Positions 1 through 64,000 of a stretch of 64,000 nucleotides of DNA are shown one piece after another. The stretch comes from Gammaproteobacteria bacterium (GTDB lineage: Bacteria > Pseudomonadota > Gammaproteobacteria > Pseudomonadales > Azotimanducaceae). A program made the position numbers and the translations under genes. Below the pieces are notes generated by a model. The model was not told the origin of the DNA. It ran no database searches and saw nothing but the letters and a program-made list of their open reading frames with translations. The stretch's first letter is position 1; each line of letters opens with the position of its first letter. The stretch is taken from positions 1-64,000 of the forward strand of contig JAJFKA010000092.1 of assembly GCA_021773555.1 (NCBI GenBank), read 5' to 3'.

Positions 1-252
1 CAGTTTGTAGAAATTGACGCCGCAATAAAGGCATACCATCATGAAGTGATTCAACCGCTTCTAGGTCCCCATCTTCGATTGGCTATACATGAGCACTCAA
101 CGCAGGATGGTAGCTTCGATATATTTGCATCGCACACGATATCTCCTACCCCTGAGCAAGAAAGAGCAATTGCGCAGTTTTCTGATCAATTGACTCACGC
201 ACTGTCCTACTCGTTGCCAATCGACGATGAAGATAGCGCTGAGGAAACCTGA
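1..252 (+). CDS. Partial CDS, C-terminal end of unknown protein
   Basis: The reading frame is open from the first base of the window to a TGA at 250-252, so this is the last 83 codons of a gene that begins outside. A GTG at 46 could be an internal start, but the frame stays open upstream with ordinary coding composition. The tail is acidic (IDDEDSAEET). I recognise no domain. Its last 46 bases overlap the 3' end of the convergent repressor gene at 207-1028, so the two stops are interleaved. Confidence 0.5.
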   Translation, partial: QFVEIDAAIKAYHHEVIQPLLGPHLRLAIHEHSTQDGSFDIFASHTISPTPEQERAIAQFSDQLTHALSYSLPIDDEDSAEET

Positions 253-1028
253 GCCTCCCCTTCAAGCGGAGTTTGGCCACTGATTTCTGTCTGGTATAAA
301 ACCCAGGTCAATTCTGTAATCTTCTCCGCAGACAGTTGCTGGCCCGTAGTGTCCTGGAAGGTTTTGATTTTCCCATAGCAGTCCACGAGACAGGCTAGAT
401 CCGTTCTGGACTGCGCTTCAATGAGTGGTAAGTTACTTAGCAATGATTGGACCTCCTTGGGCTCGAGTTCTTCTAGGTAGCCGTACGACTTTTTATCTCC
501 CAGAAGGTAATGGGTCCCAAGTTCTCCATCTTCGAGTTGTTCAAAAATGTAGGTCGGAATTTCTAATCCTTGAATTTCGGTCGACTGTCCTACCATTTTG
601 CGCAGTCGGGCATCTGCCGACCCGATAAGGCAATCGGTCAGTTTGACACTAACATTCCTACCCTTGTATCGCATGATCTGTGATCGCCAGGTGTATAGGG
701 CAAATCGGGGCCTGGAGACAATTAGGTACGTCCTGTCCCACTTTTCTCGTAACAACTGTGTTATGGCTTCGTTCAGTCGATCGCTCTGTTGAAATACTTG
801 CACTCGATACGGTGAGCCTAGCCCGTAGACGAGCCAGTTCAGATTCAAATTTTCAGCGACACCTATAATTGCCAATTCCTCGGTGCTAGGAAACTGCTCT
901 GTCGATTTGAACAACCGATGGACCCGATTGTCTGTAAAACCCAAACTTCTGCCCCATGCATGCCGTTTTCGTTTGCTGCCTAACACCAACGAAAGACGTT
1001 CCAGAAAGTTGTTTTTGTCCGGTTCCAC
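207..1028 (-). CDS. Helix-turn-helix transcriptional regulator (phage CI-like N-terminus)
   Basis: A 273-residue protein with a GTG start at 1028 and a purine-rich GGTAAAG upstream. Roughly the first 70 residues resemble the N-terminal domain of phage CI/C-type repressors: FLERLSLVLGSKRKRHAWGRSLGF, then a recognition-helix-like stretch, then NLNLNWLVYGLGSP, which matches the usual 'W-L-x-x-G-x-G' end of this domain. The middle and C-terminus have no recognisable LexA-type peptidase residues. It probably binds DNA as a regulator; its target is unknown. It is divergent from the protease gene at 1443 across a 414-bp spacer, so it could control that gene, but this is inference only. Confidence 0.6.
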   Translation of the reverse strand: MEPDKNNFLERLSLVLGSKRKRHAWGRSLGFTDNRVHRLFKSTEQFPSTEELAIIGVAENLNLNWLVYGLGSPYRVQVFQQSDRLNEAITQLLREKWDRTYLIVSRPRFALYTWRSQIMRYKGRNVSVKLTDCLIGSADARLRKMVGQSTEIQGLEIPTYIFEQLEDGELGTHYLLGDKKSYGYLEELEPKEVQSLLSNLPLIEAQSRTDLACLVDCYGKIKTFQDTTGQQLSAEKITELTWVLYQTEISGQTPLEGEAQVSSALSSSSIGNE

Positions 1029-1442
1029 TTTACTTTACCGCTAAAATAGAAAGGAAAGTTTAAGTAAATGGATCCCTTGTGTCTATAAATAGAAATATTG
1101 AGCATCTCTGCAGGGAAGGGTGCATGATTTCCACTCGCACAGGGAAAGCCATTTCCTCCGCCTAGGAGCCACTAATTTTTAGTCGCACCGCATTTCCTTC
1201 GCCAGTTATTGTCGTTTATGAAATTAATGGAGGATAAAAATGGCGAAAATACACCACAATATTTCGCCATAAATCGTCACCTGCTTTCTCATATAGCTCG
1301 AAGTTATTTAAAAACAACAAGATAAGGCTAACTTCTAGAATGGCATGAGGTATGCTTTATATCCCCTGCTGAAATGTGTTTTGGTCACTCTACTTTTGTG
1401 CCCAGAAAATTTCGAGTTACTTGATCAACCGGAGAGTTTGTG
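1029..1442. other. 414-bp AT-rich divergent intergenic region
   Basis: The spacer between the repressor gene (minus) and the protease gene (plus) is AT-rich. It carries a ten-codon mini-ORF with a strong ribosome-binding site inside an inverted repeat (1240-1272, listed separately). A GGAGAG Shine-Dalgarno at 1431-1436 sets the protease start. I could not assign a convincing -35/-10 pair for either gene. Confidence 0.4.
1240..1272 (+). promoter_or_regulatory. Mini-ORF in a hairpin, possible leader peptide or operator
   Basis: ATG at 1240 opens a ten-codon frame (MAKIHHNISP) ending in TAA at 1270, preceded by GGAGGA at 1229-1234, about the best Shine-Dalgarno in the area. The same bases form an inverted repeat: TGGCGAAA at 1241-1248 and TTTCGCCA at 1262-1269. 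This could be a leader peptide controlling the protease about 170 bp downstream, or the palindrome could simply be an operator for the divergent repressor. There is no T-run, so it is not an intrinsic terminator. Confidence 0.3.
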
Positions 1443-4400
1443 ATGATGAAATTGAGAACACTGGTTACTACGCCTTTGCTCTTGTTGCTGATAGGTGCGA
1501 ATGACCTCGATGTTGGAATCGAGAGTCCTGGCCAAGGTAACAATTTGGCCCGCCTAATTAGCGACGCCGATTCGAATCAATCAATCGTAGGCAACGAGGT
1601 GAGAGGCGGCGTTTTAGTTTCTTCCTCTCGGATTGAGCAGTTTGCGGAAGAACCGGGCATGGATGCCCAACCTCTGATGGTACGTTATTTGTGGGGCAAG
1701 GAAGAGCCCGCAAGTTATTCGCCTGCTGGGGACCTTCAGGGCAGGGATGCCCATTCCGCTTTTGAAAACAGATGGATTGACTCTCTAAACACATTGATCA
1801 TGGAAGACGTGGGCAGGGACGCCCACACCCAATTATTGGCTGCGGTTGAATCACCAGATTCGCCGTTGGTCAGGACGTCTGCGGAAGAACCGGGCAAGGA
1901 TGCCCAGCCTTTGATTGCGCGTTATTTGTGGGACAAGGAAGATCCAGCAAGTTACACGCCATTGAGGGAAGTTCAGGGCATGGACGCCCATTCCGCTTAT
2001 GAGGAAGGCTGGTTTGATTTACCGGGTATGTTGATCAGGGAAGAAGTGGGCAGGGACGCCCACAACCGGTTATTAGCGTCTGCTACGGTGCAGACGTCGC
2101 CCTTGACTAGCGAAACTGTAGGAGCCTCAGGGCAAGAAGCTCAGTTCTGGGTAGCGCGCTATTTGTGGGACTCTGAAAACCCATCCAGCTTTCTGCCGTT
2201 AAAGATCAATGACCGCAGAGAATCTCGTGCGGTTTATTTAAATGAGAAATCATCACAAAAATCAAAACCACAAACTAGACGCTTAAAACCAAGGCATCCG
2301 GTGGACACCAGCGAGGCCATTGCAAGATATTTGTGGGATGAGGAAGAGCCCGTTACTGAAGGATTTAGATTCAGGGAAGAGTTGGGCGGGGACATTTCTC
2401 CATTAGTCGCTCGATACTTGTGGGATGAAGAAGAACCAGTGTCACAAGGTTATGGAACGGAAGAGAAGTTGAGCAGTGACAGCACGCCACTGGTAGCTCG
2501 CTATTTGTGGGATGAAGAAGAGCCTGTATCTGAGAGCTTCTCGCCACTTGAGGAGCCGTGGGCAATAGATTTCCTCCCGCTTCTGAGTCGTCTTAAAAAC
2601 GACAAGAATTGGTCCTCAAGCTCTCTCTCGAATCCCAATTCGATGGATTCTGCGGAACCGATCCATTTCACCCGGAGTGAGTCGAACCAAATTGGATTAG
2701 CTGCCGAGGATTGGGTAGCTGCCTCTGCGAATGCGGCTGACTACATTTTGGTGGGTCATGACTTGGATAGGCTCAAAGTCCACCTAGGAACGAAGAGATT
2801 ATCGATTTCGCGTGAAGCAAAGATTATCAATGCAGTGAGCATGCGCCTTACGCCTGATGAGCTTAAGTCGATCACTCCTGGATACTTGCGTTCTGTAGTT
2901 AGAGATACTTCAGTCGAAACTGCAGCCATTAAGTATTCTGCCAAAGGAGACCCTGAATTAATCGTATCAGGAAACACAGTTTCCTGGGCTGTACACAACC
3001 TCGGGAAAAAGGAACTAACTTTTTCGGAGTTCTTTGTAGAATGGCCGTCAGCAAATGGCAGCTTGACCAAAGTTGTGGTCGACGGTGTGCTAGTGCACGA
3101 AGGGATTATTTCAACCGCGGTGAAACTACCTACGAACCTCCCTTTGAAAAAGAATAAATCTAACGAGATCATTCTGACTTTTTCTAATCAAGCGCAGGAT
3201 CTACCGGATGACTATCAACTTACTGCAACTTTCGCGCAAGGATTGGAAGTGGAGTACCTATTTCGATCGAGCCTACCGATGCAAGGCAAGCGCCGAGATA
3301 CTTTTTTCCCGACACTAATTGATGCCGACCTTTTACATCATGAAGGCATAACTGGTAAGGGTGTCGGAGTCGCGATCATCGACACTGGAGTCTGGGCTAA
3401 CAAGGGCTTGCGACACGATTCACAAGGTAATGACCGAATACGTAGTTACTACGATGCAATAACTGACTCAGATAGTGAGGAGATGCTCGACGAGAACGGT
3501 CATGGGACGCATATTGCAAGTGTAATTGGATCTTCTCGCAAAACAGTCGACCTAAATGGAAATAAGACAGGAAGTTACCATGGGATTGCGCCTGATTCTG
3601 ACCTCATCATTGTAAAAGCGTTTGATGCAGAAGGCCGTGGATCATACATGGACGTCATTAGAGCGATCGAATACGTTATTTCGCACAAAGATGATCTTGG
3701 TATACGCGTGCTGAACTTGTCATTTAGCGGTGATCCTATGTCCCACTATTGGCAAGATCCAATGAACCTAGCAGTAATGGCTGCTTGGCAGGCCGGAATT
3801 GTAGTGGTCGTGTCAAGTGGAAACAGCGGGCCTGATCCACTTTCAATAGGTGTGCCAGGGAATGTTCCTTACGTCGTCACGGTGGGTGCAGTGACAGACC
3901 ACTACACACCCGACCTTCTTAGCGATGACTATCTAGCGACATTCTCTTCAGTTGGCCCCACTTATGAGGGATTTGTTAAACCAGAGATAACCGCACCCGG
4001 TGGACACATCATGGGCACAATGCGACAGAAGTCGACGATTGCAACTGAACATCCTCAGTTCCATGATGGATATAGTTACTTTCTCATGTCGGGGACGTCG
4101 CAGGCCTCCGCTGTGGCGAGCGGGGTGGCTGCTTTAATTTTGCAGCAAGACCCGACCCTAAGTGTCAATGACGTAAAGTGCAGACTAATAGCGTCTGCAA
4201 GATCCGCCAAAAATCTGGATGGTACTTTGGTATATAGCGTCTTTCAGCAAGGAGCAGGATTGGTAAACGCTTATGATGCTGTGCATAGCGACGCTTCGGG
4301 ATGTGTCAATCTAGGTTTGGACATCGATGCAGATCTCGCGGGAGAAATTCATTTTGGTGGGCCGGCAGAAATTGATAGTGATGGGGTTCCGGCGCTGGCT

Positions 4401-4718
4401 GCAAGCAGCGAAAATACGTGGGCTGTGCCATCGGTGTCTACAGAAGGTCATCTCTGGAATGCAGGCCACATCTGGAATGCAGGCTACATTTGGAACGCTA
4501 GCGTGGTGTGGAATACCGAGGTGCTAGATCAAAATGGCGGCACTTGGAGTATGGAGGACTTTGAGTCAAACGGTTATATATGGAACGCTGGTTACATTTG
4601 GAATGCAGGTTACATATGGAACGCTGGTTACATATGGAATGCAGGCTATTTGTGGAGCGCTGGTAATCTTGAACCCAATGAGGACATGCAAGTGAATCAG
4701 TGGGTGAACCAGGAGTGA
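1443..4718 (+). CDS. Subtilisin-like S8 serine protease with two families of internal repeats
   Basis: A 1091-residue secreted protease. GTG 1440, ATG 1443 and ATG 1446 are all in frame; GGAGAG at 1431-1436 is best spaced for ATG 1443. A signal-peptide-like hydrophobic stretch (LVTTPLLLLLIGA) follows. Residues about 60-370 hold repeats built around RYLW and G-x-DA-H/Q. The peptidase domain lies at about 615-980 with the complete triad: Asp647 in AIIDTGVW, His687 in NGHGTHIA, Ser886 in SGTSQAS, plus the oxyanion region SSGNSGP. The C-terminus carries about nine hexapeptides of the type GYIWNA. The family cleaves peptide bonds, usually after secretion and removal of a propeptide; the N-terminal repeats may belong to such a propeptide. 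Only 42 bases separate it from the sensor kinase, so co-transcription is likely. Confidence 0.9.
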   Translation: MMKLRTLVTTPLLLLLIGANDLDVGIESPGQGNNLARLISDADSNQSIVGNEVRGGVLVSSSRIEQFAEEPGMDAQPLMVRYLWGKEEPASYSPAGDLQGRDAHSAFENRWIDSLNTLIMEDVGRDAHTQLLAAVESPDSPLVRTSAEEPGKDAQPLIARYLWDKEDPASYTPLREVQGMDAHSAYEEGWFDLPGMLIREEVGRDAHNRLLASATVQTSPLTSETVGASGQEAQFWVARYLWDSENPSSFLPLKINDRRESRAVYLNEKSSQKSKPQTRRLKPRHPVDTSEAIARYLWDEEEPVTEGFRFREELGGDISPLVARYLWDEEEPVSQGYGTEEKLSSDSTPLVARYLWDEEEPVSESFSPLEEPWAIDFLPLLSRLKNDKNWSSSSLSNPNSMDSAEPIHFTRSESNQIGLAAEDWVAASANAADYILVGHDLDRLKVHLGTKRLSISREAKIINAVSMRLTPDELKSITPGYLRSVVRDTSVETAAIKYSAKGDPELIVSGNTVSWAVHNLGKKELTFSEFFVEWPSANGSLTKVVVDGVLVHEGIISTAVKLPTNLPLKKNKSNEIILTFSNQAQDLPDDYQLTATFAQGLEVEYLFRSSLPMQGKRRDTFFPTLIDADLLHHEGITGKGVGVAIIDTGVWANKGLRHDSQGNDRIRSYYDAITDSDSEEMLDENGHGTHIASVIGSSRKTVDLNGNKTGSYHGIAPDSDLIIVKAFDAEGRGSYMDVIRAIEYVISHKDDLGIRVLNLSFSGDPMSHYWQDPMNLAVMAAWQAGIVVVVSSGNSGPDPLSIGVPGNVPYVVTVGAVTDHYTPDLLSDDYLATFSSVGPTYEGFVKPEITAPGGHIMGTMRQKSTIATEHPQFHDGYSYFLMSGTSQASAVASGVAALILQQDPTLSVNDVKCRLIASARSAKNLDGTLVYSVFQQGAGLVNAYDAVHSDASGCVNLGLDIDADLAGEIHFGGPAEIDSDGVPALAASSENTWAVPSVSTEGHLWNAGHIWNAGYIWNASVVWNTEVLDQNGGTWSMEDFESNGYIWNAGYIWNAGYIWNAGYIWNAGYLWSAGNLEPNEDMQVNQWVNQE
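1647..2541 (+). repeat. N-terminal RYLW / G-x-DA-H repeat region of the S8 protease
   Basis: The tetrapeptide RYLW occurs six times, with its Arg codon at 1683, 1920, 2157, 2325, 2412 and 2499. The spacings are 79, 79, 56, 29 and 29 codons. The first two intervals are a duplicated unit with strong DNA identity (both open GCGGAAGAACCGGGCA). The last units read (I/V)ARYLWDEEEPV. Interleaved GRDAH, GMDAH and GKDAQ motifs recur inside the 79-residue units. The regular periods point to recent tandem duplication. Confidence 0.85.
4446..4661 (+). repeat. C-terminal WNAG hexapeptide repeats of the S8 protease
   Basis: Four hexapeptides (GHLWNA, GHIWNA, GYIWNA, SVVWNT) are followed by a 20-residue break and then five more (four GYIWNA and one GYLWSA). 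The unit is 18 bp at the DNA level and the last copies are almost identical. A tryptophan every six residues suggests a regular beta structure at the C-terminus of the secreted protein. Confidence 0.9.
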
Positions 4719-4760
4719 TTAGATTGTCGATGTTTAATCGCGAGATGATCGAGTAGTACC

Positions 4761-7700
4761 GTGCTGATCCTTGATAACTTAGAGGGGTTAACTCAGGTAA
4801 GACCGCACAAAATTGTGCGGTCACTTCCTAGATATCCCTCGCGGCTTCTATTGGCGTTGATAGTTTTTCTTTTTCTTTGGGTGAGCCAGGCAGTTGGTTC
4901 CGATAATAAATTGGCTGATCAAAGGAATGTTATCTTTGATCGGATTGGATCATCGGAAGGATTATCGCAGGGAAGCGTCCAATCGATAACACAAGATCAG
5001 CAAGGATTTCTTTGGATAGGAACCCAGGAAGGCTTGAACCGATATGACGGTCACAGTTTTCAAACGTACTATCACATCCAGGGAGTGGAAGGGTCTCTAT
5101 CACATGATTTCATTCGATCCCTGCTCGCAGATTCCTCTGGAAGGTTTTGGGTTGGGACTGACTCAGGACTAAACCTATATGACAGTGCTTCGAATCAATT
5201 CACACTCTTCAACTTTGATTTAACTGGGGATGCGAATCGAAGTGCGGTCTACGACCTTCACGAGGATGAGAGCGGGAGTATTTGGATTGGCGCGAGTTCA
5301 GGACTGTTCAAACTATCGCAAGAAGGCGAGCTTAGCGAGTACTCTTATGATCTAACGGATCCGACGAGTCTTGGTAAGGGTAGTGTACGGGCGTTGTTTC
5401 AATCTAGTGACGGCGCGTTTTGGGTAGGGACTGAACTAGGAGGGTTGAGTAAGTTTGATCCAAAAACCGGGAGGTCCGTCAGATTTCAGTTTTCTCCGAA
5501 CGATCCCAACACGATTGGTGATAATTATGTTCGAGACATAATTGAAGATGAAGATGGCCGCTTGTGGGCTGCTACCTTTAATGGAGGATTGTCGATCTAT
5601 GATCCGAAAACAGAAAACTGGGACCGAATTTCGGCTGGAGATGATAACGGCTATGGCGTCGGATCAAACAGGGTAAGGGCTTTGCTTAAAGATCAGAGCG
5701 GCAACATCTGGGTCGGAACGGACGTGGGGCTAAATCTCTGGAGGCCAGACTCTCAAGACTTTCTGAGCTATGTCGTCGATGTAACCAATGTTCGAAGTAT
5801 CAGCGATAACACCGTCCTGTGCATTTTTCAGGATGCTGGGGGTGTAATTTGGGTTGGAACTTTCAACGGAGTAAACAAATGGAACGCGAATGTTGAAACT
5901 TTTCCACATTTCAAGCAAAGGAGTATTACCCCAAGTGAGTTGACAAGTAGCTCCACATCTTCTTTTGCGGAGGCGCCGAACGGTGATGTTTGGATTGGGA
6001 CATTTTCGGGATTGAATTTGTGGAATTCTGTTGAAGGAAGACTTGAGGCTCTGTCATCAGATGAGCTTGGACTAACCGATGCAAGGATAATGTCACTGCT
6101 GGTCGTTGATGACTCATTGTGGGTAGGAACAATGGCCGGAGGTGTGAATCTAATTTCTGATCGCCGAGTTTTGTCGACTTTTAGGTCTACACCTCATGAT
6201 GCAAATAGCCTCTCATCGAATGCAGTCAGCAGCATCTACCAAGATAAGTTGGGGCGGGTGTGGCTCACGACTTATGGAGGCGGCGTCAATCGATACATGG
6301 GTGATGGTAAATTTAAGCGTTTCCCGGATCTTACTAACTCATACGGCAAATTTAGCAATATGCGTGCGCTAGATATTGTTGAAGCAGCGGATGGGACGAT
6401 GTGGATTGCAACGGAAGGCGGAGGCGTCATAGTTTTGGATCCCGAGTCAGGCGACACATTAACTTTCCGTTTTGATCCGTTGAACGACCAAAGCCTCTCT
6501 AGTGACATGGCCATATCGTTGTTGCGCACCGGTGAAACTATGTGGGTCGGGACGCTCGACCGAGGACTGAACAGATTTGAGCCAAGCACTGGTAGTTTCA
6601 GGCGATATAGCAAGAGCCAAGGCTTAGCAAGTGATGCTGTCTACGGCATGCTCGAAGACGACAACGGTAACATCTGGATAAGTGGTGGAAAGGGACTTTC
6701 AGTGTTGAACCCGAAAACAAATACCTTCCAACTGTATGATTCAACCCACGGACTTCAAGCAGATGACTTTAACAGCGGCGCCTCGCTTAAGTTGTCAGAT
6801 GGTAGTTTCATTTTTGGTGGCAACAACGGATTCAATGCGTTTGATCCTACAAGAATTCACCGGAATGACTATGTGCCGCCGGTCAGACTGACCAGTTTTA
6901 GCAAGTTCAATAAACAGGTCGAGTTACCAGTTCCAATTGACCGTGCGCAATCTATCGAACTTGAGTACACAGACTTTGTGATTGGTTTCGAATTTTCATC
7001 GCTGGACTATACGGCACCAGCAAAAAATCAGTACAAATACAAACTGGAAGGCTTTGATCCTGATTGGGTAGATTCGGATGGGGGGCGAACAGCGACATAT
7101 ACAAACCTGGATGCCGGGCAGTACGTATTTAAGGTTAAAGGTTCAAACAACGACGGGGTCTGGAATGAAGAGGGGGCAGCTGTTGAAGTAATTGTAAAGC
7201 CACCAATCTGGGCAACCTGGTGGGCATATCTGGTTTACGGCGTGTTGCTGGCAGTTGTTTTGCATCAGGTGTATCGGGCTTACACTGCGCGACTCCAGCG
7301 TGAAGCTGAGAAGCGCTATAGCGATCGACTCCAGTTGTACATTGAATCGTTGGAGGAAGCGACAGATTGCGTCCTGATAGCGGATCACCAGGGTAAGCTT
7401 ATTTATGCGAACAATGCCACCCGATCCATTCTGGGACAAACTCCTGCAGAAGCGGTTGGTAAACCACTGGTCTCGGTTGTATTTGAAGACCAGGGAGATT
7501 CAAAGCGGGCGCTGGTTGCGCTTGAGCAGTTTGGTCGTTACCACGGAGAAGTGACTTATCTCACTGATGACGGTAACAATCTGGCTACCGAGGTCACGAT
7601 CGCAGCAGTGAGGGAAATTGGTGAGCATGGTTCTGCGTTTGTTTCGATCTCCCGCGACATTACGAACCGTAAGAAAACAGAGGAAGAACTCGAAAACCAC

Positions 7701-8420
7701 CGAAGGAATCTGGAACAACTGGTGACCGAGCGCACCAGTGCACTTGAGAGAGAAATTGCTGAGAACAAAGCCACTCAGGTGAATCTGGCAGATTCGCTTG
7801 AAGAAAAAGAGCTCCTGTTGAAAGAAGTTCATCACCGGGTTAAGAACAACATGCAGGTGATCTCCAGCCTGCTGAACATTCAGGCTGAAACAGCGGATAA
7901 CGAGTTATTCTCAAGCCTGCTGGGTGAGAGCCAGCAGCGAATTAAATCTATGTCGCTGATCCACGAAAATTTGTACCAATCTGACAATTTGTTAGAGATA
8001 GATTTCGAAGACTATATTGAGATGCTCGCCAATAGTTTGTGTCGCTTTTACGCCGTTCCTGGCGTTGACGTAATTTTGGACGTGCGCGTCGATGATGTGT
8101 CCTTGGATATTGAAACTGCGGTTCCCTGTGGGCTCATTATCAATGAACTCGTGTCCAACTCGTTGAAGCATGCCTTCAAGGGTCGGCAGGGAACCGGAAC
8201 CATATCTATCGCTTTTAAACAGGCTGGATGCGGATATGCACTACAGATTAGGGATGATGGTGTAGGGCTGCCAAGAGATTTTCAACTGGATAGCAGTTCC
8301 TCCATGGGAATGGAGATTGTTTCCATCTTGACGCAGCAACTTGACGGTAAAATCCGTACGCTCGAAACCGAGGGTGCTGGATTCGAAATATTATTTCCAA
8401 GGACAGAAAAACATGGTTAA
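4761..8420 (+). CDS. Sensor histidine kinase with Reg_prop beta-propeller, Y_Y_Y domain, PAS and HisKA_2-type kinase core
   Basis: A 1219-residue hybrid of a periplasmic sensor and a cytoplasmic kinase. A hydrophobic signal/anchor (about residues 30-45) is followed by about 14 Reg_prop-type repeats with the pattern G-x-(I/L)-W-(I/V)-G-T that build two seven-bladed propellers. Then come a Y_Y_Y domain (YKYKLEGFDPDW), a membrane helix near residue 820, a PAS domain (about 860-970), a coiled coil, the phospho-acceptor His near 1024 (EVHHRVKNN, typical of HisKA_2/HWE-like kinases) and an ATPase domain (INELVSNSLKHAF, DDGVGLP). The GTG 4761 start has a weak ribosome-binding site; GTG 4815, inside a palindrome, is the alternative. 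Its stop overlaps the next gene, its likely partner regulator. Confidence 0.88.
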   Translation: MLILDNLEGLTQVRPHKIVRSLPRYPSRLLLALIVFLFLWVSQAVGSDNKLADQRNVIFDRIGSSEGLSQGSVQSITQDQQGFLWIGTQEGLNRYDGHSFQTYYHIQGVEGSLSHDFIRSLLADSSGRFWVGTDSGLNLYDSASNQFTLFNFDLTGDANRSAVYDLHEDESGSIWIGASSGLFKLSQEGELSEYSYDLTDPTSLGKGSVRALFQSSDGAFWVGTELGGLSKFDPKTGRSVRFQFSPNDPNTIGDNYVRDIIEDEDGRLWAATFNGGLSIYDPKTENWDRISAGDDNGYGVGSNRVRALLKDQSGNIWVGTDVGLNLWRPDSQDFLSYVVDVTNVRSISDNTVLCIFQDAGGVIWVGTFNGVNKWNANVETFPHFKQRSITPSELTSSSTSSFAEAPNGDVWIGTFSGLNLWNSVEGRLEALSSDELGLTDARIMSLLVVDDSLWVGTMAGGVNLISDRRVLSTFRSTPHDANSLSSNAVSSIYQDKLGRVWLTTYGGGVNRYMGDGKFKRFPDLTNSYGKFSNMRALDIVEAADGTMWIATEGGGVIVLDPESGDTLTFRFDPLNDQSLSSDMAISLLRTGETMWVGTLDRGLNRFEPSTGSFRRYSKSQGLASDAVYGMLEDDNGNIWISGGKGLSVLNPKTNTFQLYDSTHGLQADDFNSGASLKLSDGSFIFGGNNGFNAFDPTRIHRNDYVPPVRLTSFSKFNKQVELPVPIDRAQSIELEYTDFVIGFEFSSLDYTAPAKNQYKYKLEGFDPDWVDSDGGRTATYTNLDAGQYVFKVKGSNNDGVWNEEGAAVEVIVKPPIWATWWAYLVYGVLLAVVLHQVYRAYTARLQREAEKRYSDRLQLYIESLEEATDCVLIADHQGKLIYANNATRSILGQTPAEAVGKPLVSVVFEDQGDSKRALVALEQFGRYHGEVTYLTDDGNNLATEVTIAAVREIGEHGSAFVSISRDITNRKKTEEELENHRRNLEQLVTERTSALEREIAENKATQVNLADSLEEKELLLKEVHHRVKNNMQVISSLLNIQAETADNELFSSLLGESQQRIKSMSLIHENLYQSDNLLEIDFEDYIEMLANSLCRFYAVPGVDVILDVRVDDVSLDIETAVPCGLIINELVSNSLKHAFKGRQGTGTISIAFKQAGCGYALQIRDDGVGLPRDFQLDSSSSMGMEIVSILTQQLDGKIRTLETEGAGFEILFPRTEKHG
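4801..4822. promoter_or_regulatory. 22-bp palindrome at the start of the sensor kinase gene
   Basis: Two perfect 10-bp arms, GACCGCACAA (4801-4810) and TTGTGCGGTC (4813-4822), are separated by AA. No T-run follows and the central gap is too short for a stable loop, so a protein-binding operator fits better than a terminator. It falls at codons 14-21 if GTG 4761 is the start, or overlaps the start if GTG 4815 is used. Confidence 0.45.
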
Positions 8421-10512
8421 TAAAACAATTCTGGTGGTTGAAGATGAAGTCTTGGTTGCAAGAGATATCCAGTCTCGCCTAACGCGGATGGGATATGAGG
8501 TGCTGAGCATCGCTTCCCGCGGAAAGGAAGCAATCACTAAAGCTCTGGATCTCAGGCCCGACCTTATCTTGATGGATATTAACCTGCGGGATGAAATGGA
8601 CGGTGTCGAGGCGGCGGTCCAGATTCGCCTCTCATATGATGTGCCGATCATATTTTGCACGGCCTATTCTAACGATGAGACGTTGGAGCGCGCCAAGATT
8701 TCAGATCCCTATGGATATGTTTTGAAGCCGTTTGACAACCGCGAACTCGAAATCAATATTGAGATTGCGCTCTACAAACATAGAACGGAAAAAGATCTTT
8801 CTGCAACTCGACGCAGACTGGATGCCACGCTCACGAATGTCAGTGACGGTGTAATCGCCGCTGATCTAAGTGGCGAAGTGTATGTGGTCAATCCTGTCGC
8901 GGAGAGAATAACTGGATGTTGTCGTCAAAAAGCCAGTCTTATGAAATTGCGCGACATTATGAAACTCGAATGCTTCGAGCCCGGGCAGAAGTCTGTGGAC
9001 TTTTCTGAATCACTGGCATATTTGAACGAACATGTGACAGGTATGCGCCAATATTTGATCAAGGACAATGGCGTGCGTGTGCCAATAGAGTTGAGCGTTA
9101 ACATTCTCGATGAAAATCTGTCTAATCTGATTGTCATCACTTTCAGAGATATCAGCCAGCAGTTGAGTTATGAAGAGACTATTCGCAAGAACGCGTTTTT
9201 TGATGACTTAACCGAACTACCGAATCGCTCGCTGTTTGTGGATCGACTTGATAGCTCGCTGAATCGTCGTAAACGTGACAGGAAACCGGAAGACTTTGCG
9301 GTGTTGTTCCTGGATCTGGATGGCTTTGGCGTGATCAACGATGGCCTTGGTCACGATCAGGGAGATGCATTGATTACGGAAATCGGACTCCGAATAATAA
9401 ATACGGTTAGACCGGATGATACGGTATCGAGATTCAGTGGTGACATTTTCGCTATTCTGCTGGATCCGGTTGAAGGTGTGACGGGCGCGATCACCGCGTG
9501 CCAGCGTATTCTGCAGTCCATCGAAGAACCGATTGAACTCGGTGGCACAGTCGTCAATATTGCGGCCAGTGTCGGCATTGTCCTTAACCACGGTAATTAT
9601 CGTACCGGTGATGAAATGATCAGGGATGCGGACAATGCGTTGCACCGGGCGAAGCTCGATTCCAAGGGCGGGTATGTCATCTTTGACAACGAGATGTATC
9701 GCGACGCGAAAAAATATCTCGATCGCAAAAGTGGAATGCAGCAGGCACTGCTCGATAGTACATTCGAAGTCTACTATCAGCCGATCGTTGATACCTACAC
9801 GGGTGTACTGACGAGTATGGAAGCATTGGTTCGCTGGCCCCATCCTGTTGAAGGTATGGTCTCACCGGCGGAATTCATTCCCATCGCCGAGGAAACCGGA
9901 TTGATCCTGCCGTTGGGTGAATGGGTGCTGCGATCTGTCTGCAATCAAATCAAGGATTGGAACGACAGCGGATTTGACGATTTCAGGGTAGCGGTAAATC
10001 TGTCGGCAAGGCAGTTTGAAAACAACATACCGGGATTGATCGGCGGTATTCTGGATGAAACAAACATAGACCACAGTTCTCTGGGCCTGGAGATTACCGA
10101 AGGTGTTGCCATGCGGGATGTAGAACATATCATCCGCATGCTGGAGGAACTAAAAGACCTCGGCCTGAATATCAGTATCGATGACTTTGGCACGGGATAC
10201 AGTTCACTAGCCTATCTGAAGCGATTCCCGCTGAATACTCTGAAGATTGATCGTTCATTTATTATGGATATCACGGATAACCCCGATGACCGTGAGATCA
10301 CCAAGGCGATTATCGGCATGGGCCAGAACTTGAACCTTAAGGTATTGGCCGAAGGTGTGGAAACATCCAGTCAGTTGGAGATACTGCGGCGCAATGGCTG
10401 TGATTTTATCCAGGGTTACTACTACAGTAAGCCCCTACCGGCAACCGAGATTCTTCCGTTCCTGAGTAACCGACAATTGATCGGCGAGCGACGGCTTGAG
10501 TTGATCGCTTAA
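8413..10512 (+). CDS. Response regulator with REC, PAS, degenerate GGDEF and intact EAL domains
   Basis: A 699-residue c-di-GMP phosphodiesterase-type response regulator. ATG 8413 is chosen because AAGGA (8399-8403) sits 9 bases upstream and the gene overlaps the kinase stop by 8 bases, indicating translational coupling. Domains: REC (1-120) with phospho-acceptor Asp55 in LMDINL; PAS (about 135-250); GGDEF-like (about 265-425) where the signature is SGDIF at 342-346, so cyclase activity is not expected; EAL (about 440-685) with EALVRW at 470, NLSAR, LEITEG, DDFGTGYSS and LAEGVET, the residues needed for c-di-GMP hydrolysis. The likely role is to lower c-di-GMP in response to the upstream kinase. 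Confidence 0.92.
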   Translation: MVNKTILVVEDEVLVARDIQSRLTRMGYEVLSIASRGKEAITKALDLRPDLILMDINLRDEMDGVEAAVQIRLSYDVPIIFCTAYSNDETLERAKISDPYGYVLKPFDNRELEINIEIALYKHRTEKDLSATRRRLDATLTNVSDGVIAADLSGEVYVVNPVAERITGCCRQKASLMKLRDIMKLECFEPGQKSVDFSESLAYLNEHVTGMRQYLIKDNGVRVPIELSVNILDENLSNLIVITFRDISQQLSYEETIRKNAFFDDLTELPNRSLFVDRLDSSLNRRKRDRKPEDFAVLFLDLDGFGVINDGLGHDQGDALITEIGLRIINTVRPDDTVSRFSGDIFAILLDPVEGVTGAITACQRILQSIEEPIELGGTVVNIAASVGIVLNHGNYRTGDEMIRDADNALHRAKLDSKGGYVIFDNEMYRDAKKYLDRKSGMQQALLDSTFEVYYQPIVDTYTGVLTSMEALVRWPHPVEGMVSPAEFIPIAEETGLILPLGEWVLRSVCNQIKDWNDSGFDDFRVAVNLSARQFENNIPGLIGGILDETNIDHSSLGLEITEGVAMRDVEHIIRMLEELKDLGLNISIDDFGTGYSSLAYLKRFPLNTLKIDRSFIMDITDNPDDREITKAIIGMGQNLNLKVLAEGVETSSQLEILRRNGCDFIQGYYYSKPLPATEILPFLSNRQLIGERRLELIA

Positions 10513-10615
10513 ATCGATTGGATCGATTGCGGCCAGGTATCCTGGGCGATGCCTGAATGCTGGCCTCGTTGCCCGGACTTGTTCTACAATCCGGTGCAGG
10601 TTGAGGGAGTCCACC

Positions 10616-11701
10616 ATGCCAACTAATCAGTTGTACGCAGACCAGAAACTGCCGGTCAGAGGATCGATTCAGGCGAGTCATCAGGAAGGCATTGCAGGCT
10701 TTGGCAGTGCTGGCACCTGGTTTGATGGCGCACAGCGAATCGCAATGCTCCGTGCGGTGAGGCAAGCCGGGCAATGCCTGCTCTGCCAGCAACGAAAGCA
10801 ATCGCTGTCACCTTACACCCTTCAGGGAGTCCATGAGCATGATGGTGAACTACCTGATAACGTGATCGAGGTCGTCCATCGAATTAAGACTGACTCCGGA
10901 CGGCTGACCAGGCGCTGGTTTGATCGCGTTATTCAGACGGGTTTGTCAGAGCCCGAATATGTTGAAATCGTAAGTCTCGTCGCAACATCGATAATCCTCG
11001 ACAGTTTTGCCCTGGGAATCGGCGCAGGTTTAATCAGTCCACCCGCAGCACAAGCCGGGCAACCCACGCGTGAGGTAAATAAAGAAGTTTTCGATGGTGG
11101 TGCATGGGTACCGATCATGGACGTTGTCCAGGAGGAGACAGATACCGGTTTGCCTTCTGCGCCCAACATTTTCAGGTCAATGGGTTTGGTTCCTGCAGCA
11201 ATCGCACATTTTTTTGGCGTCATGCGTGCGCATTATTCCCTGTCGGAGCTGGACTTTGCGCTTTCCCGGTCTCAGATCGAACTGATCGCCGCGCGGGTAT
11301 CCTCGCTCAACCAGTGTTTCTACTGAACGACATCACACACAATGCTGCTTCGTCGAAGTGGCGAGAACCAGAGCGAAGACTACAATCTTGGTGTGATCAC
11401 CGAAGCGGATGAGGGTCGAGTCGGGATTGATCGAGAAGACATATTGCTTGAGATTGCAGGTGCAGTCGTAAACGGCGACCCCCAGTCACTGGAACAGGTT
11501 CGTAAAACGGGTGCGGAATTCCTGGGGGAACAGGCGTTAGCTGACGCTATCGCCGTGGCGGCAGGGTTCAATGGCATTACCAAGGTTGCTAACGCAACTG
11601 GTTTGCCGTTGGATGCTGAAACGGAAACCACTACGGTTTTGATGCGTGAGCAGACCCGCATTGATCAGTTCGCCGATAGTTACAAAGCGAATCAGTTCTG
11701 A
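10616..11701 (+). CDS. AhpD/CMD-like selenoprotein (in-frame TGA read as selenocysteine at codon 237)
   Basis: I read this as one 361-residue gene from ATG 10616 (GAGGGAG at 10603-10609) to TGA 11699-11701, with an in-frame TGA at 11324-11326 encoding selenocysteine. The AhpD active site is E-x11-C-x2-C-x3-H. Here it is Glu222, Cys234, the TGA codon at 237, then TTSH with His241, so TGA replaces exactly the second redox cysteine. The frame continues 125 codons with normal composition and no ribosome-binding site before the next ATG (11342). A SECIS-like hairpin follows the TGA. AhpD/carboxymuconolactone decarboxylase-type proteins use the pair for thiol-dependent peroxide or disulfide reduction; selenoprotein versions are known from marine metagenomes. 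A standard gene caller would split it into 10616-11326 and 11342-11701. The alternative is a nonsense mutation in a pseudogene. Confidence 0.82.
11344..11362 (+). promoter_or_regulatory. Bacterial SECIS-like hairpin
   Basis: The stem pairs 11344-11351 with 11355-11362 (eight pairs including two G-U), closing a loop of GTC at 11352-11354. The loop begins with G, the upper four pairs are Watson-Crick, and 25 bases separate the TGA at 11324-11326 from the loop. These values fit the usual bacterial SECIS rules (loop of 3-14 bases, G in the first two loop positions, 16-37 bases from UGA) for SelB recruitment. Confidence 0.75.
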
Positions 11702-11722
11702 TGCACATTCAAGACGCCGGCT

Positions 11723-12451
11723 TCAGGGCAGGAGTGCACCGCCATCAACATCAATGGTTGTGCCGGTCATGTATGGATTGCCCATCAACAGGATAATCGC
11801 TTGAGCGACTTCGCTGGCGAGTCCGACGCGTCCCAGCAGCATGTTTTTGCCCATGTTTTCCAGCGCCGCCGCTTTCTTATCACCGAAGCGGTCGAACATG
11901 CCGGTATCTATAATACCGGGTGCGACAGCGTTGACGCGTATAGGTGCCAGTTCCAGCGCCAGCGCTCTTGTCAGGCCCTCTACGGCGTTCCCGGTGCAGG
12001 ACACTGAGGACATACCAGGATTACACTTCCGGGCTGGCGTGCCGGATACCAGCGTAATCGAACCGTTGGCAAGAAGTTGCGGGACTCCCTGGCGAACAAC
12101 ATTGGTGTAACCCCAGAATTTGTTGAAAGCCTCGCGAAACTGCTCATCAGTCTGTTCCATAAATGGTGCCATTGTCCTGTCCGCACCTGTAGCTGCACCG
12201 ACGATATGGCTGACCGGCCCTACCTTATCGAACAAGGCTTTCAGGCCAGCGACATCGTGTGTGTCCAACTGTTCAAAGTGTATTGCGGGATGAGCGGCGG
12301 CACATGCAGCGATTTTGTCGGCCGAACGGCTTGCTGCCCATACATTTGCCCCACCTTCCTCCGCCAGTACGGCGGTTGCGAGTCCAATGCCGGAAGTCCC
12401 ACCGATGACAACGACGATTTGATCTTTAAGCTGGTCATTGAGTAATGCCAT
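11723..12451 (-). CDS. SDR-family protein lacking the usual catalytic Tyr and Lys
   Basis: A 242-residue short-chain dehydrogenase/reductase with AGGAAA upstream of ATG 12451. The Rossmann nucleotide-binding signature is intact (GGTSGIG, residues 17-23), as are the later RVNAVAPGIIDTGM and the C-terminal TGTTIDVDGG. The active-site segment reads SVSCTGNAVEGLTRALA where family members have Y-x3-K before A-x-E-x-L; by alignment Tyr becomes Val and Lys becomes Gly. It probably still binds NAD(P) but may not catalyse classical SDR chemistry. It converges on the selenoprotein gene and diverges from the alpha/beta hydrolase at 12557. Confidence 0.85.
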   Translation of the reverse strand: MALLNDQLKDQIVVVIGGTSGIGLATAVLAEEGGANVWAASRSADKIAACAAAHPAIHFEQLDTHDVAGLKALFDKVGPVSHIVGAATGADRTMAPFMEQTDEQFREAFNKFWGYTNVVRQGVPQLLANGSITLVSGTPARKCNPGMSSVSCTGNAVEGLTRALALELAPIRVNAVAPGIIDTGMFDRFGDKKAAALENMGKNMLLGRVGLASEVAQAIILLMGNPYMTGTTIDVDGGALLP

Positions 12452-12556
12452 GTTTTTCCTGGTCCGTGATTAATATGGGTAACAAGTGAAAATAGCATTT
12501 CAGCGAGTGTTTGCAAATGTGTTAAATTTTGCGGCTTTGTCTGTAAAGAGAAAACC

Positions 12557-13489
12557 ATGAACGACGAGAAGTTTCCCGGCTGGTACACAAGGGCGCTTGA
12601 GACCGATACTGAGCAATCCACGGTTAGTGTCGAAGGTTGCAAGATTAACTACGCGACCTGGGGCAAAGTTGGGAATCCTGGTATTGTGCTGATCCATGGC
12701 AGCAACGCTAACCTCGAGTGGTGGCGCTTTGTGGCACCGTTTCTTAGCGATCAATTCAGGGTCGCCGCGATTGATCTGTCTGGAAATGGTGACAGTGACT
12801 GGCGCGATATCTATAGCGGTGAATTGTATGCCAGAGAAGTCATGGCCGTTTGCGAGGCAGCGGAACTCGGACCGCGCCCGCAAGTCGTTGCTCACAGTTT
12901 TGGCGGATTTGTTGGTCTGGAAACAGGGCATCACTATGGCCTGCAGTTGGGCGGAATTATTTTCTGCGATTTTACGGTTCGCCCGCCGGAACAATATACG
13001 GAGTGGGGGAAGAAGGCTGCGGAAACCGGTACTACAAGACCCACCAGAATTTATGAGTCATTTGAAGCCGCGCTCGGTAGATTCAGACTGGTGCCGGAAC
13101 AACCCTGTCCTGCTTTCGTTGTAGACTACCTCGGTCGTAAAGCGCTTCGGCAGGTTGAAGGTGGCTGGACCTGGAAATTTGATCCTGCGATGTTTGATCA
13201 TCTGGAAATGGGCATGGCGCAGCGAGACAAGTTCGCGCGCCTTGCTTGCCGTTCCGCCTTGATCCTTGGGGAGCACAGCACTGATGACGGCGCACTAAGT
13301 GGGCCTTACATGGCAGAAATCACCCGGGGAATATTACCTGCGTTTACCCTACCGGGAACGCATCACCATTTCATGTTAGATGAGCCGATCGCAACTGTAG
13401 CAGCAATCAAGGGAATACTGCTTGCCTGGCTCAGGGAGGATCGTGTCGATGAAATGCATGAAACACTGGCGGAGTTAGTAGGGGATTGA
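12557..13489 (+). CDS. Alpha/beta hydrolase
   Basis: A 310-residue alpha/beta-hydrolase fold protein. The oxyanion motif HGSN begins at residue 47, the nucleophile is Ser114 in VAHSFGG, and the catalytic His is near 269 in GTHHHFML. No signal peptide is visible, so it is cytoplasmic. Such proteins hydrolyse esters, lactones, epoxides or C-C bonds; the sequence does not narrow the substrate. It is divergent from the SDR gene (105-bp spacer) and its stop lies 6 bases from the stop of the convergent transporter gene. A purine-rich AAAGAGAAAACC precedes ATG 12557. Confidence 0.85.
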   Translation: MNDEKFPGWYTRALETDTEQSTVSVEGCKINYATWGKVGNPGIVLIHGSNANLEWWRFVAPFLSDQFRVAAIDLSGNGDSDWRDIYSGELYAREVMAVCEAAELGPRPQVVAHSFGGFVGLETGHHYGLQLGGIIFCDFTVRPPEQYTEWGKKAAETGTTRPTRIYESFEAALGRFRLVPEQPCPAFVVDYLGRKALRQVEGGWTWKFDPAMFDHLEMGMAQRDKFARLACRSALILGEHSTDDGALSGPYMAEITRGILPAFTLPGTHHHFMLDEPIATVAAIKGILLAWLREDRVDEMHETLAELVGD

Positions 13490-13495
13490 CGTAGT

Positions 13496-14773
13496 TCAGG
13501 CGGGTTTTGCCCGTTCGTCCAGGATCGCTCTAATTTCTGCATGTTCTTTTTCGTTAAAGCTAAATCGTGCAAACAAAAGCGCACCAATGACATAACAGAT
13601 GCAGGGGAGTAGTGCGAACAAGGCTCGCATGGCCGTTTGGGTTTGTTCGGTCTGTTCAACATTTGGCTCGAATCCGGTGAACTGCAGAACGAAACCGGTC
13701 ACCAGCGCTGTCATCGATGCAGCGCTCTTACGAACCAGGTTCCATACGGCAAGATAGGCACCCTCCTTACGCTCGTTAGTCAGGTATTCATCATAGTCAA
13801 TGATGTCTGCTTTGATCGCGGGAGCAACCACTGAACCACAGCCGGCTGCAAAGCCCAGCATAAAAGTCAGCACCCAGAGCCAGATAGAAGTTTCGCCAGG
13901 TTGAAGTATAAAAAAGTACCCGAAGAAGGTTACTGCGTTAAGCCACATAGCAAAGGTCCACAGGCGCTTTTTACCGAAAATTCTAGCCAGGCGAATCCAC
14001 ATCGGGGTAAAAATAAACTGCGGTAGCGTGTAGGTGATCAGGATGGGGACCATCAGGGCTTGTAAAGGCACGACATATTCGACCAGGTATGGAACAAGCA
14101 TCCCGACGCTGGCGGCACCAAAGGTTTCAATCGCAAAAACGAAGAGTAGTAGCAACGCGTGCTTGTTTTTAAAGACATCAGTGAAACTGCTGATCAGGTT
14201 GACGCCGCCACGACCCTGATAATCGCGTCGCTCCGGCAGGATCCTGGTAGACCAGATAACGATGCTGGTGACGCAGAATCCGGAGAAGAGCGACAGCAAC
14301 AGCGCAAAGGTACGCTTGTCATCACTCATGTTCATGAACTGCAGTGAAATGAGTCCGAGAATGGAGCCGATGGCACCGATCATGTGTGCATAGCCGTAAA
14401 GACGCGTGCGTTCGTGGTAATTCGGGGTCAGCTCGACGCCGATCGCCCCATGTGGAACGAAAAATGCGGTACTCGCCGTTTCATAAACCAGTAGCGCTAC
14501 GCCCATCCAGACCACCACTTCCAGACCCTGCAGAAAAGCGGGTGGCGACCAGATCATCACAAGGCCTATTCCCATGGGGATGGAGGCGTAGTACATCCAG
14601 GAACGACGTCTGCCGTGGCGGGAACGTGTCCGATCGGAGAGATATCCTGCGAGAGGATCGGAAATGGCATCCCATAATCTTGACCCAGCGATTAGCGACC
14701 CCATCACAGCAGGTGCGATCAACAGAACATCAGTTGAGAATTTCATCAGGTAAGTGCCGAACAGCAGTCCCAT
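13496..14773 (-). CDS. GPH (MelB-type) sugar:cation symporter-family transporter, 5' end uncertain
   Basis: The first ATG (14773) gives 425 residues, but translation upstream in the same frame yields STGVIWAYSLPRIGFGI, the normal first helix of GPH/MelB symporters, so the true start lies upstream. No ATG, GTG or TTG exists between 14774 and the in-frame stop at 14927-14929. A CTG at 14906-14908 preceded by GGGGCGGCGGGG is the best candidate and would add 45 residues. The diagnostic loop DAISDPLAGYLSDRTRSRHG is present. About 12 membrane helices are expected. Family members import sugars or sugar acids with Na+ or H+. The substrate is unknown. Confidence 0.85.
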   Translation of the reverse strand: MGLLFGTYLMKFSTDVLLIAPAVMGSLIAGSRLWDAISDPLAGYLSDRTRSRHGRRRSWMYYASIPMGIGLVMIWSPPAFLQGLEVVVWMGVALLVYETASTAFFVPHGAIGVELTPNYHERTRLYGYAHMIGAIGSILGLISLQFMNMSDDKRTFALLLSLFSGFCVTSIVIWSTRILPERRDYQGRGGVNLISSFTDVFKNKHALLLLFVFAIETFGAASVGMLVPYLVEYVVPLQALMVPILITYTLPQFIFTPMWIRLARIFGKKRLWTFAMWLNAVTFFGYFFILQPGETSIWLWVLTFMLGFAAGCGSVVAPAIKADIIDYDEYLTNERKEGAYLAVWNLVRKSAASMTALVTGFVLQFTGFEPNVEQTEQTQTAMRALFALLPCICYVIGALLFARFSFNEKEHAEIRAILDERAKPA

Positions 14774-14965
14774 GATGCCGAATCCGATTCGGGGAAGTGA
14801 ATAAGCCCAGATAACACCGGTGGAAAGGCGATCCGTCCCTGCATTACCGATGGCCGAGGAGGCGGTACTCGCGACGCCGGGGACGCCTTGTTTGGGAGTA
14901 GCTGTCAGTTTGAAACCCCGCCGCCCCTAAAACTACAGAGGAAGTGAAGCATGTGGTGGGGGCGG

Positions 14966-15556
14966 TTAATTGAATTCAAAGGACGCGATCGCATTCAGCA
15001 TCATTTGCACCGACATCATGATTAGCAGCATACCCATGAGACGTTCGACAGCAGAAAGTCCCTTGCGACCAAGCACTCTGTTGAGTGGTGTTGAGGCTAG
15101 CAGGATGACCGCGGTTAGCGCCCAGGCCACAGAGATTGAGATGAACAATGTCAGCCTTGGTGTGTTGGTCGACATCAACATCAATACAGCCATGATCGAA
15201 GGCCCCGCCACAGCGGGGATTGCCAGGGGTACGATCAACGGTTCGCCTTCCTGCGCATCGCCGAAAATACCCTGATCGGTTGGAAATATCATCCGCAGAG
15301 CAATAATGAACAGAATAATACCTCCTGAAATCTCAATTGCTTCCTGAGAGAGATTAAGGAAATCAAGTATGTACTTTCCGGCAAACAGGTAGACCATCAG
15401 CGCAATGTACGCGATCAGGAGCTCTCTCAGAATTACTTTGAAGTGGCGGTCGCGTTTCACATCTTTCAGCACGGACATGAACAGTGGGACGTTGCCCAAC
15501 GGATCCATGATCAGGAAAAAGACCAGTGTCATGCTGACAATTTCGGTGATGCTCAT
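14966..15556 (-). CDS. MarC-family inner-membrane protein
   Basis: A 196-residue protein with six predicted hydrophobic segments and the MarC signatures FFLIMDPLGNVPLF near the N-terminus and VPLAIPAVAGPSIMA in the middle. The length fits the family. MarC proteins are integral inner-membrane proteins of uncertain function; some have been linked to amino-acid export. It lies between the transporter and the flavoprotein gene on the same strand but 99 bases from the latter, so it may have its own promoter. Confidence 0.9.
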   Translation of the reverse strand: MSITEIVSMTLVFFLIMDPLGNVPLFMSVLKDVKRDRHFKVILRELLIAYIALMVYLFAGKYILDFLNLSQEAIEISGGIILFIIALRMIFPTDQGIFGDAQEGEPLIVPLAIPAVAGPSIMAVLMLMSTNTPRLTLFISISVAWALTAVILLASTPLNRVLGRKGLSAVERLMGMLLIMMSVQMMLNAIASFEFN

Positions 15557-15614
15557 CCAGTAGCACTCTGTACAGTGGCGCGAAGGATATCAGGATATTC
15601 ACCGAATTACCCTG

Positions 15615-15641
15615 GACAGGAAACTCAGGATTATTCCTGTC
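15615..15641 (-). other. Hairpin between the flavoprotein and marC-like genes
   Basis: GACAGGAA (15615-15622) and TTCCTGTC (15634-15641) form a perfect 8-bp inverted repeat with an 11-base loop, just downstream of the 15656 stop on the minus strand. No T-run follows in the transcribed direction, so it is at best a processing or attenuating hairpin. Confidence 0.3.
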
Positions 15642-15655
15642 TGGCATCCTGGGAA

Positions 15656-16819
15656 TCAATTTAGCAGCGGAGACTCCACAGGTAATCCCAGATAGTGCTT
15701 GCCAACAAGGGCGTAGACTTCGGGTCGGCCCTGTACATGCTGGGTTATGACATGCATGTCCTGGAATTTTTTGTGTATGTCTTCGGTTTCAAAGATACTG
15801 TCTGTGCTGCACAAATCGTAGGCGTCGTCGGTGACCCGTTTCGCCTGTCGTATACAATGGGTTGCCGCGAGCCGGAGCTTAATTTTATCGTCCAGACTGC
15901 AGACGCCCGAATTGTTGACGCTCCCCCAGACGGATGAGACCTGGCTTCGCAGGTAATCATCAGCGGCCTGCCATGTGGCCTCGGCACGTCCTACCTGGTC
16001 CTGGTTTAGCACGTCGTTACTCATTACCTTTCGATCAAATCGCTTGATCTTCTGACCTAGTTTTTGCAGGCTCAGGTCGAGCGCGGACCGAGCGGTCCCC
16101 AGCGCGACACCGGCAAAACCGCAGGCGAATAAAAGATTCATGGGGATCTGGTAAAGGGGTGGGTCCTCAGGCCTCGTTCCCACGCTGACCGCAAAGCCGG
16201 TTTCGATCATGAGGTCATCAACTGAAAATTGAAAGCTGCCGGTTGCGCTAAGCCCGCTAACGTCCCAGTCGTCCACGATCCGCGCTTCGCTTTTGGGAAA
16301 AAAGTGCCACAGATACCTGCGGGTTTCTCCCGTTTCGGTTACAGGTGCCATGCCAAGCAACCAGTCTGCATGATTGATACCGCTACTGAATGACCAGGTG
16401 CCGCTTAGCGAGAAACCGTTGTCAATGGCTTTAGAGTGAGCCTGTATCGGCGGGCCATTAGCCAGGGTGATATCAGGGCTCACCCAGATATGACGCGCAA
16501 GATCCGGTGCGAGCAGGCGTGCGAGAGTGGACAAAACCGAACCCTGATTGACACACCAGGCGCAGGACGCATCCAGCTGTCCAATTGACTGTACCAGTGA
16601 GATGTATTCCGGCAACTCCATCTGCTGGCCACCGAGATCGGAGGGTAACAGTAAAGTGAAGTAGTTCTCCTGCTTTAACTGTGCCACCAGGTCTGCTGGA
16701 AGCGCTTTCTCACCGGACAATTGGCCGGCTTTTGATAGCGCTGTGAGCATTTCTGAATTCAAGGGGCAAGGGTGTCCGAGGGATTGCGGATTCAATCTAG
16801 CATGTTGCGTCTCGGTCAA
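15656..16819 (-). CDS. Acyl-CoA dehydrogenase-fold flavoprotein (group D monooxygenase-like)
   Basis: A 387-residue protein with the acyl-CoA dehydrogenase fold. The C-terminal part (residues about 235-370) ends in FQDMHVITQHVQGRPEVY...GKHYLGLP, the pattern of the type 2 C-terminal domain found in FADH2/FMNH2-dependent hydroxylases such as HsaA and HpaB rather than in true fatty-acyl-CoA dehydrogenases. The middle segment GTWSFSSGINHADWLLG is the usual beta-domain flavin/substrate motif. A reductase partner is not visible nearby. It is likely an oxygenase or dehydrogenase in degradation of an aromatic or sterol-like compound, but this is inference. Confidence 0.8.
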   Translation of the reverse strand: MTETQHARLNPQSLGHPCPLNSEMLTALSKAGQLSGEKALPADLVAQLKQENYFTLLLPSDLGGQQMELPEYISLVQSIGQLDASCAWCVNQGSVLSTLARLLAPDLARHIWVSPDITLANGPPIQAHSKAIDNGFSLSGTWSFSSGINHADWLLGMAPVTETGETRRYLWHFFPKSEARIVDDWDVSGLSATGSFQFSVDDLMIETGFAVSVGTRPEDPPLYQIPMNLLFACGFAGVALGTARSALDLSLQKLGQKIKRFDRKVMSNDVLNQDQVGRAEATWQAADDYLRSQVSSVWGSVNNSGVCSLDDKIKLRLAATHCIRQAKRVTDDAYDLCSTDSIFETEDIHKKFQDMHVITQHVQGRPEVYALVGKHYLGLPVESPLLN

Positions 16820-16906
16820 AAAGTGCTCTGGTAGGGATTAAATTTGTTATCTCGATGGGTGCACGTTTATGATCACTTGAAACTCAGAGAAAGGCGGATT
16901 TAAGTG

Positions 16907-17914
16907 ATGGAAAACAGGCGAATGGGCAAGCATGGTCTGGAAGTTCCCGTGCTATGTCTTGGGACGATGACTTTTGGTCTTCAGGTCGATGAGCAGGGAT
17001 CTAAAAATATTCTCGATAGCGCATTTGATACAGGCCTTACATTCCTGGACACGTCCGATGCTTATCCACTGGGCGGCACTCGGCAGACCATCGGTGATAC
17101 CGAGGCCATACTGGGCAGGTGGATGAATGAAAAGCAGAATCGTGACGACCTGATTATCGCTACCAAATGTTATGCGCCAACTCGCGCGGGTCCCAACAAC
17201 TGGGGTTTGTCACGGCAGCACATCGTTGAGTCTATAAATAATAGTCTGAAGCGACTGGGCACAGATTATGTAGATCTTTACCAGGCGCATGGATTCGACC
17301 CCTTTACACCTATTGACGAGACACTAAGGGCTTTTGAAGATCTCGTCAGCCAGGGTAAGGTTCGATATATCGGCTGCTCAAACTATCCGGCCTGGCGTCT
17401 CGGTGAGGCATTGCGAGTCGCGGATCATTTGAATGTCGCCGGGTATGTCTCAGTCCAGCCACGGTATAACATCCTTTACCGTGATATTGAGACCGAACTG
17501 TTACCGCTGTGTCGACACGAGGGTCTCGGCGTACTGGTCTATAATCCGCTTGCAGGCGGTTTTCTCTCCGGCAAGTACACTGCAGGGCAATCTCCGGTAG
17601 AAGGCACCCGGTTCACACTTGGAACGGCAGCGGAACGTTATCAGGGGCGATATTGGCACGACAGCCAGTTTCAGGCCGTTGAGACGCTAAGTGAGGTTGT
17701 GGCGGCGAAAGGCCTTAATCTGGTTTCTGTCGCAGTTGCATGGGTGCTGGCGCAGGAAGGGGTCACCTCAGCGATCATCGGTGCCTCAAAAGCGGAACAG
17801 CTTGCGGCAAATGTCGCAGCGTTGTCAGTAGTGCTGGATGATGAATTGCGCGAGGCCTGCGATGCCGCCTGGTGGAGCTTGCCCCGTGTACCCGTTCAGG
17901 AAGGGTACCGTTAG
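16907..17914 (+). CDS. Aldo/keto reductase
   Basis: A 335-residue (beta/alpha)8 oxidoreductase. The catalytic tetrad is recognisable: Asp and Tyr in LDTSDAYPLGG, Lys in IATKCYAP and His in LYQAHGFDP. NADPH-binding residues follow in the C-terminal third (AIIGASKAEQL). GTG 16904 and ATG 16907 are adjacent in-frame starts behind AAGGCGG at 16891-16897; I chose the ATG. It reduces aldehydes or ketones with NAD(P)H in the cytoplasm. Its stop is 3 bases from the convergent DUF3859 gene. Confidence 0.9.
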   Translation: MENRRMGKHGLEVPVLCLGTMTFGLQVDEQGSKNILDSAFDTGLTFLDTSDAYPLGGTRQTIGDTEAILGRWMNEKQNRDDLIIATKCYAPTRAGPNNWGLSRQHIVESINNSLKRLGTDYVDLYQAHGFDPFTPIDETLRAFEDLVSQGKVRYIGCSNYPAWRLGEALRVADHLNVAGYVSVQPRYNILYRDIETELLPLCRHEGLGVLVYNPLAGGFLSGKYTAGQSPVEGTRFTLGTAAERYQGRYWHDSQFQAVETLSEVVAAKGLNLVSVAVAWVLAQEGVTSAIIGASKAEQLAANVAALSVVLDDELREACDAAWWSLPRVPVQEGYR

Positions 17915-17917
17915 GTA

Positions 17918-18457
17918 CTATTCAGATCCTTCCGAAGGTTTGTCAGTGGCTTGCGGCAAAACCGTCAGCGTCTTATGTGCGAGCAGCACATCGTTGCGCC
18001 GGATTTCGAACTTCCACTCGCCCGGAATGATTTCCCATGGTTCATCAAATCCGAACCCGTAGAAGCTCTTTTCTCCGATCTTTATTTCTATCGCTTCCTC
18101 CGAGCGGGTGTAGATCTGGCCCTGCGGCGATACCAGACCTGCGGGCGGGTAGTGGATGATCCCGGTAACGTCGAAGGGTTTACCGCGAGGCGTACTGTGT
18201 ATGACATATTCGATGCCGAAACTGATGCCGAGGCTGCCGGTTATCTGATCGGTAAATTCATCAAATCTGATGTAGTCGAGCGTATCGGTTCCCGGTGCCT
18301 GTTCGCTGTATCCCTTGTCGAATTGCCTCCCGTATTCGCTGAACATGCCGTATGCCGTGATCTCGACGGCGCGAACCACGATTTCCTCACTGGCTGCGAT
18401 GGGTTGGGTCAGCAACAATGTCAGTAACACGAAATGAGGAAATTTCTTGATTCTCAT
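17918..18457 (-). CDS. DUF3859-like secreted protein
   Basis: A 179-residue protein from ATG 18457, which has AAAGG 6-7 bases upstream; a longer frame to 18502 lacks a signal-like start. A signal peptide is clear (FPHFVLLTLLLTQPIAAS). The mature part is rich in aromatic residues and ends in the motif PGEWKFEIRRNDVLLAHKTLTV, which I associate with DUF3859 proteins. The function is unknown; the location should be periplasmic. It shares no obvious operon. Confidence 0.6.
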   Translation of the reverse strand: MRIKKFPHFVLLTLLLTQPIAASEEIVVRAVEITAYGMFSEYGRQFDKGYSEQAPGTDTLDYIRFDEFTDQITGSLGISFGIEYVIHSTPRGKPFDVTGIIHYPPAGLVSPQGQIYTRSEEAIEIKIGEKSFYGFGFDEPWEIIPGEWKFEIRRNDVLLAHKTLTVLPQATDKPSEGSE

Positions 18458-18612
18458 AAATACCTTTGCCCTTGTAATCGGTCCGAGTTGAGTCCGGACC
18501 ATGGCATAGTGTAAAACACATCAGTGATCAAACCGAACTTTGCTGGCGCTGACGGTAACAAACCTACAACGGATTCCCGTTTCAGGCGAAAAGCGCCGTA
18601 AGAGGCTGACCC

Positions 18613-19830
18613 ATGTGGAAAAAAAACTGGATCGAGCGAGGTGACGGAAATCGATGTGCGTTCGCACGCTGGACAACGGATGCAAGTGTGACCATGGAGG
18701 GAAATATCGAATCCAGATTTATCACTTCTTGTACCGTCCTGGTTCTGACGATGTTCCTGGCAGGCTGCATTGCGACGCTTGAACAGCCAGACCCGCAGCT
18801 GGTGAAGGAGATTATTGGCGTTGTTGACGAACAGCCGGTGGATGTTCTTGCGCTATCCGAGGAACTCAAGGGATTTATTGATGAACACGTCGATCGAAAG
18901 GCGCTGACCAGATACCGGCTGGAGCAGCTTCGCGAAATACTATTTGCACCGGATCTGTTTGCGATTGAGTATGAATCTGGTGTCACCAAAACTGCCAACG
19001 AAACCTTCGAAACCCATGCCGGAAACTGCCTGTCGATGACCAACTTGTTTATCGCGATGGCTCGATACGCGGATATTGACGCGCGCTATCATCTGGTTGA
19101 TACACAACCTGAGTGGGATGCATCCGGCAACACGCTGCTCTGGACCCAACATATTAATTCAACCGGTTTTCTGCGCAATGGTGACCGTTATGTCCTGGAC
19201 TTTATTCCCGGACGACGCACGCCAGTCGAGGACATAAAGACAATTTCTGATGAATATGCACTGGCAATCTACTACAACAACCTGGGTGCCGAGGCGATTA
19301 TTGCAAAGGATTATGAGCAGGCTTTAAGGGATTTACGCATGGCACTCAAGCTGGCTCCGAATCTGGCGGATGGGTGGAACAACATGGGCGCAGCGCAGCG
19401 CCGGCTAGGGCGTACGGACCTCGCCAGGGAAAGCTTTTTGCAGGCAATTGTTCTCGATGGTTACAATCGTACCGCCATCAGCAACCTTGCCAGAATGTAT
19501 ACGGAAGCAGGTGAACTCAAACTGGCGGAGCAATATCGGAATCGGGTTAAACGACATCGCCAAAAAAATCCCTACTACCATTTTGCGGATGCTATGGAAT
19601 ACCTCGCCGACCAGAATTACAGTAAGGCAAGAGAACGTTTGAACGAGGCTATTCGCTTGAAAAGCGATGAGCCCAGGTTTTTTGATGTGCTTGCCAGGGT
19701 CTATGACGCGCTGGGCGACGAGCAAAAAAGAATCACGAGTCAGCGACTTGCTTATCTAATTCGTAAACAGGAGGTTGACGGCGGACGCAGCCTTGAAATC
19801 TACAGCTCAGGAAATGTCGTGTTGAAATAA
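18613..19830 (+). CDS. Lipoprotein with transglutaminase-like domain and TPR repeats
   Basis: A 405-residue protein. ATG 18613 has AGAGG 7 bases upstream; ATG 18694 would give a tidier lipoprotein signal but lacks a ribosome-binding site. The lipobox is LAGC in VLVLTMFLAGC. Residues about 110-200 resemble a transglutaminase core: Cys in HAGNCLSMTNLFIAMAR, His in WTQHIN and Asp in YVLDFIPG. TPR repeats follow (AIIYYNNLGAE-type start, then EQALRDLRMALKLAPNLADGW, and more). Proteins of this arrangement are found in the envelope of gammaproteobacteria with unknown substrates. A bidirectional terminator follows directly. Confidence 0.75.
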   Translation: MWKKNWIERGDGNRCAFARWTTDASVTMEGNIESRFITSCTVLVLTMFLAGCIATLEQPDPQLVKEIIGVVDEQPVDVLALSEELKGFIDEHVDRKALTRYRLEQLREILFAPDLFAIEYESGVTKTANETFETHAGNCLSMTNLFIAMARYADIDARYHLVDTQPEWDASGNTLLWTQHINSTGFLRNGDRYVLDFIPGRRTPVEDIKTISDEYALAIYYNNLGAEAIIAKDYEQALRDLRMALKLAPNLADGWNNMGAAQRRLGRTDLARESFLQAIVLDGYNRTAISNLARMYTEAGELKLAEQYRNRVKRHRQKNPYYHFADAMEYLADQNYSKARERLNEAIRLKSDEPRFFDVLARVYDALGDEQKRITSQRLAYLIRKQEVDGGRSLEIYSSGNVVLK

Positions 19831-19848
19831 ATCGAGCTAAGCAGTGAT

Positions 19849-19879
19849 AAAAAAAGGGGCGCATAAAGCGCCCCTTTTT
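19849..19879. terminator. Bidirectional intrinsic terminator
   Basis: The stem GGGGCGC (19856-19862) and GCGCCCC (19868-19874) encloses ATAAA. It is flanked by an A-run on the left and TTTTT at 19875-19879. It can stop transcription from the TPR lipoprotein gene and from the convergent TonB receptor gene. Confidence 0.92.
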
Positions 19880-19936
19880 ATTTCAAATGTATCGCGCGTT
19901 AATCCGGAGATAGTCGCGCGACTAATCTAACAAGCC

Positions 19937-22507
19937 TTACATGTCGACGCGGAAACGTGTGTAGTAGAATCCACCGTTAAAGCCAAAGGGTGCTGCTTCC
20001 GGGTACTCGTAACCCAGGGTCAACACTCGTGGCTCTTTGTCGGGGAACTCGTCCAGTACGTTTTGCGCACCAACGATAATGGAATAACGATCGTTCCATG
20101 TGTAGGCTGCTTCCACATCCAGTACATACTCGTCACCAAAAGTGATGTCGTCTGCGGGAGTGTTTGAGGAATCAGTCCACTCGTCGTAGAAGCTCAGGCG
20201 TGCCAGGAAGCGCCAGTTACCGCTGTGATGAACACCAGTAAGATACCAGCGAGTTTCCGGCAGAAATCCTTCCAGCTCTCCTTCACGCGCTCGGTCGATC
20301 ACCGAGCTTGCTCCATCCAGGGTTGTTTCGGTCTGGTTGTAGGCAAGGTTCAGATCCGTGCTACCCAGTGACCAGTCGAACCCGTAGGTTGCGACGATAT
20401 CAAAACCGGAGGTCGTGGTATCGAAGTCATTGGTGTAGAACCGGAACTCAGTGAGGTCGCCCGCACCGGTGATACCAGAAGCCTGCAGAACCGCGATATC
20501 AGCCGCGGTCACCAGCTTAGTAGCTGACTGCGTGATACGGTCTTCAACGGAGATATCGAAGTAATCGAAGGTCACGTTCAGGTTGTCAGTGACATCCCAG
20601 ACAAAACCAACGCTCAAGTTTTGCGATTCTTCTTCCTTAAGTGCCTTGCCGCCTTTCAGTACCGCGACAGGGTTGGTAGGAGGAATCGTTCCTCGCTGAA
20701 CCAGGATACCGTCATCACCTGCAACCGTCGAAACGTTGGAGATGTTTGACTGACCCGGGGTCGGTGCACGGAAACCAGTGCTGACGGTTGCCCGCGCCGC
20801 AAAGCTATCGGTGAACGCGAATCGAGCGGAGAGTTTTCCGTTGGTGGTGCTACCGAAGTCATCGAAGTCCTCGTATCGAAGCGCCGCTCCCAAGAGCAGC
20901 TGTTCCGTTACGTCGGCCTCAAAGTCAACATAGAGTCCATAGTTACCACGGTCAAATTGTCCGGCAACAGTCGGTCCGAAACCACCGAATCCGTTGGAGC
21001 CAATACCAAAGCCCTGGTTAAACAGTGGTCCTGTTTGCCAACTGGCCTGATCGCCGGAAGTCACTTCAAACTGCTCTTCCCGGTATTCGAAACCAAAGCC
21101 AACATTCAAGGGAGAATGGAAGCCCACTTCCATGGGATAAGAGAGGTCGAGATTGAAGTTTTTCTCAAGCTGGGTGTAGTCGCCTGGTCGAAATTCATTG
21201 GGCGAATCCGGCCCAAGGGAAGGATTCAGCGTTTTGATGATCTCGTATTGAACATCGCTGCTACCAACGCTGGCACTGACGTCCCAGAGCAGTCCGTTCG
21301 ACAATTCACCTCTGACACCGGCAGCTACACTGAAATCAAATACCCGACCACCGAAATTAGGTGTGAAACCACCCGGCAGACGTTCGTTGAAGACGAAACA
21401 GTTTGGTGTAGCGATGATTGCAGCCAGCGCGGCTGTATCGATAGGCGAGGTACTATTAGTACTGCCATCAGTACGCACATTGACGACGGGACAATCAATA
21501 CCATCTCCCGTAGAAAGCCCGGGATTACTCTGACCAACAGGACCCGGCGTCAGGTCACCGACAAGACGCGTTGCGCCGCCGTCTACAGAGTAAACACCGC
21601 CACGGTTGGTGGGGTTACGAAAGAAGAATCCACCCAGCACTTTGCGTTCGGCATAGTTTCCGAAGGCATAGGCGTGGGTATTGTCATCAAGATCAAGACC
21701 GACGTTAACAAAAAATTTGTAGTCATCGTCGACATCAGGTGAACCCCATACCTGCGCGGGATTGGCGATAGCCGTATTACCCAGCGCGATCAGTTGTGCT
21801 GCGTCTGCCCGTTGGATACTGCGGGAAGTCGCATCTGATGTAGCCGTCTCGAAACTGATGTTAACAAAGCCATCATCCGTCAGCGGCAGGCCGATATTGG
21901 CCGCGATGCGATAAGACTCGCCATCACCTTCGTAGGTTTCCCCGTAGCGCGCTTCGAAGGAAAGTCCTTCTGCGTTGTCTTTGAGAATGAAATTTATCAC
22001 GCCGGCAATTGCATCCGAACCGTACTGTGCCGAGGCACCATCACGGAGCACTTCCACCTGCTTGAGGGCGATTCCGGGAATGACCGATACGTCGGGTCCC
22101 TGTGCGCCGTCAGATACGCCGCCGCCGAGAAATGAGATCACGGCACCACGATGGCGACGCTTTCCATTAACCAGCACGAGCGTATTATCTGGTGGCAAGC
22201 CGCGCAGGTTAGCCGGCCGTACAAGTGTGGCCGCATCACTGATTGGTTGCGTGTTAACGTTATACGAAGGCACAAGTGTCCTCAGCATATCGCCCATATC
22301 CATTGAGCCCTGGTTCTCGAAGTCCGAACCACCGATCACGTCGATGGGTGCGGCAGAGTCTCCGACAGAACGAGGAGCCCGGCGACTTCCGGTGACGACA
22401 ACCTCTTCGATTGTCTCCTCACCAAAAGCGACTGGTGTTACACCGGGTGCGACCATCGTGGCCACGGCCAGGGAAATTCCCAAGGCCTTGTTTCGATGTT
22501 TTACCAT
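19937..22507 (-). CDS. TonB-dependent outer-membrane receptor
   Basis: An 856-residue receptor with a signal peptide (ISLAVATMVAPGVTPVAFG) and a TonB-box-like segment EEVVVTGSR. The plug domain (about residues 45-170) contains DNTLVLVNGKRRH and VEVLRDGASAQYGSDAIAGVINF. A 22-strand barrel follows and ends in the aromatic-rich FYYTRFRVDM. Start ATG 22507 has GGGGGT 8 bases upstream. Receptors of this size without a iron-uptake partner nearby often import carbohydrates, peptides or other organic substrates. The neighbouring acyl-CoA dehydrogenase and amidase hint at an organic substrate, but no substrate-specific motif is visible. Confidence 0.93.
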   Translation of the reverse strand: MVKHRNKALGISLAVATMVAPGVTPVAFGEETIEEVVVTGSRRAPRSVGDSAAPIDVIGGSDFENQGSMDMGDMLRTLVPSYNVNTQPISDAATLVRPANLRGLPPDNTLVLVNGKRRHRGAVISFLGGGVSDGAQGPDVSVIPGIALKQVEVLRDGASAQYGSDAIAGVINFILKDNAEGLSFEARYGETYEGDGESYRIAANIGLPLTDDGFVNISFETATSDATSRSIQRADAAQLIALGNTAIANPAQVWGSPDVDDDYKFFVNVGLDLDDNTHAYAFGNYAERKVLGGFFFRNPTNRGGVYSVDGGATRLVGDLTPGPVGQSNPGLSTGDGIDCPVVNVRTDGSTNSTSPIDTAALAAIIATPNCFVFNERLPGGFTPNFGGRVFDFSVAAGVRGELSNGLLWDVSASVGSSDVQYEIIKTLNPSLGPDSPNEFRPGDYTQLEKNFNLDLSYPMEVGFHSPLNVGFGFEYREEQFEVTSGDQASWQTGPLFNQGFGIGSNGFGGFGPTVAGQFDRGNYGLYVDFEADVTEQLLLGAALRYEDFDDFGSTTNGKLSARFAFTDSFAARATVSTGFRAPTPGQSNISNVSTVAGDDGILVQRGTIPPTNPVAVLKGGKALKEEESQNLSVGFVWDVTDNLNVTFDYFDISVEDRITQSATKLVTAADIAVLQASGITGAGDLTEFRFYTNDFDTTTSGFDIVATYGFDWSLGSTDLNLAYNQTETTLDGASSVIDRAREGELEGFLPETRWYLTGVHHSGNWRFLARLSFYDEWTDSSNTPADDITFGDEYVLDVEAAYTWNDRYSIIVGAQNVLDEFPDKEPRVLTLGYEYPEAAPFGFNGGFYYTRFRVDM

Positions 22508-22679
22508 CCTTTGTTACCCCCTAATTGGTTATTTTGTGAGCATCTTGAACTCGCTCAAACTCTGAGCATGGATGCCGCAGCAATCTTCCAGATTTCCTCC
22601 ATTATTGGAGTGCTGCAAGGTTACCCTACTGTTCGTCAAATTGGAACCCAGCGGGCGTCAGGACAGGCTTTTAGCGAGT

Positions 22680-23864
22680 TTAATCGAGCAGGCCAAGCAC
22701 TCGTTTGGCGATGATATTTTTCTGGATCTCGCTGGTACCACCATAGATGGATACCGCTCTGGTGGTCAGGAACGCCTTGGTGGCGTTCAGCTCATCTTCG
22801 TTAAAACCGTCACCTCGCCAGCCTGATCCCTGACTACCGAGCGCAAACTGATGTAATTCAGCCCGTAATTTTGTGAATTCTGCGCCTTTCACCTTCAGGA
22901 TCGACGTTGCGAGCGCGGGTGCAGAGGCCTGAGTTTCAGCAATGACACGCCTTTGCGTCAGTTTGTAGGCTCGCGTATCCATTTCCAGGTGCAGAAGTCG
23001 CTCACGAAAATCTGCGTCCGCGATGCGTCCTTTATCGATACCTATATAGTGCCTGGCGATGTCGGGTAGTGATTTTTCCTTCGCTTGTACCTGCGCCCCG
23101 CTGGTATTGACCCCACCATGCACTGATCGCTCGTATTGCAACAGGCGCTTGCCGACTGCCCAGCCCTGGTTCACGGGACCGATCAGGTCGTGTTTCGCGG
23201 CAATTGCATCTTCAAAGAAGGTTTCACAGAAAGGGGAGTCACCGCTGATCAGCTGAATAGGTCTAACGCGAACGCCGGGCTGATCCATATCCACCAGCAC
23301 GAGACTGATACCTTCATGTTTGGGCTTGTCCGGATCCGTTCTCACCAGGCAGAAAATGAGGTCCCCATACATGCCATCTGATGTCCAGATCTTCATACCG
23401 TTCAATCGATAATGATCGCCTTCATCAATGTCGCGCATCTGCAGGTTTGCGAGGTCACTGCCAGCAGCTGGCTCACTATATCCCATACACCACCCGCCTT
23501 CGCCACGAGCGAGTCGAGGCAGCCACATGGCTTTCTGCTCCTCTGTGCCAAACTCGAGAATCGTGGGGCCTATGTAGTTGACTCCCCGGCCGGTCAATGG
23601 AGGCCGTGCACCAAGCTTTTGCATTTCCTCCTGCACCACCAGATATTCAGCTTTCGATAGTGCCGCTCCGCCGTATTCTGTTGGCCAGGTCGGCACTGTC
23701 CAGCCTTTTTCAGCCATCACCTGCAGCCAGCGACGGGTATCTTCCTTCAGCTCGATCTTGCTGCTTCCCCAGGGAATAAATCCCGGCCCTCTGGCACCAG
23801 ATGGACAATTCTCCTCAAGCCAGACACGCGTGGTTTCTCGAAATTGCTGGAGTGATGTAGTCAT
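22680..23864 (-). CDS. Acyl-CoA dehydrogenase
   Basis: A 394-residue FAD-dependent acyl-CoA dehydrogenase. The flavin/acyl-CoA motifs are WCMGYSEPAAGSDLANLQ, KIWTSDGMYGDLIFCLVRT and the C-terminal SIYGGTSEIQKNIIAKRVLGL. The first step of beta-oxidation-like degradation of a CoA thioester is the expected reaction, with electrons going to ETF. It belongs to the branch of long-chain or steroid-type enzymes rather than FadE of E. coli, judging by length. It is divergent from the amidase gene over 150 bases. Confidence 0.9.
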   Translation of the reverse strand: MTTSLQQFRETTRVWLEENCPSGARGPGFIPWGSSKIELKEDTRRWLQVMAEKGWTVPTWPTEYGGAALSKAEYLVVQEEMQKLGARPPLTGRGVNYIGPTILEFGTEEQKAMWLPRLARGEGGWCMGYSEPAAGSDLANLQMRDIDEGDHYRLNGMKIWTSDGMYGDLIFCLVRTDPDKPKHEGISLVLVDMDQPGVRVRPIQLISGDSPFCETFFEDAIAAKHDLIGPVNQGWAVGKRLLQYERSVHGGVNTSGAQVQAKEKSLPDIARHYIGIDKGRIADADFRERLLHLEMDTRAYKLTQRRVIAETQASAPALATSILKVKGAEFTKLRAELHQFALGSQGSGWRGDGFNEDELNATKAFLTTRAVSIYGGTSEIQKNIIAKRVLGLLD

Positions 23865-24014
23865 TGTTAGCGCCGGGTAACCATGGTGTTGGCATCCTAG
23901 CCTTTGCTCCGATGGCTTTCAATTACCGGGTTTGCAGCTGGGTTCGATGTTCGGTTGTGGCAGATTTTTATCTGACATAAGCTTGGGAATCAACAAAAGC
24001 GATCAGGCGGTGAA

Positions 24015-25472
24015 ATGGACGAATTGGCATTTGCGGACGCAACGACACTTACTGAGAAACTACGCACAAAGGAGATCAGTAGTGTGGAACTGCTGGCACA
24101 CTACGTGGCGCGCATGGAGAAATACAACCCTGAAATCAACGCAATTGTGTGTATGCAACTGGACAAAGCCGCGGACCGCGCGGCCGAAGCTGATGCAGCC
24201 CTTGCACGGGGAGAAAACTGGGGCCCTTTGCATGGGCTGCCGATGACGGTAAAAGAGTCGTACAACATTGAAGGATTGCCGACTACCTGGGGGAATCCTG
24301 AATTGAAGCAGAATATTGCGGATAGCGATGCAGTTGCCTGTCGGCGATTGCAGGAAGCTGGTGCAATTATTTTTGGAAAAACTAACGTGCCAATTCACCT
24401 GGCGGATTTCCAAAGCTACAACGAGGTATACGGCACTACCAACAATCCTCACGATCTTGAACGTACGCCAGGAGGATCATCGGGTGGATCCGCAGCGGCG
24501 CTTGCAGCGGGATTGACGGGACTGGAAATGGGCAGCGATATTGGTGGCTCCATCCGAAATCCCGCGCACTATTGTGGCGTTTTTGGGCATAAGCCAACAT
24601 GGGGAGTGTTACCCATGCGGGGACATGCGATGCCGGGGGTCTTAACACCCTCGGACATTTCGGTCATCGGTCCTCTGGCGCGAAGCGCTGAAGATTTGGC
24701 GTTGGTGATGGAGATCGTTGGCGGCGCTGATGATATCCATTTACCTGGCTGGCAGCTGGAATTGCCGCAACCAGCCCAGAAATCACTGCGTGATTACAGG
24801 ATCGCGGTTTGGTCTGACGACTCAATCGCGCCGGTTGACCAGACCGTGAAAGACCGTGTTTTAAAGGTAGCACGCCTGGCTGAGGACGCTGGGGCGATTG
24901 TTGACTATGGAGCGAGACCGGACTTCAGCCCGGCATTTTCCCATGAGCAGTACATGAATCTGCTGCACTCTGCAATGTCTGCCCGGCAGCCGGAGGCTGT
25001 ATTTGAACAAAATCTGAAACGCCGACAATCGCTGGCGAAGGATGACGACAGTTCGCTGGCGCAGGTCACGATTGCATCGACCTTGTTTTATCGTGATTGG
25101 CACAGACATAATGAGAATCGAACCCACCTGCGTTGGGCGTGGCACAATTTTTTCCAGGAGTTCGATCTTCTGCTCACGCCAATGTGTGTAACTTCAGCAT
25201 TCCCGCATGATCAGAATCCACAGGCTGGACAGCGCCAGATTACTGTCAACAATGAATCGCGCCCTTATTTTGAGCAGGTTTACTGGGCGGGACTGACCGG
25301 AGTTTCCTATCTGCCCTCTACAGTCGTGCCAACGGGACTGGATGAACGCGGTTTGCCCATTGGCGTGCAGATAGTGGGTAGAGAGATGGGCGATCTCCAC
25401 ACCATCGAATTCGCACGAATTGTCCATGAACAACTTGGTGGATTTGTACCTGCCCAGGCCTACAAAAATTGA
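24015..25472 (+). CDS. Amidase (amidase-signature family)
   Basis: A 485-residue amidase-signature hydrolase. The Ser-cisSer-Lys triad is visible: Lys80 in TVKESYN, cis-Ser in GGSSGGSAAA (153-162) and the nucleophile Ser179 in GSDIGGSIRNPA. The substrate is an amide; aryl or aliphatic amides cannot be distinguished. No signal peptide, so it acts in the cytoplasm. GGCGGTGAA precedes ATG 24015. The zinc-ribbon gene starts 21 bases after its stop, so the three genes 24015-26469 could be one transcript. Confidence 0.92.
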   Translation: MDELAFADATTLTEKLRTKEISSVELLAHYVARMEKYNPEINAIVCMQLDKAADRAAEADAALARGENWGPLHGLPMTVKESYNIEGLPTTWGNPELKQNIADSDAVACRRLQEAGAIIFGKTNVPIHLADFQSYNEVYGTTNNPHDLERTPGGSSGGSAAALAAGLTGLEMGSDIGGSIRNPAHYCGVFGHKPTWGVLPMRGHAMPGVLTPSDISVIGPLARSAEDLALVMEIVGGADDIHLPGWQLELPQPAQKSLRDYRIAVWSDDSIAPVDQTVKDRVLKVARLAEDAGAIVDYGARPDFSPAFSHEQYMNLLHSAMSARQPEAVFEQNLKRRQSLAKDDDSSLAQVTIASTLFYRDWHRHNENRTHLRWAWHNFFQEFDLLLTPMCVTSAFPHDQNPQAGQRQITVNNESRPYFEQVYWAGLTGVSYLPSTVVPTGLDERGLPIGVQIVGREMGDLHTIEFARIVHEQLGGFVPAQAYKN

Positions 25473-25493
25473 ATTTACCACGGAGTAATCTCA

Positions 25494-25829
25494 ATGCGGT
25501 GTTGTAAATGTGACGCGGATATGGAAGAACTGCGCTGTGAGAACGTGGTAATTGATCGGTGCACGGGCTGCAAGGGTATCTGGTTTGATCACGGTGAGGC
25601 CGAGGATCTCTCGGAGCGATGGATTGCGGAATTTATTGATACGGGTGACCCGTCTCTAGGCGTGCTCAGTGATCACCATGACACGATACCATGTCCACGT
25701 TGCGGTGAAACGATGAAGCGTTTTCTGGATATCGACGATCAGCAGCTTCAGTTTGAACAGTGTGATGAGCATGGCAAATTTTTTGATGCGGGTGAATTCA
25801 CACTCTGGGCTGAAAATCAGTATCTATAA
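25494..25829 (+). CDS. Zinc-ribbon (zf-TFIIB-like) protein
   Basis: A 111-residue protein with two related halves. Each carries a CxxC pair: CCKCDADMEEL then CTGCKGIWFDHGEAEDL; and CPRCGETMKRF then CDEHGKFFDAGEF, where the second Cys of the last pair is replaced by His. The G-x-W/F-F-D-x-GE pattern is typical of the bacterial zf-TFIIB family. The role is unknown. It lies between the amidase and the cyclophilin with very short gaps. Confidence 0.8.
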   Translation: MRCCKCDADMEELRCENVVIDRCTGCKGIWFDHGEAEDLSERWIAEFIDTGDPSLGVLSDHHDTIPCPRCGETMKRFLDIDDQQLQFEQCDEHGKFFDAGEFTLWAENQYL

Positions 25830-25830
25830 A

Positions 25831-26469
25831 ATGCTGCGGTTATGGGTCTTTTACGGAGCGCTGATAATCTGTAGCAACGCTGTTGCAGAGCATCCGGTGG
25901 TTTCTATGGTAACCAGTGAGGGCGAAGTCCGGATCCGGCTATTTACGGATAAGTCCCCGGAAACTACGGCGAATTTTTTACGCTATGTGGCAGCCGGGGA
26001 ATATGACGGTACAATATTTCACCGGGTGGTTGCGGGATTTATGATTCAGGGCGGTGGTTATTACGAGGACCTGAGCGAGGCGCCGGAAAAGCAGCTGATC
26101 ATTAACGAAGCGGACAATGGTCTGCAGAATTTACGCGGCACCGTCGCCATGGCTCGACTGGATGGAATTGACAGTGCCGGGCGTCAGTTTTTCATCAATA
26201 CATCAGACAATACGCACCTCGATCACACCAGCACCAGTTGCACGCGAGCCGATGAAACTGCGATTGAATCCGCTGCGCAGCGCGGGTTGCGAAAACCGCG
26301 GACGTGCACGACCTTCGGTTACGCCGTCTTTGGTGAGGTGCTCGCCGGTATGGAGACGGTTGATGCCATCGAAGTGGTGCCAACTGAAGACCGGGAGGAT
26401 AGTTTCGACGTACCCGTCACCACTGTTGTGATCGAAAGGATGCGCATCCAGAACCCAGCGGCCAGGTGA
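25831..26469 (+). CDS. Secreted cyclophilin-type peptidyl-prolyl isomerase
   Basis: A 212-residue PpiA/PpiB-like isomerase. ATG 25831 is chosen because it gives a clean signal peptide (MLRLWVFYGALIICSNAVA) and starts one base after the stop of the zinc-ribbon gene. Cyclophilin motifs are present: FHRVVAGFMIQGGGYY, GTVAMARLDGIDSAGRQFFIN and FGYAVFGEVLAGMETVD. A Cys-containing insertion (SCTRADE...RTC) replaces the usual loop before FGYAVFG. It catalyses cis-trans isomerisation of prolyl bonds, here in the periplasm. Confidence 0.92.
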   Translation: MLRLWVFYGALIICSNAVAEHPVVSMVTSEGEVRIRLFTDKSPETTANFLRYVAAGEYDGTIFHRVVAGFMIQGGGYYEDLSEAPEKQLIINEADNGLQNLRGTVAMARLDGIDSAGRQFFINTSDNTHLDHTSTSCTRADETAIESAAQRGLRKPRTCTTFGYAVFGEVLAGMETVDAIEVVPTEDREDSFDVPVTTVVIERMRIQNPAAR

Positions 26470-26495
26470 TTCCGTGCTGGGTCCCGTTGGAAAAC

Positions 26496-27149
26496 TCAGT
26501 GAGTCGCTTTTTTCTCGAGTTTAGTGATAAATCGCGAATCGTCCTTCATTTCCTGAACAAATACCTGAATGCCAGATTCTGTGTTGACGATGCAAGTGCT
26601 CAGGTCTACCAGGGTTAGCGCTCCATCATCGCCAATCACCAGTTTTCGTGGCAGAAAATTGATCTTCGCGATACCGGCCAGGTGCAGCTTTAAATAGAGT
26701 GCGTCCAGTTTCGCAATGAACTCGCGGTTGGTCAGCAGTTCATCAGTATCCAGGGTGTTGCACGGTGTACCATCAGCAAACGATTTGAGGATGGCATGAA
26801 ACTGCTCATCACGATATTCACGAATTAGTCTTGTCACACCCTGAATGTTTCGTTCCGCAACCCTGTGTAGGGCGTGAATCTCGTAGTAAAAATACATTTC
26901 GTCCCAGATGTTGTGGGTCAGCTTGCGGATTTTCAAGGTGCATTGCTGCTCGCCCTCCCAGACTAACAGCGTTCGCGATTTGGACGCGGTGGGATGCAGG
27001 TCAAGAATGAAGGTCAACTGCGGGTCTAACTGCTGAACAATTGCCCTGAGTTCATCTTCGTCCCGGGTTTCGATGGAAAACGTCGATGCGGGTCCCGGTA
27101 TGGAATCTTCATTGTGTTCGGGTAATTCAGCCATGGTCTGGCGTCTCAT
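26496..27149 (-). CDS. Protein-kinase-like fold protein of unknown function
   Basis: A 217-residue protein; ATG 27134 is an alternative start and neither has a strong ribosome-binding site. TLLVWEGEQQCTLKIRK resembles the Lys-bearing strand of kinase-like folds, and LHLAGIAKINFLPRKLVIGDDGALTLVDLSTC resembles the catalytic loop and DFG region of Rio/Kdo-kinase-type proteins. The catalytic-loop Asp is replaced (HLAGIAKINFLPRKL), so activity is doubtful. It converges on the cyclophilin and is divergent from the phosphatase gene. The assignment to this fold is by pattern only. Confidence 0.5.
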   Translation of the reverse strand: MRRQTMAELPEHNEDSIPGPASTFSIETRDEDELRAIVQQLDPQLTFILDLHPTASKSRTLLVWEGEQQCTLKIRKLTHNIWDEMYFYYEIHALHRVAERNIQGVTRLIREYRDEQFHAILKSFADGTPCNTLDTDELLTNREFIAKLDALYLKLHLAGIAKINFLPRKLVIGDDGALTLVDLSTCIVNTESGIQVFVQEMKDDSRFITKLEKKATH

Positions 27150-27219
27150 GAGTTCACGGTTTGGATAAACTTGCCAGAGGCGCCAAAGCTTTACAAGGTA
27201 TTCACTCAGTTATGATAAG

Positions 27220-28878
27220 TTGCGGAGTGAATTGTCAAGGATGTCGGGAGCCCGGTTGAAAGCTGTCTTAAAATTGCTCGTTATCTGCCTCGTGCTTACC
27301 CCCGGGTGGTGGCTTCGAGGGGATGTTGTCGACAAACCCTCCCTTATCGTCGTTATCTCTGTCGATCAGCTGCGTCCTGACCGGATTTCTTCGGAGTTTC
27401 CGGGAGGTCTCGGGAAGTTAATGCGTGAAGGTCGAGTATTCAGTCGAGCGCAACTCGATCATGCGATCACCAATACCTGCCCTGGGCATGCAGTCATGCT
27501 GACGGGTATGAATCCAGCGAAGACCGGGATTTCAGGTAATGAGTTTATTGACCGACAAGACTGGGAAGCGCGGTACTGCGTGGCCGATGAGGATCAAAAA
27601 CACCAGGTGATCGGGGGTAAGACGAATCGTTCTCCGGCCTATCTCAGTGTCGATACCCTCGGTGACTGGCTTAAAGGTAATGATCCGGGTACCCGGGTTT
27701 TCGCCATTGGAGGTAAAGACCGGGCGGTCATTACCATGGCAGGCCACAGTGCAGATGGCGTCTACTGGTACGATCGGGAACAGGTAAAGTTTACCAGCAG
27801 TCGATACTATGAGCAGGCGTTACCGGACTTCGTCACCGATTTTAATGGGACGGATGGATCGACCGGATTTCGTCAGCGCTTACCGGAACGATGGGAACAT
27901 GGTGCGGGCCGATTCCGGCAGGATGATTATCCTGGTGAAAGCACGAAGTTTGGCAACATAAGCGGTCACCCGTTGACGGTGGGCGACTCTGATGATGTAG
28001 GCGAGCAGATCTATACGTCTCCCTATGTCGATATTGCATCAATTGAGCTCGCTATGAGAGTCGCGGAGGAGCAAGCCCTTGGGCGGCGTCAGGGAACTGA
28101 CTTATTGGTGCTTGCCTTGTCCGCAACCGACACCGTAGGACACCAATATGGCCCGTTCAGCGCGGAGTCTGATGATACGATCGCGAAAATCGACGAGCAC
28201 CTCGGGCTATTTTTTTCCTTTCTTGATGACAAGATTGGCAGCGAAGCGTACACGGTGGTACTAAGTGCCGATCACGGGGTCGTCGAACTGCCGGAGTGGC
28301 TGAAGGCCGATGGGCGATTGGCGTGCCCTTTGGCAGATGGACGGATCAACGTCATTCCGTTTGTGCTGGAAATGACCTGGCACGTTTATAAAAATTTTAC
28401 CTTTCCGTTTGGTAATCCCACCAGCCTCGTCAAGTTTGCCGGCAGTCAGATCAGCATCAATCACACTTACGCGACAAATCATGGGATTGAGGTAGACGCA
28501 GTGGTCGCGTCGCTGAAAGAATTTCTGGAAGGCAAAGAGTTCGTCAAAACGGTCTGGACGCCAGCGGCATTTATGGCCGACTCATCCGCGACGGCAGCTT
28601 TGTTTCGAAATTCCTATGTACCTGGAAAGAGTGGCGATCTCTTCATCCAGCCCATGGAAACCTGTGTATTCAGGAGTGACGGAACGGGGCACGGGACACC
28701 GTATGATTATGACCGTAATATCCCTCTGCTGTTTGCCGGAAAGGGTGTGAGTCAAGGTGTGGATACGAGCGTCGCTCACAGTGTCGACATTGCGCCGACG
28801 CTGGCGAACCTCCTTGGTCTCACGGTGCCAGCAGAGCTGGATGGTCGAGTACTTCTCGTTCAAGAGCCCGTTCGGTGA
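27220..28878 (+). CDS. PafA-like alkaline phosphatase-superfamily protein
   Basis: About 552 residues; the start is uncertain among TTG 27220, TTG 27232 and ATG 27241. A hydrophobic signal (LKLLVICLVLTPGWWL) marks export. Metal and catalytic residues are recognisable: VISVDQLRPD, the nucleophile Thr in ITNTCPGHAVMLTG, Lys and Arg in GGKDRAVITMAGH (equivalent to the phosphate-contacting pair of PafA), ATDTVGHQYGP, SADHGVVELPE and GTGHGTPYDYDRNIP. It should hydrolyse phosphomonoesters in the periplasm with two zinc ions. It releases phosphate from organic sources, fitting a nutrient-scavenging lifestyle. Confidence 0.88.
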   Translation: MRSELSRMSGARLKAVLKLLVICLVLTPGWWLRGDVVDKPSLIVVISVDQLRPDRISSEFPGGLGKLMREGRVFSRAQLDHAITNTCPGHAVMLTGMNPAKTGISGNEFIDRQDWEARYCVADEDQKHQVIGGKTNRSPAYLSVDTLGDWLKGNDPGTRVFAIGGKDRAVITMAGHSADGVYWYDREQVKFTSSRYYEQALPDFVTDFNGTDGSTGFRQRLPERWEHGAGRFRQDDYPGESTKFGNISGHPLTVGDSDDVGEQIYTSPYVDIASIELAMRVAEEQALGRRQGTDLLVLALSATDTVGHQYGPFSAESDDTIAKIDEHLGLFFSFLDDKIGSEAYTVVLSADHGVVELPEWLKADGRLACPLADGRINVIPFVLEMTWHVYKNFTFPFGNPTSLVKFAGSQISINHTYATNHGIEVDAVVASLKEFLEGKEFVKTVWTPAAFMADSSATAALFRNSYVPGKSGDLFIQPMETCVFRSDGTGHGTPYDYDRNIPLLFAGKGVSQGVDTSVAHSVDIAPTLANLLGLTVPAELDGRVLLVQEPVR

Positions 28879-28970
28879 ATGATCGGCGGTTTTTGTGGTG
28901 TTTGTTACCGCAGGATCATGAATGCTAAGGTATGATTGGTCAAAACCAGCCTGGGAAAGGGAGACAGACA

Positions 28971-29786
28971 TTGGACATTCTACCGATCACACCTCATCTA
29001 GGGGCAGAAGTTATAGGGGTTGATCTTTCTCAGCCTCTGAGCAACGAGGATTTCTCTGCGGTTCATCAGGCATTTTTGGATTGGAGTGTGCTGGTGTTCC
29101 GCGACCAGCAGCTTGACAAGGATCAGCACAAAAACTTCGCCCGGAAGTTTGGGAAATTGCATGTACATCCGATGTACAAACAGCGCACTGAGCATCCCGA
29201 AGTACTCATCGTGAAAACAACCGCAGATTCTGCCTACACAGCGGGGGATGGCTGGCACACGGATGTCACCTGCGATGAGTTTCCACCCATGGGTTCAATG
29301 TTATACGTTACAGAAACACCGGAGTGTGGGGGCGGGGATACGCTGTTCGCAGACATGTATCTGGCTTATGATCTCTTGTCTGACGAGATGAAAAGGATGT
29401 TGGAGGGGCTCACCGCAGTGCACGACGGTGCCATCCCTTATGTGGGCAGCTACAAATCTGTACCACCAGAAGGTGGGTATCCACGGAATGAACATCCGGT
29501 GGTGGTCACGCATCCAGAAACACAGCGTAAAGTGCTTTATGTGAATTCCGGATTCACATCTCATATTAAGGGATTAAAGCCGAATGAAAGTCGTGCCATT
29601 CTGGAGATGCTGTATCGCCACATCAGCGCAACGCCCAGACTGGTAGCGAGGGTCCAGTGGCAACCGAACACGCTGACGTTTTGGGATAATCGCTGCACTC
29701 AGCACCATGCGGTCTGGGATTACTACCCGCATAGCCGTTACGGTGAAAGGGTGTCGATCATAGCGGATACCAGACCAGCAGCCTGA
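28971..29786 (+). CDS. TauD/TfdA-family Fe(II)/2-oxoglutarate dioxygenase
   Basis: A 271-residue non-haem iron dioxygenase. TTG 28971 is preferred because AAAGGGAGA (28956-28964) is optimally spaced and the protein then begins MDILPITPHLGAEVIGVDLS, the normal start of the family; ATG 28932 would add 13 residues. The iron triad is His and Asp in GWHTDVTCDE and the distal His in DNRCTQHHAVWDYYP, with the 2-oxoglutarate Arg in SRYGERVS. The substrate could be taurine, a sulfonate, a chloro-aromatic ether or similar. No transporter lies next to it. Confidence 0.9.
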   Translation: MDILPITPHLGAEVIGVDLSQPLSNEDFSAVHQAFLDWSVLVFRDQQLDKDQHKNFARKFGKLHVHPMYKQRTEHPEVLIVKTTADSAYTAGDGWHTDVTCDEFPPMGSMLYVTETPECGGGDTLFADMYLAYDLLSDEMKRMLEGLTAVHDGAIPYVGSYKSVPPEGGYPRNEHPVVVTHPETQRKVLYVNSGFTSHIKGLKPNESRAILEMLYRHISATPRLVARVQWQPNTLTFWDNRCTQHHAVWDYYPHSRYGERVSIIADTRPAA

Positions 29787-29944
29787 AACGATTGCCAGAT
29801 TCTGATCGAGCGTCATCCAGTTATTTCCAGCTCTGTAGCGGCCCTTCATCATGATGGGCTGCGTATTGCTCTTGAAATACTCGATCAACGCTGGTTCTGC
29901 AAAGCCGGAGTTGTGAATAGAACAACGTGAGAAGGATGTAAGCG

Positions 29945-31408
29945 ATGAGTGAAATAATTGCAGAAACCACCAGCGGTCCTGTTCAGGGGCGGGTAAAAGA
30001 TGATGTGTTGCTGTTTGCAGGCATCCCCTATGCGGCAGCGCCGATTGGTGACCGTCGATTCAAATCAGCGGTTCCACCGATTTCCTGGGAGGCTGTCAGA
30101 GCGGCGACTAAATTTGGTCCTGCGGCACCACAAATTCCCTCAGGAGGTATGACCGACAACGCACCGGTCCAGTGGAATGAGGATTGCCTTTTTCTGAACG
30201 TCTGTACCCCGGCGCTCGACGGGCAAAAAAGACCTGTGCTGTTTTGGATTCATGGCGGCGGATATCGCACAGGTCAGGGCGCCATTCCCTGGTACAACGG
30301 ACACAGTTTTGCACGCAATGGCGATATTGTGGTTGTCAGTATTAACTACAGAATGGGTATTTTTGGCTTTACGGACCTGTCTCGATTCGGCGCAGATTAC
30401 GCGACGTCTGGCATCAACGGGATTCTCGATCAGATTGTCGCGCTGCAATGGGTGAAGAACAATATTGCCGCCTTTGGAGGAGACCCTGATCAGGTGACGA
30501 TCGCTGGTGAATCTGCCGGTGCATTTGCAGTCAGTACGCTACTCGGTTCACCGCGCGCTGAGGGTTTGTTCAAGCGAGCGATTCCTCAAAGCGGAGGGGC
30601 TCAACACACGCTGTCGGCAGAGTCAGGCGAGATGGTGACTGATCATTTGCTCGCAGAAATGGCGAGTGACCAGATTGAACCTTTGCTGGCTGCCAGCGCC
30701 GAAGAGCTTCTCGAAGTCCAGGGCAGGATAGATCGAGCGGTGCAGCGTGGTGATCTGTCAATTGGCAGCAGGCTATCACCTTTTTATCCCGTTGAAGGCT
30801 CCGCGGTTTTGCCGGTCAGCCCGCTGAAGGCGATCCAGGATGGCTCAAGCCAGCATGTTGATGTGCTGATTGGTTCCAACAAGGATGAGGCAAGCCTGTT
30901 TATCATGAAGGAGGTCAGCGCGGACAAGCTTGCCGGTGAAGTGGCTGGATATGGCGGTGGAGCGGCATTGCTTGAGCCCTATCGAGCCCGTCTGCCCGGA
31001 GCGAATTCCACGGAACTATCGATCGCACTATCGACCGACTATTCTTTCAGGATACCAGCGATTCGCCTGGCGGAAGCCCGTGACTCACAGGACGTTAAAA
31101 CCTGGATGTACCTGTTTAACTGGGAATCCAGACTCGCCCGGTTGAAGGCGACGTACGCACTGGAAATTCCTTTTGTCTTTAACAATCTGGACAAACCTGG
31201 TGTCGATGCATTTGTCGGTCCCGGGGAATCACCGCAGCCGCTCGCGGACGTGATGCATGCTGCCTGGACAGGGTTCATTCGCGAGGGGTCACCCGGCTGG
31301 ACTGCGTTCGATCTGGAACGGCGAACCACCATGTGTTTTGACACAGTCTCAACGACACAGCAGGACCCTGACAAAGAAACCCGGAAAGCCTGGCACGGTC
31401 TGCGATAA
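29945..31408 (+). CDS. Type-B carboxylesterase
   Basis: A 487-residue esterase of the carboxylesterase/cholinesterase family. Ser190 in GESAGAFAV is the nucleophile; PVLFWIHGGGYRTGQG supplies the oxyanion hole; EDCLFLNV is the usual signature upstream. A lid and a Glu in IGSNKDEASLF complete the pattern. The catalytic His is not obvious in the C-terminal part (ADVMHAAWTGFIREGSP is the family segment). AAGGATG 8 bases before ATG 29945 is a good ribosome-binding site. The 3' end overlaps a long inverted repeat. Confidence 0.9.
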   Translation: MSEIIAETTSGPVQGRVKDDVLLFAGIPYAAAPIGDRRFKSAVPPISWEAVRAATKFGPAAPQIPSGGMTDNAPVQWNEDCLFLNVCTPALDGQKRPVLFWIHGGGYRTGQGAIPWYNGHSFARNGDIVVVSINYRMGIFGFTDLSRFGADYATSGINGILDQIVALQWVKNNIAAFGGDPDQVTIAGESAGAFAVSTLLGSPRAEGLFKRAIPQSGGAQHTLSAESGEMVTDHLLAEMASDQIEPLLAASAEELLEVQGRIDRAVQRGDLSIGSRLSPFYPVEGSAVLPVSPLKAIQDGSSQHVDVLIGSNKDEASLFIMKEVSADKLAGEVAGYGGGAALLEPYRARLPGANSTELSIALSTDYSFRIPAIRLAEARDSQDVKTWMYLFNWESRLARLKATYALEIPFVFNNLDKPGVDAFVGPGESPQPLADVMHAAWTGFIREGSPGWTAFDLERRTTMCFDTVSTTQQDPDKETRKAWHGLR

Positions 31409-31436
31409 CACTCGTTAACAAGTGTTATCGCAGATC
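31397..31436. repeat. 16-bp inverted repeat / strong hairpin
   Basis: Arms 31397-31412 and 31421-31436 pair over 16 positions with one G-T wobble; the inner 13 pairs are perfect (CTGCGATAACACT and its complement). The loop CGTTAACA contains the palindrome GTTAAC. The left arm includes the esterase stop codon. No T-run follows. It separates the esterase from the Mo-hydroxylase operon and could be an RNA-stabilising stem-loop or an operator. Confidence 0.8.
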
Positions 31437-31459
31437 AAAGACAGGCAAGGAACGCAGTA

Positions 31460-31918
31460 TTGATCGATCTAAAAATTAACGGTGAGACGAAATCCGTCGA
31501 GGTAGAGAAGGGCACGCCTTTGCTCTGGGTGTTGCGGGATAATTTGAATCTCACAGGCACAAAATTTGGATGTGGGATCGGTCATTGTGGTGCATGCACG
31601 GTTTTGATGAACGGTCACGCCACTAAATCCTGTACAACTTCTGTTGAGCAAGCCGCCAGCTTCGATATCGTGACCATTGAAGGATTGTCCCAGGACAGCA
31701 GTCACCCGGTGCAACTGGCGTGGATTGAAGAAGATGTTCCGCAGTGCGGGTATTGCCAATCCGGTCAGATTCTTGCTGCAGTTGCACTGTTGAATGACAA
31801 GTCTCACCCAACTGATGAAGAGATAAATCAGTCAATGACAAACGTGTGTCGATGCGGAACCTATCAACGAATTCGCAAGGCGATTCATCGGGTTGCACGC
31901 GAACGGGGTGGTCAATAG
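31460..31918 (+). CDS. [2Fe-2S] subunit of a molybdenum hydroxylase (isoquinoline 1-oxidoreductase alpha-like)
   Basis: A 152-residue iron-sulfur subunit with a TTG start at 31460 and AAGGA 8 bases upstream. The plant-type cluster is bound by [11 protein letters not shown] and the second cluster by CGYCQSGQ with CRCGTY. The length fits IorA/CoxS-type subunits. It passes electrons from the molybdopterin subunit directly downstream (stop TAG and ATG touch at 31918/31919). No FAD subunit is present, as in isoquinoline oxidoreductase-type enzymes that deliver electrons to cytochromes. Confidence 0.93.
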
Positions 31919-34060
31919 ATGCCTGACCTGACTCGCCGGGGATTTATCAGGGCCAGCATTACAGCGACCGGTGGCATGATGCTTGGATTTCACCTGCCGC
32001 TGTCAGCGAACAGCGATGCCGCCGATCCTGCCGCTGAAATTAATGCGTGGCTGACGATTGGTGCAGACGATTCCATCACGATTCGGGTGGCACAGGCGGA
32101 AATGGGACAGGGAGTCTTTACAGCTTTGCCGATGATTGTGGCCGAAGAGCTTGAAGCCGACTGGAGAAATGTGCGAGCTGAGTTTGCCGATGCAAATCGA
32201 AGTATTCGAGAAAATCGAGTCTACCAACGGATGAGCACTGGCGGAAGCTACGCGATTCGCGGATCCCGCAGTTATCTGCAACAGGCAGGTGCCGAGGCGC
32301 GCGAACGATTGATTAAAGCCGCGGCTGAAATGTGGCTGGTGGGGCCCGAAGAATGTTATGCAGACTACGGCCGGATACATCACAAAAATAGCGGTCGCTC
32401 AACTAATTACGGGGCGGTAGCCTCTGCAGCGGCAATGGTCAGCGTCGCCAACGTCAGGATTAAAAAACCGGAGCAGTTTAACCTGCTGGGTCTGCCGACG
32501 AAGCGTCTGGATGTTCCAGCCAAGGTTAACGGTAGTGCTGTTTTTGGAATTGATGTGCGGATTCCGGACATGGTCTATGCTGCGGTTGCCCACTGCCCGG
32601 TACTCGGCGGTGAAGTGCGCAGCCTGCTATTTAATGCTGTGCGAAATCGACCCGGGATTATACGCTCTGTTCGTCTCAAGCATTCCGTCGCAATTGTTGC
32701 AGAACATTTTTGGCAGGCGAAAACTGCCATCGATGCGATGCCTGTGCAATGGAAACTGGGACCTGCTGCTAAAACCTACTCGGGATCGATCAAGAGTGAA
32801 TTTGTGGATACCTTGAAGTTGGATGGCGCAGTCATCTACAGCCAGGGCGATGTTGTGGTGGCGATGGATGAAGCGGAAAAGAGCTTCAAGTCAGACTATG
32901 TTGCTCCTTATCTTGCCCATGCGTGTATGGAACCCTTGAATTGTACGGTTCATGTTCAGGCCGATCGTGTTGATATCTGGACAGGTGTACAAGATCCTGA
33001 GTCGGCATTAAGAGTGGCGTCGCAGCTAACAGGGATACCACCAGTAAATGTCTATGTGCACAACTGTTTCCTGGGTGGCGGATTTGGTCGGCGAAGTAAT
33101 ATGGATTTTGTCGAAGAAGCGGTACTCATAGCAATGGAAGTAGGTCGCCCTGTTCAGATGATCTGGACTCGAGAGGAAGATATGCGAAGCGGTCGCTACC
33201 GCCCAATGTCTGCAATGCGCTTTAAGGCCGGATTTGATCTTGATAAGCATCTGGTTGCCTATACCAATCATTCGGTAACCCATTCACTTGCGGCAGACAG
33301 AGGTCAGGCCGAAGATATGAACAAGCTCGACAATGCCTCCGTGGAAGGTCTGGTGGACATGCCCTATCGAGTAGCCAATAAAGAGATTAGCCATACGGCG
33401 AAAAACACACATCTGACGAGCTGGTGGTGGCGCTCGGTTGGTCATTCCCAGAATGCTTTCGCGATGGAATGTTTCGTCGATGAAATGGCTAGCGCGTCCG
33501 ATATGGACCCCATCGCCTTTCGACGTAAGCATCTGGCAGGGAATACCGCTTTACTGAATGTGCTGGATGTAGTCGAGCGGGAGTCCGGTTGGGGGAAAAA
33601 GAAGTTTCCACAGGGAACTGCTCAAGGAATAGCGATCCACGAAAGTTTCGGAACCATCTGTGCGCAGGTCGCGGAAGTCACTGTCAGCGATCAAGGCGAC
33701 TTAAAGGTCAATCGAATTGTCTGCGCAATTGATTGCGGTAATCTTGTGAATCCGCTGTCGGCGGAGATGCAGGTCGAAAGTGGAATCGTCTTTGGCCTGA
33801 CTGCTGCCCTCTATGGAAAGCTGACGGTGGAGAATGGCGTCATTCTGGAGGACAATTTCGATACCTACCGTATGGTTACCATGGCGGAAATGCCAGTCAT
33901 CGAAACACATTTTGCACTTTCCGGCGGCGAAAAATGGGGAGGGCTGGGTGAACCGGCAACACCTCCGGTGGCACCGGCAGTATGCAACGCACTTTATCGA
34001 ATTACGGGTCGTCGGATTCGAATTTTGCCAATTAAGGATTACTTGTTGCGGCGTGCTTGA
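31919..34060 (+). CDS. Molybdopterin-binding subunit of a molybdenum hydroxylase (isoquinoline 1-oxidoreductase beta-like)
   Basis: A 713-residue subunit. A twin-arginine signal is visible (LTRRGFIRASITATGG), so the folded holoenzyme is exported with its small subunit. Molybdopterin motifs include QAEMGQGVFTALPMIVAEEL, HACMEPLNCTVH, FLGGGFGRRSNMDFVEEA and the C-terminal GGEKWGGLGEPATPPVAPAV with the catalytic Glu. Translation is directly coupled to the small subunit. The enzyme hydroxylates N-heterocycles or oxidises aldehydes; the natural substrate is unknown. No MoCo-insertion chaperone (XdhC-like) lies in the window. Confidence 0.93.
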   Translation: MPDLTRRGFIRASITATGGMMLGFHLPLSANSDAADPAAEINAWLTIGADDSITIRVAQAEMGQGVFTALPMIVAEELEADWRNVRAEFADANRSIRENRVYQRMSTGGSYAIRGSRSYLQQAGAEARERLIKAAAEMWLVGPEECYADYGRIHHKNSGRSTNYGAVASAAAMVSVANVRIKKPEQFNLLGLPTKRLDVPAKVNGSAVFGIDVRIPDMVYAAVAHCPVLGGEVRSLLFNAVRNRPGIIRSVRLKHSVAIVAEHFWQAKTAIDAMPVQWKLGPAAKTYSGSIKSEFVDTLKLDGAVIYSQGDVVVAMDEAEKSFKSDYVAPYLAHACMEPLNCTVHVQADRVDIWTGVQDPESALRVASQLTGIPPVNVYVHNCFLGGGFGRRSNMDFVEEAVLIAMEVGRPVQMIWTREEDMRSGRYRPMSAMRFKAGFDLDKHLVAYTNHSVTHSLAADRGQAEDMNKLDNASVEGLVDMPYRVANKEISHTAKNTHLTSWWWRSVGHSQNAFAMECFVDEMASASDMDPIAFRRKHLAGNTALLNVLDVVERESGWGKKKFPQGTAQGIAIHESFGTICAQVAEVTVSDQGDLKVNRIVCAIDCGNLVNPLSAEMQVESGIVFGLTAALYGKLTVENGVILEDNFDTYRMVTMAEMPVIETHFALSGGEKWGGLGEPATPPVAPAVCNALYRITGRRIRILPIKDYLLRRA

Positions 34061-34063
34061 ATC

Positions 34064-34786
34064 GTGAACGGCATCGATTGTTTCATGGATGGATTTCGGC
34101 TTGTACGGCAGCGTGGTCTACGGCAATACGTAATCATTCCAGCGCTCATCAACATGTTCGTGTTTATCACCATGATTGCCTTGAGTGTATCCCAGTTCGA
34201 GTTGTGGGTTACCAGTGCAGTCGCCTGGTTACCGGACTGGTTGTCTTTTCTATCCTGGCTGATCTGGTTGCTATCTGTGATCCTGGTGGTCTTTGTGTTG
34301 TTCTTTACCTTTACGATCATTGCCAACATCATCGCATCACCGTTCAATGCGCTCCTGTCTGTAAAGGTAGAAGAACACATTCTCGGAGCGAAGCTGACCT
34401 CAACTACATCCCTTTTATTGATCCTGCCGCGTGCCCTTGGGCGTGAGGTGGTAAAGTTTCTGTATTTCGTGCCGCGACTGGTCGGTCTTCTCCTGTTGAG
34501 TGTGATTCCGGTCGTTAATGTCATCGCACCAATCGCCTGGATTATGTTTTCAGCCTGGGTCATGGCGATTCAATACACGGACTATGCCGCAGACAACAAT
34601 GATACGAGCTTCCGTGAATTGCGACGGCGACTCGGTGAGGTCCCACTGCAGAGTCTGCTGTTTGGCATACCAGCCTATTTCTTGCTGGCGATTCCGTTGG
34701 TAAATCTTGTGCTGATGCCGGTTGCAGTGGCTAGCGGAACAGTATTCTGGGTAAAGAATCTAAGGCAAGTTGACCTGAATAATTGA
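34064..34786 (+). CDS. CysZ/EI24-like integral membrane protein
   Basis: A 240-residue membrane protein with a GTG start 3 bases after the stop of the Mo subunit. The start MNGIDCFMDGFRLVRQRGLRQYVIIPALIN, two N-terminal helices and the segment TIIANIIASPFNALLSVKVEEHI match CysZ, a sulfate transporter for assimilation. About five hydrophobic segments are seen. Placement in the Mo-hydroxylase operon is notable because molybdate and sulfate are chemically similar, but a role in molybdate supply is only a guess. Confidence 0.85.
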   Translation: MNGIDCFMDGFRLVRQRGLRQYVIIPALINMFVFITMIALSVSQFELWVTSAVAWLPDWLSFLSWLIWLLSVILVVFVLFFTFTIIANIIASPFNALLSVKVEEHILGAKLTSTTSLLLILPRALGREVVKFLYFVPRLVGLLLLSVIPVVNVIAPIAWIMFSAWVMAIQYTDYAADNNDTSFRELRRRLGEVPLQSLLFGIPAYFLLAIPLVNLVLMPVAVASGTVFWVKNLRQVDLNN

Positions 34787-34800
34787 GTTGGCGCAGGGCG

Positions 34801-35814
34801 CTATACGATCGAGTAAATCCTGCTTGCGGTACCAAAAAACATCTGGTCTTTCTCCGCGTCAGAGAAATCAGCGACAATTTTTTTGAGTCCGTTGTAGAGC
34901 ACAGCGTAGGAAATTGAGAATTTGTCTACGGGGAAATTGCTTTCCATCATACATCGCGCCGGACCGAAGCAATCGATGGTGTGCAGATAGTAGCGGCGCT
35001 GCGCTTGAGCAAACTCGTCGGACCCAGGTGGGCGATCTTGTGTGTGCCATCCGAAGCCGTTATCAGGCATCGCAAGTCCGCCAATTTTTGCCACGACATT
35101 ATCGCAGCGTGCGATTTCCTCTATATCCCTTTTCCAGCGAGAGAAGATTTCCTCTCTTTGGGTGGCGTAAGCGCCAACGCCGAGCGGTGTACCAAAGTGA
35201 TCCAGAACCATTTGTGTGTCCGGGCACGCTTTGGCGAGTGCTGCGAATGCCGCGTTCTGATGATGGTAGTGCCAGGTATCATAGGTAAGCCCTTTTGCGC
35301 CCAGCATTTTTACACCCTGGCGAAAGTCGTCGCGATCATAAAGTCCCTCGGGTGCCCTGCCAGCAATCATCAATGCTTCCGGGTGTGGATCGCGAGCCCC
35401 TGCATGTCGGATCCCACGAAATTTGCCTGCGCCAATATCCGTGTGGGCATCCAGCACTTCTGGTAAAACATCTGTGTTACGCAAATCCGCATGAGCAACA
35501 ATGGCTGCTATTTTGGCGTTGCCGCCTCCTGTTTCACTTTCTTCGGCCTGTTTTACGACGAACTCAGTTTCACCCAGGGATTTCAGATGCTCCGGCCCGG
35601 TGCTTCGATATTCTGCGTGACATTCGACGAAAACTGTCTTCACAATGTTGTGGCCGGAACCTGTATCCTTCCGCAGATTCTCCAATAAGTAGTTATTGCC
35701 CCCCGCTCTTCGCCAAAGATGATGGTGCGGATCGATAATGGGTCTTTCGGGATCGATAATTTCCTCTTTGGTCAGGTCGAGCCATTCTGGTGATCCAGGA
35801 AGTGGGTTGCTCAT
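34801..35814 (-). CDS. Amidohydrolase family 2 protein (TIM-barrel metal hydrolase)
   Basis: A 337-residue metal-dependent hydrolase. The metal motif is DPHHHLWRR near residue 28, with later His and Asp in VLDHFGTPLG and MMESNFPVDK. These are the signatures of the Amidohydrolase_2 group, which contains decarboxylases and lactonases such as LigI and ACMSD-like enzymes. It is cytoplasmic. It is convergent with the CysZ-like gene and divergent from the serine hydrolase gene at 35928. Confidence 0.88.
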   Translation of the reverse strand: MSNPLPGSPEWLDLTKEEIIDPERPIIDPHHHLWRRAGGNNYLLENLRKDTGSGHNIVKTVFVECHAEYRSTGPEHLKSLGETEFVVKQAEESETGGGNAKIAAIVAHADLRNTDVLPEVLDAHTDIGAGKFRGIRHAGARDPHPEALMIAGRAPEGLYDRDDFRQGVKMLGAKGLTYDTWHYHHQNAAFAALAKACPDTQMVLDHFGTPLGVGAYATQREEIFSRWKRDIEEIARCDNVVAKIGGLAMPDNGFGWHTQDRPPGSDEFAQAQRRYYLHTIDCFGPARCMMESNFPVDKFSISYAVLYNGLKKIVADFSDAEKDQMFFGTASRIYSIV

Positions 35815-35927
35815 TTACGAATACTCTCTGCTGAATTTTGTACGTCAAACGAGCTCATATTGTCTCGACCGGTTGATTCTGGCAAGCTCGAATTTCGCTA
35901 CCGTCCACAGGGACACGGATCTGATCT

Positions 35928-36929
35928 ATGCATGAGGTATTACAGGATCTGGTGAACCAATCAGTCACTGCGGGCAATCCGGGCGTTATCCTGGAAGTTG
36001 ATGCGCCGACCCGGGGATTTCACCAACAGTTTTCATCCGGCGTGTTCAATTTGAAAACAGGGGAGCCGCTCCGAACGACAGACGGTTTCAGGATTGCGAG
36101 TATGAGCAAGACCCTGACTGCGACTTTGGTACTGCAGTTGATGGAGGAGGGTCAACTCGAACTGGATGCGCCATTTTCGGATTATTTGGATATAACCCTA
36201 CCTCACGGGCAGGACCTTTCGAAACTCACCATAAAGATGCTGCTTCATCACAACGCTGGTCTCTGGGATTTTGCCATGAGTCAGGCCTGGGGAAAATCGG
36301 TCTGGAGTGATCCGGGACGTTTCCACAAGCCGCAGGAGACGTTGAATTGGGCACTGACAAATGGCGAGCTAATCGGAAATCCTGGGACCTCCTATCATTA
36401 TTCAGATACGGGATATTTAATTCTGGGGATGCTGTTGGAAGCTGTCACTCATCAAAGCTGGGGCGATCTTTGTCGTAATCGAATACTGGTACCCGTGGGT
36501 ATGTCTCAGACCTGGCTTGAAGGATATGAATCTCCGCGATCGACACTGAGCCACTGTTACGTAGATGAAATGGACGGACTTGATATCAATGGCAGTGTGG
36601 ATTGGGCAGCGGGTGGTCATGTCTCAACGAGTGCGGACCTGCGCGATTTTGTGCAGGCGGTTTTTCATGGTCAGCTGTTTCGACACCTTGCGACGCTGGA
36701 CATAATGTTGAGCGGCTTTGATTGTGGAGACGGGACAGCTTACGGCGCGGGAGTTAAGATCCGGCGTTCCGGCAAGCAGATCCTGTGGGGACACAGTGGA
36801 TTCTGGGGTTCGTTTATGTTCTATATTCCGGGTGAGAGAATCACCGTGACGGGCACCCAGAACAGGGTCGGGGCTAATGCAGCAGCATTCGTGGATGCGG
36901 TCGTTCTTGCGATCGAAGGGCTGATATGA
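35928..36929 (+). CDS. Beta-lactamase-fold serine hydrolase
   Basis: A 333-residue class C beta-lactamase/EstB-like protein. The active-site motifs are Ser60-x-x-Lys63 (SMSKT), Tyr158-Ser-Asp (YSDTGY) and His289-Ser-Gly (GHSGFWG). No signal peptide is visible, so it is more likely an esterase or transacylase than a penicillinase. Its stop overlaps the start of the CoA-transferase gene in ATGA, showing translational coupling and a shared role in processing an ester or acid. Confidence 0.9.
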   Translation: MHEVLQDLVNQSVTAGNPGVILEVDAPTRGFHQQFSSGVFNLKTGEPLRTTDGFRIASMSKTLTATLVLQLMEEGQLELDAPFSDYLDITLPHGQDLSKLTIKMLLHHNAGLWDFAMSQAWGKSVWSDPGRFHKPQETLNWALTNGELIGNPGTSYHYSDTGYLILGMLLEAVTHQSWGDLCRNRILVPVGMSQTWLEGYESPRSTLSHCYVDEMDGLDINGSVDWAAGGHVSTSADLRDFVQAVFHGQLFRHLATLDIMLSGFDCGDGTAYGAGVKIRRSGKQILWGHSGFWGSFMFYIPGERITVTGTQNRVGANAAAFVDAVVLAIEGLI

Positions 36930-38128
36930 GCGGTCCACTGGAAGGACTGCAGGTTATTGATCTGAGCCGGGTACTTGCTGGTCCCTGGGTTACCCAGACG
37001 CTTGCTGATCTTGGCGCAACTGTCATAAAGGTGGAGCGACCGGGTGTCGGTGACGATACACGATCATGGGGTCCGCCCTGGCACGACACGGGCACCAGCG
37101 CTCTATCTGCCTATTTCATGTCTGCGAATCGGGGCAAACAATCCATCTGTATTGATCTGTCGAAATCAGCAGGGCAGGAGCTGGTGAAATCGTTGTGCCT
37201 TGACGCAGATGTATTCGTTGAGAATTTCAAGGTCGGTGATATGGCGGCCAGGGGCCTTGGTTATGACGAACTCAGCGTGCTTAATCCGCGACTGATTTAT
37301 TGTTCAATCACGGGGTTTGGTCAGACCGGGCCCTATAAAGATCGACCTGGTTACGATTTTATGATCCAGGCCATGAGCGGCTTGATGAGCATCACCGGCG
37401 AGCCGGATGAGAGATCTACAGATGGGCCGCAGAAAGTTGGCGTCGCGCTCGCCGACATCATCACAGGTCTGTACAGTTGCATCGCCGTTCTGGCCGCCTT
37501 GTCTGAGAGGAACGAATCCGGCCGGGGACAGCATATTGACATGGCTTTGCTTGATTCGATGGCGGCGGGTCTCGCCAACCAGGCCGCCAATTACCTGGTT
37601 TCCCGGGAGGCTCCCGGTCGGCTCGGTAATGCGCATCCGAATATCGTGCCGTATCAGGCATTTCCAACACTGGACGGTCACCTGATTCTTGCAGTTGGCA
37701 ACAATAACCAGTTCACCAGGTTGTGCGAGGTGTTGGAAATCGCGGACGTGGCAGATGACAGCCGGTTCGCAGACAACGAAAACAGGGTGCGGTTTCGCTC
37801 GGAACTGGTCATGATTCTCGCTGATCTGTTCAAACGACGCACCACGGATAAGTGGTTGGCGATACTTCAGAAAGCGGGTGTTCCGTCAGGTCCGATCAAC
37901 GATATTCAGGGGATGTTTTCCGATCCCCAGGTGATACACAGAAATCTGAATATCGAGATTGACGGCATGCAACTGGTCGCTAGTCCAATCAAATTTTCCA
38001 GATCAACACTTGTCTACGAGAAGGCACCACCAACGCTGGGACAGCATTCGAAATCCATTCTACAGACTGAACTTGGTCTCAGTGATGATGAGATTGAGCG
38101 GCTTGTGCGTGCAGGAATCGTTAGCTAA
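36926..38128 (+). CDS. CaiB/BaiF family III CoA transferase
   Basis: A 400-residue CoA transferase. Family III motifs include LEGLQVIDLSRVLAGPWVTQTLADLGATVIKVE near the N-terminus, NRGKQSICIDL, CSITGFGQTGPYKDRPGYDFMIQAMSGLM and the region with the catalytic Asp, GQHIDMALLDSM. It moves CoA from a donor thioester to a carboxylic acid. It begins inside the last codon of the serine hydrolase and precedes a methyltransferase by 14 bases with AAAAGGAG in between, so the three genes look like one operon. Confidence 0.93.
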   Translation: MSGPLEGLQVIDLSRVLAGPWVTQTLADLGATVIKVERPGVGDDTRSWGPPWHDTGTSALSAYFMSANRGKQSICIDLSKSAGQELVKSLCLDADVFVENFKVGDMAARGLGYDELSVLNPRLIYCSITGFGQTGPYKDRPGYDFMIQAMSGLMSITGEPDERSTDGPQKVGVALADIITGLYSCIAVLAALSERNESGRGQHIDMALLDSMAAGLANQAANYLVSREAPGRLGNAHPNIVPYQAFPTLDGHLILAVGNNNQFTRLCEVLEIADVADDSRFADNENRVRFRSELVMILADLFKRRTTDKWLAILQKAGVPSGPINDIQGMFSDPQVIHRNLNIEIDGMQLVASPIKFSRSTLVYEKAPPTLGQHSKSILQTELGLSDDEIERLVRAGIVS

Positions 38129-38142
38129 AAAAAGGAGAACGA

Positions 38143-38820
38143 ATGGCAACTCATCAGGAAATTGCGAATGTTAGCGATCAGGAACTCATAGAACGGATGG
38201 TGATGAGTCACGGTGATCGTTTTGATGAAAATTTCTGGCAATATTTCAACGAATTCATCGCGACTGGATTGGGTGCCACGCCAACGATTGTCGATGTTGG
38301 CTGCGGTCCGGGTCTCTTCCTGCGAGACCTGGGCTGCCGGTATCCCGGCGCGAGTCTCACGGGAACGGATGTCACCGCCGCGATGATTAGCTATGCTAGC
38401 GAGCTCACCTATACTGGAATGGCGCCAACACTGCTTGTACACGATATCACGGAGGACAAGCTGCCAATTGATGATCGTTCCGTTGATCTTTTATCGATGG
38501 TGGCAGTGTTGCATGTGTTGAATAACCCTTATGCGGTCTGCGATGAAATCCTGCGAGTTCTCTCCGATACAGGCGTCTTTATACTGGAGGACTGGGTACG
38601 CAGTCCGCTGCCAGATTATCTTGATCGTATGATCGGTGATGTGGATCGGCAGAGCCGGGATCAAGCGCGCAGACGCCTGATGGGATTGTTTGCAGTGCAC
38701 AACAAATATACGGTTGATGATTGGTTGTGGCTGCTGCGTGAATCCGGATTCACAATTGAACGGCACAGACAGTTAAGGTCACCCCATTTTTGTACGTTTT
38801 TGTGTCGGCGCGCGGTATAA
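38143..38820 (+). CDS. Class I SAM-dependent methyltransferase
   Basis: A 225-residue methyltransferase. Motif I is VDVGCGPGLFLRDL near residue 46, followed by GTDVTAAMISYA, and the DRSVDLLSMVAVLHVLNNP segment as motif IV. No substrate domain is recognisable. It follows the CoA transferase directly with a strong AAAAGGAG ribosome-binding site and has no signal peptide. The acceptor is unknown. Confidence 0.87.
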   Translation: MATHQEIANVSDQELIERMVMSHGDRFDENFWQYFNEFIATGLGATPTIVDVGCGPGLFLRDLGCRYPGASLTGTDVTAAMISYASELTYTGMAPTLLVHDITEDKLPIDDRSVDLLSMVAVLHVLNNPYAVCDEILRVLSDTGVFILEDWVRSPLPDYLDRMIGDVDRQSRDQARRRLMGLFAVHNKYTVDDWLWLLRESGFTIERHRQLRSPHFCTFLCRRAV

Positions 38821-38835
38821 GCTGATTCTGGTACG

Positions 38836-39825
38836 TTAGCTTGCGTGGGACTTGTTTCGACCCGCCTTTTTTGAGGCGAAAAGTGCTTCATCACTTTGTT
38901 TTAACCATTCCGCGACTGACTGATCGGAACCATATTGCGCCACACCAAAGGAAGCGGTTATTCGAAGCCTGGAATCAAAGTCAAATCGCAGGCTCCCAAT
39001 TTTGTTGCGCAGATCCTCAGCGAGTCCCAGTGATGAGGTACTGTCCAGTCCAGGTGCGAGTATGACAAATTCATCGCCCCCGTAGCGGAAGAGATGGTCA
39101 CCGGCGCGCAAACGGTTACTGATCGTCTGCACGACCTGTTGTAATACCGTATCTCCAGCGGCATGACCGAATTTGTCGTTGATGCGCTTGAATTTATCCA
39201 GATCCAGCATAAGCATCGACATCGGCGCCGGATTGCGAAGGTGTATTTTGACCAATTCATCCAGGTGAACATCCATGGCGCGCCGGTTTCCCGCGCCGGT
39301 CAGGGTGTCTTTTGTTGACAGCTTCAACAGTTCGTCTCGTTGGTGATTTCTCTCGCTGGCAAAAATGTACGTGAAGGAAAGACAGCCGATGATTGATAGC
39401 AGGAATTTCGCCAGCTCGAACCACGGCATTGAGGTCATCAGGATTAGCGTCAAGGCTGATACTGCGATTGTTGTTAACAACAAAGCAAGGCGCGGCGAAA
39501 GCAAAAAATAGGCAGCCATTGCCGTTGGAAATATCAGGTAACGCTCCGCCGACCCGCTGATGAAGATTACAGCCAGCGTTCCCATGAGGGCTAAAACCGA
39601 AAGTAAAATACCCGCGACGAATACTCTTCGCGTGGTGACGACGTGCCAGAAAATCCAAAGGCAGCCTACAAATCCCGCCGCATCAACCAGCGCGATACCA
39701 AAATCTCCCCGGGCGAGTCGAATAACGGAGAACAGGAGCAATCCGGAAAGGCACAGACCGCTTAACGCCAGGGTAATGACCTCATCGGTCGATCTGTCGC
39801 TCAAAGTAAATAGCTGAGTTTTCAA
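38836..39825 (-). CDS. Membrane diguanylate cyclase (GGDEF)
   Basis: A 329-residue protein. About six hydrophobic segments cover residues 20-165, then a short linker, then a GGDEF domain at about 175-325. The active-site signature RYGGDEFVIL is intact. The substrate motif DKFKRINDKFGHAAGD is present. An RxxD inhibitory site is not obvious. It makes c-di-GMP from two GTP at the inner membrane and could oppose the EAL response regulator at 8413. Confidence 0.92.
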   Translation of the reverse strand: MKTQLFTLSDRSTDEVITLALSGLCLSGLLLFSVIRLARGDFGIALVDAAGFVGCLWIFWHVVTTRRVFVAGILLSVLALMGTLAVIFISGSAERYLIFPTAMAAYFLLSPRLALLLTTIAVSALTLILMTSMPWFELAKFLLSIIGCLSFTYIFASERNHQRDELLKLSTKDTLTGAGNRRAMDVHLDELVKIHLRNPAPMSMLMLDLDKFKRINDKFGHAAGDTVLQQVVQTISNRLRAGDHLFRYGGDEFVILAPGLDSTSSLGLAEDLRNKIGSLRFDFDSRLRITASFGVAQYGSDQSVAEWLKQSDEALFASKKAGRNKSHAS

Positions 39826-39877
39826 CGTTCAGTCCGAAAAACGGGAATCGCTGCGCATAGAAATGGGAAAACTCTGG

Positions 39878-40123
39878 TCAATCCACGCTCCGATCTTTGA
39901 GTTGATCGATCAGTGTGGAATGGTCCGTCATTTCGTCCGGATCGATCAATTCGGTTAGCCTTTCGAGTTCCAGTTGGAGAAATAAAACAGTATCCCTGGA
40001 TTCGTTCAATAGCCTGAGTTGTTCTCCGAGAATCGCGCTGTCGTTGGCAATGGCGGACAGGATTTCAATCTGTGCATCGATATCACTAATCAGCTTGTCG
40101 ACAGTAATGTCTTCACTCAACAT
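39878..40123 (-). CDS. Small coiled-coil protein of unknown function
   Basis: An 81-residue acidic protein from ATG 40123, 7 bases after the stop of the serine hydrolase gene on the same strand. A longer frame to 40303 lies inside that gene and is unlikely. The sequence is almost wholly helical with heptad spacing of Leu and Ile (ILSAIANDSAILGEQLRLLNE). No domain is recognised. It may be co-translated with the hydrolase. Confidence 0.5.
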   Translation of the reverse strand: MLSEDITVDKLISDIDAQIEILSAIANDSAILGEQLRLLNESRDTVLFLQLELERLTELIDPDEMTDHSTLIDQLKDRSVD

Positions 40124-40130
40124 GACGTGA

Positions 40131-41366
40131 TTACACCGCAGCCTGATAAACCTGGCGTTTGAATTCGTGACTGAATTCATGCCAGAAGCCGGGCAAACGT
40201 TGGGTGAATATGAGGGCAGCAATCCCCCCGGATGGAGAGATCCAGGTATGGGTTCCGGCGAGTCCGCCCCAATGAACTTCTCCAGTTGCCTGGTCCGGTT
40301 CACCCGGCATCGGCGCGGTCTTAATTGCCAGCCCGAGACCGAATACAGTGTTTGGCATGTGCCAGTTTGGTAGCTGCACCATTTTCCCTGCAGGTAGCTG
40401 GTTGGACTGCATCAACGCCATCGTTTCGTCTTTGAGTATCCGCACGTTGTTGTATTCACCGCTGCCTATGAGCATCTGCATAAAGTTGGTGTAGTCACTA
40501 ATCGTCGAAACAAGCCCACCGCCGCCTGAAGCCAGGGCTTTTGGCTGCTGGAAACTACCGAGAATTGAATCGGGTTCTGCATTTAGTCCGGGCTTCATGG
40601 GATCCATGGGATCAACCGGTACATAATTCGTAGCCAGTCGGTGTTGCTTGCCTTCAGGCACGACAAAATCGGTATCCACCATCGCTAGTGGTCTGAAGAT
40701 CCTGTCCTGAAGAAAGGCAATAAATGACTGACCCGACCAGATTTCTACGAGTCGTGCCAGTACATCCGTTGACACGCTGTATTGAAAGCGAGTTCCAGGC
40801 TGATTAGCAAGCGGTAGGGCAGACAGCTTGGTAACCATCTCAGCGAGGGTTCCATCCGTACCGAGGACATTGTGCTTAAGGTACAGAGCGTCAACTGGAG
40901 ACTCAGCAAAGATTCCGTAGGAGAAGCCGGCCTGGTGTGACATAAGCTGGCGGATCGTTGCCTCGGTTTGCAGTGGTTCTGTCTCTGAAGGATCGTCGCT
41001 TCCCTCCTTGAGCACGGCCAGGTTGCTAAGTTCAGGCAGGAATTTTGAAAGTGGATCGTCCAGTGAAAACTTTCCATCCTCAAGCAGACACAAGGCTGCG
41101 ACCGAGGTAATTATTTTCGTGTTCGAGTAAATGCGATAAATTGTATCCTCGGTAACCGGTCGTTTCGATTCAATATCGGCGAACCCGCAGTTGTGGTAGT
41201 CGACAACCATATTGTTCTTCAGGATCACGGCGGCCGCTCCCGACAGCAGATCCCGATCGACGAAAGACTGCATCGCGTCGTGTACACGACTGAAATCAAA
41301 CGGACTATCGACAATAGTTAAACCGTTAATATGTGGTCTCCTCTCCTGCTGGTGATGGTCCGGCAA
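40131..41366 (-). CDS. Beta-lactamase-fold serine hydrolase
   Basis: About 411 residues from TTG 41366. Ser-x-x-Lys is seen in YSNTK near residue 83, the Tyr motif in FQYSVSTD, and the third motif in HWGGLAGTH. The length and FRPLAMVDTDF are typical of EstB/lovastatin-esterase-like proteins. No signal peptide is evident. The start is uncertain: an ATT at 41328-41330 in the same frame has GGAGAGGAG with ideal spacing, and would remove 12 poorly conserved residues. It is divergent from the LLM oxidoreductase at 41547. Confidence 0.88.
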   Translation of the reverse strand: MPDHHQQERRPHINGLTIVDSPFDFSRVHDAMQSFVDRDLLSGAAAVILKNNMVVDYHNCGFADIESKRPVTEDTIYRIYSNTKIITSVAALCLLEDGKFSLDDPLSKFLPELSNLAVLKEGSDDPSETEPLQTEATIRQLMSHQAGFSYGIFAESPVDALYLKHNVLGTDGTLAEMVTKLSALPLANQPGTRFQYSVSTDVLARLVEIWSGQSFIAFLQDRIFRPLAMVDTDFVVPEGKQHRLATNYVPVDPMDPMKPGLNAEPDSILGSFQQPKALASGGGGLVSTISDYTNFMQMLIGSGEYNNVRILKDETMALMQSNQLPAGKMVQLPNWHMPNTVFGLGLAIKTAPMPGEPDQATGEVHWGGLAGTHTWISPSGGIAALIFTQRLPGFWHEFSHEFKRQVYQAAV

Positions 41367-41546
41367 ATGGCGATTAGTTTACGCTCAAGGGCCGTACCGG
41401 AACGACGCCTAAGGCTACCAGAAAAATGATGCCGCGGGTGCTTCAGATTATGGTGCGATTCGTCAGTCCGCAACCAGGGGTTGACGCAGCAATCGATTGG
41501 TGTTGTGGTTGGTGACGTCTACTGTTGGCGATAAGGGGGTAGTTGT

Positions 41547-42596
41547 ATGAAGCTTGGAACTGGTATAGGAGGTTGGCCTGGACAGGCACCCGAACAAGCG
41601 AAACTGGCTGAGCAAAATGGGTTCGATTTTGTGAATTGCGGTGAACTCGCACACGATTCCATGCTCACCATGGCGCTGGCAGCCACCGCAACGGAATCAC
41701 TGGAAATGTTGACCTCGGTCACCATTGCGTTTCCACGGAGTCCGATGGTACTTGCGATGGAGGCGTGGGATATCCAACAGTTGTCCGCCGGCAGGTTCAA
41801 TATCGGGCTCGGCAGCCAGGTAAAAGGCCACAACGAACGGCGATTTGGCGGTTCGTGGTCGGCCGCTGCACCTCGCATGAAAGAGTACATCCAGATGATG
41901 AAAGCAATCTGGGACAGCTGGCAGGACGGAACGACACCAGAGTTCATGGGACGAGAGTATCGTTACACGCTAATGACGCCGAACTTTAATCCTGGTCCAA
42001 TTGAGTTCCCCAGACCGCGGATATACCTTGCTGTGGTCGGTCCGGCGATGGCACGAGTTGCAGGGGAGGTTGCTGATGGCATTCTGCCTCACGGGGGTAT
42101 CATGACTGATCGGTACATGCGCGAAACTCTACTTCCCAATGTAAAAATAGGATTGGAACGGTCGGGTCGAACCTGGGCGGATATTGATATTGGGCTGAGT
42201 GGTTATCTCGCGCTCGGTGAAAATGATGAGGATATTCAGCGTAATTTGGATAAGCTGAGGGTACCGCTGTCTTTTTACGGTTCTACAAGAAGCTATCATC
42301 ACGTATTGCGCATGCATGGGCTTGAGGAACTCGGATTGAAACTTCATTCACTCTCACTCGAAGGTCGCTGGCAGGAAATGCGCGAGGTCATCACTGATGA
42401 CGATCTGCTAAAACTTGCGGAGACCTGTCGCTATGATGACTATGCCGAATTTGTGAGGACGAATCGTGAATACGCTTCTCAGATGGGCTTCGGCATGCCG
42501 CACGAGACCGCAGAACAAAAACTGCGTGCGGCGGAGATCATGGCGCAATTGCAAGCGGTGAAAACGACTGGCGTACCCAAAGGAATGGAAATGTAG
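41547..42596 (+). CDS. LLM-class (luciferase-like) oxidoreductase, F420-type
   Basis: A 349-residue luciferase-fold TIM-barrel oxidoreductase. Family motifs include TSVTIAFPRSPMVLAMEAWDIQQLSAGRF and NIGLGSQVKGHNERRFG. The pattern resembles the TIGR03617-type proteins predicted to bind F420 or FMN. It would use reduced flavin for oxygen insertion or hydride transfer. The weak ribosome-binding site before ATG 41547 is GGGGGTAG. It is followed after 5 bases by the convergent DUF1801 gene. Confidence 0.88.
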   Translation: MKLGTGIGGWPGQAPEQAKLAEQNGFDFVNCGELAHDSMLTMALAATATESLEMLTSVTIAFPRSPMVLAMEAWDIQQLSAGRFNIGLGSQVKGHNERRFGGSWSAAAPRMKEYIQMMKAIWDSWQDGTTPEFMGREYRYTLMTPNFNPGPIEFPRPRIYLAVVGPAMARVAGEVADGILPHGGIMTDRYMRETLLPNVKIGLERSGRTWADIDIGLSGYLALGENDEDIQRNLDKLRVPLSFYGSTRSYHHVLRMHGLEELGLKLHSLSLEGRWQEMREVITDDDLLKLAETCRYDDYAEFVRTNREYASQMGFGMPHETAEQKLRAAEIMAQLQAVKTTGVPKGMEM

Positions 42597-42601
42597 AGGG
42601 A

Positions 42602-43021
42602 TTATTCCGGGTACCGGTTTCGCATCTCTGCGACCGACGATGAAATAATGCTTTCCAGAACCTCCATATCCACGTCGCTCAGGTGCTTGATGTACAGGCA
42701 TGACTTACCCAGCTTGTGCTTGCCGAGACGATTGAGTTCACACTTATACTCGCTGAATCCCGGCATGACGTAAACCGTGAGGTTTTGCTTGCGGGGCGAA
42801 AATCCGGTGATCATAAAGTCACCCTCACGACCGCTGGCATATCGGTAGTGGTATGTGTCGTATCCCACAATACTCGTTCCCCACATCCTGGCGCGCTTAC
42901 CAGTGACGCGATGCATGAGCTTCATCAGGCGCTTCACATCCCGACGTTTGTCCGCATCTTCAATACCGGACACGAAAGTGGAAACGCTTGCGTTGTTTCT
43001 GACGGTTTTTAGCTCGCTCAT
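42602..43021 (-). CDS. DUF1801-family protein
   Basis: A 139-residue protein with the family features: DADKRRDVKRLMKLMHRVTGKRARMWGTSIVGYDTYHY near the N-terminus, FSPRKQNLTVYV, and the C-terminal LGKSCLYIKHLSDVDMEVLESII. DUF1801 proteins fold like YdhG; the function is unknown. It stands alone between the LLM gene and a 167-bp spacer in which I see no feature. Confidence 0.82.
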   Translation of the reverse strand: MSELKTVRNNASVSTFVSGIEDADKRRDVKRLMKLMHRVTGKRARMWGTSIVGYDTYHYRYASGREGDFMITGFSPRKQNLTVYVMPGFSEYKCELNRLGKHKLGKSCLYIKHLSDVDMEVLESIISSSVAEMRNRYPE

Positions 43022-43188
43022 TTGGCGATACTCCCACGCAGAGATTGTGAAGCAGGTTTAAGGCAAGACAGGATATCGTCGCGTGCATGTGGGCCGACGG
43101 AGGACAACTGTTTACTCAATCTCGTGGCTGGAGCGGGCTTGTCTGATTGAACCCCGGCGGTGATTAGTGATCTGGTCATGGTGCCAGC

Positions 43189-43632
43189 TCAGGAGTCCAC
43201 GTCGCTGGGGTAGGACTGGAAAGCTAAAGGTATCTCGTAGCTGTGTGCTACCAGGTCGACGAAATACTTTTTGTCTTTCTTACGTCGGATGAGCAGTCGG
43301 CGATCAGGCACGATCGCTCCTGGTCTGGGTCCGCGACGATATCGTAATCGACGTTCCCCATCTTTTCGTTTTTCGTCGTAGTCGGGCTCGTCATCGTCAG
43401 GCATTTCCTGTACATAACATTCACAACCGGCCTCAGAAACCTTAATCATGAATTCCATTGCCACCGCCTCGGTGACATTGTTTTTTATGACGTATTCCTT
43501 GCCAGAAAACAACGCATCGGTTTTCCTGGCATCCAGGCGAAAGAGCCTCGCGAACCGCTTTTTCGTAGTAGGCTCGTCAAACTCTCCCGTCCGGGAGCCG
43601 TCGAATACCACTCTGAATAGTTGTTCAGTCAT
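43189..43632 (-). CDS. Uncharacterised protein with a small N-terminal two-strand/helix domain
   Basis: A 147-residue protein from ATG 43632; a GTG-type extension to 43647 is possible. The N-terminal 70 residues (FRVVFDG, FARLFRLDARKTDALFSGKEYVIKNNVTEAVAMEFMIKVSEAGCECYV) match a widespread small domain of unknown function often fused to DUF805. The C-terminal half is very basic and arginine-rich (RRLRYRRGPRPG, RRLLIRRKKDKK). It may contact nucleic acid or phosphate groups, but this is inference. It lies downstream of the DUF1631 gene on the same strand, 83 bases away. Confidence 0.6.
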   Translation of the reverse strand: MTEQLFRVVFDGSRTGEFDEPTTKKRFARLFRLDARKTDALFSGKEYVIKNNVTEAVAMEFMIKVSEAGCECYVQEMPDDDEPDYDEKRKDGERRLRYRRGPRPGAIVPDRRLLIRRKKDKKYFVDLVAHSYEIPLAFQSYPSDVDS

Positions 43633-43715
43633 AGCGACGCAGCGCAACTGCTTCTCAACAAAGGACTAGAGCATATCAGAAAATCGCGGTAGCGCGAGCA
43701 TGCCACCGGGGCGAT

Positions 43716-45557
43716 TCAGGAAGTGTCGCCAGTAAGCTCGGCAAAGCTCTTACTACGGTTTTGGCGCAACCCAACCACCACGCTGGATAATACGTTTTCG
43801 AATTCGTCTCCGGTGTCCAGGATTTCACTGTTCTCTGTCACCAGCATGTTGGAAAGTTGACTGGCGGTGTATTCAGCGACTTTGATGCCCGCCCTGTTGG
43901 CAAATATGTATTTCTCGTTTCCTGGGATGATGGCCACGAGTTTGGCTGGTGTCAGAGTACCTACCATAAGGGGTAACTTTACCCAGGCATCGGGACGTAA
44001 TTGCGACACAGCCTCGACGGCAAACTTTAGCTTACGCTCCGCTTTGCGTCTCAATGCGAGCGATCGCTTCTTTTTCAGTTCAAGTATTTTCAGCAGTTTC
44101 TTTTGTTTTTCGGTCTGGGTGGTCTTGCGATCCCTGGTGTATTCCTGTGAGAGCCTGAGTTGCTCCTGTTCATCGGCCAGCTTTTTCTTCTTTTTATTCT
44201 GGTCACTGACGTTCTGTAGCACGCGGTTCAGGTGTACCTTGAACAACTCCTGCATGGGTATCGGCGAGAGCGGTTTGATGGTGCCATCGCGAAGCTGCAT
44301 TGCCATCTGCGTGTAGTTGAGCTGCATCCCTTTACGGCGATTGTGATTGGTAAACAAAAGGCGCTCACTCGAGGCACTGTTCATGATAATCCGCAGACGA
44401 GCGATCTTTTCTTCCGGCTCGTTCTTGTCGTCATAGAGAAACCAGTCCCCGTTTGACAAGGCGGAAAGTTGCTCCAGCAAATCGGAATCGAGGTCAACAC
44501 CGCTGATCAGGCTGTCGTCCTGATCCAGTAAATCGAATTCGCAAGGCTCTGAAGGCTCGCCGCGTTTAATCTGCTCGTATTCCTCCTGGATATCGGCAAG
44601 TGCATTGACGATGGTTGATGTGTCGAATTTGAGCTTGCTGCTGAAGTCAGTAATATGCCCAGGTAAACTTTCCATGACAGCGTATTGTTTGGCTTTGTTT
44701 TTGCCGGGTTGTAGTGACCAGATCAAAGCTTCAGTGAGCTTCTCTGCATTCTGCCATTCCTTCGAGTCTTCACCATAGTGCACTATTATTTCTTGAAGAA
44801 AGTCGTGCCAGGCACCTTGCAGAAGGAAAATAGTGAACATGGGCAACTTGTGGTCTGCCATTTCTCTGTTGAGCAGCTTGGAGGCACGGAGTTTCGCTTT
44901 TCTTTCCTCAAGGATTGCCAGCTCTTTATCGGCCAGTGTCGCTTCCATTTTCCTGGACAGTCGATTCTCTTTTTCAAAATCACCGCGAAGTTGCGCCAGG
45001 CAGTCCTCAAGGGTAACTCTACCCTTTACCAGCAAGGCGATTGGCTCATCGATTTTTTCCATATACTGATCGCCGAGGATCCCAAGATCTTCACTCCAGC
45101 CGACACATTCGGAAAGTAACAAATCCAGCAGGCTCAGGATGGGCTGACCTGACGTCTGAATTGACGTTGATACGCCATTCTGAATGACGTCTACCGCGTA
45201 GTAAGGTAAGAGCGCCCGCAGGATACACTCGACTCTGTAGTCGAGATCAGTTTTGGTCAGAAAATCCGCCACTGTGTCATCGATAAAACGCAAAGTAGCC
45301 GTATCTGTGCGGCCGAGGCTGATACCTGGGTGGTACTGACGGATCTGATTAAGTAGCGAACCAACCTGACCTTCCAGAGAAAGCGCTGGCAACCGGTTGA
45401 GCAGTTCCTCCAGTTCCGAGCCGCCAATAGCCGCTGCCACGGGTTCCGGAGGTGTGTAGTAGCTGACGAGCGCTACCTGAATCTGCTGATCATTAATCTT
45501 TGGTTCGCTCACTGTTTCCCTGGGTCCTGGTAAGGACGCTTTTTTCTCTCTGGGCAC
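43716..45557 (-). CDS. DUF1631-family protein
   Basis: A 613-residue protein with a GTG start at 45557; GTG 45512 with AGGGA upstream is an alternative. The sequence from LLDLLLSECVGWSEDLGILGDQYMEKID to FLLQGAWHDFLQEIIVHYGEDS and EALIWSLQPG follows the DUF1631 pattern. A coiled-coil lies in the middle and another near residues 480-540 (rich in Lys and Glu). The family is common in gammaproteobacteria and its function is unknown; a C-terminal PilZ-like region is possible. Confidence 0.78.
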   Translation of the reverse strand: MPREKKASLPGPRETVSEPKINDQQIQVALVSYYTPPEPVAAAIGGSELEELLNRLPALSLEGQVGSLLNQIRQYHPGISLGRTDTATLRFIDDTVADFLTKTDLDYRVECILRALLPYYAVDVIQNGVSTSIQTSGQPILSLLDLLLSECVGWSEDLGILGDQYMEKIDEPIALLVKGRVTLEDCLAQLRGDFEKENRLSRKMEATLADKELAILEERKAKLRASKLLNREMADHKLPMFTIFLLQGAWHDFLQEIIVHYGEDSKEWQNAEKLTEALIWSLQPGKNKAKQYAVMESLPGHITDFSSKLKFDTSTIVNALADIQEEYEQIKRGEPSEPCEFDLLDQDDSLISGVDLDSDLLEQLSALSNGDWFLYDDKNEPEEKIARLRIIMNSASSERLLFTNHNRRKGMQLNYTQMAMQLRDGTIKPLSPIPMQELFKVHLNRVLQNVSDQNKKKKKLADEQEQLRLSQEYTRDRKTTQTEKQKKLLKILELKKKRSLALRRKAERKLKFAVEAVSQLRPDAWVKLPLMVGTLTPAKLVAIIPGNEKYIFANRAGIKVAEYTASQLSNMLVTENSEILDTGDEFENVLSSVVVGLRQNRSKSFAELTGDTS

Positions 45558-45680
45558 GTCATATTAGTGGGGGTGGGGCGCCTAAAACTTGATGTCGTTC
45601 ACATTACCGGAAAAATTCCCAAAATGAACGTGTGAAACCGTACGCTTCATGCTTTTCGCTGCCCGGGACCGGACTTAAGC

Positions 45681-45686
45681 TATACT
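45681..45686 (+). promoter_or_regulatory. Candidate -10 box for the FadB/FadJ-like gene
   Basis: TATACT at 45681-45686 lies 35 bases upstream of ATG 45721. No good -35 sequence is present at 17 bases; the best is TTTTCG at 45653-45658 with a 22-base gap. The call is weak. Confidence 0.3.
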
Positions 45687-45720
45687 CGCGGTGCTGATAT
45701 TAATCCCGAAGGAGAGGCAT

Positions 45721-47823
45721 ATGAAAGGTACCGTCCACTATGAGAATCGCGGTGAAATTGCGTTGCTCAGCATCGACAATCCACCGGTCAATCCACTCTC
45801 GTCGGGAGTGCGGCAGGGCTTGTATGACGGGGTTGATCAGGCCCTCCGGGATGACAGTATCAAGGCGATGGTCATTACCGGGCTACATCGCGCGTTTATC
45901 GCGGGTGCTGATATAAGTGAGTTTGGGGCTGCCGGCAGCGAGGCGGTTGGATTGGGCGAAGTGCTTACCCGAATGGAGCAAAGCACCAAGCCGATTATCG
46001 CAGCGATAAATGGCACAGCCTTTGGTGGTGGCCTCGAGGTTGCGCTTTGCTGCGACTATCGAATTGCCGCGGTGACAGCACCGGTCGGTCTGCCGGAAGT
46101 TAAGTTGGGATTGTTACCTGGTGCTGGTGGTACCCAGCGTTTGCCTCGTTTGATTGGTGTAGAAGCGGCCATCAAGGCGATCGTATCCGGTGACCCGATA
46201 CTTGCACCTCAGGCGCTCGAGTTGGGAATCGTGGACAAAGTTACCGACCAGGACATCGTCAGCGAGGGTATCGCCTTCGCAGCGGAAATAGTTGACGCTG
46301 GTGCTAAAACTCGCAAGATTCGTGACCTTAGTGACAAGATTAACGAGGGCGGCGACTACCAATCGGTATTCACGGCCGCGGCGGAGGGTCTCAAGAAAAC
46401 CCATCGCAATCAATTTGCACCATCACAAATTCTGAAATGTATTGAAGCCGCGGCCATGTCCGACGACTTCGACGAGGGTCTTGCGGTTGAACAGAAACTG
46501 TTTGCTGAGTGTCTCGGTCACCCGCAGCGTGAGGCACTGATCCACATTTTTTTTGCGGAGCGTGCTGCCAACAAGATACCTGATCTTGATCGTGATGTAC
46601 CACTGCTCCCGATTGCAAAAGGATCAGTGATTGGTGCAGGTACTATGGGCGGTGGCATTGCCATGTGTTTTGCCAATGCAGGGATCCCGGTACGCCTGCA
46701 CGACAATGACGCTGAGAACCTTGCTCGCGGAATCAAAGTCATCGAAGGCAACTATGCTCGAACAGTATCGAGAGGCAGATTGTCGCAGGATGAGATGGAC
46801 AGCCGCATGGAATTGATAATTCCGACGGAAAATTTTGACGACCTGGGCGATGCGGATGTGGTAATCGAAGCGGTCTATGAAAATCTCGATTTAAAGAAAG
46901 AGATATTCGCGAAGCTGGACAAGATCATGAAGCCCGGTGCGATCCTGGCTACAAACACATCCGGGCTGGATGTGGATGCCATTGCGGCCGAGACCAGCAG
47001 ACCGGAATTCGTTTGTGGTATGCACTTTTTTAGCCCCGCAAATGTGATGCGCTTACTCGAAGTTGTCCGGGGTAATTCGTCCTCGCCGGTTGTCCTGGGA
47101 ACGGCGATGGCGCTCGGTAAAAAACTCGGCAAGGTATCCGTCGTCGCGGGCAACTGCCCTGGTTTCATCGGAAACAGAATGTTAGGTGGTTATCGCAGGC
47201 AGGCAGATTTGATGAGTCTGCAAGGAGCTTCTCCCGCACAGATCGACAAAGTCATATTTGACTTCGGCCTTGCAATGGGTCCGTTTGCCATGGCGGATAT
47301 GGTGGGCCTCGATCTTGGCTGGCGTGCGCGCAAAATGATGGGCGGGTCGAATGAAGTGACTGCACGTGTTCCGGATGAGCTTTGTGAACTTGGACGATTC
47401 GGTCAGAAAAATGGCAAGGGATACTACCGCTATGAAGCAGGGGACCGGACTCCATACCCTGACGCTGAGGCGGATGAAGTTATTAAACGCGTCTCTGAAT
47501 CGCTCGGCTACACCAGAGCGAACTTCAGTGACGATGAGATTCTAAAGCGCTGTATGTACCCACTGGTCAATATCGGGGCGAAGTTACTGGAGGAGGGCCA
47601 TGCGCTCCGTGCGGGCGACATAGATACGGTTTATGTGAATGGGTACGGCTTCCCGGCCTGCATTGGCGGGCCAATGTGGTTCGCGGACAGCAACGGGCTG
47701 GACAATGTGCTGGCCGATATTGAACGCTTTTACGAAGAAACCGGCGACGATGTCTGGAAGCCTGCAGAACTGTTGAAAAAGCTTGTTGCTGAGGGCAAAA
47801 ACTTTGCCTCGCTGGATGCCTGA
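45721..47823 (+). CDS. Bifunctional enoyl-CoA hydratase / 3-hydroxyacyl-CoA dehydrogenase (FadB/FadJ-like)
   Basis: A 700-residue multifunctional beta-oxidation protein; ATG 45721 follows GAAGGAGAGG. The N-terminal crotonase part (1-190) has FIAGADISEFG, GTAFGGGLEVALCCDYR and PEVKLGLLPGAGGTQRLPRLIG with the two catalytic Glu. The NAD-binding domain begins with VIGAGTMGGGIAMCFANAG near residue 305, then MHFFSPANVMRLLEVV (catalytic His) and a C-terminal helical domain. The reactions are hydration of enoyl-CoA and oxidation of the hydroxyacyl-CoA. No thiolase partner lies beside it. It may serve the acyl-CoA dehydrogenases in this window. Confidence 0.93.
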   Translation: MKGTVHYENRGEIALLSIDNPPVNPLSSGVRQGLYDGVDQALRDDSIKAMVITGLHRAFIAGADISEFGAAGSEAVGLGEVLTRMEQSTKPIIAAINGTAFGGGLEVALCCDYRIAAVTAPVGLPEVKLGLLPGAGGTQRLPRLIGVEAAIKAIVSGDPILAPQALELGIVDKVTDQDIVSEGIAFAAEIVDAGAKTRKIRDLSDKINEGGDYQSVFTAAAEGLKKTHRNQFAPSQILKCIEAAAMSDDFDEGLAVEQKLFAECLGHPQREALIHIFFAERAANKIPDLDRDVPLLPIAKGSVIGAGTMGGGIAMCFANAGIPVRLHDNDAENLARGIKVIEGNYARTVSRGRLSQDEMDSRMELIIPTENFDDLGDADVVIEAVYENLDLKKEIFAKLDKIMKPGAILATNTSGLDVDAIAAETSRPEFVCGMHFFSPANVMRLLEVVRGNSSSPVVLGTAMALGKKLGKVSVVAGNCPGFIGNRMLGGYRRQADLMSLQGASPAQIDKVIFDFGLAMGPFAMADMVGLDLGWRARKMMGGSNEVTARVPDELCELGRFGQKNGKGYYRYEAGDRTPYPDAEADEVIKRVSESLGYTRANFSDDEILKRCMYPLVNIGAKLLEEGHALRAGDIDTVYVNGYGFPACIGGPMWFADSNGLDNVLADIERFYEETGDDVWKPAELLKKLVAEGKNFASLDA

Positions 47824-47977
47824 CCTCGACGCTTAAACTCCCGGGAGTTAGTCTGAGTGAAGTGATCCAATTTTCGAGGAGTGTGGCTGCGCCCTCTGAA
47901 TAGGTGGCTTAATTTTCCGTATGCCGGCCGGACCTGATCAAATCTGCCAGTGGTTAGTCATATCCGCCTATTGGCGA

Positions 47978-48006
47978 TTGTCTAAAATCAAAAAGTAATT
48001 ATAAAA
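47978..48006 (+). promoter_or_regulatory. Weak sigma-70 promoter candidate before the DUF454 gene
   Basis: TTGTCT (47978-47983), a 17-base spacer and ATAAAA (48001-48006) lie about 75 bases upstream of the DUF454 start in an AT-rich stretch. Both boxes deviate from consensus. Confidence 0.3.
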
Positions 48007-48081
48007 CAAAGACTTACAGCGATGGCACAGATCGTGCGTAGGCCTCTGTGAGCCAATTGCGTTTTGAAAAGTGATGAACCC

Positions 48082-48432
48082 ATGAAAAAAGTGATACACG
48101 TTGAACTCAGTAAACCCATGAAGCTGATCTACCTGGCTTTCGGGCTCGTTTGCCTGGGATTTGGTCTCCTCGGACTGATCTTCCCGATACTACCTGGCGT
48201 GTTGTTTCTCTTAGCTGCACTGTTCCTGCTGAGTCGCGGGTCCGCTCGTATCGCGCGGTTCGCTCAATCGAACAGCCAGATCAGGAAGATACAAACGCGA
48301 CTTGACCGCATGCAAGCGGTAAGCGTGCCAGATCAGTTGCGCCTGGCGGGTTGGATGGTGCTGGAAACGGGCGTTCGTAGCGCTCAGTTTATGAGCCGGT
48401 CGGTGTCTCGTGTCCGCGATCGATTTCGCTAA
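48082..48432 (+). CDS. DUF454 (YbaN-like) inner-membrane protein
   Basis: A 116-residue protein from ATG 48082; TTG 48064 would add six residues. Two hydrophobic segments form KLIYLAFGLVCLGFGLLGLIFPILPGVLFLLAALFLL, the hallmark of the YbaN/DUF454 family, followed by a basic cytoplasmic tail. The function is unknown. It is monocistronic, with a 258-bp upstream spacer and its own weak promoter candidate. Confidence 0.85.
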   Translation: MKKVIHVELSKPMKLIYLAFGLVCLGFGLLGLIFPILPGVLFLLAALFLLSRGSARIARFAQSNSQIRKIQTRLDRMQAVSVPDQLRLAGWMVLETGVRSAQFMSRSVSRVRDRFR

Positions 48433-48518
48433 GTGCGAGTAAACGCCGGGTCAATGCCAATCTTTTCCTGAGAGTAAAAACAGGTATGCTTGTGGCTCCT
48501 ATCTAACAGGAGTCATCC

Positions 48519-49433
48519 TTGAAACTAGCGGTTGAATTTCCTTCGGTCAGTTATCGAGAGGGTCCCGAGGGGATAATCCGCCTTGCCCGGGAAGTAGAAC
48601 GAATCGGCTTTGATCAACTGGATATGTTTGACCATGTGGTCATGGGATATCCAACTGAGACGCGACCCGCGCCGATGTATCCCCCTCAGATGCCCATCAT
48701 GGAAGCCGTGGTGATGCTCTCCTTTATTGCAGCTGTAACCAGCACAATTGGTCTGGGTACGGAGGTACTCGTGCTACCACAACGAAATCCCACACTAACC
48801 GCGAAGCAGATAGCGACGCTGGACACCCTCTCCGGAGGTCGAGTGCGTCTTGGAGTTGGTGTTGGCTGGCAGGAATCGGAGTACGAGGCACTCGGCGAAT
48901 CGTTCCGAACGAGAGGGAAACGGATGGATGAGGCGATTCGGCTGTTGCGGAAATTTTGGGGGGAGGAACGCGTCGATTCCAATTCGAGCGACTACCGTTT
49001 CGAGGCGATCGCGATGGAGCCCAAACCGCCGCAAGGCGCAAAGCTGCCGATTTGGGTTGGGGGAAGCTCCAGGAGAGCATTATTGCGCGTTGCGGAGTTG
49101 GGGGATGGGTGGATGGCATCATCGGGCATGTCAGAGGAAAGCGTTAGCGCGAAACGGGCACTGATTCTGGAACACGCGATCAAGTGCAATCGCGATCCTG
49201 CCGAAATTGGGTTTCAGATGATGCTGGACTCGCCGCCGCGCGACGACGCGGGGAAAGCCTTTTACAGTGACATGGATAAAGTGGTCGCTGCAGCAGCGCG
49301 GATTCAGGATCTGGAGTTTGGTTGGGCGACTATAAACATGACCGCGATCTTTCAATCTGGTGCACGAACGATTGATTCGATGACGGACGTTCTCGGCAAC
49401 ATTCACGACCGTATCAGAAGTGAATTCGACTAG
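48519..49433 (+). CDS. LLM-class F420/FMN-dependent oxidoreductase
   Basis: A 304-residue luciferase-like enzyme with a TTG start at 48519 and AGGAG 6 bases upstream (48508-48512). Motifs: FDQLDMFDHVVMGYP, STIGLGTEVLVLPQRNPTLTAKQIATLDTLSGGRVRLGVGVGWQESEYEALG and PIWVGGSSRRALLRVAELGDGWM. It is a second LLM protein, distinct from the one at 41547. The substrate is unknown. The M20 peptidase starts 18 bases downstream, so both may be transcribed together. Confidence 0.9.
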   Translation: MKLAVEFPSVSYREGPEGIIRLAREVERIGFDQLDMFDHVVMGYPTETRPAPMYPPQMPIMEAVVMLSFIAAVTSTIGLGTEVLVLPQRNPTLTAKQIATLDTLSGGRVRLGVGVGWQESEYEALGESFRTRGKRMDEAIRLLRKFWGEERVDSNSSDYRFEAIAMEPKPPQGAKLPIWVGGSSRRALLRVAELGDGWMASSGMSEESVSAKRALILEHAIKCNRDPAEIGFQMMLDSPPRDDAGKAFYSDMDKVVAAAARIQDLEFGWATINMTAIFQSGARTIDSMTDVLGNIHDRIRSEFD

Positions 49434-49451
49434 GCCATGAGAGGAGCATTC

Positions 49452-50915
49452 ATGAAAAGATTAGCAATGGTGGTCGGCGTCGCTGTACTCCTGGTCATTG
49501 GTGTTTTGATATCAAGAACATTGATGCATGCGCCGAACTCTACCGAAATTGTGGAGAAACTAACCATTGAAATCGATGTGGCCGAAGCTGCACAGCATTT
49601 ATCCGAAGCAATCCGCTATGTAACGATTTCGCATCAAAGTGAAGCAGATATTGACCGTGCCGCCTTCCAGGATTTTATCGACTGGGCTCGTATCACTTAC
49701 CCTGAGGTGCACCAGCAGTTGCAGTTACAAAGGCTGAATGACACGCTCCTGTATCGTTGGCAGGGTCGAGATGACACCTTGCAGCCGATCCTGGTGACCG
49801 GCCACTATGATGTTGTTCCAGTCATACCCGGAACGGAGGAAAAATGGCAGCACCCGCCGTTTGAGGGGGTAATCGATAACGGTGTCATCTGGGGTCGCGG
49901 CGCGCTTGATGACAAGAGCGGCGTAATAGGTCTGTTTGAAGCCGCGGAGTTGCTGTTGAGGCAGGGTTTTCAACCTGAACGCACGATCTATTTGAGTTTC
50001 GGTCACGATGAGGAACTTGGCGGAACCAACGGTGCTTCGGAAGTCGCTGGTCTGTTGAAATCCGAAGGTGTGCAACTCGCATGGACACTGGATGAAGGCT
50101 CATTTCTTCTCAGTAAGATGCTTCCGGGTGTCGACCCGCTCGTGGCAACCATCAATGTTGCCGAGAAGGGCAGTGTGACACTGCTGATTGTCGCAAAGGC
50201 CGACGGGGGGCACTCATCCATGCCGCCAAAAAATACCGCAGTTGGAATACTCGCGGCGGCCATTGTCAGGTTGGAAGACAATCCCGTTCCTGGTGGGCTA
50301 TCAGGATTGAGTGCGCAGATGTTTGATGAAATCAGCCGTTATATGCCCTTCATGCCGCGCTTGTTGTTTGCAAATCAATGGCTCTTTTCACGGTTGCTCG
50401 ATAACCAGCTTTCATCCCTGTCGATGACGAATGCAATGCTTCGAACCACAACGGCGCCGACCATGCTTTCCGGCAGTATTAAAACGAATGTTTTGCCGAT
50501 TGAAGCCATCGCAGCCGTGAACTTCAGGATTCATCCAAGGGATAGTGTCCAGGATGTGATTGACCATGTGAGAAAAGCTGTTGAATCCGACGTTGTTGAA
50601 GTCCGCGTACCGGAATATGGAGGCCGCGCTGCTTCCGAGGTTTCTGACTGGAACTCAGAAGGCTACGCGGTGATTGCACGATCAACCCGGGAGGTTTATG
50701 GCGAGGTTGTCATTACGCCGGGGCTAATGATCGCGGGCTCAGACACGCGCCACTATGGAAAAGTTGCTGACAATTCGTTCCGGTACAATCCATTTGTCGT
50801 TACGTCAGAGGACCTGACCGGTTTTCACGGTACTAACGAGAAAATCACGGTCGATAATTTTGCCCAGGGGATTCGCACGTATATACAGATTTTAAAAAAT
50901 GGTTCTGGGCGATAA
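49452..50915 (+). CDS. M20-family metallopeptidase (carboxypeptidase S-like)
   Basis: A 487-residue zinc peptidase. ATG 49452 is preferred over ATG 49437 because GAGGAG (49441-49446) sits 5 bases upstream. The N-terminus is a signal anchor (LAMVVGVAVLLVIGVLIS). Metal ligands are seen in VTGHYDVVPV, GRGALDDKSG and FGHDEELGG, with the C-terminal pair in SDTRHYGK and GFHGTNEKI. It removes C-terminal residues or hydrolyses N-acyl amino acids in the periplasm. A PHP-type hydrolase starts just after it. Confidence 0.92.
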   Translation: MKRLAMVVGVAVLLVIGVLISRTLMHAPNSTEIVEKLTIEIDVAEAAQHLSEAIRYVTISHQSEADIDRAAFQDFIDWARITYPEVHQQLQLQRLNDTLLYRWQGRDDTLQPILVTGHYDVVPVIPGTEEKWQHPPFEGVIDNGVIWGRGALDDKSGVIGLFEAAELLLRQGFQPERTIYLSFGHDEELGGTNGASEVAGLLKSEGVQLAWTLDEGSFLLSKMLPGVDPLVATINVAEKGSVTLLIVAKADGGHSSMPPKNTAVGILAAAIVRLEDNPVPGGLSGLSAQMFDEISRYMPFMPRLLFANQWLFSRLLDNQLSSLSMTNAMLRTTTAPTMLSGSIKTNVLPIEAIAAVNFRIHPRDSVQDVIDHVRKAVESDVVEVRVPEYGGRAASEVSDWNSEGYAVIARSTREVYGEVVITPGLMIAGSDTRHYGKVADNSFRYNPFVVTSEDLTGFHGTNEKITVDNFAQGIRTYIQILKNGSGR

Positions 50916-50934
50916 ATTGGAGCGGTCTTTCTCT

Positions 50935-52356
50935 ATGGCAAAGTATACAAGTGTAAGGTTCGTCCTTCTTGCAGCTTTAAGTGGCTGTGTCACACAGTCC
51001 ACTCCTGTGATGAATCAGGCAAGCTGGATTGCGGGTGATCACCACATCCACTCGCGGTATAGCGTGGGTTGGAACCGGGAAGTCGATCCTCCGACTCCGA
51101 TTATCGGTGGCGATGCGATCTATCCGATTCCGATGAACGCGCTGATGGCGCGGTCGTTTGGTCTGTCCTGGATGGTTGCAACGGATCACGGTGGTCCAAA
51201 TCATTCCAAAATTACCCGGGATCGCGCTTATCCCGAACTGGTGCAATCAAGACAACTGGTGCCGGGTGTGATCCAATTCTACGGGATGGAATTAAATACG
51301 CCGGGCGCTGATCACAGCAGCATTATTATTCCTCCTGGAGCGGATGAAACGGATCGCCTGTTTGCGATTGAATCGGGATTCGATAAATACGACGTTCACC
51401 CGGTTGATGCCGAGCGTGATGTTGAATCTCGAATGGTTGCAGCGCTGAAAATTATGGACGGAATGTCACCGAAACCGCTCGTTATCGCCAATCATCCGTC
51501 CAGATCCGCACCCGGGGCACACCAGTATGGCCTGTACGCGCCGGCAGAATTAAGGGCGTGGAATGATACCGCGGCAGAAGTTGCCGTGGGTATGGCCGGT
51601 GCACCCGGGCATCAGGCAATCGCCTTGTCTGCGGACGGTACACCGCGTGCGTTAGCGCGTGGTGGTTATCGGCTTTTCCCCACCATGGGAGGATTTGATC
51701 AGATGACCGCACGCGTAGGTGGCTTCTGGGACTCAATGCTGGGGGAGGGGCGTCGCTGGTTCATCACGGCGAATTCAGATTCACACAAACACTACACCGA
51801 AGGAGGCATCGATTTCTGGCCGGGAGAGTATTCCAAGACTTATGTTCATGCACAGCTGAATCACGAGAGCATCGTGGATGCAATCAGGTCAGGTAAGGTC
51901 TTCGTGACCACCGGTGATCTGATCTCGGAACTTGACGTCACTGTGAGAAATGCGGCCGATATCGCCGCAGCTAGCGGCTCACTGCAGTTGACCATTCCGG
52001 GCGCCTACGATGTGACGATCTCGTTGGTCGATCCGGAGGGTAAAAATCATCACGGTGATTCACCGAGAGTGAGACGGGTTGATGTGATTATGGGAGAAAT
52101 TGGCGGCAAAACAACGGATCCGACGCTGGATACCAACAACACAACTAAGGTCGTAAAGAGATTCTACTCTGATGATTGGCAAGGCAGAGGAACGAGAAAA
52201 ACCATGACTCATACAATCATTGCCGGGAAGGCGGATTTCTATGTGCGGGTCCGAGGTACTAATACTGATGAGCTGGAACCGGCGATGGACCCGCCAGGAG
52301 AGGATCCCTGGCAGGACCTGTGGTTTTATTCGAACCCTGTGTTTGTTCGGCGCTGA
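50935..52356 (+). CDS. PHP-domain (CehA/McbA-type) metallohydrolase lipoprotein
   Basis: A 473-residue protein; ATG 50935 gives a lipoprotein signal (VLLAALSGC), while ATG 50899 overlaps the M20 gene. Metal ligands of the polymerase-and-histidinol-phosphatase fold are seen: GDHHIHSRYS, VATDHGG, NHPSR and ANSDSHKHY. CehA/McbA-like proteins of this group hydrolyse carbamates or phosphoesters; the exact substrate is not shown. It is anchored in the membrane and follows the M20 peptidase. Confidence 0.85.
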   Translation: MAKYTSVRFVLLAALSGCVTQSTPVMNQASWIAGDHHIHSRYSVGWNREVDPPTPIIGGDAIYPIPMNALMARSFGLSWMVATDHGGPNHSKITRDRAYPELVQSRQLVPGVIQFYGMELNTPGADHSSIIIPPGADETDRLFAIESGFDKYDVHPVDAERDVESRMVAALKIMDGMSPKPLVIANHPSRSAPGAHQYGLYAPAELRAWNDTAAEVAVGMAGAPGHQAIALSADGTPRALARGGYRLFPTMGGFDQMTARVGGFWDSMLGEGRRWFITANSDSHKHYTEGGIDFWPGEYSKTYVHAQLNHESIVDAIRSGKVFVTTGDLISELDVTVRNAADIAAASGSLQLTIPGAYDVTISLVDPEGKNHHGDSPRVRRVDVIMGEIGGKTTDPTLDTNNTTKVVKRFYSDDWQGRGTRKTMTHTIIAGKADFYVRVRGTNTDELEPAMDPPGEDPWQDLWFYSNPVFVRR

Positions 52357-52357
52357 A

Positions 52358-52744
52358 CTATTTCGCGGGGCTGAGCTGAATAAGGATTCCATTGGCGGAT
52401 TTAGGGTGAATAAATACCTGGGGACCACCAACTCCGATGAGTTGCACACCCTTTGCCGTTAGTGCCTCGACCGTCGCGTCCAGATCCTCAACCTCCATGG
52501 CCAGCGTATGCAAACCTTCTCCGCGAGACTGCACCGCACGCCCGACAGCAGATTCATCATTGTTGGGTGCAACAATCTCGATAAATCCACCATTTTGAAG
52601 CGGGAAAAACGCCTGTTTGATGCCAAGCGCTTCTGACTCGGCAGTACGTTCCAATGCGAGCCCCAGCTTATCGCGCCAGGTCTCGATGCCATCATCGATG
52701 TCCTTCACTCGTATTACAATATGATCAACACCTTTCATTGACAT
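52358..52744 (-). CDS. Methylmalonyl-CoA epimerase-like VOC protein
   Basis: A 128-residue vicinal-oxygen-chelate protein. Likely metal ligands are His in VDHIVIRV, Glu in GFIEIVAP and His in GLHTLAMEVED; the final Glu of methylmalonyl-CoA epimerase aligns with Gln in GILIQLSP, so the metal site may differ. It converges on the PHP gene with a 1-base gap. A role in propionyl-CoA or branched-chain degradation is possible. Confidence 0.75.
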   Translation of the reverse strand: MSMKGVDHIVIRVKDIDDGIETWRDKLGLALERTAESEALGIKQAFFPLQNGGFIEIVAPNNDESAVGRAVQSRGEGLHTLAMEVEDLDATVEALTAKGVQLIGVGGPQVFIHPKSANGILIQLSPAK

Positions 52745-53041
52745 GGGATTACCTCAAGTTGTGGGAGCAGCTGAATATAGCCTGATGCCGGTCCTGAATA
52801 CAATTGCGCCTCGATCCCTGCACATGGCGAAGTTGTTAGCCATGCTGTCTTGAGCGATTTTGTTCAAGATTCGAAGGCAGAATTGTCAGAAAACCATTCA
52901 GACACAGGCTGTGTTTCACGAGTTGACCTCCGTTTTCACTTAACCTATTGAAATATAATAACCTAACGATTATACTATGTCGCCGTCGTGAATAGTGCGG
53001 GCTAGTACATTCTCTGCCGAAATTTCCTGGAATGCTGATCA
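52745..53041. other. 297-bp divergent spacer with a promoter
   Basis: The spacer separates the VOC gene (minus) and the GMC oxidoreductase gene (plus). The only clear element is the sigma-70-like promoter at 52948-52976. The left half has no feature I recognise. Confidence 0.5.
52948..52976 (+). promoter_or_regulatory. Sigma-70-type promoter of the GMC oxidoreductase gene
   Basis: TTGAAA (52948-52953) and TATACT (52971-52976) are separated by 17 bases, five of six matches in each box. Transcription would start near 52983, leaving a leader of about 60 bases before ATG 53042. The AT-rich region also holds TATAAT at 52954-52959. Confidence 0.6.
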
Positions 53042-54628
53042 ATGGCTGCAGATCGACCGGATTACATTATTGTCGGAGCTGGGTCAGCCGGGTCGGTTCT
53101 CGCCCATCGGTTGTCGAAGCAATACAAGGTGACCCTGCTGGAAGCAGGTCCGAGAGATTATGGCTGGGACTTCAGGGTCCACATGCCAGCGGCCTTATCA
53201 CACGTGTTAAACAATGATCGATACAACTGGTTTTATCACTCTGAACCGGAACCTAATTTGAATGGTCGGCGTGCATACTGCCCGCGGGGAAGGGTACTTG
53301 GTGGATCATCTTCCATTAACGGCATGATTTACGTCCGTGGAAATCCGGTAGATTTTGATGACTGGTCGGAGCGCCCCGGGCTCGGAAACTGGAGATACGA
53401 GGACTGTTTGCCGTATTTTAAAAGGGCTGAGTCAGCGATTGCAGGAGACACCGATTTCCGCGGTCGCGACGGCCCGTTGCATATCAGTCGGGGCAAGGCT
53501 GAGAATGTCCTGTTTAAAGCCTGGCTGGCAGCAGGAGAGCAGGCAGGACATTACCTTACCGATGATTTCAATGGCCGCATTCAGGAAGGATTTGGCGTGT
53601 TTGACCGCACAATCAGGTCTGGACGGCGGATGAGTGCCGCCAGAGCCTATCTCTATCCGAGGCCGGTAAACCTGACCATCATGGATAAGGCCAGGGTTAC
53701 CAGAATCCTCACCCGGTCAGGAAAGGCTACAGGTGTTGAATTCGAAAAGTCCGGAAAGGTACAGGTTCTGAATGCAGACAGGGAAGTTATTTTGTGTGGT
53801 GGTGCGATCAACTCGCCGCAGTTGCTGATGCTGTCCGGCATCGGACCGGCCGCGCATCTTGCTGAAATGGATATTCCGGTGATTCTCGATTTACCCGGAG
53901 TGGGACGAGACCTGCAGGATCATCTGGAGATATACATCCAGTATAGTTGTCAGCAGCCGGTTTCGATTTACCCTGCACTTAAATGGTACAACCAGCCGGG
54001 CATCGGATTGCGCTGGTACATTAATGGGAGCGGACCCGGCGGCACGAATCATTTCGAGACCGGGGCTTTTTTAAAAAGTGATGCGGTCAGAAGGGCGCCG
54101 GATTTACAGTTCCATTTCCTGCCGATAGCGATGAACTACGACGGCAGCGACAAACATGATGGTCACGGTTTTCAGGTACATGTTGGACCAATGAAACCCA
54201 GCAGTCGCGGTCGTGTTAGACTGAGTTCAAACGATCCGTTTGCGGCGCCTTGCATATCCTTCAATTACAACTCGACTGAACACGATCGTGAAGTAATGCG
54301 CAAGGGCATCCGGCTGGCACGGGATATTGTTGCCCAGGCTGCGTTTGATGAATTTCGCGGAATTGAGCTGAGACCCGGATCTGAGGAGCAAACGGATACA
54401 GAACTCGACGGGTTTGTTTCGAAGTTCGCAGAAAGTGCCTACCACCCCAGTTGCAGCTGCCGCATGGGAGACGACGCGTTCGCGGTGGTCGACTCCGAGG
54501 GGCGCGTCCATGGAATCGAAAATCTCCGGGTCATCGACGCTTCGATCATGCCAGAAATAACTAATGGGAACCTGAATGCACCAGTAATCATGATGGCTGA
54601 AAAACTAAGTGATGCAATCCTCGCCTGA
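53042..54628 (+). CDS. GMC-family FAD oxidoreductase (choline dehydrogenase-like)
   Basis: A 528-residue flavoprotein. The FAD-binding motif is YIIVGAGSAGSVLAHRLS (residues 8-25); GRVLGGSSSINGMIYVRG follows near residue 82, and the C-terminal active-site His lies in AYHPSCSCRMG. Family members oxidise alcohols to aldehydes, with BetA and alkanol dehydrogenases as examples. No BetB partner is next to it, so choline need not be the substrate. It stands alone downstream of a good promoter. Confidence 0.92.
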   Translation: MAADRPDYIIVGAGSAGSVLAHRLSKQYKVTLLEAGPRDYGWDFRVHMPAALSHVLNNDRYNWFYHSEPEPNLNGRRAYCPRGRVLGGSSSINGMIYVRGNPVDFDDWSERPGLGNWRYEDCLPYFKRAESAIAGDTDFRGRDGPLHISRGKAENVLFKAWLAAGEQAGHYLTDDFNGRIQEGFGVFDRTIRSGRRMSAARAYLYPRPVNLTIMDKARVTRILTRSGKATGVEFEKSGKVQVLNADREVILCGGAINSPQLLMLSGIGPAAHLAEMDIPVILDLPGVGRDLQDHLEIYIQYSCQQPVSIYPALKWYNQPGIGLRWYINGSGPGGTNHFETGAFLKSDAVRRAPDLQFHFLPIAMNYDGSDKHDGHGFQVHVGPMKPSSRGRVRLSSNDPFAAPCISFNYNSTEHDREVMRKGIRLARDIVAQAAFDEFRGIELRPGSEEQTDTELDGFVSKFAESAYHPSCSCRMGDDAFAVVDSEGRVHGIENLRVIDASIMPEITNGNLNAPVIMMAEKLSDAILA

Positions 54629-54656
54629 CAACCACGTCCGTGCCCGGACCTATGTG

Positions 54657-55049
54657 TTAGTCGTTAATAATAATTTTTGGATCATACTCACATCCGGCAG
54701 CATTGACGACGCTGTAGGCGTAGCTGCCACTGTAGGCGGATGGTGAAATTTTGCAATGCACGGATTTGGATGATTGGTGGCAGCCGCCCTCAAATATTCC
54801 GTGGTCCGAGGAATTTTTCATCACAATCTGGAAATCCGGAGCTGAGGTCGCTGAACCCTTATACTTCCAGCTGATGTTATGCGCCTGGCCTTTCGTGAAA
54901 CAAACATCCTCACCAGACCCACACCCCTGGTCTGGCTGTACTGCGATCGGACAGTTATTGTCGTCAATGACGATCTGGATCTTGACGCTTTTTGCGGAAG
55001 CCGAAAAAGAAAGCGCAGTTAACAGGCAAGCAAGAAGGAATTTAGTCAT
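54657..55049 (-). CDS. Small cysteine-rich secreted protein coupled to the TIR gene
   Basis: A 130-residue protein from ATG 55049 with a clear signal peptide (FLLACLLTALSFSASA). The mature part has seven Cys (DDNNCP, GCGSGEDVC, GGCHQSSKSVHC, AGCEY), suggesting disulfides or metal binding in the periplasm. The start overlaps the stop of the TIR-TPR gene by 8 bases (ATGACTAA) and lacks its own ribosome-binding site, so translation is coupled. I recognise no family. Confidence 0.6.
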   Translation of the reverse strand: MTKFLLACLLTALSFSASAKSVKIQIVIDDNNCPIAVQPDQGCGSGEDVCFTKGQAHNISWKYKGSATSAPDFQIVMKNSSDHGIFEGGCHQSSKSVHCKISPSAYSGSYAYSVVNAAGCEYDPKIIIND

Positions 55050-57111
55050 CGGAAGGTTCTCTGAAATTCTGATTTTTAAAATTTGCATCACGGTTGATCA
55101 GTGACTCTGAATATCCTTTCAGTACAAGCTGGTTAAGTAACCTGCCCGTTTCCTTTTCATTACCAAGTCTCGAATGCGTCACAGCAGCATCATACACCGT
55201 ATTGATGTCTTCGTCGCCAACGACTGATAGTGCCTTATCCAGGTAACTGAGCGATGTCACATCCTCTCCAAGTGCTGCATAGTAAGTCGAAAGGCTCGAT
55301 AGCACTTCGCCATCACTAGGATTGATAAGCATCTGACGTTCAGCCATCTCGATGGCACGACGATAGGCAAGCTGATAGTCACCGCCGGAGAACAGCAGCG
55401 CCTCACCCATGTTGCCCCACATTCTGTGATCGTCGGGGGAGAGGTTTACTGCGGCCTGATAAGAGTCAAGTGCGCGACCATACTGATGGTTAAAGAAGTA
55501 AGCCGATCCCAGGTTTGCATAGGTCTCTGGCGTGGGTTCCTCAAGTAGCGACTGTTCCCAGTTGTCGATCGCAAGGTCAAATGCTTCCAGCAGGAAGTAG
55601 GCTGCACCAACATTGTTTAACGCCTTGGCTTTTTGCAGAACCAACTCGGCCTGGCTGCTGAAGTATTTTGCCGCCTTCTCATAGTCGCCTGTTGCAAAGT
55701 AGATGCTTGCGAGACTCTGGTAATTGGTCCAGTAATTGGGTTCGATGGCAATCGCTGTCAGCAGTAATTCCTCTGCTTCTCCATAGTTTTGTTGGCGTTG
55801 GTAGTTACGTGCCAGCCCGCGAAGGATTTCAGTCGAGTAGGGTGTTTGTGCGAGGGCTTCGTTGAAATGGTTTTGTGCGAGCTCATACTCACCAGCGGTC
55901 GAATACAGACGTCCCATCGCGCCGAGGACACTACTGTTGGCGGGACTCAGGGTTTTTGCCCTGTGACATTGCTTTTCTGCCTGTTCGAAGTTCGCAGGGG
56001 AGCGTGTTTCCCGATAGAGATTGATGTAAGTCTCACAAAGACCGGCACGCGCTTGCGCAAAACGGGGTGCGGTTTTAACCACCCTGGCGAAAATCTCGCG
56101 GGTGTCGTTCAGGGCTTCCAGCGTCTGGGGTTTTCGCGCCTCGGCTTTGCCGGTGAGGTACTGCAGGTAAGTGTTGGGATTGAGTTCGTCCCGCCCCTTC
56201 GGTTCCGAAATCGTGCGGTCGAAATGAGAGGCTACTTCACGTGCAACGACCGTGGCTGAGCGGGCAAGGTTGTCCTTGTGAACCGGGATCTGCTTTTCCC
56301 ACAAGGTGCTTGAATTGTTTGTGTCAATCAACTGCACAGCGAGGGTTTGTCCACTGCTCTGACTCGATGCTTCCAGGAGGCGTCCGGTCACAAGGTATCT
56401 GGAGTCGATTTTCAGGTCGCTGTTTGTGCTGTATTCTCGCGTCTGGTTATTCGAGGTGACGTAAACGTCTTCGATTTCTCGAAGGATGTCACTAACCTCA
56501 TAACTTAGTGAGTTGAGGATTTCATCGGGTCCCTCAAACGGCATGATTGTGATTGAAGCGTCCGGGATTCTGTTCTCGGTTGATGCTGACGAACTTTTCG
56601 TTGTGCTATTGAGTAACCAGTAGCCTGATGAGATGGCGACAAGCATGATACCGATTGTGATTAGCGCCCAATTGACCCTGCGCCTACCTGAGGGTAAGTT
56701 GATTGCGTCAAGGTTAACCGGGCCTCCAAGGATGTCGGCGATTGCCGCGATGACGCGGTTGAGTTCGGAATCATCAGGTCTGGTTGGCCAATCCACGAGA
56801 AAAGCGGATTGCTTGCGTCGAAAAACCAGGGGTACTCTTACTTCGTCGAGCAGTACCGGGATGAGAATGCCTCTGTCCATACCCTCATGAGCCTCAGCGA
56901 CAACCCAGTCGGACTTGACCGAAAATTTGCTCCAGAAGACCACGACGCACTCGGCCTCCTGGATCTCCTCGTCGATGCGGTTTTCAAAAGTATGTCCAGG
57001 TACGAGTGCGCGGTCCCACCAGACGCTCCATCCCTGATCGTTAAGCAGGGTGACGAATGGTTCAACCCGCGCACGATCCTCGCGTGCATAGCTGACAAAA
57101 ATGTTGGCCAT
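55042..57111 (-). CDS. TIR domain - FlgO/TolB-like - TPR membrane protein
   Basis: A 689-residue protein. The TIR domain (1-125) starts IFVSYAREDRARVEPFVTLL, continues GWSVWWDRALVPG and has the Glu-bearing helix SDWVVAEAHEGMDRG. A membrane helix lies near 150-167 (WALITIGIMLVAISSGYWLL). A FlgO/TolB-like domain (about 185-300) reads ITIMPFEG, LVTGRLLEA and LAVQLIDTNNSSTLWEK. TPR repeats fill the rest (300-660). TIR domains of bacteria can be NADases or protein-interaction modules; here the layout matches envelope-sensing adenylate-cyclase-like proteins with TIR in place of the cyclase. The coupled small secreted protein is downstream. Confidence 0.85.
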   Translation of the reverse strand: MANIFVSYAREDRARVEPFVTLLNDQGWSVWWDRALVPGHTFENRIDEEIQEAECVVVFWSKFSVKSDWVVAEAHEGMDRGILIPVLLDEVRVPLVFRRKQSAFLVDWPTRPDDSELNRVIAAIADILGGPVNLDAINLPSGRRRVNWALITIGIMLVAISSGYWLLNSTTKSSSASTENRIPDASITIMPFEGPDEILNSLSYEVSDILREIEDVYVTSNNQTREYSTNSDLKIDSRYLVTGRLLEASSQSSGQTLAVQLIDTNNSSTLWEKQIPVHKDNLARSATVVAREVASHFDRTISEPKGRDELNPNTYLQYLTGKAEARKPQTLEALNDTREIFARVVKTAPRFAQARAGLCETYINLYRETRSPANFEQAEKQCHRAKTLSPANSSVLGAMGRLYSTAGEYELAQNHFNEALAQTPYSTEILRGLARNYQRQQNYGEAEELLLTAIAIEPNYWTNYQSLASIYFATGDYEKAAKYFSSQAELVLQKAKALNNVGAAYFLLEAFDLAIDNWEQSLLEEPTPETYANLGSAYFFNHQYGRALDSYQAAVNLSPDDHRMWGNMGEALLFSGGDYQLAYRRAIEMAERQMLINPSDGEVLSSLSTYYAALGEDVTSLSYLDKALSVVGDEDINTVYDAAVTHSRLGNEKETGRLLNQLVLKGYSESLINRDANFKNQNFREPSDD

Positions 57112-57389
57112 GATGACTGCAGTCTAATGGTAGCGCGTTACTTTAACCTCCCTCGATGTTGCAATCAATTTGTCGATTAAATTTAATGGGTTAGGATAAT
57201 TTGTTAATGTCCATAATATTGCTCCTGAGCGTGATTTCACGAAACCGGTGTAAAGCAATCCGACTATTGCGCGTGTCGGCTTCCAATTTCGTGATGCATA
57301 CGGTCGCGAAATGCCCGGCAGGATGGCTCCTGGACGACCATCGCAAGATTGGCCTCATTGAATCAATGATTCTGACTCCTGAGGAGATT

Positions 57390-57411
57390 CCGTTAATAGT
57401 TGAATTAACGG
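57390..57411. promoter_or_regulatory. Inverted repeat, candidate operator
   Basis: CCGTTAAT (57390-57397) and ATTAACGG (57404-57411) are perfect 8-bp arms around a 6-base spacer. Size and symmetry fit a dimeric regulator-binding site. Confidence 0.4.
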
Positions 57412-57505
57412 TCTTCAATCGCCGGTGATCAACAACGGAAACTGTTGAATAACGCGTGCTACAGGCTATTGGGCGAGGTTAATGGCCAGCTGAAGGTCTT
57501 AGTGT

Positions 57506-57532
57506 TTTGATATTAATCCATTGAATATCAAA
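57506..57532. promoter_or_regulatory. Inverted repeat, candidate operator
   Basis: TTTGATATT (57506-57514) and AATATCAAA (57524-57532) are perfect 9-bp arms around a 9-base spacer. No T-run follows, so an operator is more likely than a terminator. Confidence 0.4.
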
Positions 57533-57768
57533 CAACTGCAGAGCATTAGTAAAGTGGATTCTATTTCCTGTTCGTCGCCACACGTCCGTGCTGAATATTG
57601 TTGTCAGCGGATGTTGTGCGTCGGTTAAACTCGAACTCGAAAGACCGTCGATTCAAGTCTCCGATAAAACGTCGAATAAATTGACACTTTTTCTTGAATA
57701 ATGATGGCCTATGGGTTTGAATAACTTCCCCGCAAGCGAAGCTGTTTCGCTGTATTACCGGTGACTGA

Positions 57769-59184
57769 GTGCGAGATCAAATGGGCAAAGATAAGTCCAC
57801 ACTGCTGATAGTTGAAGATGATGAAGGCTTACGCAAGCAGCTGAAATGGCATTTTAGCGAGGACGAATACCAGGTCGTACTCGCGAATGATTTCGAGTCT
57901 GCTATTGAAGCCTTGAGACTATACGAGCCTTCGGTAGTGATACAGGACCTTGGACTACCCCCTCACGAAGATGATGTCGTTGAAGGTTTCCGCACTATGC
58001 GTGAAATACTTCATCTGGCAAGAAATACCAAAGTCATTGTTGTTACCGGTACTCAGGATACCGAACATGCGCTGCGTGCAGTGTCCATGGGCGCTTACGA
58101 CTTTTATCCAAAGCCGATCGACACCCAGGTGCTGGACCTCATCGTTAATCGTGCTTTCCAGATGTTTGAACTGGAAATGCAAAATAAAGATTTGCTGCAA
58201 CAGGAGGCGTCTCCACTGACGGGATTGATTACCAGTCACCCGACAATGCTGAATATTTGTAACAAGCTTGAAAAAATTGCAGTCACAGATGTTACCTGCT
58301 CACTGCACGGTGAGAGCGGTACCGGTAAAGAAGTGCTCGCGCGTGCCATTCACGTCCTGAGCCCGAGAAACGATGAGCCATTCGTTGCCATCAATTGTGC
58401 GGCGATTCCCGATACCTTGATCGAGAGTGAATTATTCGGACATGAGAAAGGATCGTTCACAGGTGCGGGCCAGAAGAATATTGGTAAAATTGAATCCGCG
58501 GAAAAAGGCACCTTGTTTCTTGATGAATTAGGGGATATGCCGTTAGCTGCCCAGGCGAAGCTCCTGCGCTTTATCCAGGAGAGGGTTATCGAGCGAATTG
58601 GCGGCCGCGTCGAAATTCCGGTTGATGTACGTATTGTCTGTGCGACCAATAAAGATCTCGAAAAAATGGTCACCGAGGGCACGTTCCGGGAAGATCTCTA
58701 CTTCCGCATATCTGAAATGGTAGTACACATTCCGCCTTTACGAGATCGTGGTGAAGATAAGCTGTTGCTCGCTCGACACTTTCTTGATCAATTTGCCAAC
58801 GATTACGATCGCGACATTGTCAATTACGATGAGACAGCCATTGCTGCCATCGATGCCTACAAGTGGCCAGGCAATGTTCGAGAGTTGATCAGTAAAGTCA
58901 AAAACGCCGTGGTGATGGCGGACACCAAATTTATTACTGCCGTGGATCTGGGGCTTGAGGAAGTCGGTGAACTTGCCTTGAACCTGAAGCACGTTCGTGA
59001 AGCAGCCGAGCGAACAGCTATCCTGAAAGCATTAACTATTTCCGGTGGAAAGATAACGTCAGCTGCCAAACTGCTAGGCGTCACCAGGCCAACTTTGTAT
59101 GACCTCCTGAAACGTTATGGTATCCGTAACGAAGTGAAGGGAGATATCCAGAGTGTGGACAAAATGGCAGCGAATTCCGACTAG
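57769..59184 (+). CDS. prsR: PEP-CTERM-box response regulator, sigma-54 activator (PrsR)
   Basis: A 471-residue NtrC-type regulator. The REC domain starts LLIVEDDEGLRKQLKWHF, the signature of PrsR, with Asp60 in QDLGLPP. The AAA+ domain has GESGTGKE near residue 181 and a sigma-54 contact loop GSFTGA at 228-233 instead of the usual GAFTGA. The C-terminal HTH is AAKLLGVTRPTLYDLLKRYGI. In the PEP-CTERM/XrtA system PrsR with kinase PrsK controls exopolysaccharide and PEP-CTERM protein genes. PrsK is not visible in this window. GTG 57769 is used; ATG 57781 is an alternative. Confidence 0.93.
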   Translation: MRDQMGKDKSTLLIVEDDEGLRKQLKWHFSEDEYQVVLANDFESAIEALRLYEPSVVIQDLGLPPHEDDVVEGFRTMREILHLARNTKVIVVTGTQDTEHALRAVSMGAYDFYPKPIDTQVLDLIVNRAFQMFELEMQNKDLLQQEASPLTGLITSHPTMLNICNKLEKIAVTDVTCSLHGESGTGKEVLARAIHVLSPRNDEPFVAINCAAIPDTLIESELFGHEKGSFTGAGQKNIGKIESAEKGTLFLDELGDMPLAAQAKLLRFIQERVIERIGGRVEIPVDVRIVCATNKDLEKMVTEGTFREDLYFRISEMVVHIPPLRDRGEDKLLLARHFLDQFANDYDRDIVNYDETAIAAIDAYKWPGNVRELISKVKNAVVMADTKFITAVDLGLEEVGELALNLKHVREAAERTAILKALTISGGKITSAAKLLGVTRPTLYDLLKRYGIRNEVKGDIQSVDKMAANSD

Positions 59185-59279
59185 CTGGCTTCAATCGGAT
59201 TCAAACCAGCAAAGTTGTTCTGCGCATTAACTCCTTCGAGGATGATTCCTTTTACTGCTGAGCCTCGTGTTAAACCATG

Positions 59280-60539
59280 TTAATTATACAACCGGCACTG
59301 GTCTAACCTGGACTCGATGTCCTCGAGTATTTGATTGTAACGAGGATCGCCGACCCCGCCATAGTCACGCATAAACACGTCGTTAGCGAGCAGTTCCGGT
59401 AGATCGAGGAAGTCTGGAATGAAATCTTTTTCAGAGGGCCGGCCGGTCATAAAGTCCTGCATTTTCCTGGCTGAAGTGTCGTTCGATATCGCGTACTCGG
59501 CGACCCTGACTCCGGCCCGGTCGGCCCCAAGATCGGTAAAACTGAATCCACTGCCACCTTTAGCGTCGTCGAGTTCCTTGAATAAACCGACCGTATCGGC
59601 AATTCCACTTCCTCCGGTGAGTGTCAGAGCCGCGGAAGAAAGAAAGTGTTGGGCGAAATCATATCTGCCGGACAGCGTCAGGCGTTTGCTGACCTTTTTC
59701 CCGCTGGGTAGCTGCACACCCAGCATTCTGGCGATATCGACACCGCTGAAGTAAAACGAGAGCGCGAGGAGTGCCGCCCGGTTTTCCTCCACTGGATTGT
59801 TGCCTCTGGCTTGTGCCAGGAAAAATAAGGGGGTCAGGAACTCAGTCAATGAAACTTCGTTGGGCAGTGCGGGATTTGCAGCCACGGCAGAAATCTGTTT
59901 TGAGTACGCGAGCAGTCTGGCGCGCATCTCGTCGTCTATCGCCAGGTCACGGCCCCGGTCTTTTAGTCGATCGACGAGATCAGGTTCCCACTGATACACC
60001 ACCAGCATACGATCTTCAAGGATCTGCAATCCGTTGAGTGATTGCATGGCGGCGTTGTACTCGGGTACTCGCAACAATGCCTTGTTGGCATATCCTCGTA
60101 ACATCTCGGCCGCCCATCCGGGGATAGCCACGGTGCCAAGCGAGAGGGATTCGATGGCCAGTACATCGGACCATTGACTAAGCGAGAGTGAAAAATTGAA
60201 ATACTCACCGATCGGATTTTCCGGCAGTCGGAAAGTCAATTGTGTATAGGCTCGTCCCGGATGCAGTTCAACCGCGACGGCGCCGCCGCCCAACTGCGAC
60301 AATATGTAACCGGAGATCAGCGTGATTTCGGCTTCGTCGATCCACTGGGTCGCAATTTCACCGGGTGCAAGCCTTCTGGGGTCGTTCCGTTTCAGCAGCG
60401 ATTTAGCCCTGTCAATCTGCTCGGCATCATAAGCGATATCAGACATAACCAGCGGTTGCGACTCGATCATCAAAAAAGGCAGGGCGAAAAGACCGAGCAC
60501 TAGCGCAAACAAAATGAGATAGAACAGTTTTTTAAACAT
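59280..60539 (-). CDS. Uncharacterised membrane-anchored protein in the PEP-CTERM locus
   Basis: A 419-residue protein with an N-terminal signal anchor (LFYLILFALVLGLFALPFLMI). The rest is soluble and periplasmic, with LTFRLPENPIGEYFNFSLSLSQW and LTLSGRYDFAQHFLSSAALTLTGGSGIADT as distinctive segments. I recognise no domain or function. The gene is convergent with prsR and divergent from the sugar transferase gene, so it may be part of the polysaccharide locus by position only. Confidence 0.6.
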   Translation of the reverse strand: MFKKLFYLILFALVLGLFALPFLMIESQPLVMSDIAYDAEQIDRAKSLLKRNDPRRLAPGEIATQWIDEAEITLISGYILSQLGGGAVAVELHPGRAYTQLTFRLPENPIGEYFNFSLSLSQWSDVLAIESLSLGTVAIPGWAAEMLRGYANKALLRVPEYNAAMQSLNGLQILEDRMLVVYQWEPDLVDRLKDRGRDLAIDDEMRARLLAYSKQISAVAANPALPNEVSLTEFLTPLFFLAQARGNNPVEENRAALLALSFYFSGVDIARMLGVQLPSGKKVSKRLTLSGRYDFAQHFLSSAALTLTGGSGIADTVGLFKELDDAKGGSGFSFTDLGADRAGVRVAEYAISNDTSARKMQDFMTGRPSEKDFIPDFLDLPELLANDVFMRDYGGVGDPRYNQILEDIESRLDQCRLYN

Positions 60540-60701
60540 CTGCTGTAAACTAATAACTGTGCATGAAGATTAGCTTTTAGCGCGCCGGGCTACAACCCAG
60601 GCCAAAGCTGCGTCCAAAAAGAATGGTCGGGCTTGTGTCAGGGCAGTAGTGCCACTAACATCGGGCCTCGTAGAAAAACTGGTAAAAAGCCACCACACTT
60701 A

Positions 60702-62099
60702 ATGATTACAGATGAGACGAGAAAGCTAGCGAAACAATCCAGATCCGCCAAGGTGTGGATCCAGATGCTGCTGGATCATATTGTGGTGCAGAGTTTGCTG
60801 ATTGTTCATACCTACCTGCGCAATGATGAGTTTTCGGATGAGTATCGGATTCTGGCAATCATCACATTTCTGTTGATGACGATCATCTACAATACCGTGG
60901 GTGTCTATCGCCACGAGAGCGCCAAGAGTGACTACTTCTCGTCTGTGTTACAGGGGTGGGGTACGCTGGTACTGTTATTGGGCCTGTTTGGATTCGTCAC
61001 TAAAACGAGCGAAACCTTCTCCCGGGAGGTGATTTTGTCCTGGAGTGTCACCGGGCTGCTCGGCCAGCTGGTGGTGTACTACCTGACCCGCAAAGTGCTG
61101 ATTCGTGCCATGTCAGAGACGATCCCAACGCTGATTGTCGGTGGTGGGGAACTTGGTCGACATATCGCGAGCCATACCAACTCCAATCAGTGGATTCCGG
61201 ACCAGGTGATTGGCGTCATTGATGACGGGGAAGTGTTCGATGCAGGATGGGAGGAGCTTGGGATCCCCAGGCTTGGTGTCATTGCGGATATCCATCGGGT
61301 GGTCAAAGACTACGGTGTGCGCCGGGTTTACATCACCATGTCCCTGGAAAATGGCGATCTGATCAAGCCGCTGGCACTTGGGCTGATTGAGGAAAACGTT
61401 GACGTGATCTGGGCGCCGGATATATTTGGTGTGAGCCTGCTGAATCACTCGATTAAGGAAATTGCCGGTGTTCCGCTTATTTCATTGTCAGAAACGCCGT
61501 TACAAGGTGGCTCGGCGCTGGCTAAAACCGTCATGGACAAGATCCTGGCGATGGTCGCACTCGTGTTGACCGGACCGGTGATGATCATAACGGCACTGCT
61601 GGTCCTGGTGACCTCACCTGGCCCAATCCTGTTCAGGCAGAAACGCCATGGATGGGATGGCCGGATTGTTGAGGTATATAAATTCCGTAGCATGAAGGTC
61701 CATGAGGAACTCGATGGAGAAGTCCGGCAGGCGACCAGGGATGACGATCGTATAACGGCGGTGGGCAAATTTATCCGGCGCACAAGCATCGATGAACTGC
61801 CGCAATTGTTCAATGTGCTCTCCGGCTCCATGTCTCTGGTGGGTCCAAGACCACATGCACTTGCTCACAATGAGTTCTACAAGGGAAAAATTGGGGCTTA
61901 CATGCTGCGGCACAGAATTAAACCCGGATTGACGGGACTGGCCCAGGTAAACGGATTCAGGGGTGAAACCGATACGATCGACAAAATGCAAAGCAGGGTT
62001 AATTACGATCTTGCCTACATCAATAACTGGTCAATCTGGCTTGATATCGAGATATTGTTCAAAACCGTATTCGTGGTTTTTGGTAGAAATGTCTATTGA
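60702..62099 (+). CDS. PEP-CTERM/XrtA-associated undecaprenyl-phosphate sugar transferase (EpsB-like)
   Basis: A 465-residue polyprenol-phosphate hexose-1-phosphate transferase. ATG 60702 is preferred; GTG 60633 gives an unlikely 23-residue extension. Four N-terminal membrane segments and a nucleotide-binding-like segment (LIVGGGELGRHIASH) are followed by a fifth helix and the bacterial sugar-transferase domain: ILFRQKRHGWDGRIVEVYKFRSM, RRTSIDELPQLFNVLSGSMSLVGPRP and RHRIKPGLTGLAQVNGFRGET. It starts exopolysaccharide repeat synthesis on the lipid carrier. Length and order match the TIGR03013-type proteins. Confidence 0.92.
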   Translation: MITDETRKLAKQSRSAKVWIQMLLDHIVVQSLLIVHTYLRNDEFSDEYRILAIITFLLMTIIYNTVGVYRHESAKSDYFSSVLQGWGTLVLLLGLFGFVTKTSETFSREVILSWSVTGLLGQLVVYYLTRKVLIRAMSETIPTLIVGGGELGRHIASHTNSNQWIPDQVIGVIDDGEVFDAGWEELGIPRLGVIADIHRVVKDYGVRRVYITMSLENGDLIKPLALGLIEENVDVIWAPDIFGVSLLNHSIKEIAGVPLISLSETPLQGGSALAKTVMDKILAMVALVLTGPVMIITALLVLVTSPGPILFRQKRHGWDGRIVEVYKFRSMKVHEELDGEVRQATRDDDRITAVGKFIRRTSIDELPQLFNVLSGSMSLVGPRPHALAHNEFYKGKIGAYMLRHRIKPGLTGLAQVNGFRGETDTIDKMQSRVNYDLAYINNWSIWLDIEILFKTVFVVFGRNVY

Positions 62100-62158
62100 G
62101 AACAGACCCTATCATGCAATCCGCAACGCTCCGCTGTGCAATCTCCAGGTAGCTTTCT

Positions 62159-64000
62159 ATGCGTAACATAAAATACTTCTTTGTTGTTCTATCTCTCATC
62201 GGATTGGCGTCCTGCGAGAAACAGGATGATTCCCAGCAGCTTAGAATATTCATTGAGTCGGGTAACTCATACTACGAACAGGGTCAGTTTCGTCCCGCGA
62301 TGATCGAAGTGCAAAATGCATTGCAACTTGATCCGTTGAACGAACAGGCGGCTATCGTTGCGGCAAAAATCTATATGGCCCTCGGCCGGGGCCGATCGAG
62401 TGTTTCCCAGCTTGAAGCGATTGAAGGCAAGTCGCTAGAGTATTTCCAGACCCTTGTGGACGTTTACATTAATCGCCGAAAGTTCGGGTCGGCGCTGCAT
62501 TTGCTGCGCCAGCAGAAAAAAATGCTGGAGCAGGATATGGATCGGTATGAACTGGCCAGTGCGGACGCCTATATTGGTCTGGGTGAAGTGGAGACCGCTC
62601 AAAAACTGTATCTGAGTGTCCGGGACCGTGGTGTTGCAAAGCTACCAGCACAGCTTGGTCTGGCAACCGTGCAGGTTATTCGCGGCGACCTGGTGACTGC
62701 TGAGCAGCAAACAATCGCTGTATTGGCTGAATTTCCGCGCAGTGTTGATGCGATGATTCTTTTTGCAGCTACCCACATTCGCCAGGGCAGATTGCAGCAG
62801 GCCGAAGAAAACCTGACGGAAGCCGTAACTTTGTTACCGACCATGGACCTTTTCACCATGGAACGAGCTCGTATCGTCCGGACGCTGATAGCGCTGCTAG
62901 CACGACAGGGGAGAACCGGCGAAGCGCTGGTGTACCAGCGAATGCTGGCAGAAGCCTTCCCCAGGGCCCAGGAGATAACGGCGCAGATAGAAGCCGCTAT
63001 CGGCAATATCCAGGAAGGACAGATGGATGAGGCCGAAGCCCTGTTGGGTGAAATCCTGGCCAATTCACCGGGTGATGAACTCACCGGTTCGCTGCTTGGT
63101 ATGCTGAAGTATTTCAAAGGCGATTTTGAGGCGGCCGACCAGCATTTCGCTGCCAGCGTTGATGCCGAGATTGCGCCGACCCATGTGCTCAAGTATATGG
63201 CCACCAACATGTATCAGATGGGTCAGTTAGCGAAGGTGGTCAGCACCCTTGAAGGGCGCGTGGAAAACTCAAGAGATCCGCACCTTGTGGCGATCTACGG
63301 TATTTCGGCGCTCAATTCAAACAAGATTGAAGCCGGATTAAAGGCACTCCGACGTGCTATCACCCTTGATCCCAATAATCCCAGGTTGAGCCTGATTCTG
63401 TCGCAGTACTACAATGACCAGGATCCGCCGAACCACCAGCAGGCGCTTTCCGAGATCGCTTCAGCGCTGGAAAACAATCCGGATGAAAGAGAAACCCAGA
63501 CCGCCTATATGAATCAGCTGCTGAGGATGAACCTGCTCGATGACGCAGCTACGTTTGTGGCGCAAAAACTCAGTGAGAATCCGAAGGATAGCCATGCCCT
63601 GCTTTTCGCAGGTTCATTGAGTATGCAATTGGGCAACTTCGATGAGGCAACCGGACATTTTGGCGCAGTGCTGGCCGGTAATCCCCGGGACATCAATGCA
63701 CAATTTGGCCAGGCACTGGTTTATGTCCGTCAGGAACAATGGAATAAGGCGCGTGGCTCCTATCGATTGATTACTCAGCTAGCACCTGAGGATATCCGGG
63801 CTTATCGTGGCCTGATGCAGGCCTATGAGGCCCTGGATCAGGTCAATGAGGGGATTAAAACCCTGGGTGAGATGTCTGATGGTGGCAATGAGTATGCTTC
63901 CACGGTTATTTCAGAGTACCTGACTGCCAATGGCCGCCTGGGTGAGGCACAGGCATTTGTTGACAAGATTGGCAGTTATTCAACGGATTCTCCGCAAACG
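62159..64000 (+). CDS. prsT: PEP-CTERM system TPR lipoprotein (PrsT-like), partial at the right edge
   Basis: The frame runs from ATG 62159 (AGGT 9 bases upstream) to the window edge without a stop, giving at least 614 residues. A lipoprotein signal ends in LIGLASC (Cys18). The rest consists of degenerate TPR units (YYEQGQFRPAMIEVQNALQLDP, GNFDEATGHFGAVLAGNPRD and others). PrsT proteins of the PEP-CTERM system have this form and sit beside the sugar transferase and PrsR. The likely role is assembly or export of the polysaccharide at the periplasmic side. The 3' end lies outside the window. Confidence 0.88.
   Translation, partial: MRNIKYFFVVLSLIGLASCEKQDDSQQLRIFIESGNSYYEQGQFRPAMIEVQNALQLDPLNEQAAIVAAKIYMALGRGRSSVSQLEAIEGKSLEYFQTLVDVYINRRKFGSALHLLRQQKKMLEQDMDRYELASADAYIGLGEVETAQKLYLSVRDRGVAKLPAQLGLATVQVIRGDLVTAEQQTIAVLAEFPRSVDAMILFAATHIRQGRLQQAEENLTEAVTLLPTMDLFTMERARIVRTLIALLARQGRTGEALVYQRMLAEAFPRAQEITAQIEAAIGNIQEGQMDEAEALLGEILANSPGDELTGSLLGMLKYFKGDFEAADQHFAASVDAEIAPTHVLKYMATNMYQMGQLAKVVSTLEGRVENSRDPHLVAIYGISALNSNKIEAGLKALRRAITLDPNNPRLSLILSQYYNDQDPPNHQQALSEIASALENNPDERETQTAYMNQLLRMNLLDDAATFVAQKLSENPKDSHALLFAGSLSMQLGNFDEATGHFGAVLAGNPRDINAQFGQALVYVRQEQWNKARGSYRLITQLAPEDIRAYRGLMQAYEALDQVNEGIKTLGEMSDGGNEYASTVISEYLTANGRLGEAQAFVDKIGSYSTDSPQT

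Follow-up and report, generated by a model that had tools for sequence, protein, structure and literature searches.

Locus and reading frame

The window analysed here is a stretch of 64,000 nucleotides from contig JAJFKA010000092.1 of a gammaproteobacterium assigned to the Azotimanducaceae. The frame at 10616-11701 on the forward strand contains a single in-frame stop, the TGA at 11324-11326, which is codon 237; the rest is open. The initial annotation had described a frame from 10616 to 11326 that ends at this TGA and then continues in the same frame, and this description is exact. The features of the gene are listed below, all on the forward strand.

10603-10609, +: Shine-Dalgarno-like GAGGGAG, 6 nt 5' of the ATG at 10616, read from the sequence
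10616-11701, +: predicted AhpD-related selenoprotein coding sequence, 361 residues including Sec237, then stop TGA at 11699-11701
10655-11134, +: N-terminal half, with C54-x2-C57 (codons 10775-10777 and 10784-10786), H73, H88, D93, E117 and D129 invariant or nearly so
11279-11281, +: Glu222, equivalent of Glu118 of M. tuberculosis AhpD
11315-11317, +: Cys234, equivalent of Cys130 of M. tuberculosis AhpD
11324-11326, +: in-frame TGA, read as Sec237, equivalent of Cys133 of M. tuberculosis AhpD; Cys (TGC) in the distant homologue L046
11336-11338, +: His241, equivalent of His137 of M. tuberculosis AhpD
11344-11362, +: SECIS-like hairpin, 8-bp stem 11344-11351 / 11355-11362, loop GTC

The residues around the TGA are E222-x11-C234-F-Y-U237-T-T-S-H241, which is the AhpD motif E-x11-C-x2-C-x3-H with Sec as the second Cys. 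It had been noted before that a Glu lies exactly 12 residues ahead of Cys234 and that the TGA replaces the second Cys of this motif; the residues are confirmed. The case is very solid, and the TGA almost certainly specifies the active-site Sec of an AhpD-like redox protein and is not a stop.

The gene begins 103 nt after a kinase and response regulator gene pair at 4761-10512 of the window. The first gene of the pair encodes a sensor histidine kinase with a two-component-regulator propeller; the second overlaps it and encodes a response regulator that carries GGDEF and EAL domains. Both have relatives near the orthologue on the G001 contig, and there is one more regulator-like match in L057. 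Apart from scattered pairs, the conserved-neighbour analysis recovered nothing but the gene's own two halves, and it gave no neighbour that points to a substrate.

Family assignment

The read-through protein matches the NCBIfam model NF041238 (AhpD_rel_CFYUT) over residues 14-353 with 401 bits (E=5.1e-120), which is above the curated cut-off of 175 bits. The protein also matches Pfam CMD (E=4e-8), and its C-terminal half matches solved AhpD-like chains at the sequence level. NF041238 is described as an "alkylhydroperoxidase-related (seleno)protein" with a CxxU motif, and Table 1 of a 2026 review (PMC13188914) equates it with the Sargasso Sea protein "hypothetical protein 1". In the 2005 Sargasso Sea selenoproteome, hypothetical protein 1 comprised four sequences with CXXU, a SECIS element and Cys homologues (PMC1088965). 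Therefore, this kind of selenoprotein was already known, and the window gene is a well-supported addition to a selenoprotein family predicted in 2005. The literature search gave no match for the string CFYUT.

The initial annotation expected automatic annotation to miss the active site. This need no longer happen, because the NCBI annotation models include NF041238. Reading the TGA-split gene as one selenoprotein keeps the active site in the annotation. The family has been in catalogues since 2005, and its descriptions in the papers cited here name no tested function. New here are three paralogues in one genome that stem from an old duplication, a selenoprotein-selA-selB-selC cluster, and a hint of a second, degenerate AhpD-like repeat in the N-terminal half, where a CxxC is invariant.

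Conservation of the TGA and selection

The sample consisted of 38 genomes, namely the genome of the window (G000) and relatives. The NF041238 family is above the cut-off in 20 of them, and 31 motif-bearing copies were extracted. A TGA is found at the position of codon 237 in all 31 copies from the 20 genomes, which agrees with the earlier remark that a TGA at this codon is unlikely to arise by chance. In the full-length copies above the NF041238 cut-off it is the sole in-frame stop, and E222, C234, Y236, U237 and H241 are invariant (31/31 copies).

The tree of the copies has two deep clades with support of 100/100; three rows that are long or partial (G006b, G007 and G023b) have an uncertain position in it. 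Both clades are represented in each of G000, G001, G006, G008, G010 and G019. Therefore, the duplication is old and the TGA has been kept in both branches. The window's own genome has two more full-length paralogues, L022 (contig C114) and L065 (contig C59); both have the TGA at the equivalent codon and belong to the other deep clade than the window copy. Compared with its nearest orthologue, the window gene has a pN/pS of 0.34 before the TGA and 0.36 after it, with synonymous sites saturated. These values indicate that purifying selection acts on both sides of the codon.

A distant homologue in an uncultured Bermanella MAG (L046:4965-6150) reads N-Q-C-F-Y-C-T-T-S-H, with the Cys encoded by TGC at the position of the TGA. 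This Cys-type gene has a frame change between its halves, which is either a pseudogene or an assembly error. The G007 copy (L035/L055, contig C84) has the TGA, and its N-terminal part is in another frame owing to a frameshift upstream of the TGA. Some copies may therefore be decaying or misassembled. It had been proposed that decayed downstream sequence in relatives would count against a selenoprotein. The frame after the TGA is open and under purifying selection in the 20 genomes, and the exception, G007, is frameshifted upstream.

No relatives were found in the plasmid and viral collections. Under strict limits, 0/368 and 0/397 other genomes matched in evenly drawn class and phylum samples, respectively; therefore, the distribution of the family is narrow.

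Selenocysteine machinery

The absence of selA, selB, selC and selD from the genome had likewise been named as an argument against Sec, and all four components were found. The tRNA-Sec scores 67.6 bits, above the Rfam cut-off, and ARAGORN assigns it the anticodon tca. The selA (569 bits) and selB (423 bits) genes adjoin; SelA is complete and SelB has the C-terminal winged helices. The selD match (287 bits) lies in a 722-residue fusion with a pyridine-nucleotide-disulfide oxidoreductase domain (L070:11375-13543). The SelD part of this fusion has a Cys motif, CGGC, and not Sec near its start. An Ndh-SelD fusion type is on record from marine data (PMC2398784), and the fused SelD found here looks alike.

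The NF041238 family is present in 20 of the 26 selA-positive genomes and in none of the 12 selA-negative genomes (Fisher p=7e-6, shared ancestry ignored); in G019 and G021 selA is fragmentary. In G035 (L067, contig C321), which is in the same order but a different family, the selenoprotein gene (300-1577), selA (1738-3240), selB (3237-5207) and tRNA-Sec (5242-5335) follow each other on the forward strand at 300-5335, within 5.1 kb. The three Sec-retaining paralogues in the window's genome and the compact cluster in this relative make a good test case for the continued use of selenium in the lineage.

SECIS-like hairpin

The hairpin begins 17 nt 3' of the TGA, and its loop G at 11352 is invariant. 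Bacterial SECIS elements are defined by a hairpin shortly after the UGA with a small apical loop and a conserved G (PMC1088965); the window hairpin has the position, the small loop and the conserved G. Across the 31 homologues, compared without gaps, a 7-bp stem has 86% of its cells paired, the highest value among 824 offsets along the gene. A count on 29 sequences gave 87% paired, with 10 cells altered on both sides, while slid versions of the stem gave 30-51%.

Random synonymous recoding resulted in 48% pairing, and 0/1000 recodings were as high as the observed 86%. Synonymous codon swaps among the homologues resulted in 84%, and 0/2000 were as high as observed. Since the margin over the codon-swap control is narrow, much of the pairing is due to shared column make-up; the remaining excess is small but consistent. 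The folding energy of the hairpin is not exceptional compared with other parts of the gene (mean z about -0.7; -0.4 for the hairpin in the window). Because the folding energy alone is ordinary, the structural case rests on the conserved pairing, which is partly a consequence of the conserved protein.

Interpretation of the TGA codon

The TGA might be read as another residue, either Trp under code 4 or by near-cognate read-through, and read-through by itself would also yield the full protein. Many other genes in the window end in TGA, and therefore TGA is not a general sense codon here. The Sec machinery is present and the homologue L046 has Cys at the site; a residue other than Sec is very unlikely.

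The gene could also be a pseudogene or contain a sequencing error, with a nonsense mutation in a former Cys-type AhpD-like gene. The TGC in L046 and the frameshift in G007 are in keeping with such decay, but the TGA is common to all 31 copies in 20 genomes, including the three paralogues of the window's genome, the sequence 3' of the TGA is under purifying selection, and the selA-negative relatives do not have the family. An origin by mutation or error is thus improbable in the extreme. A split into one gene at 10601/10616-11326 and another starting at ATG 11342 is mechanically possible, since both frames are open, but it has hardly any probability. ATG 11342 encodes the Met within H-x-M-L-L-R, a conserved stretch of the AhpD active-site region, and has no Shine-Dalgarno-like sequence ahead of it. 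The break would also cut the catalytic motif and divide a protein covered in both parts by NF041238.

The locus is best described as one gene, in which UGA 237 is very probably translated as Sec by SelB and tRNA-Sec under the direction of the hairpin. The predicted product, a member of NF041238, would be an AhpD-related thiol/selenol oxidoreductase.

Proposed mechanism

The TGA, the motif, its conservation, the SECIS-like hairpin and the machinery are present in the sequence, and from them we infer the insertion of Sec. SelB and tRNA-Sec would decode UGA 237, guided by the hairpin that starts 17 nt downstream. The redox chemistry, substrate and partner are proposed by analogy with AhpD. C234-x2-U237 would form the redox centre, with Glu222 and His241 activating it via a proton relay. 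The selenolate may attack an oxidised substrate, for which a peroxide or a disulfide is the probable candidate, and Cys234 would resolve the intermediate as a selenenylsulfide. A cellular reductant would then restore the C234/U237 pair.

N-terminal half

Profiles of the N- and C-terminal halves align in hhalign with E=0.0011 and a probability of 20%. The CxxC is aligned on the CxxU, and the helix Y-V-E-L-x-G-V-V on V-D-A-A-G-V-A. An earlier hhalign run in which the halves were cut at other boundaries gave a probability of ~1%, which is not significant. Only two solved chains were matched by the profile of the N-terminal half, and both are AhpD-like (E=0.64 and 1.1). The AlphaFold2 model of the protein, made from a 3-row alignment only, has a mean pLDDT of 40. 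The N-terminal half may represent a second CMD/AhpD repeat that has degenerated. The protein might then be an internal pseudo-dimer working as a one-chain thiol-selenol relay, with C54-x2-C57 either donating electrons to C234-x2-Sec237 or accepting a disulfide from it; this suggestion is tentative and rather doubtful. It is an equally open possibility that C54, C57, H73 and H88 form a metal site.

Comparison with known proteins

The window protein scores 16.6 bits (E=0.005) against AhpD proper (TIGR00777), far below the cut-off of 191.95 bits. The term AhpD-like thus refers to the probable mode of action of the protein and not to membership in TIGR00777. The C-terminal half matches the peroxidase-related model TIGR01926 with 40 bits, which is below its cut-off of 81.8 bits. 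The solved chains 6k40, 2pfx, 3c1l, 2prr and 2oyo, which are related to TIGR01926 and have about 190 residues, match this same half and do not have the N-terminal half.

The proton relay of M. tuberculosis AhpD involves Glu118, Cys130, His132, Cys133 and His137 (PMC3141380). The spacing of its Glu, Cys, Cys and His is identical to that of E222, C234, U237 and H241. The window protein differs in having Sec for Cys133, Tyr236 for His132 and an additional N-terminal half. The AhpD-like protein PA0269 of P. aeruginosa likewise has a Tyr (Tyr50) where M. tuberculosis AhpD has His132. Compared with the NF041238 family there is no difference of substance; the match is full-length, and the CFYUT motif and the position of Sec are held in common.
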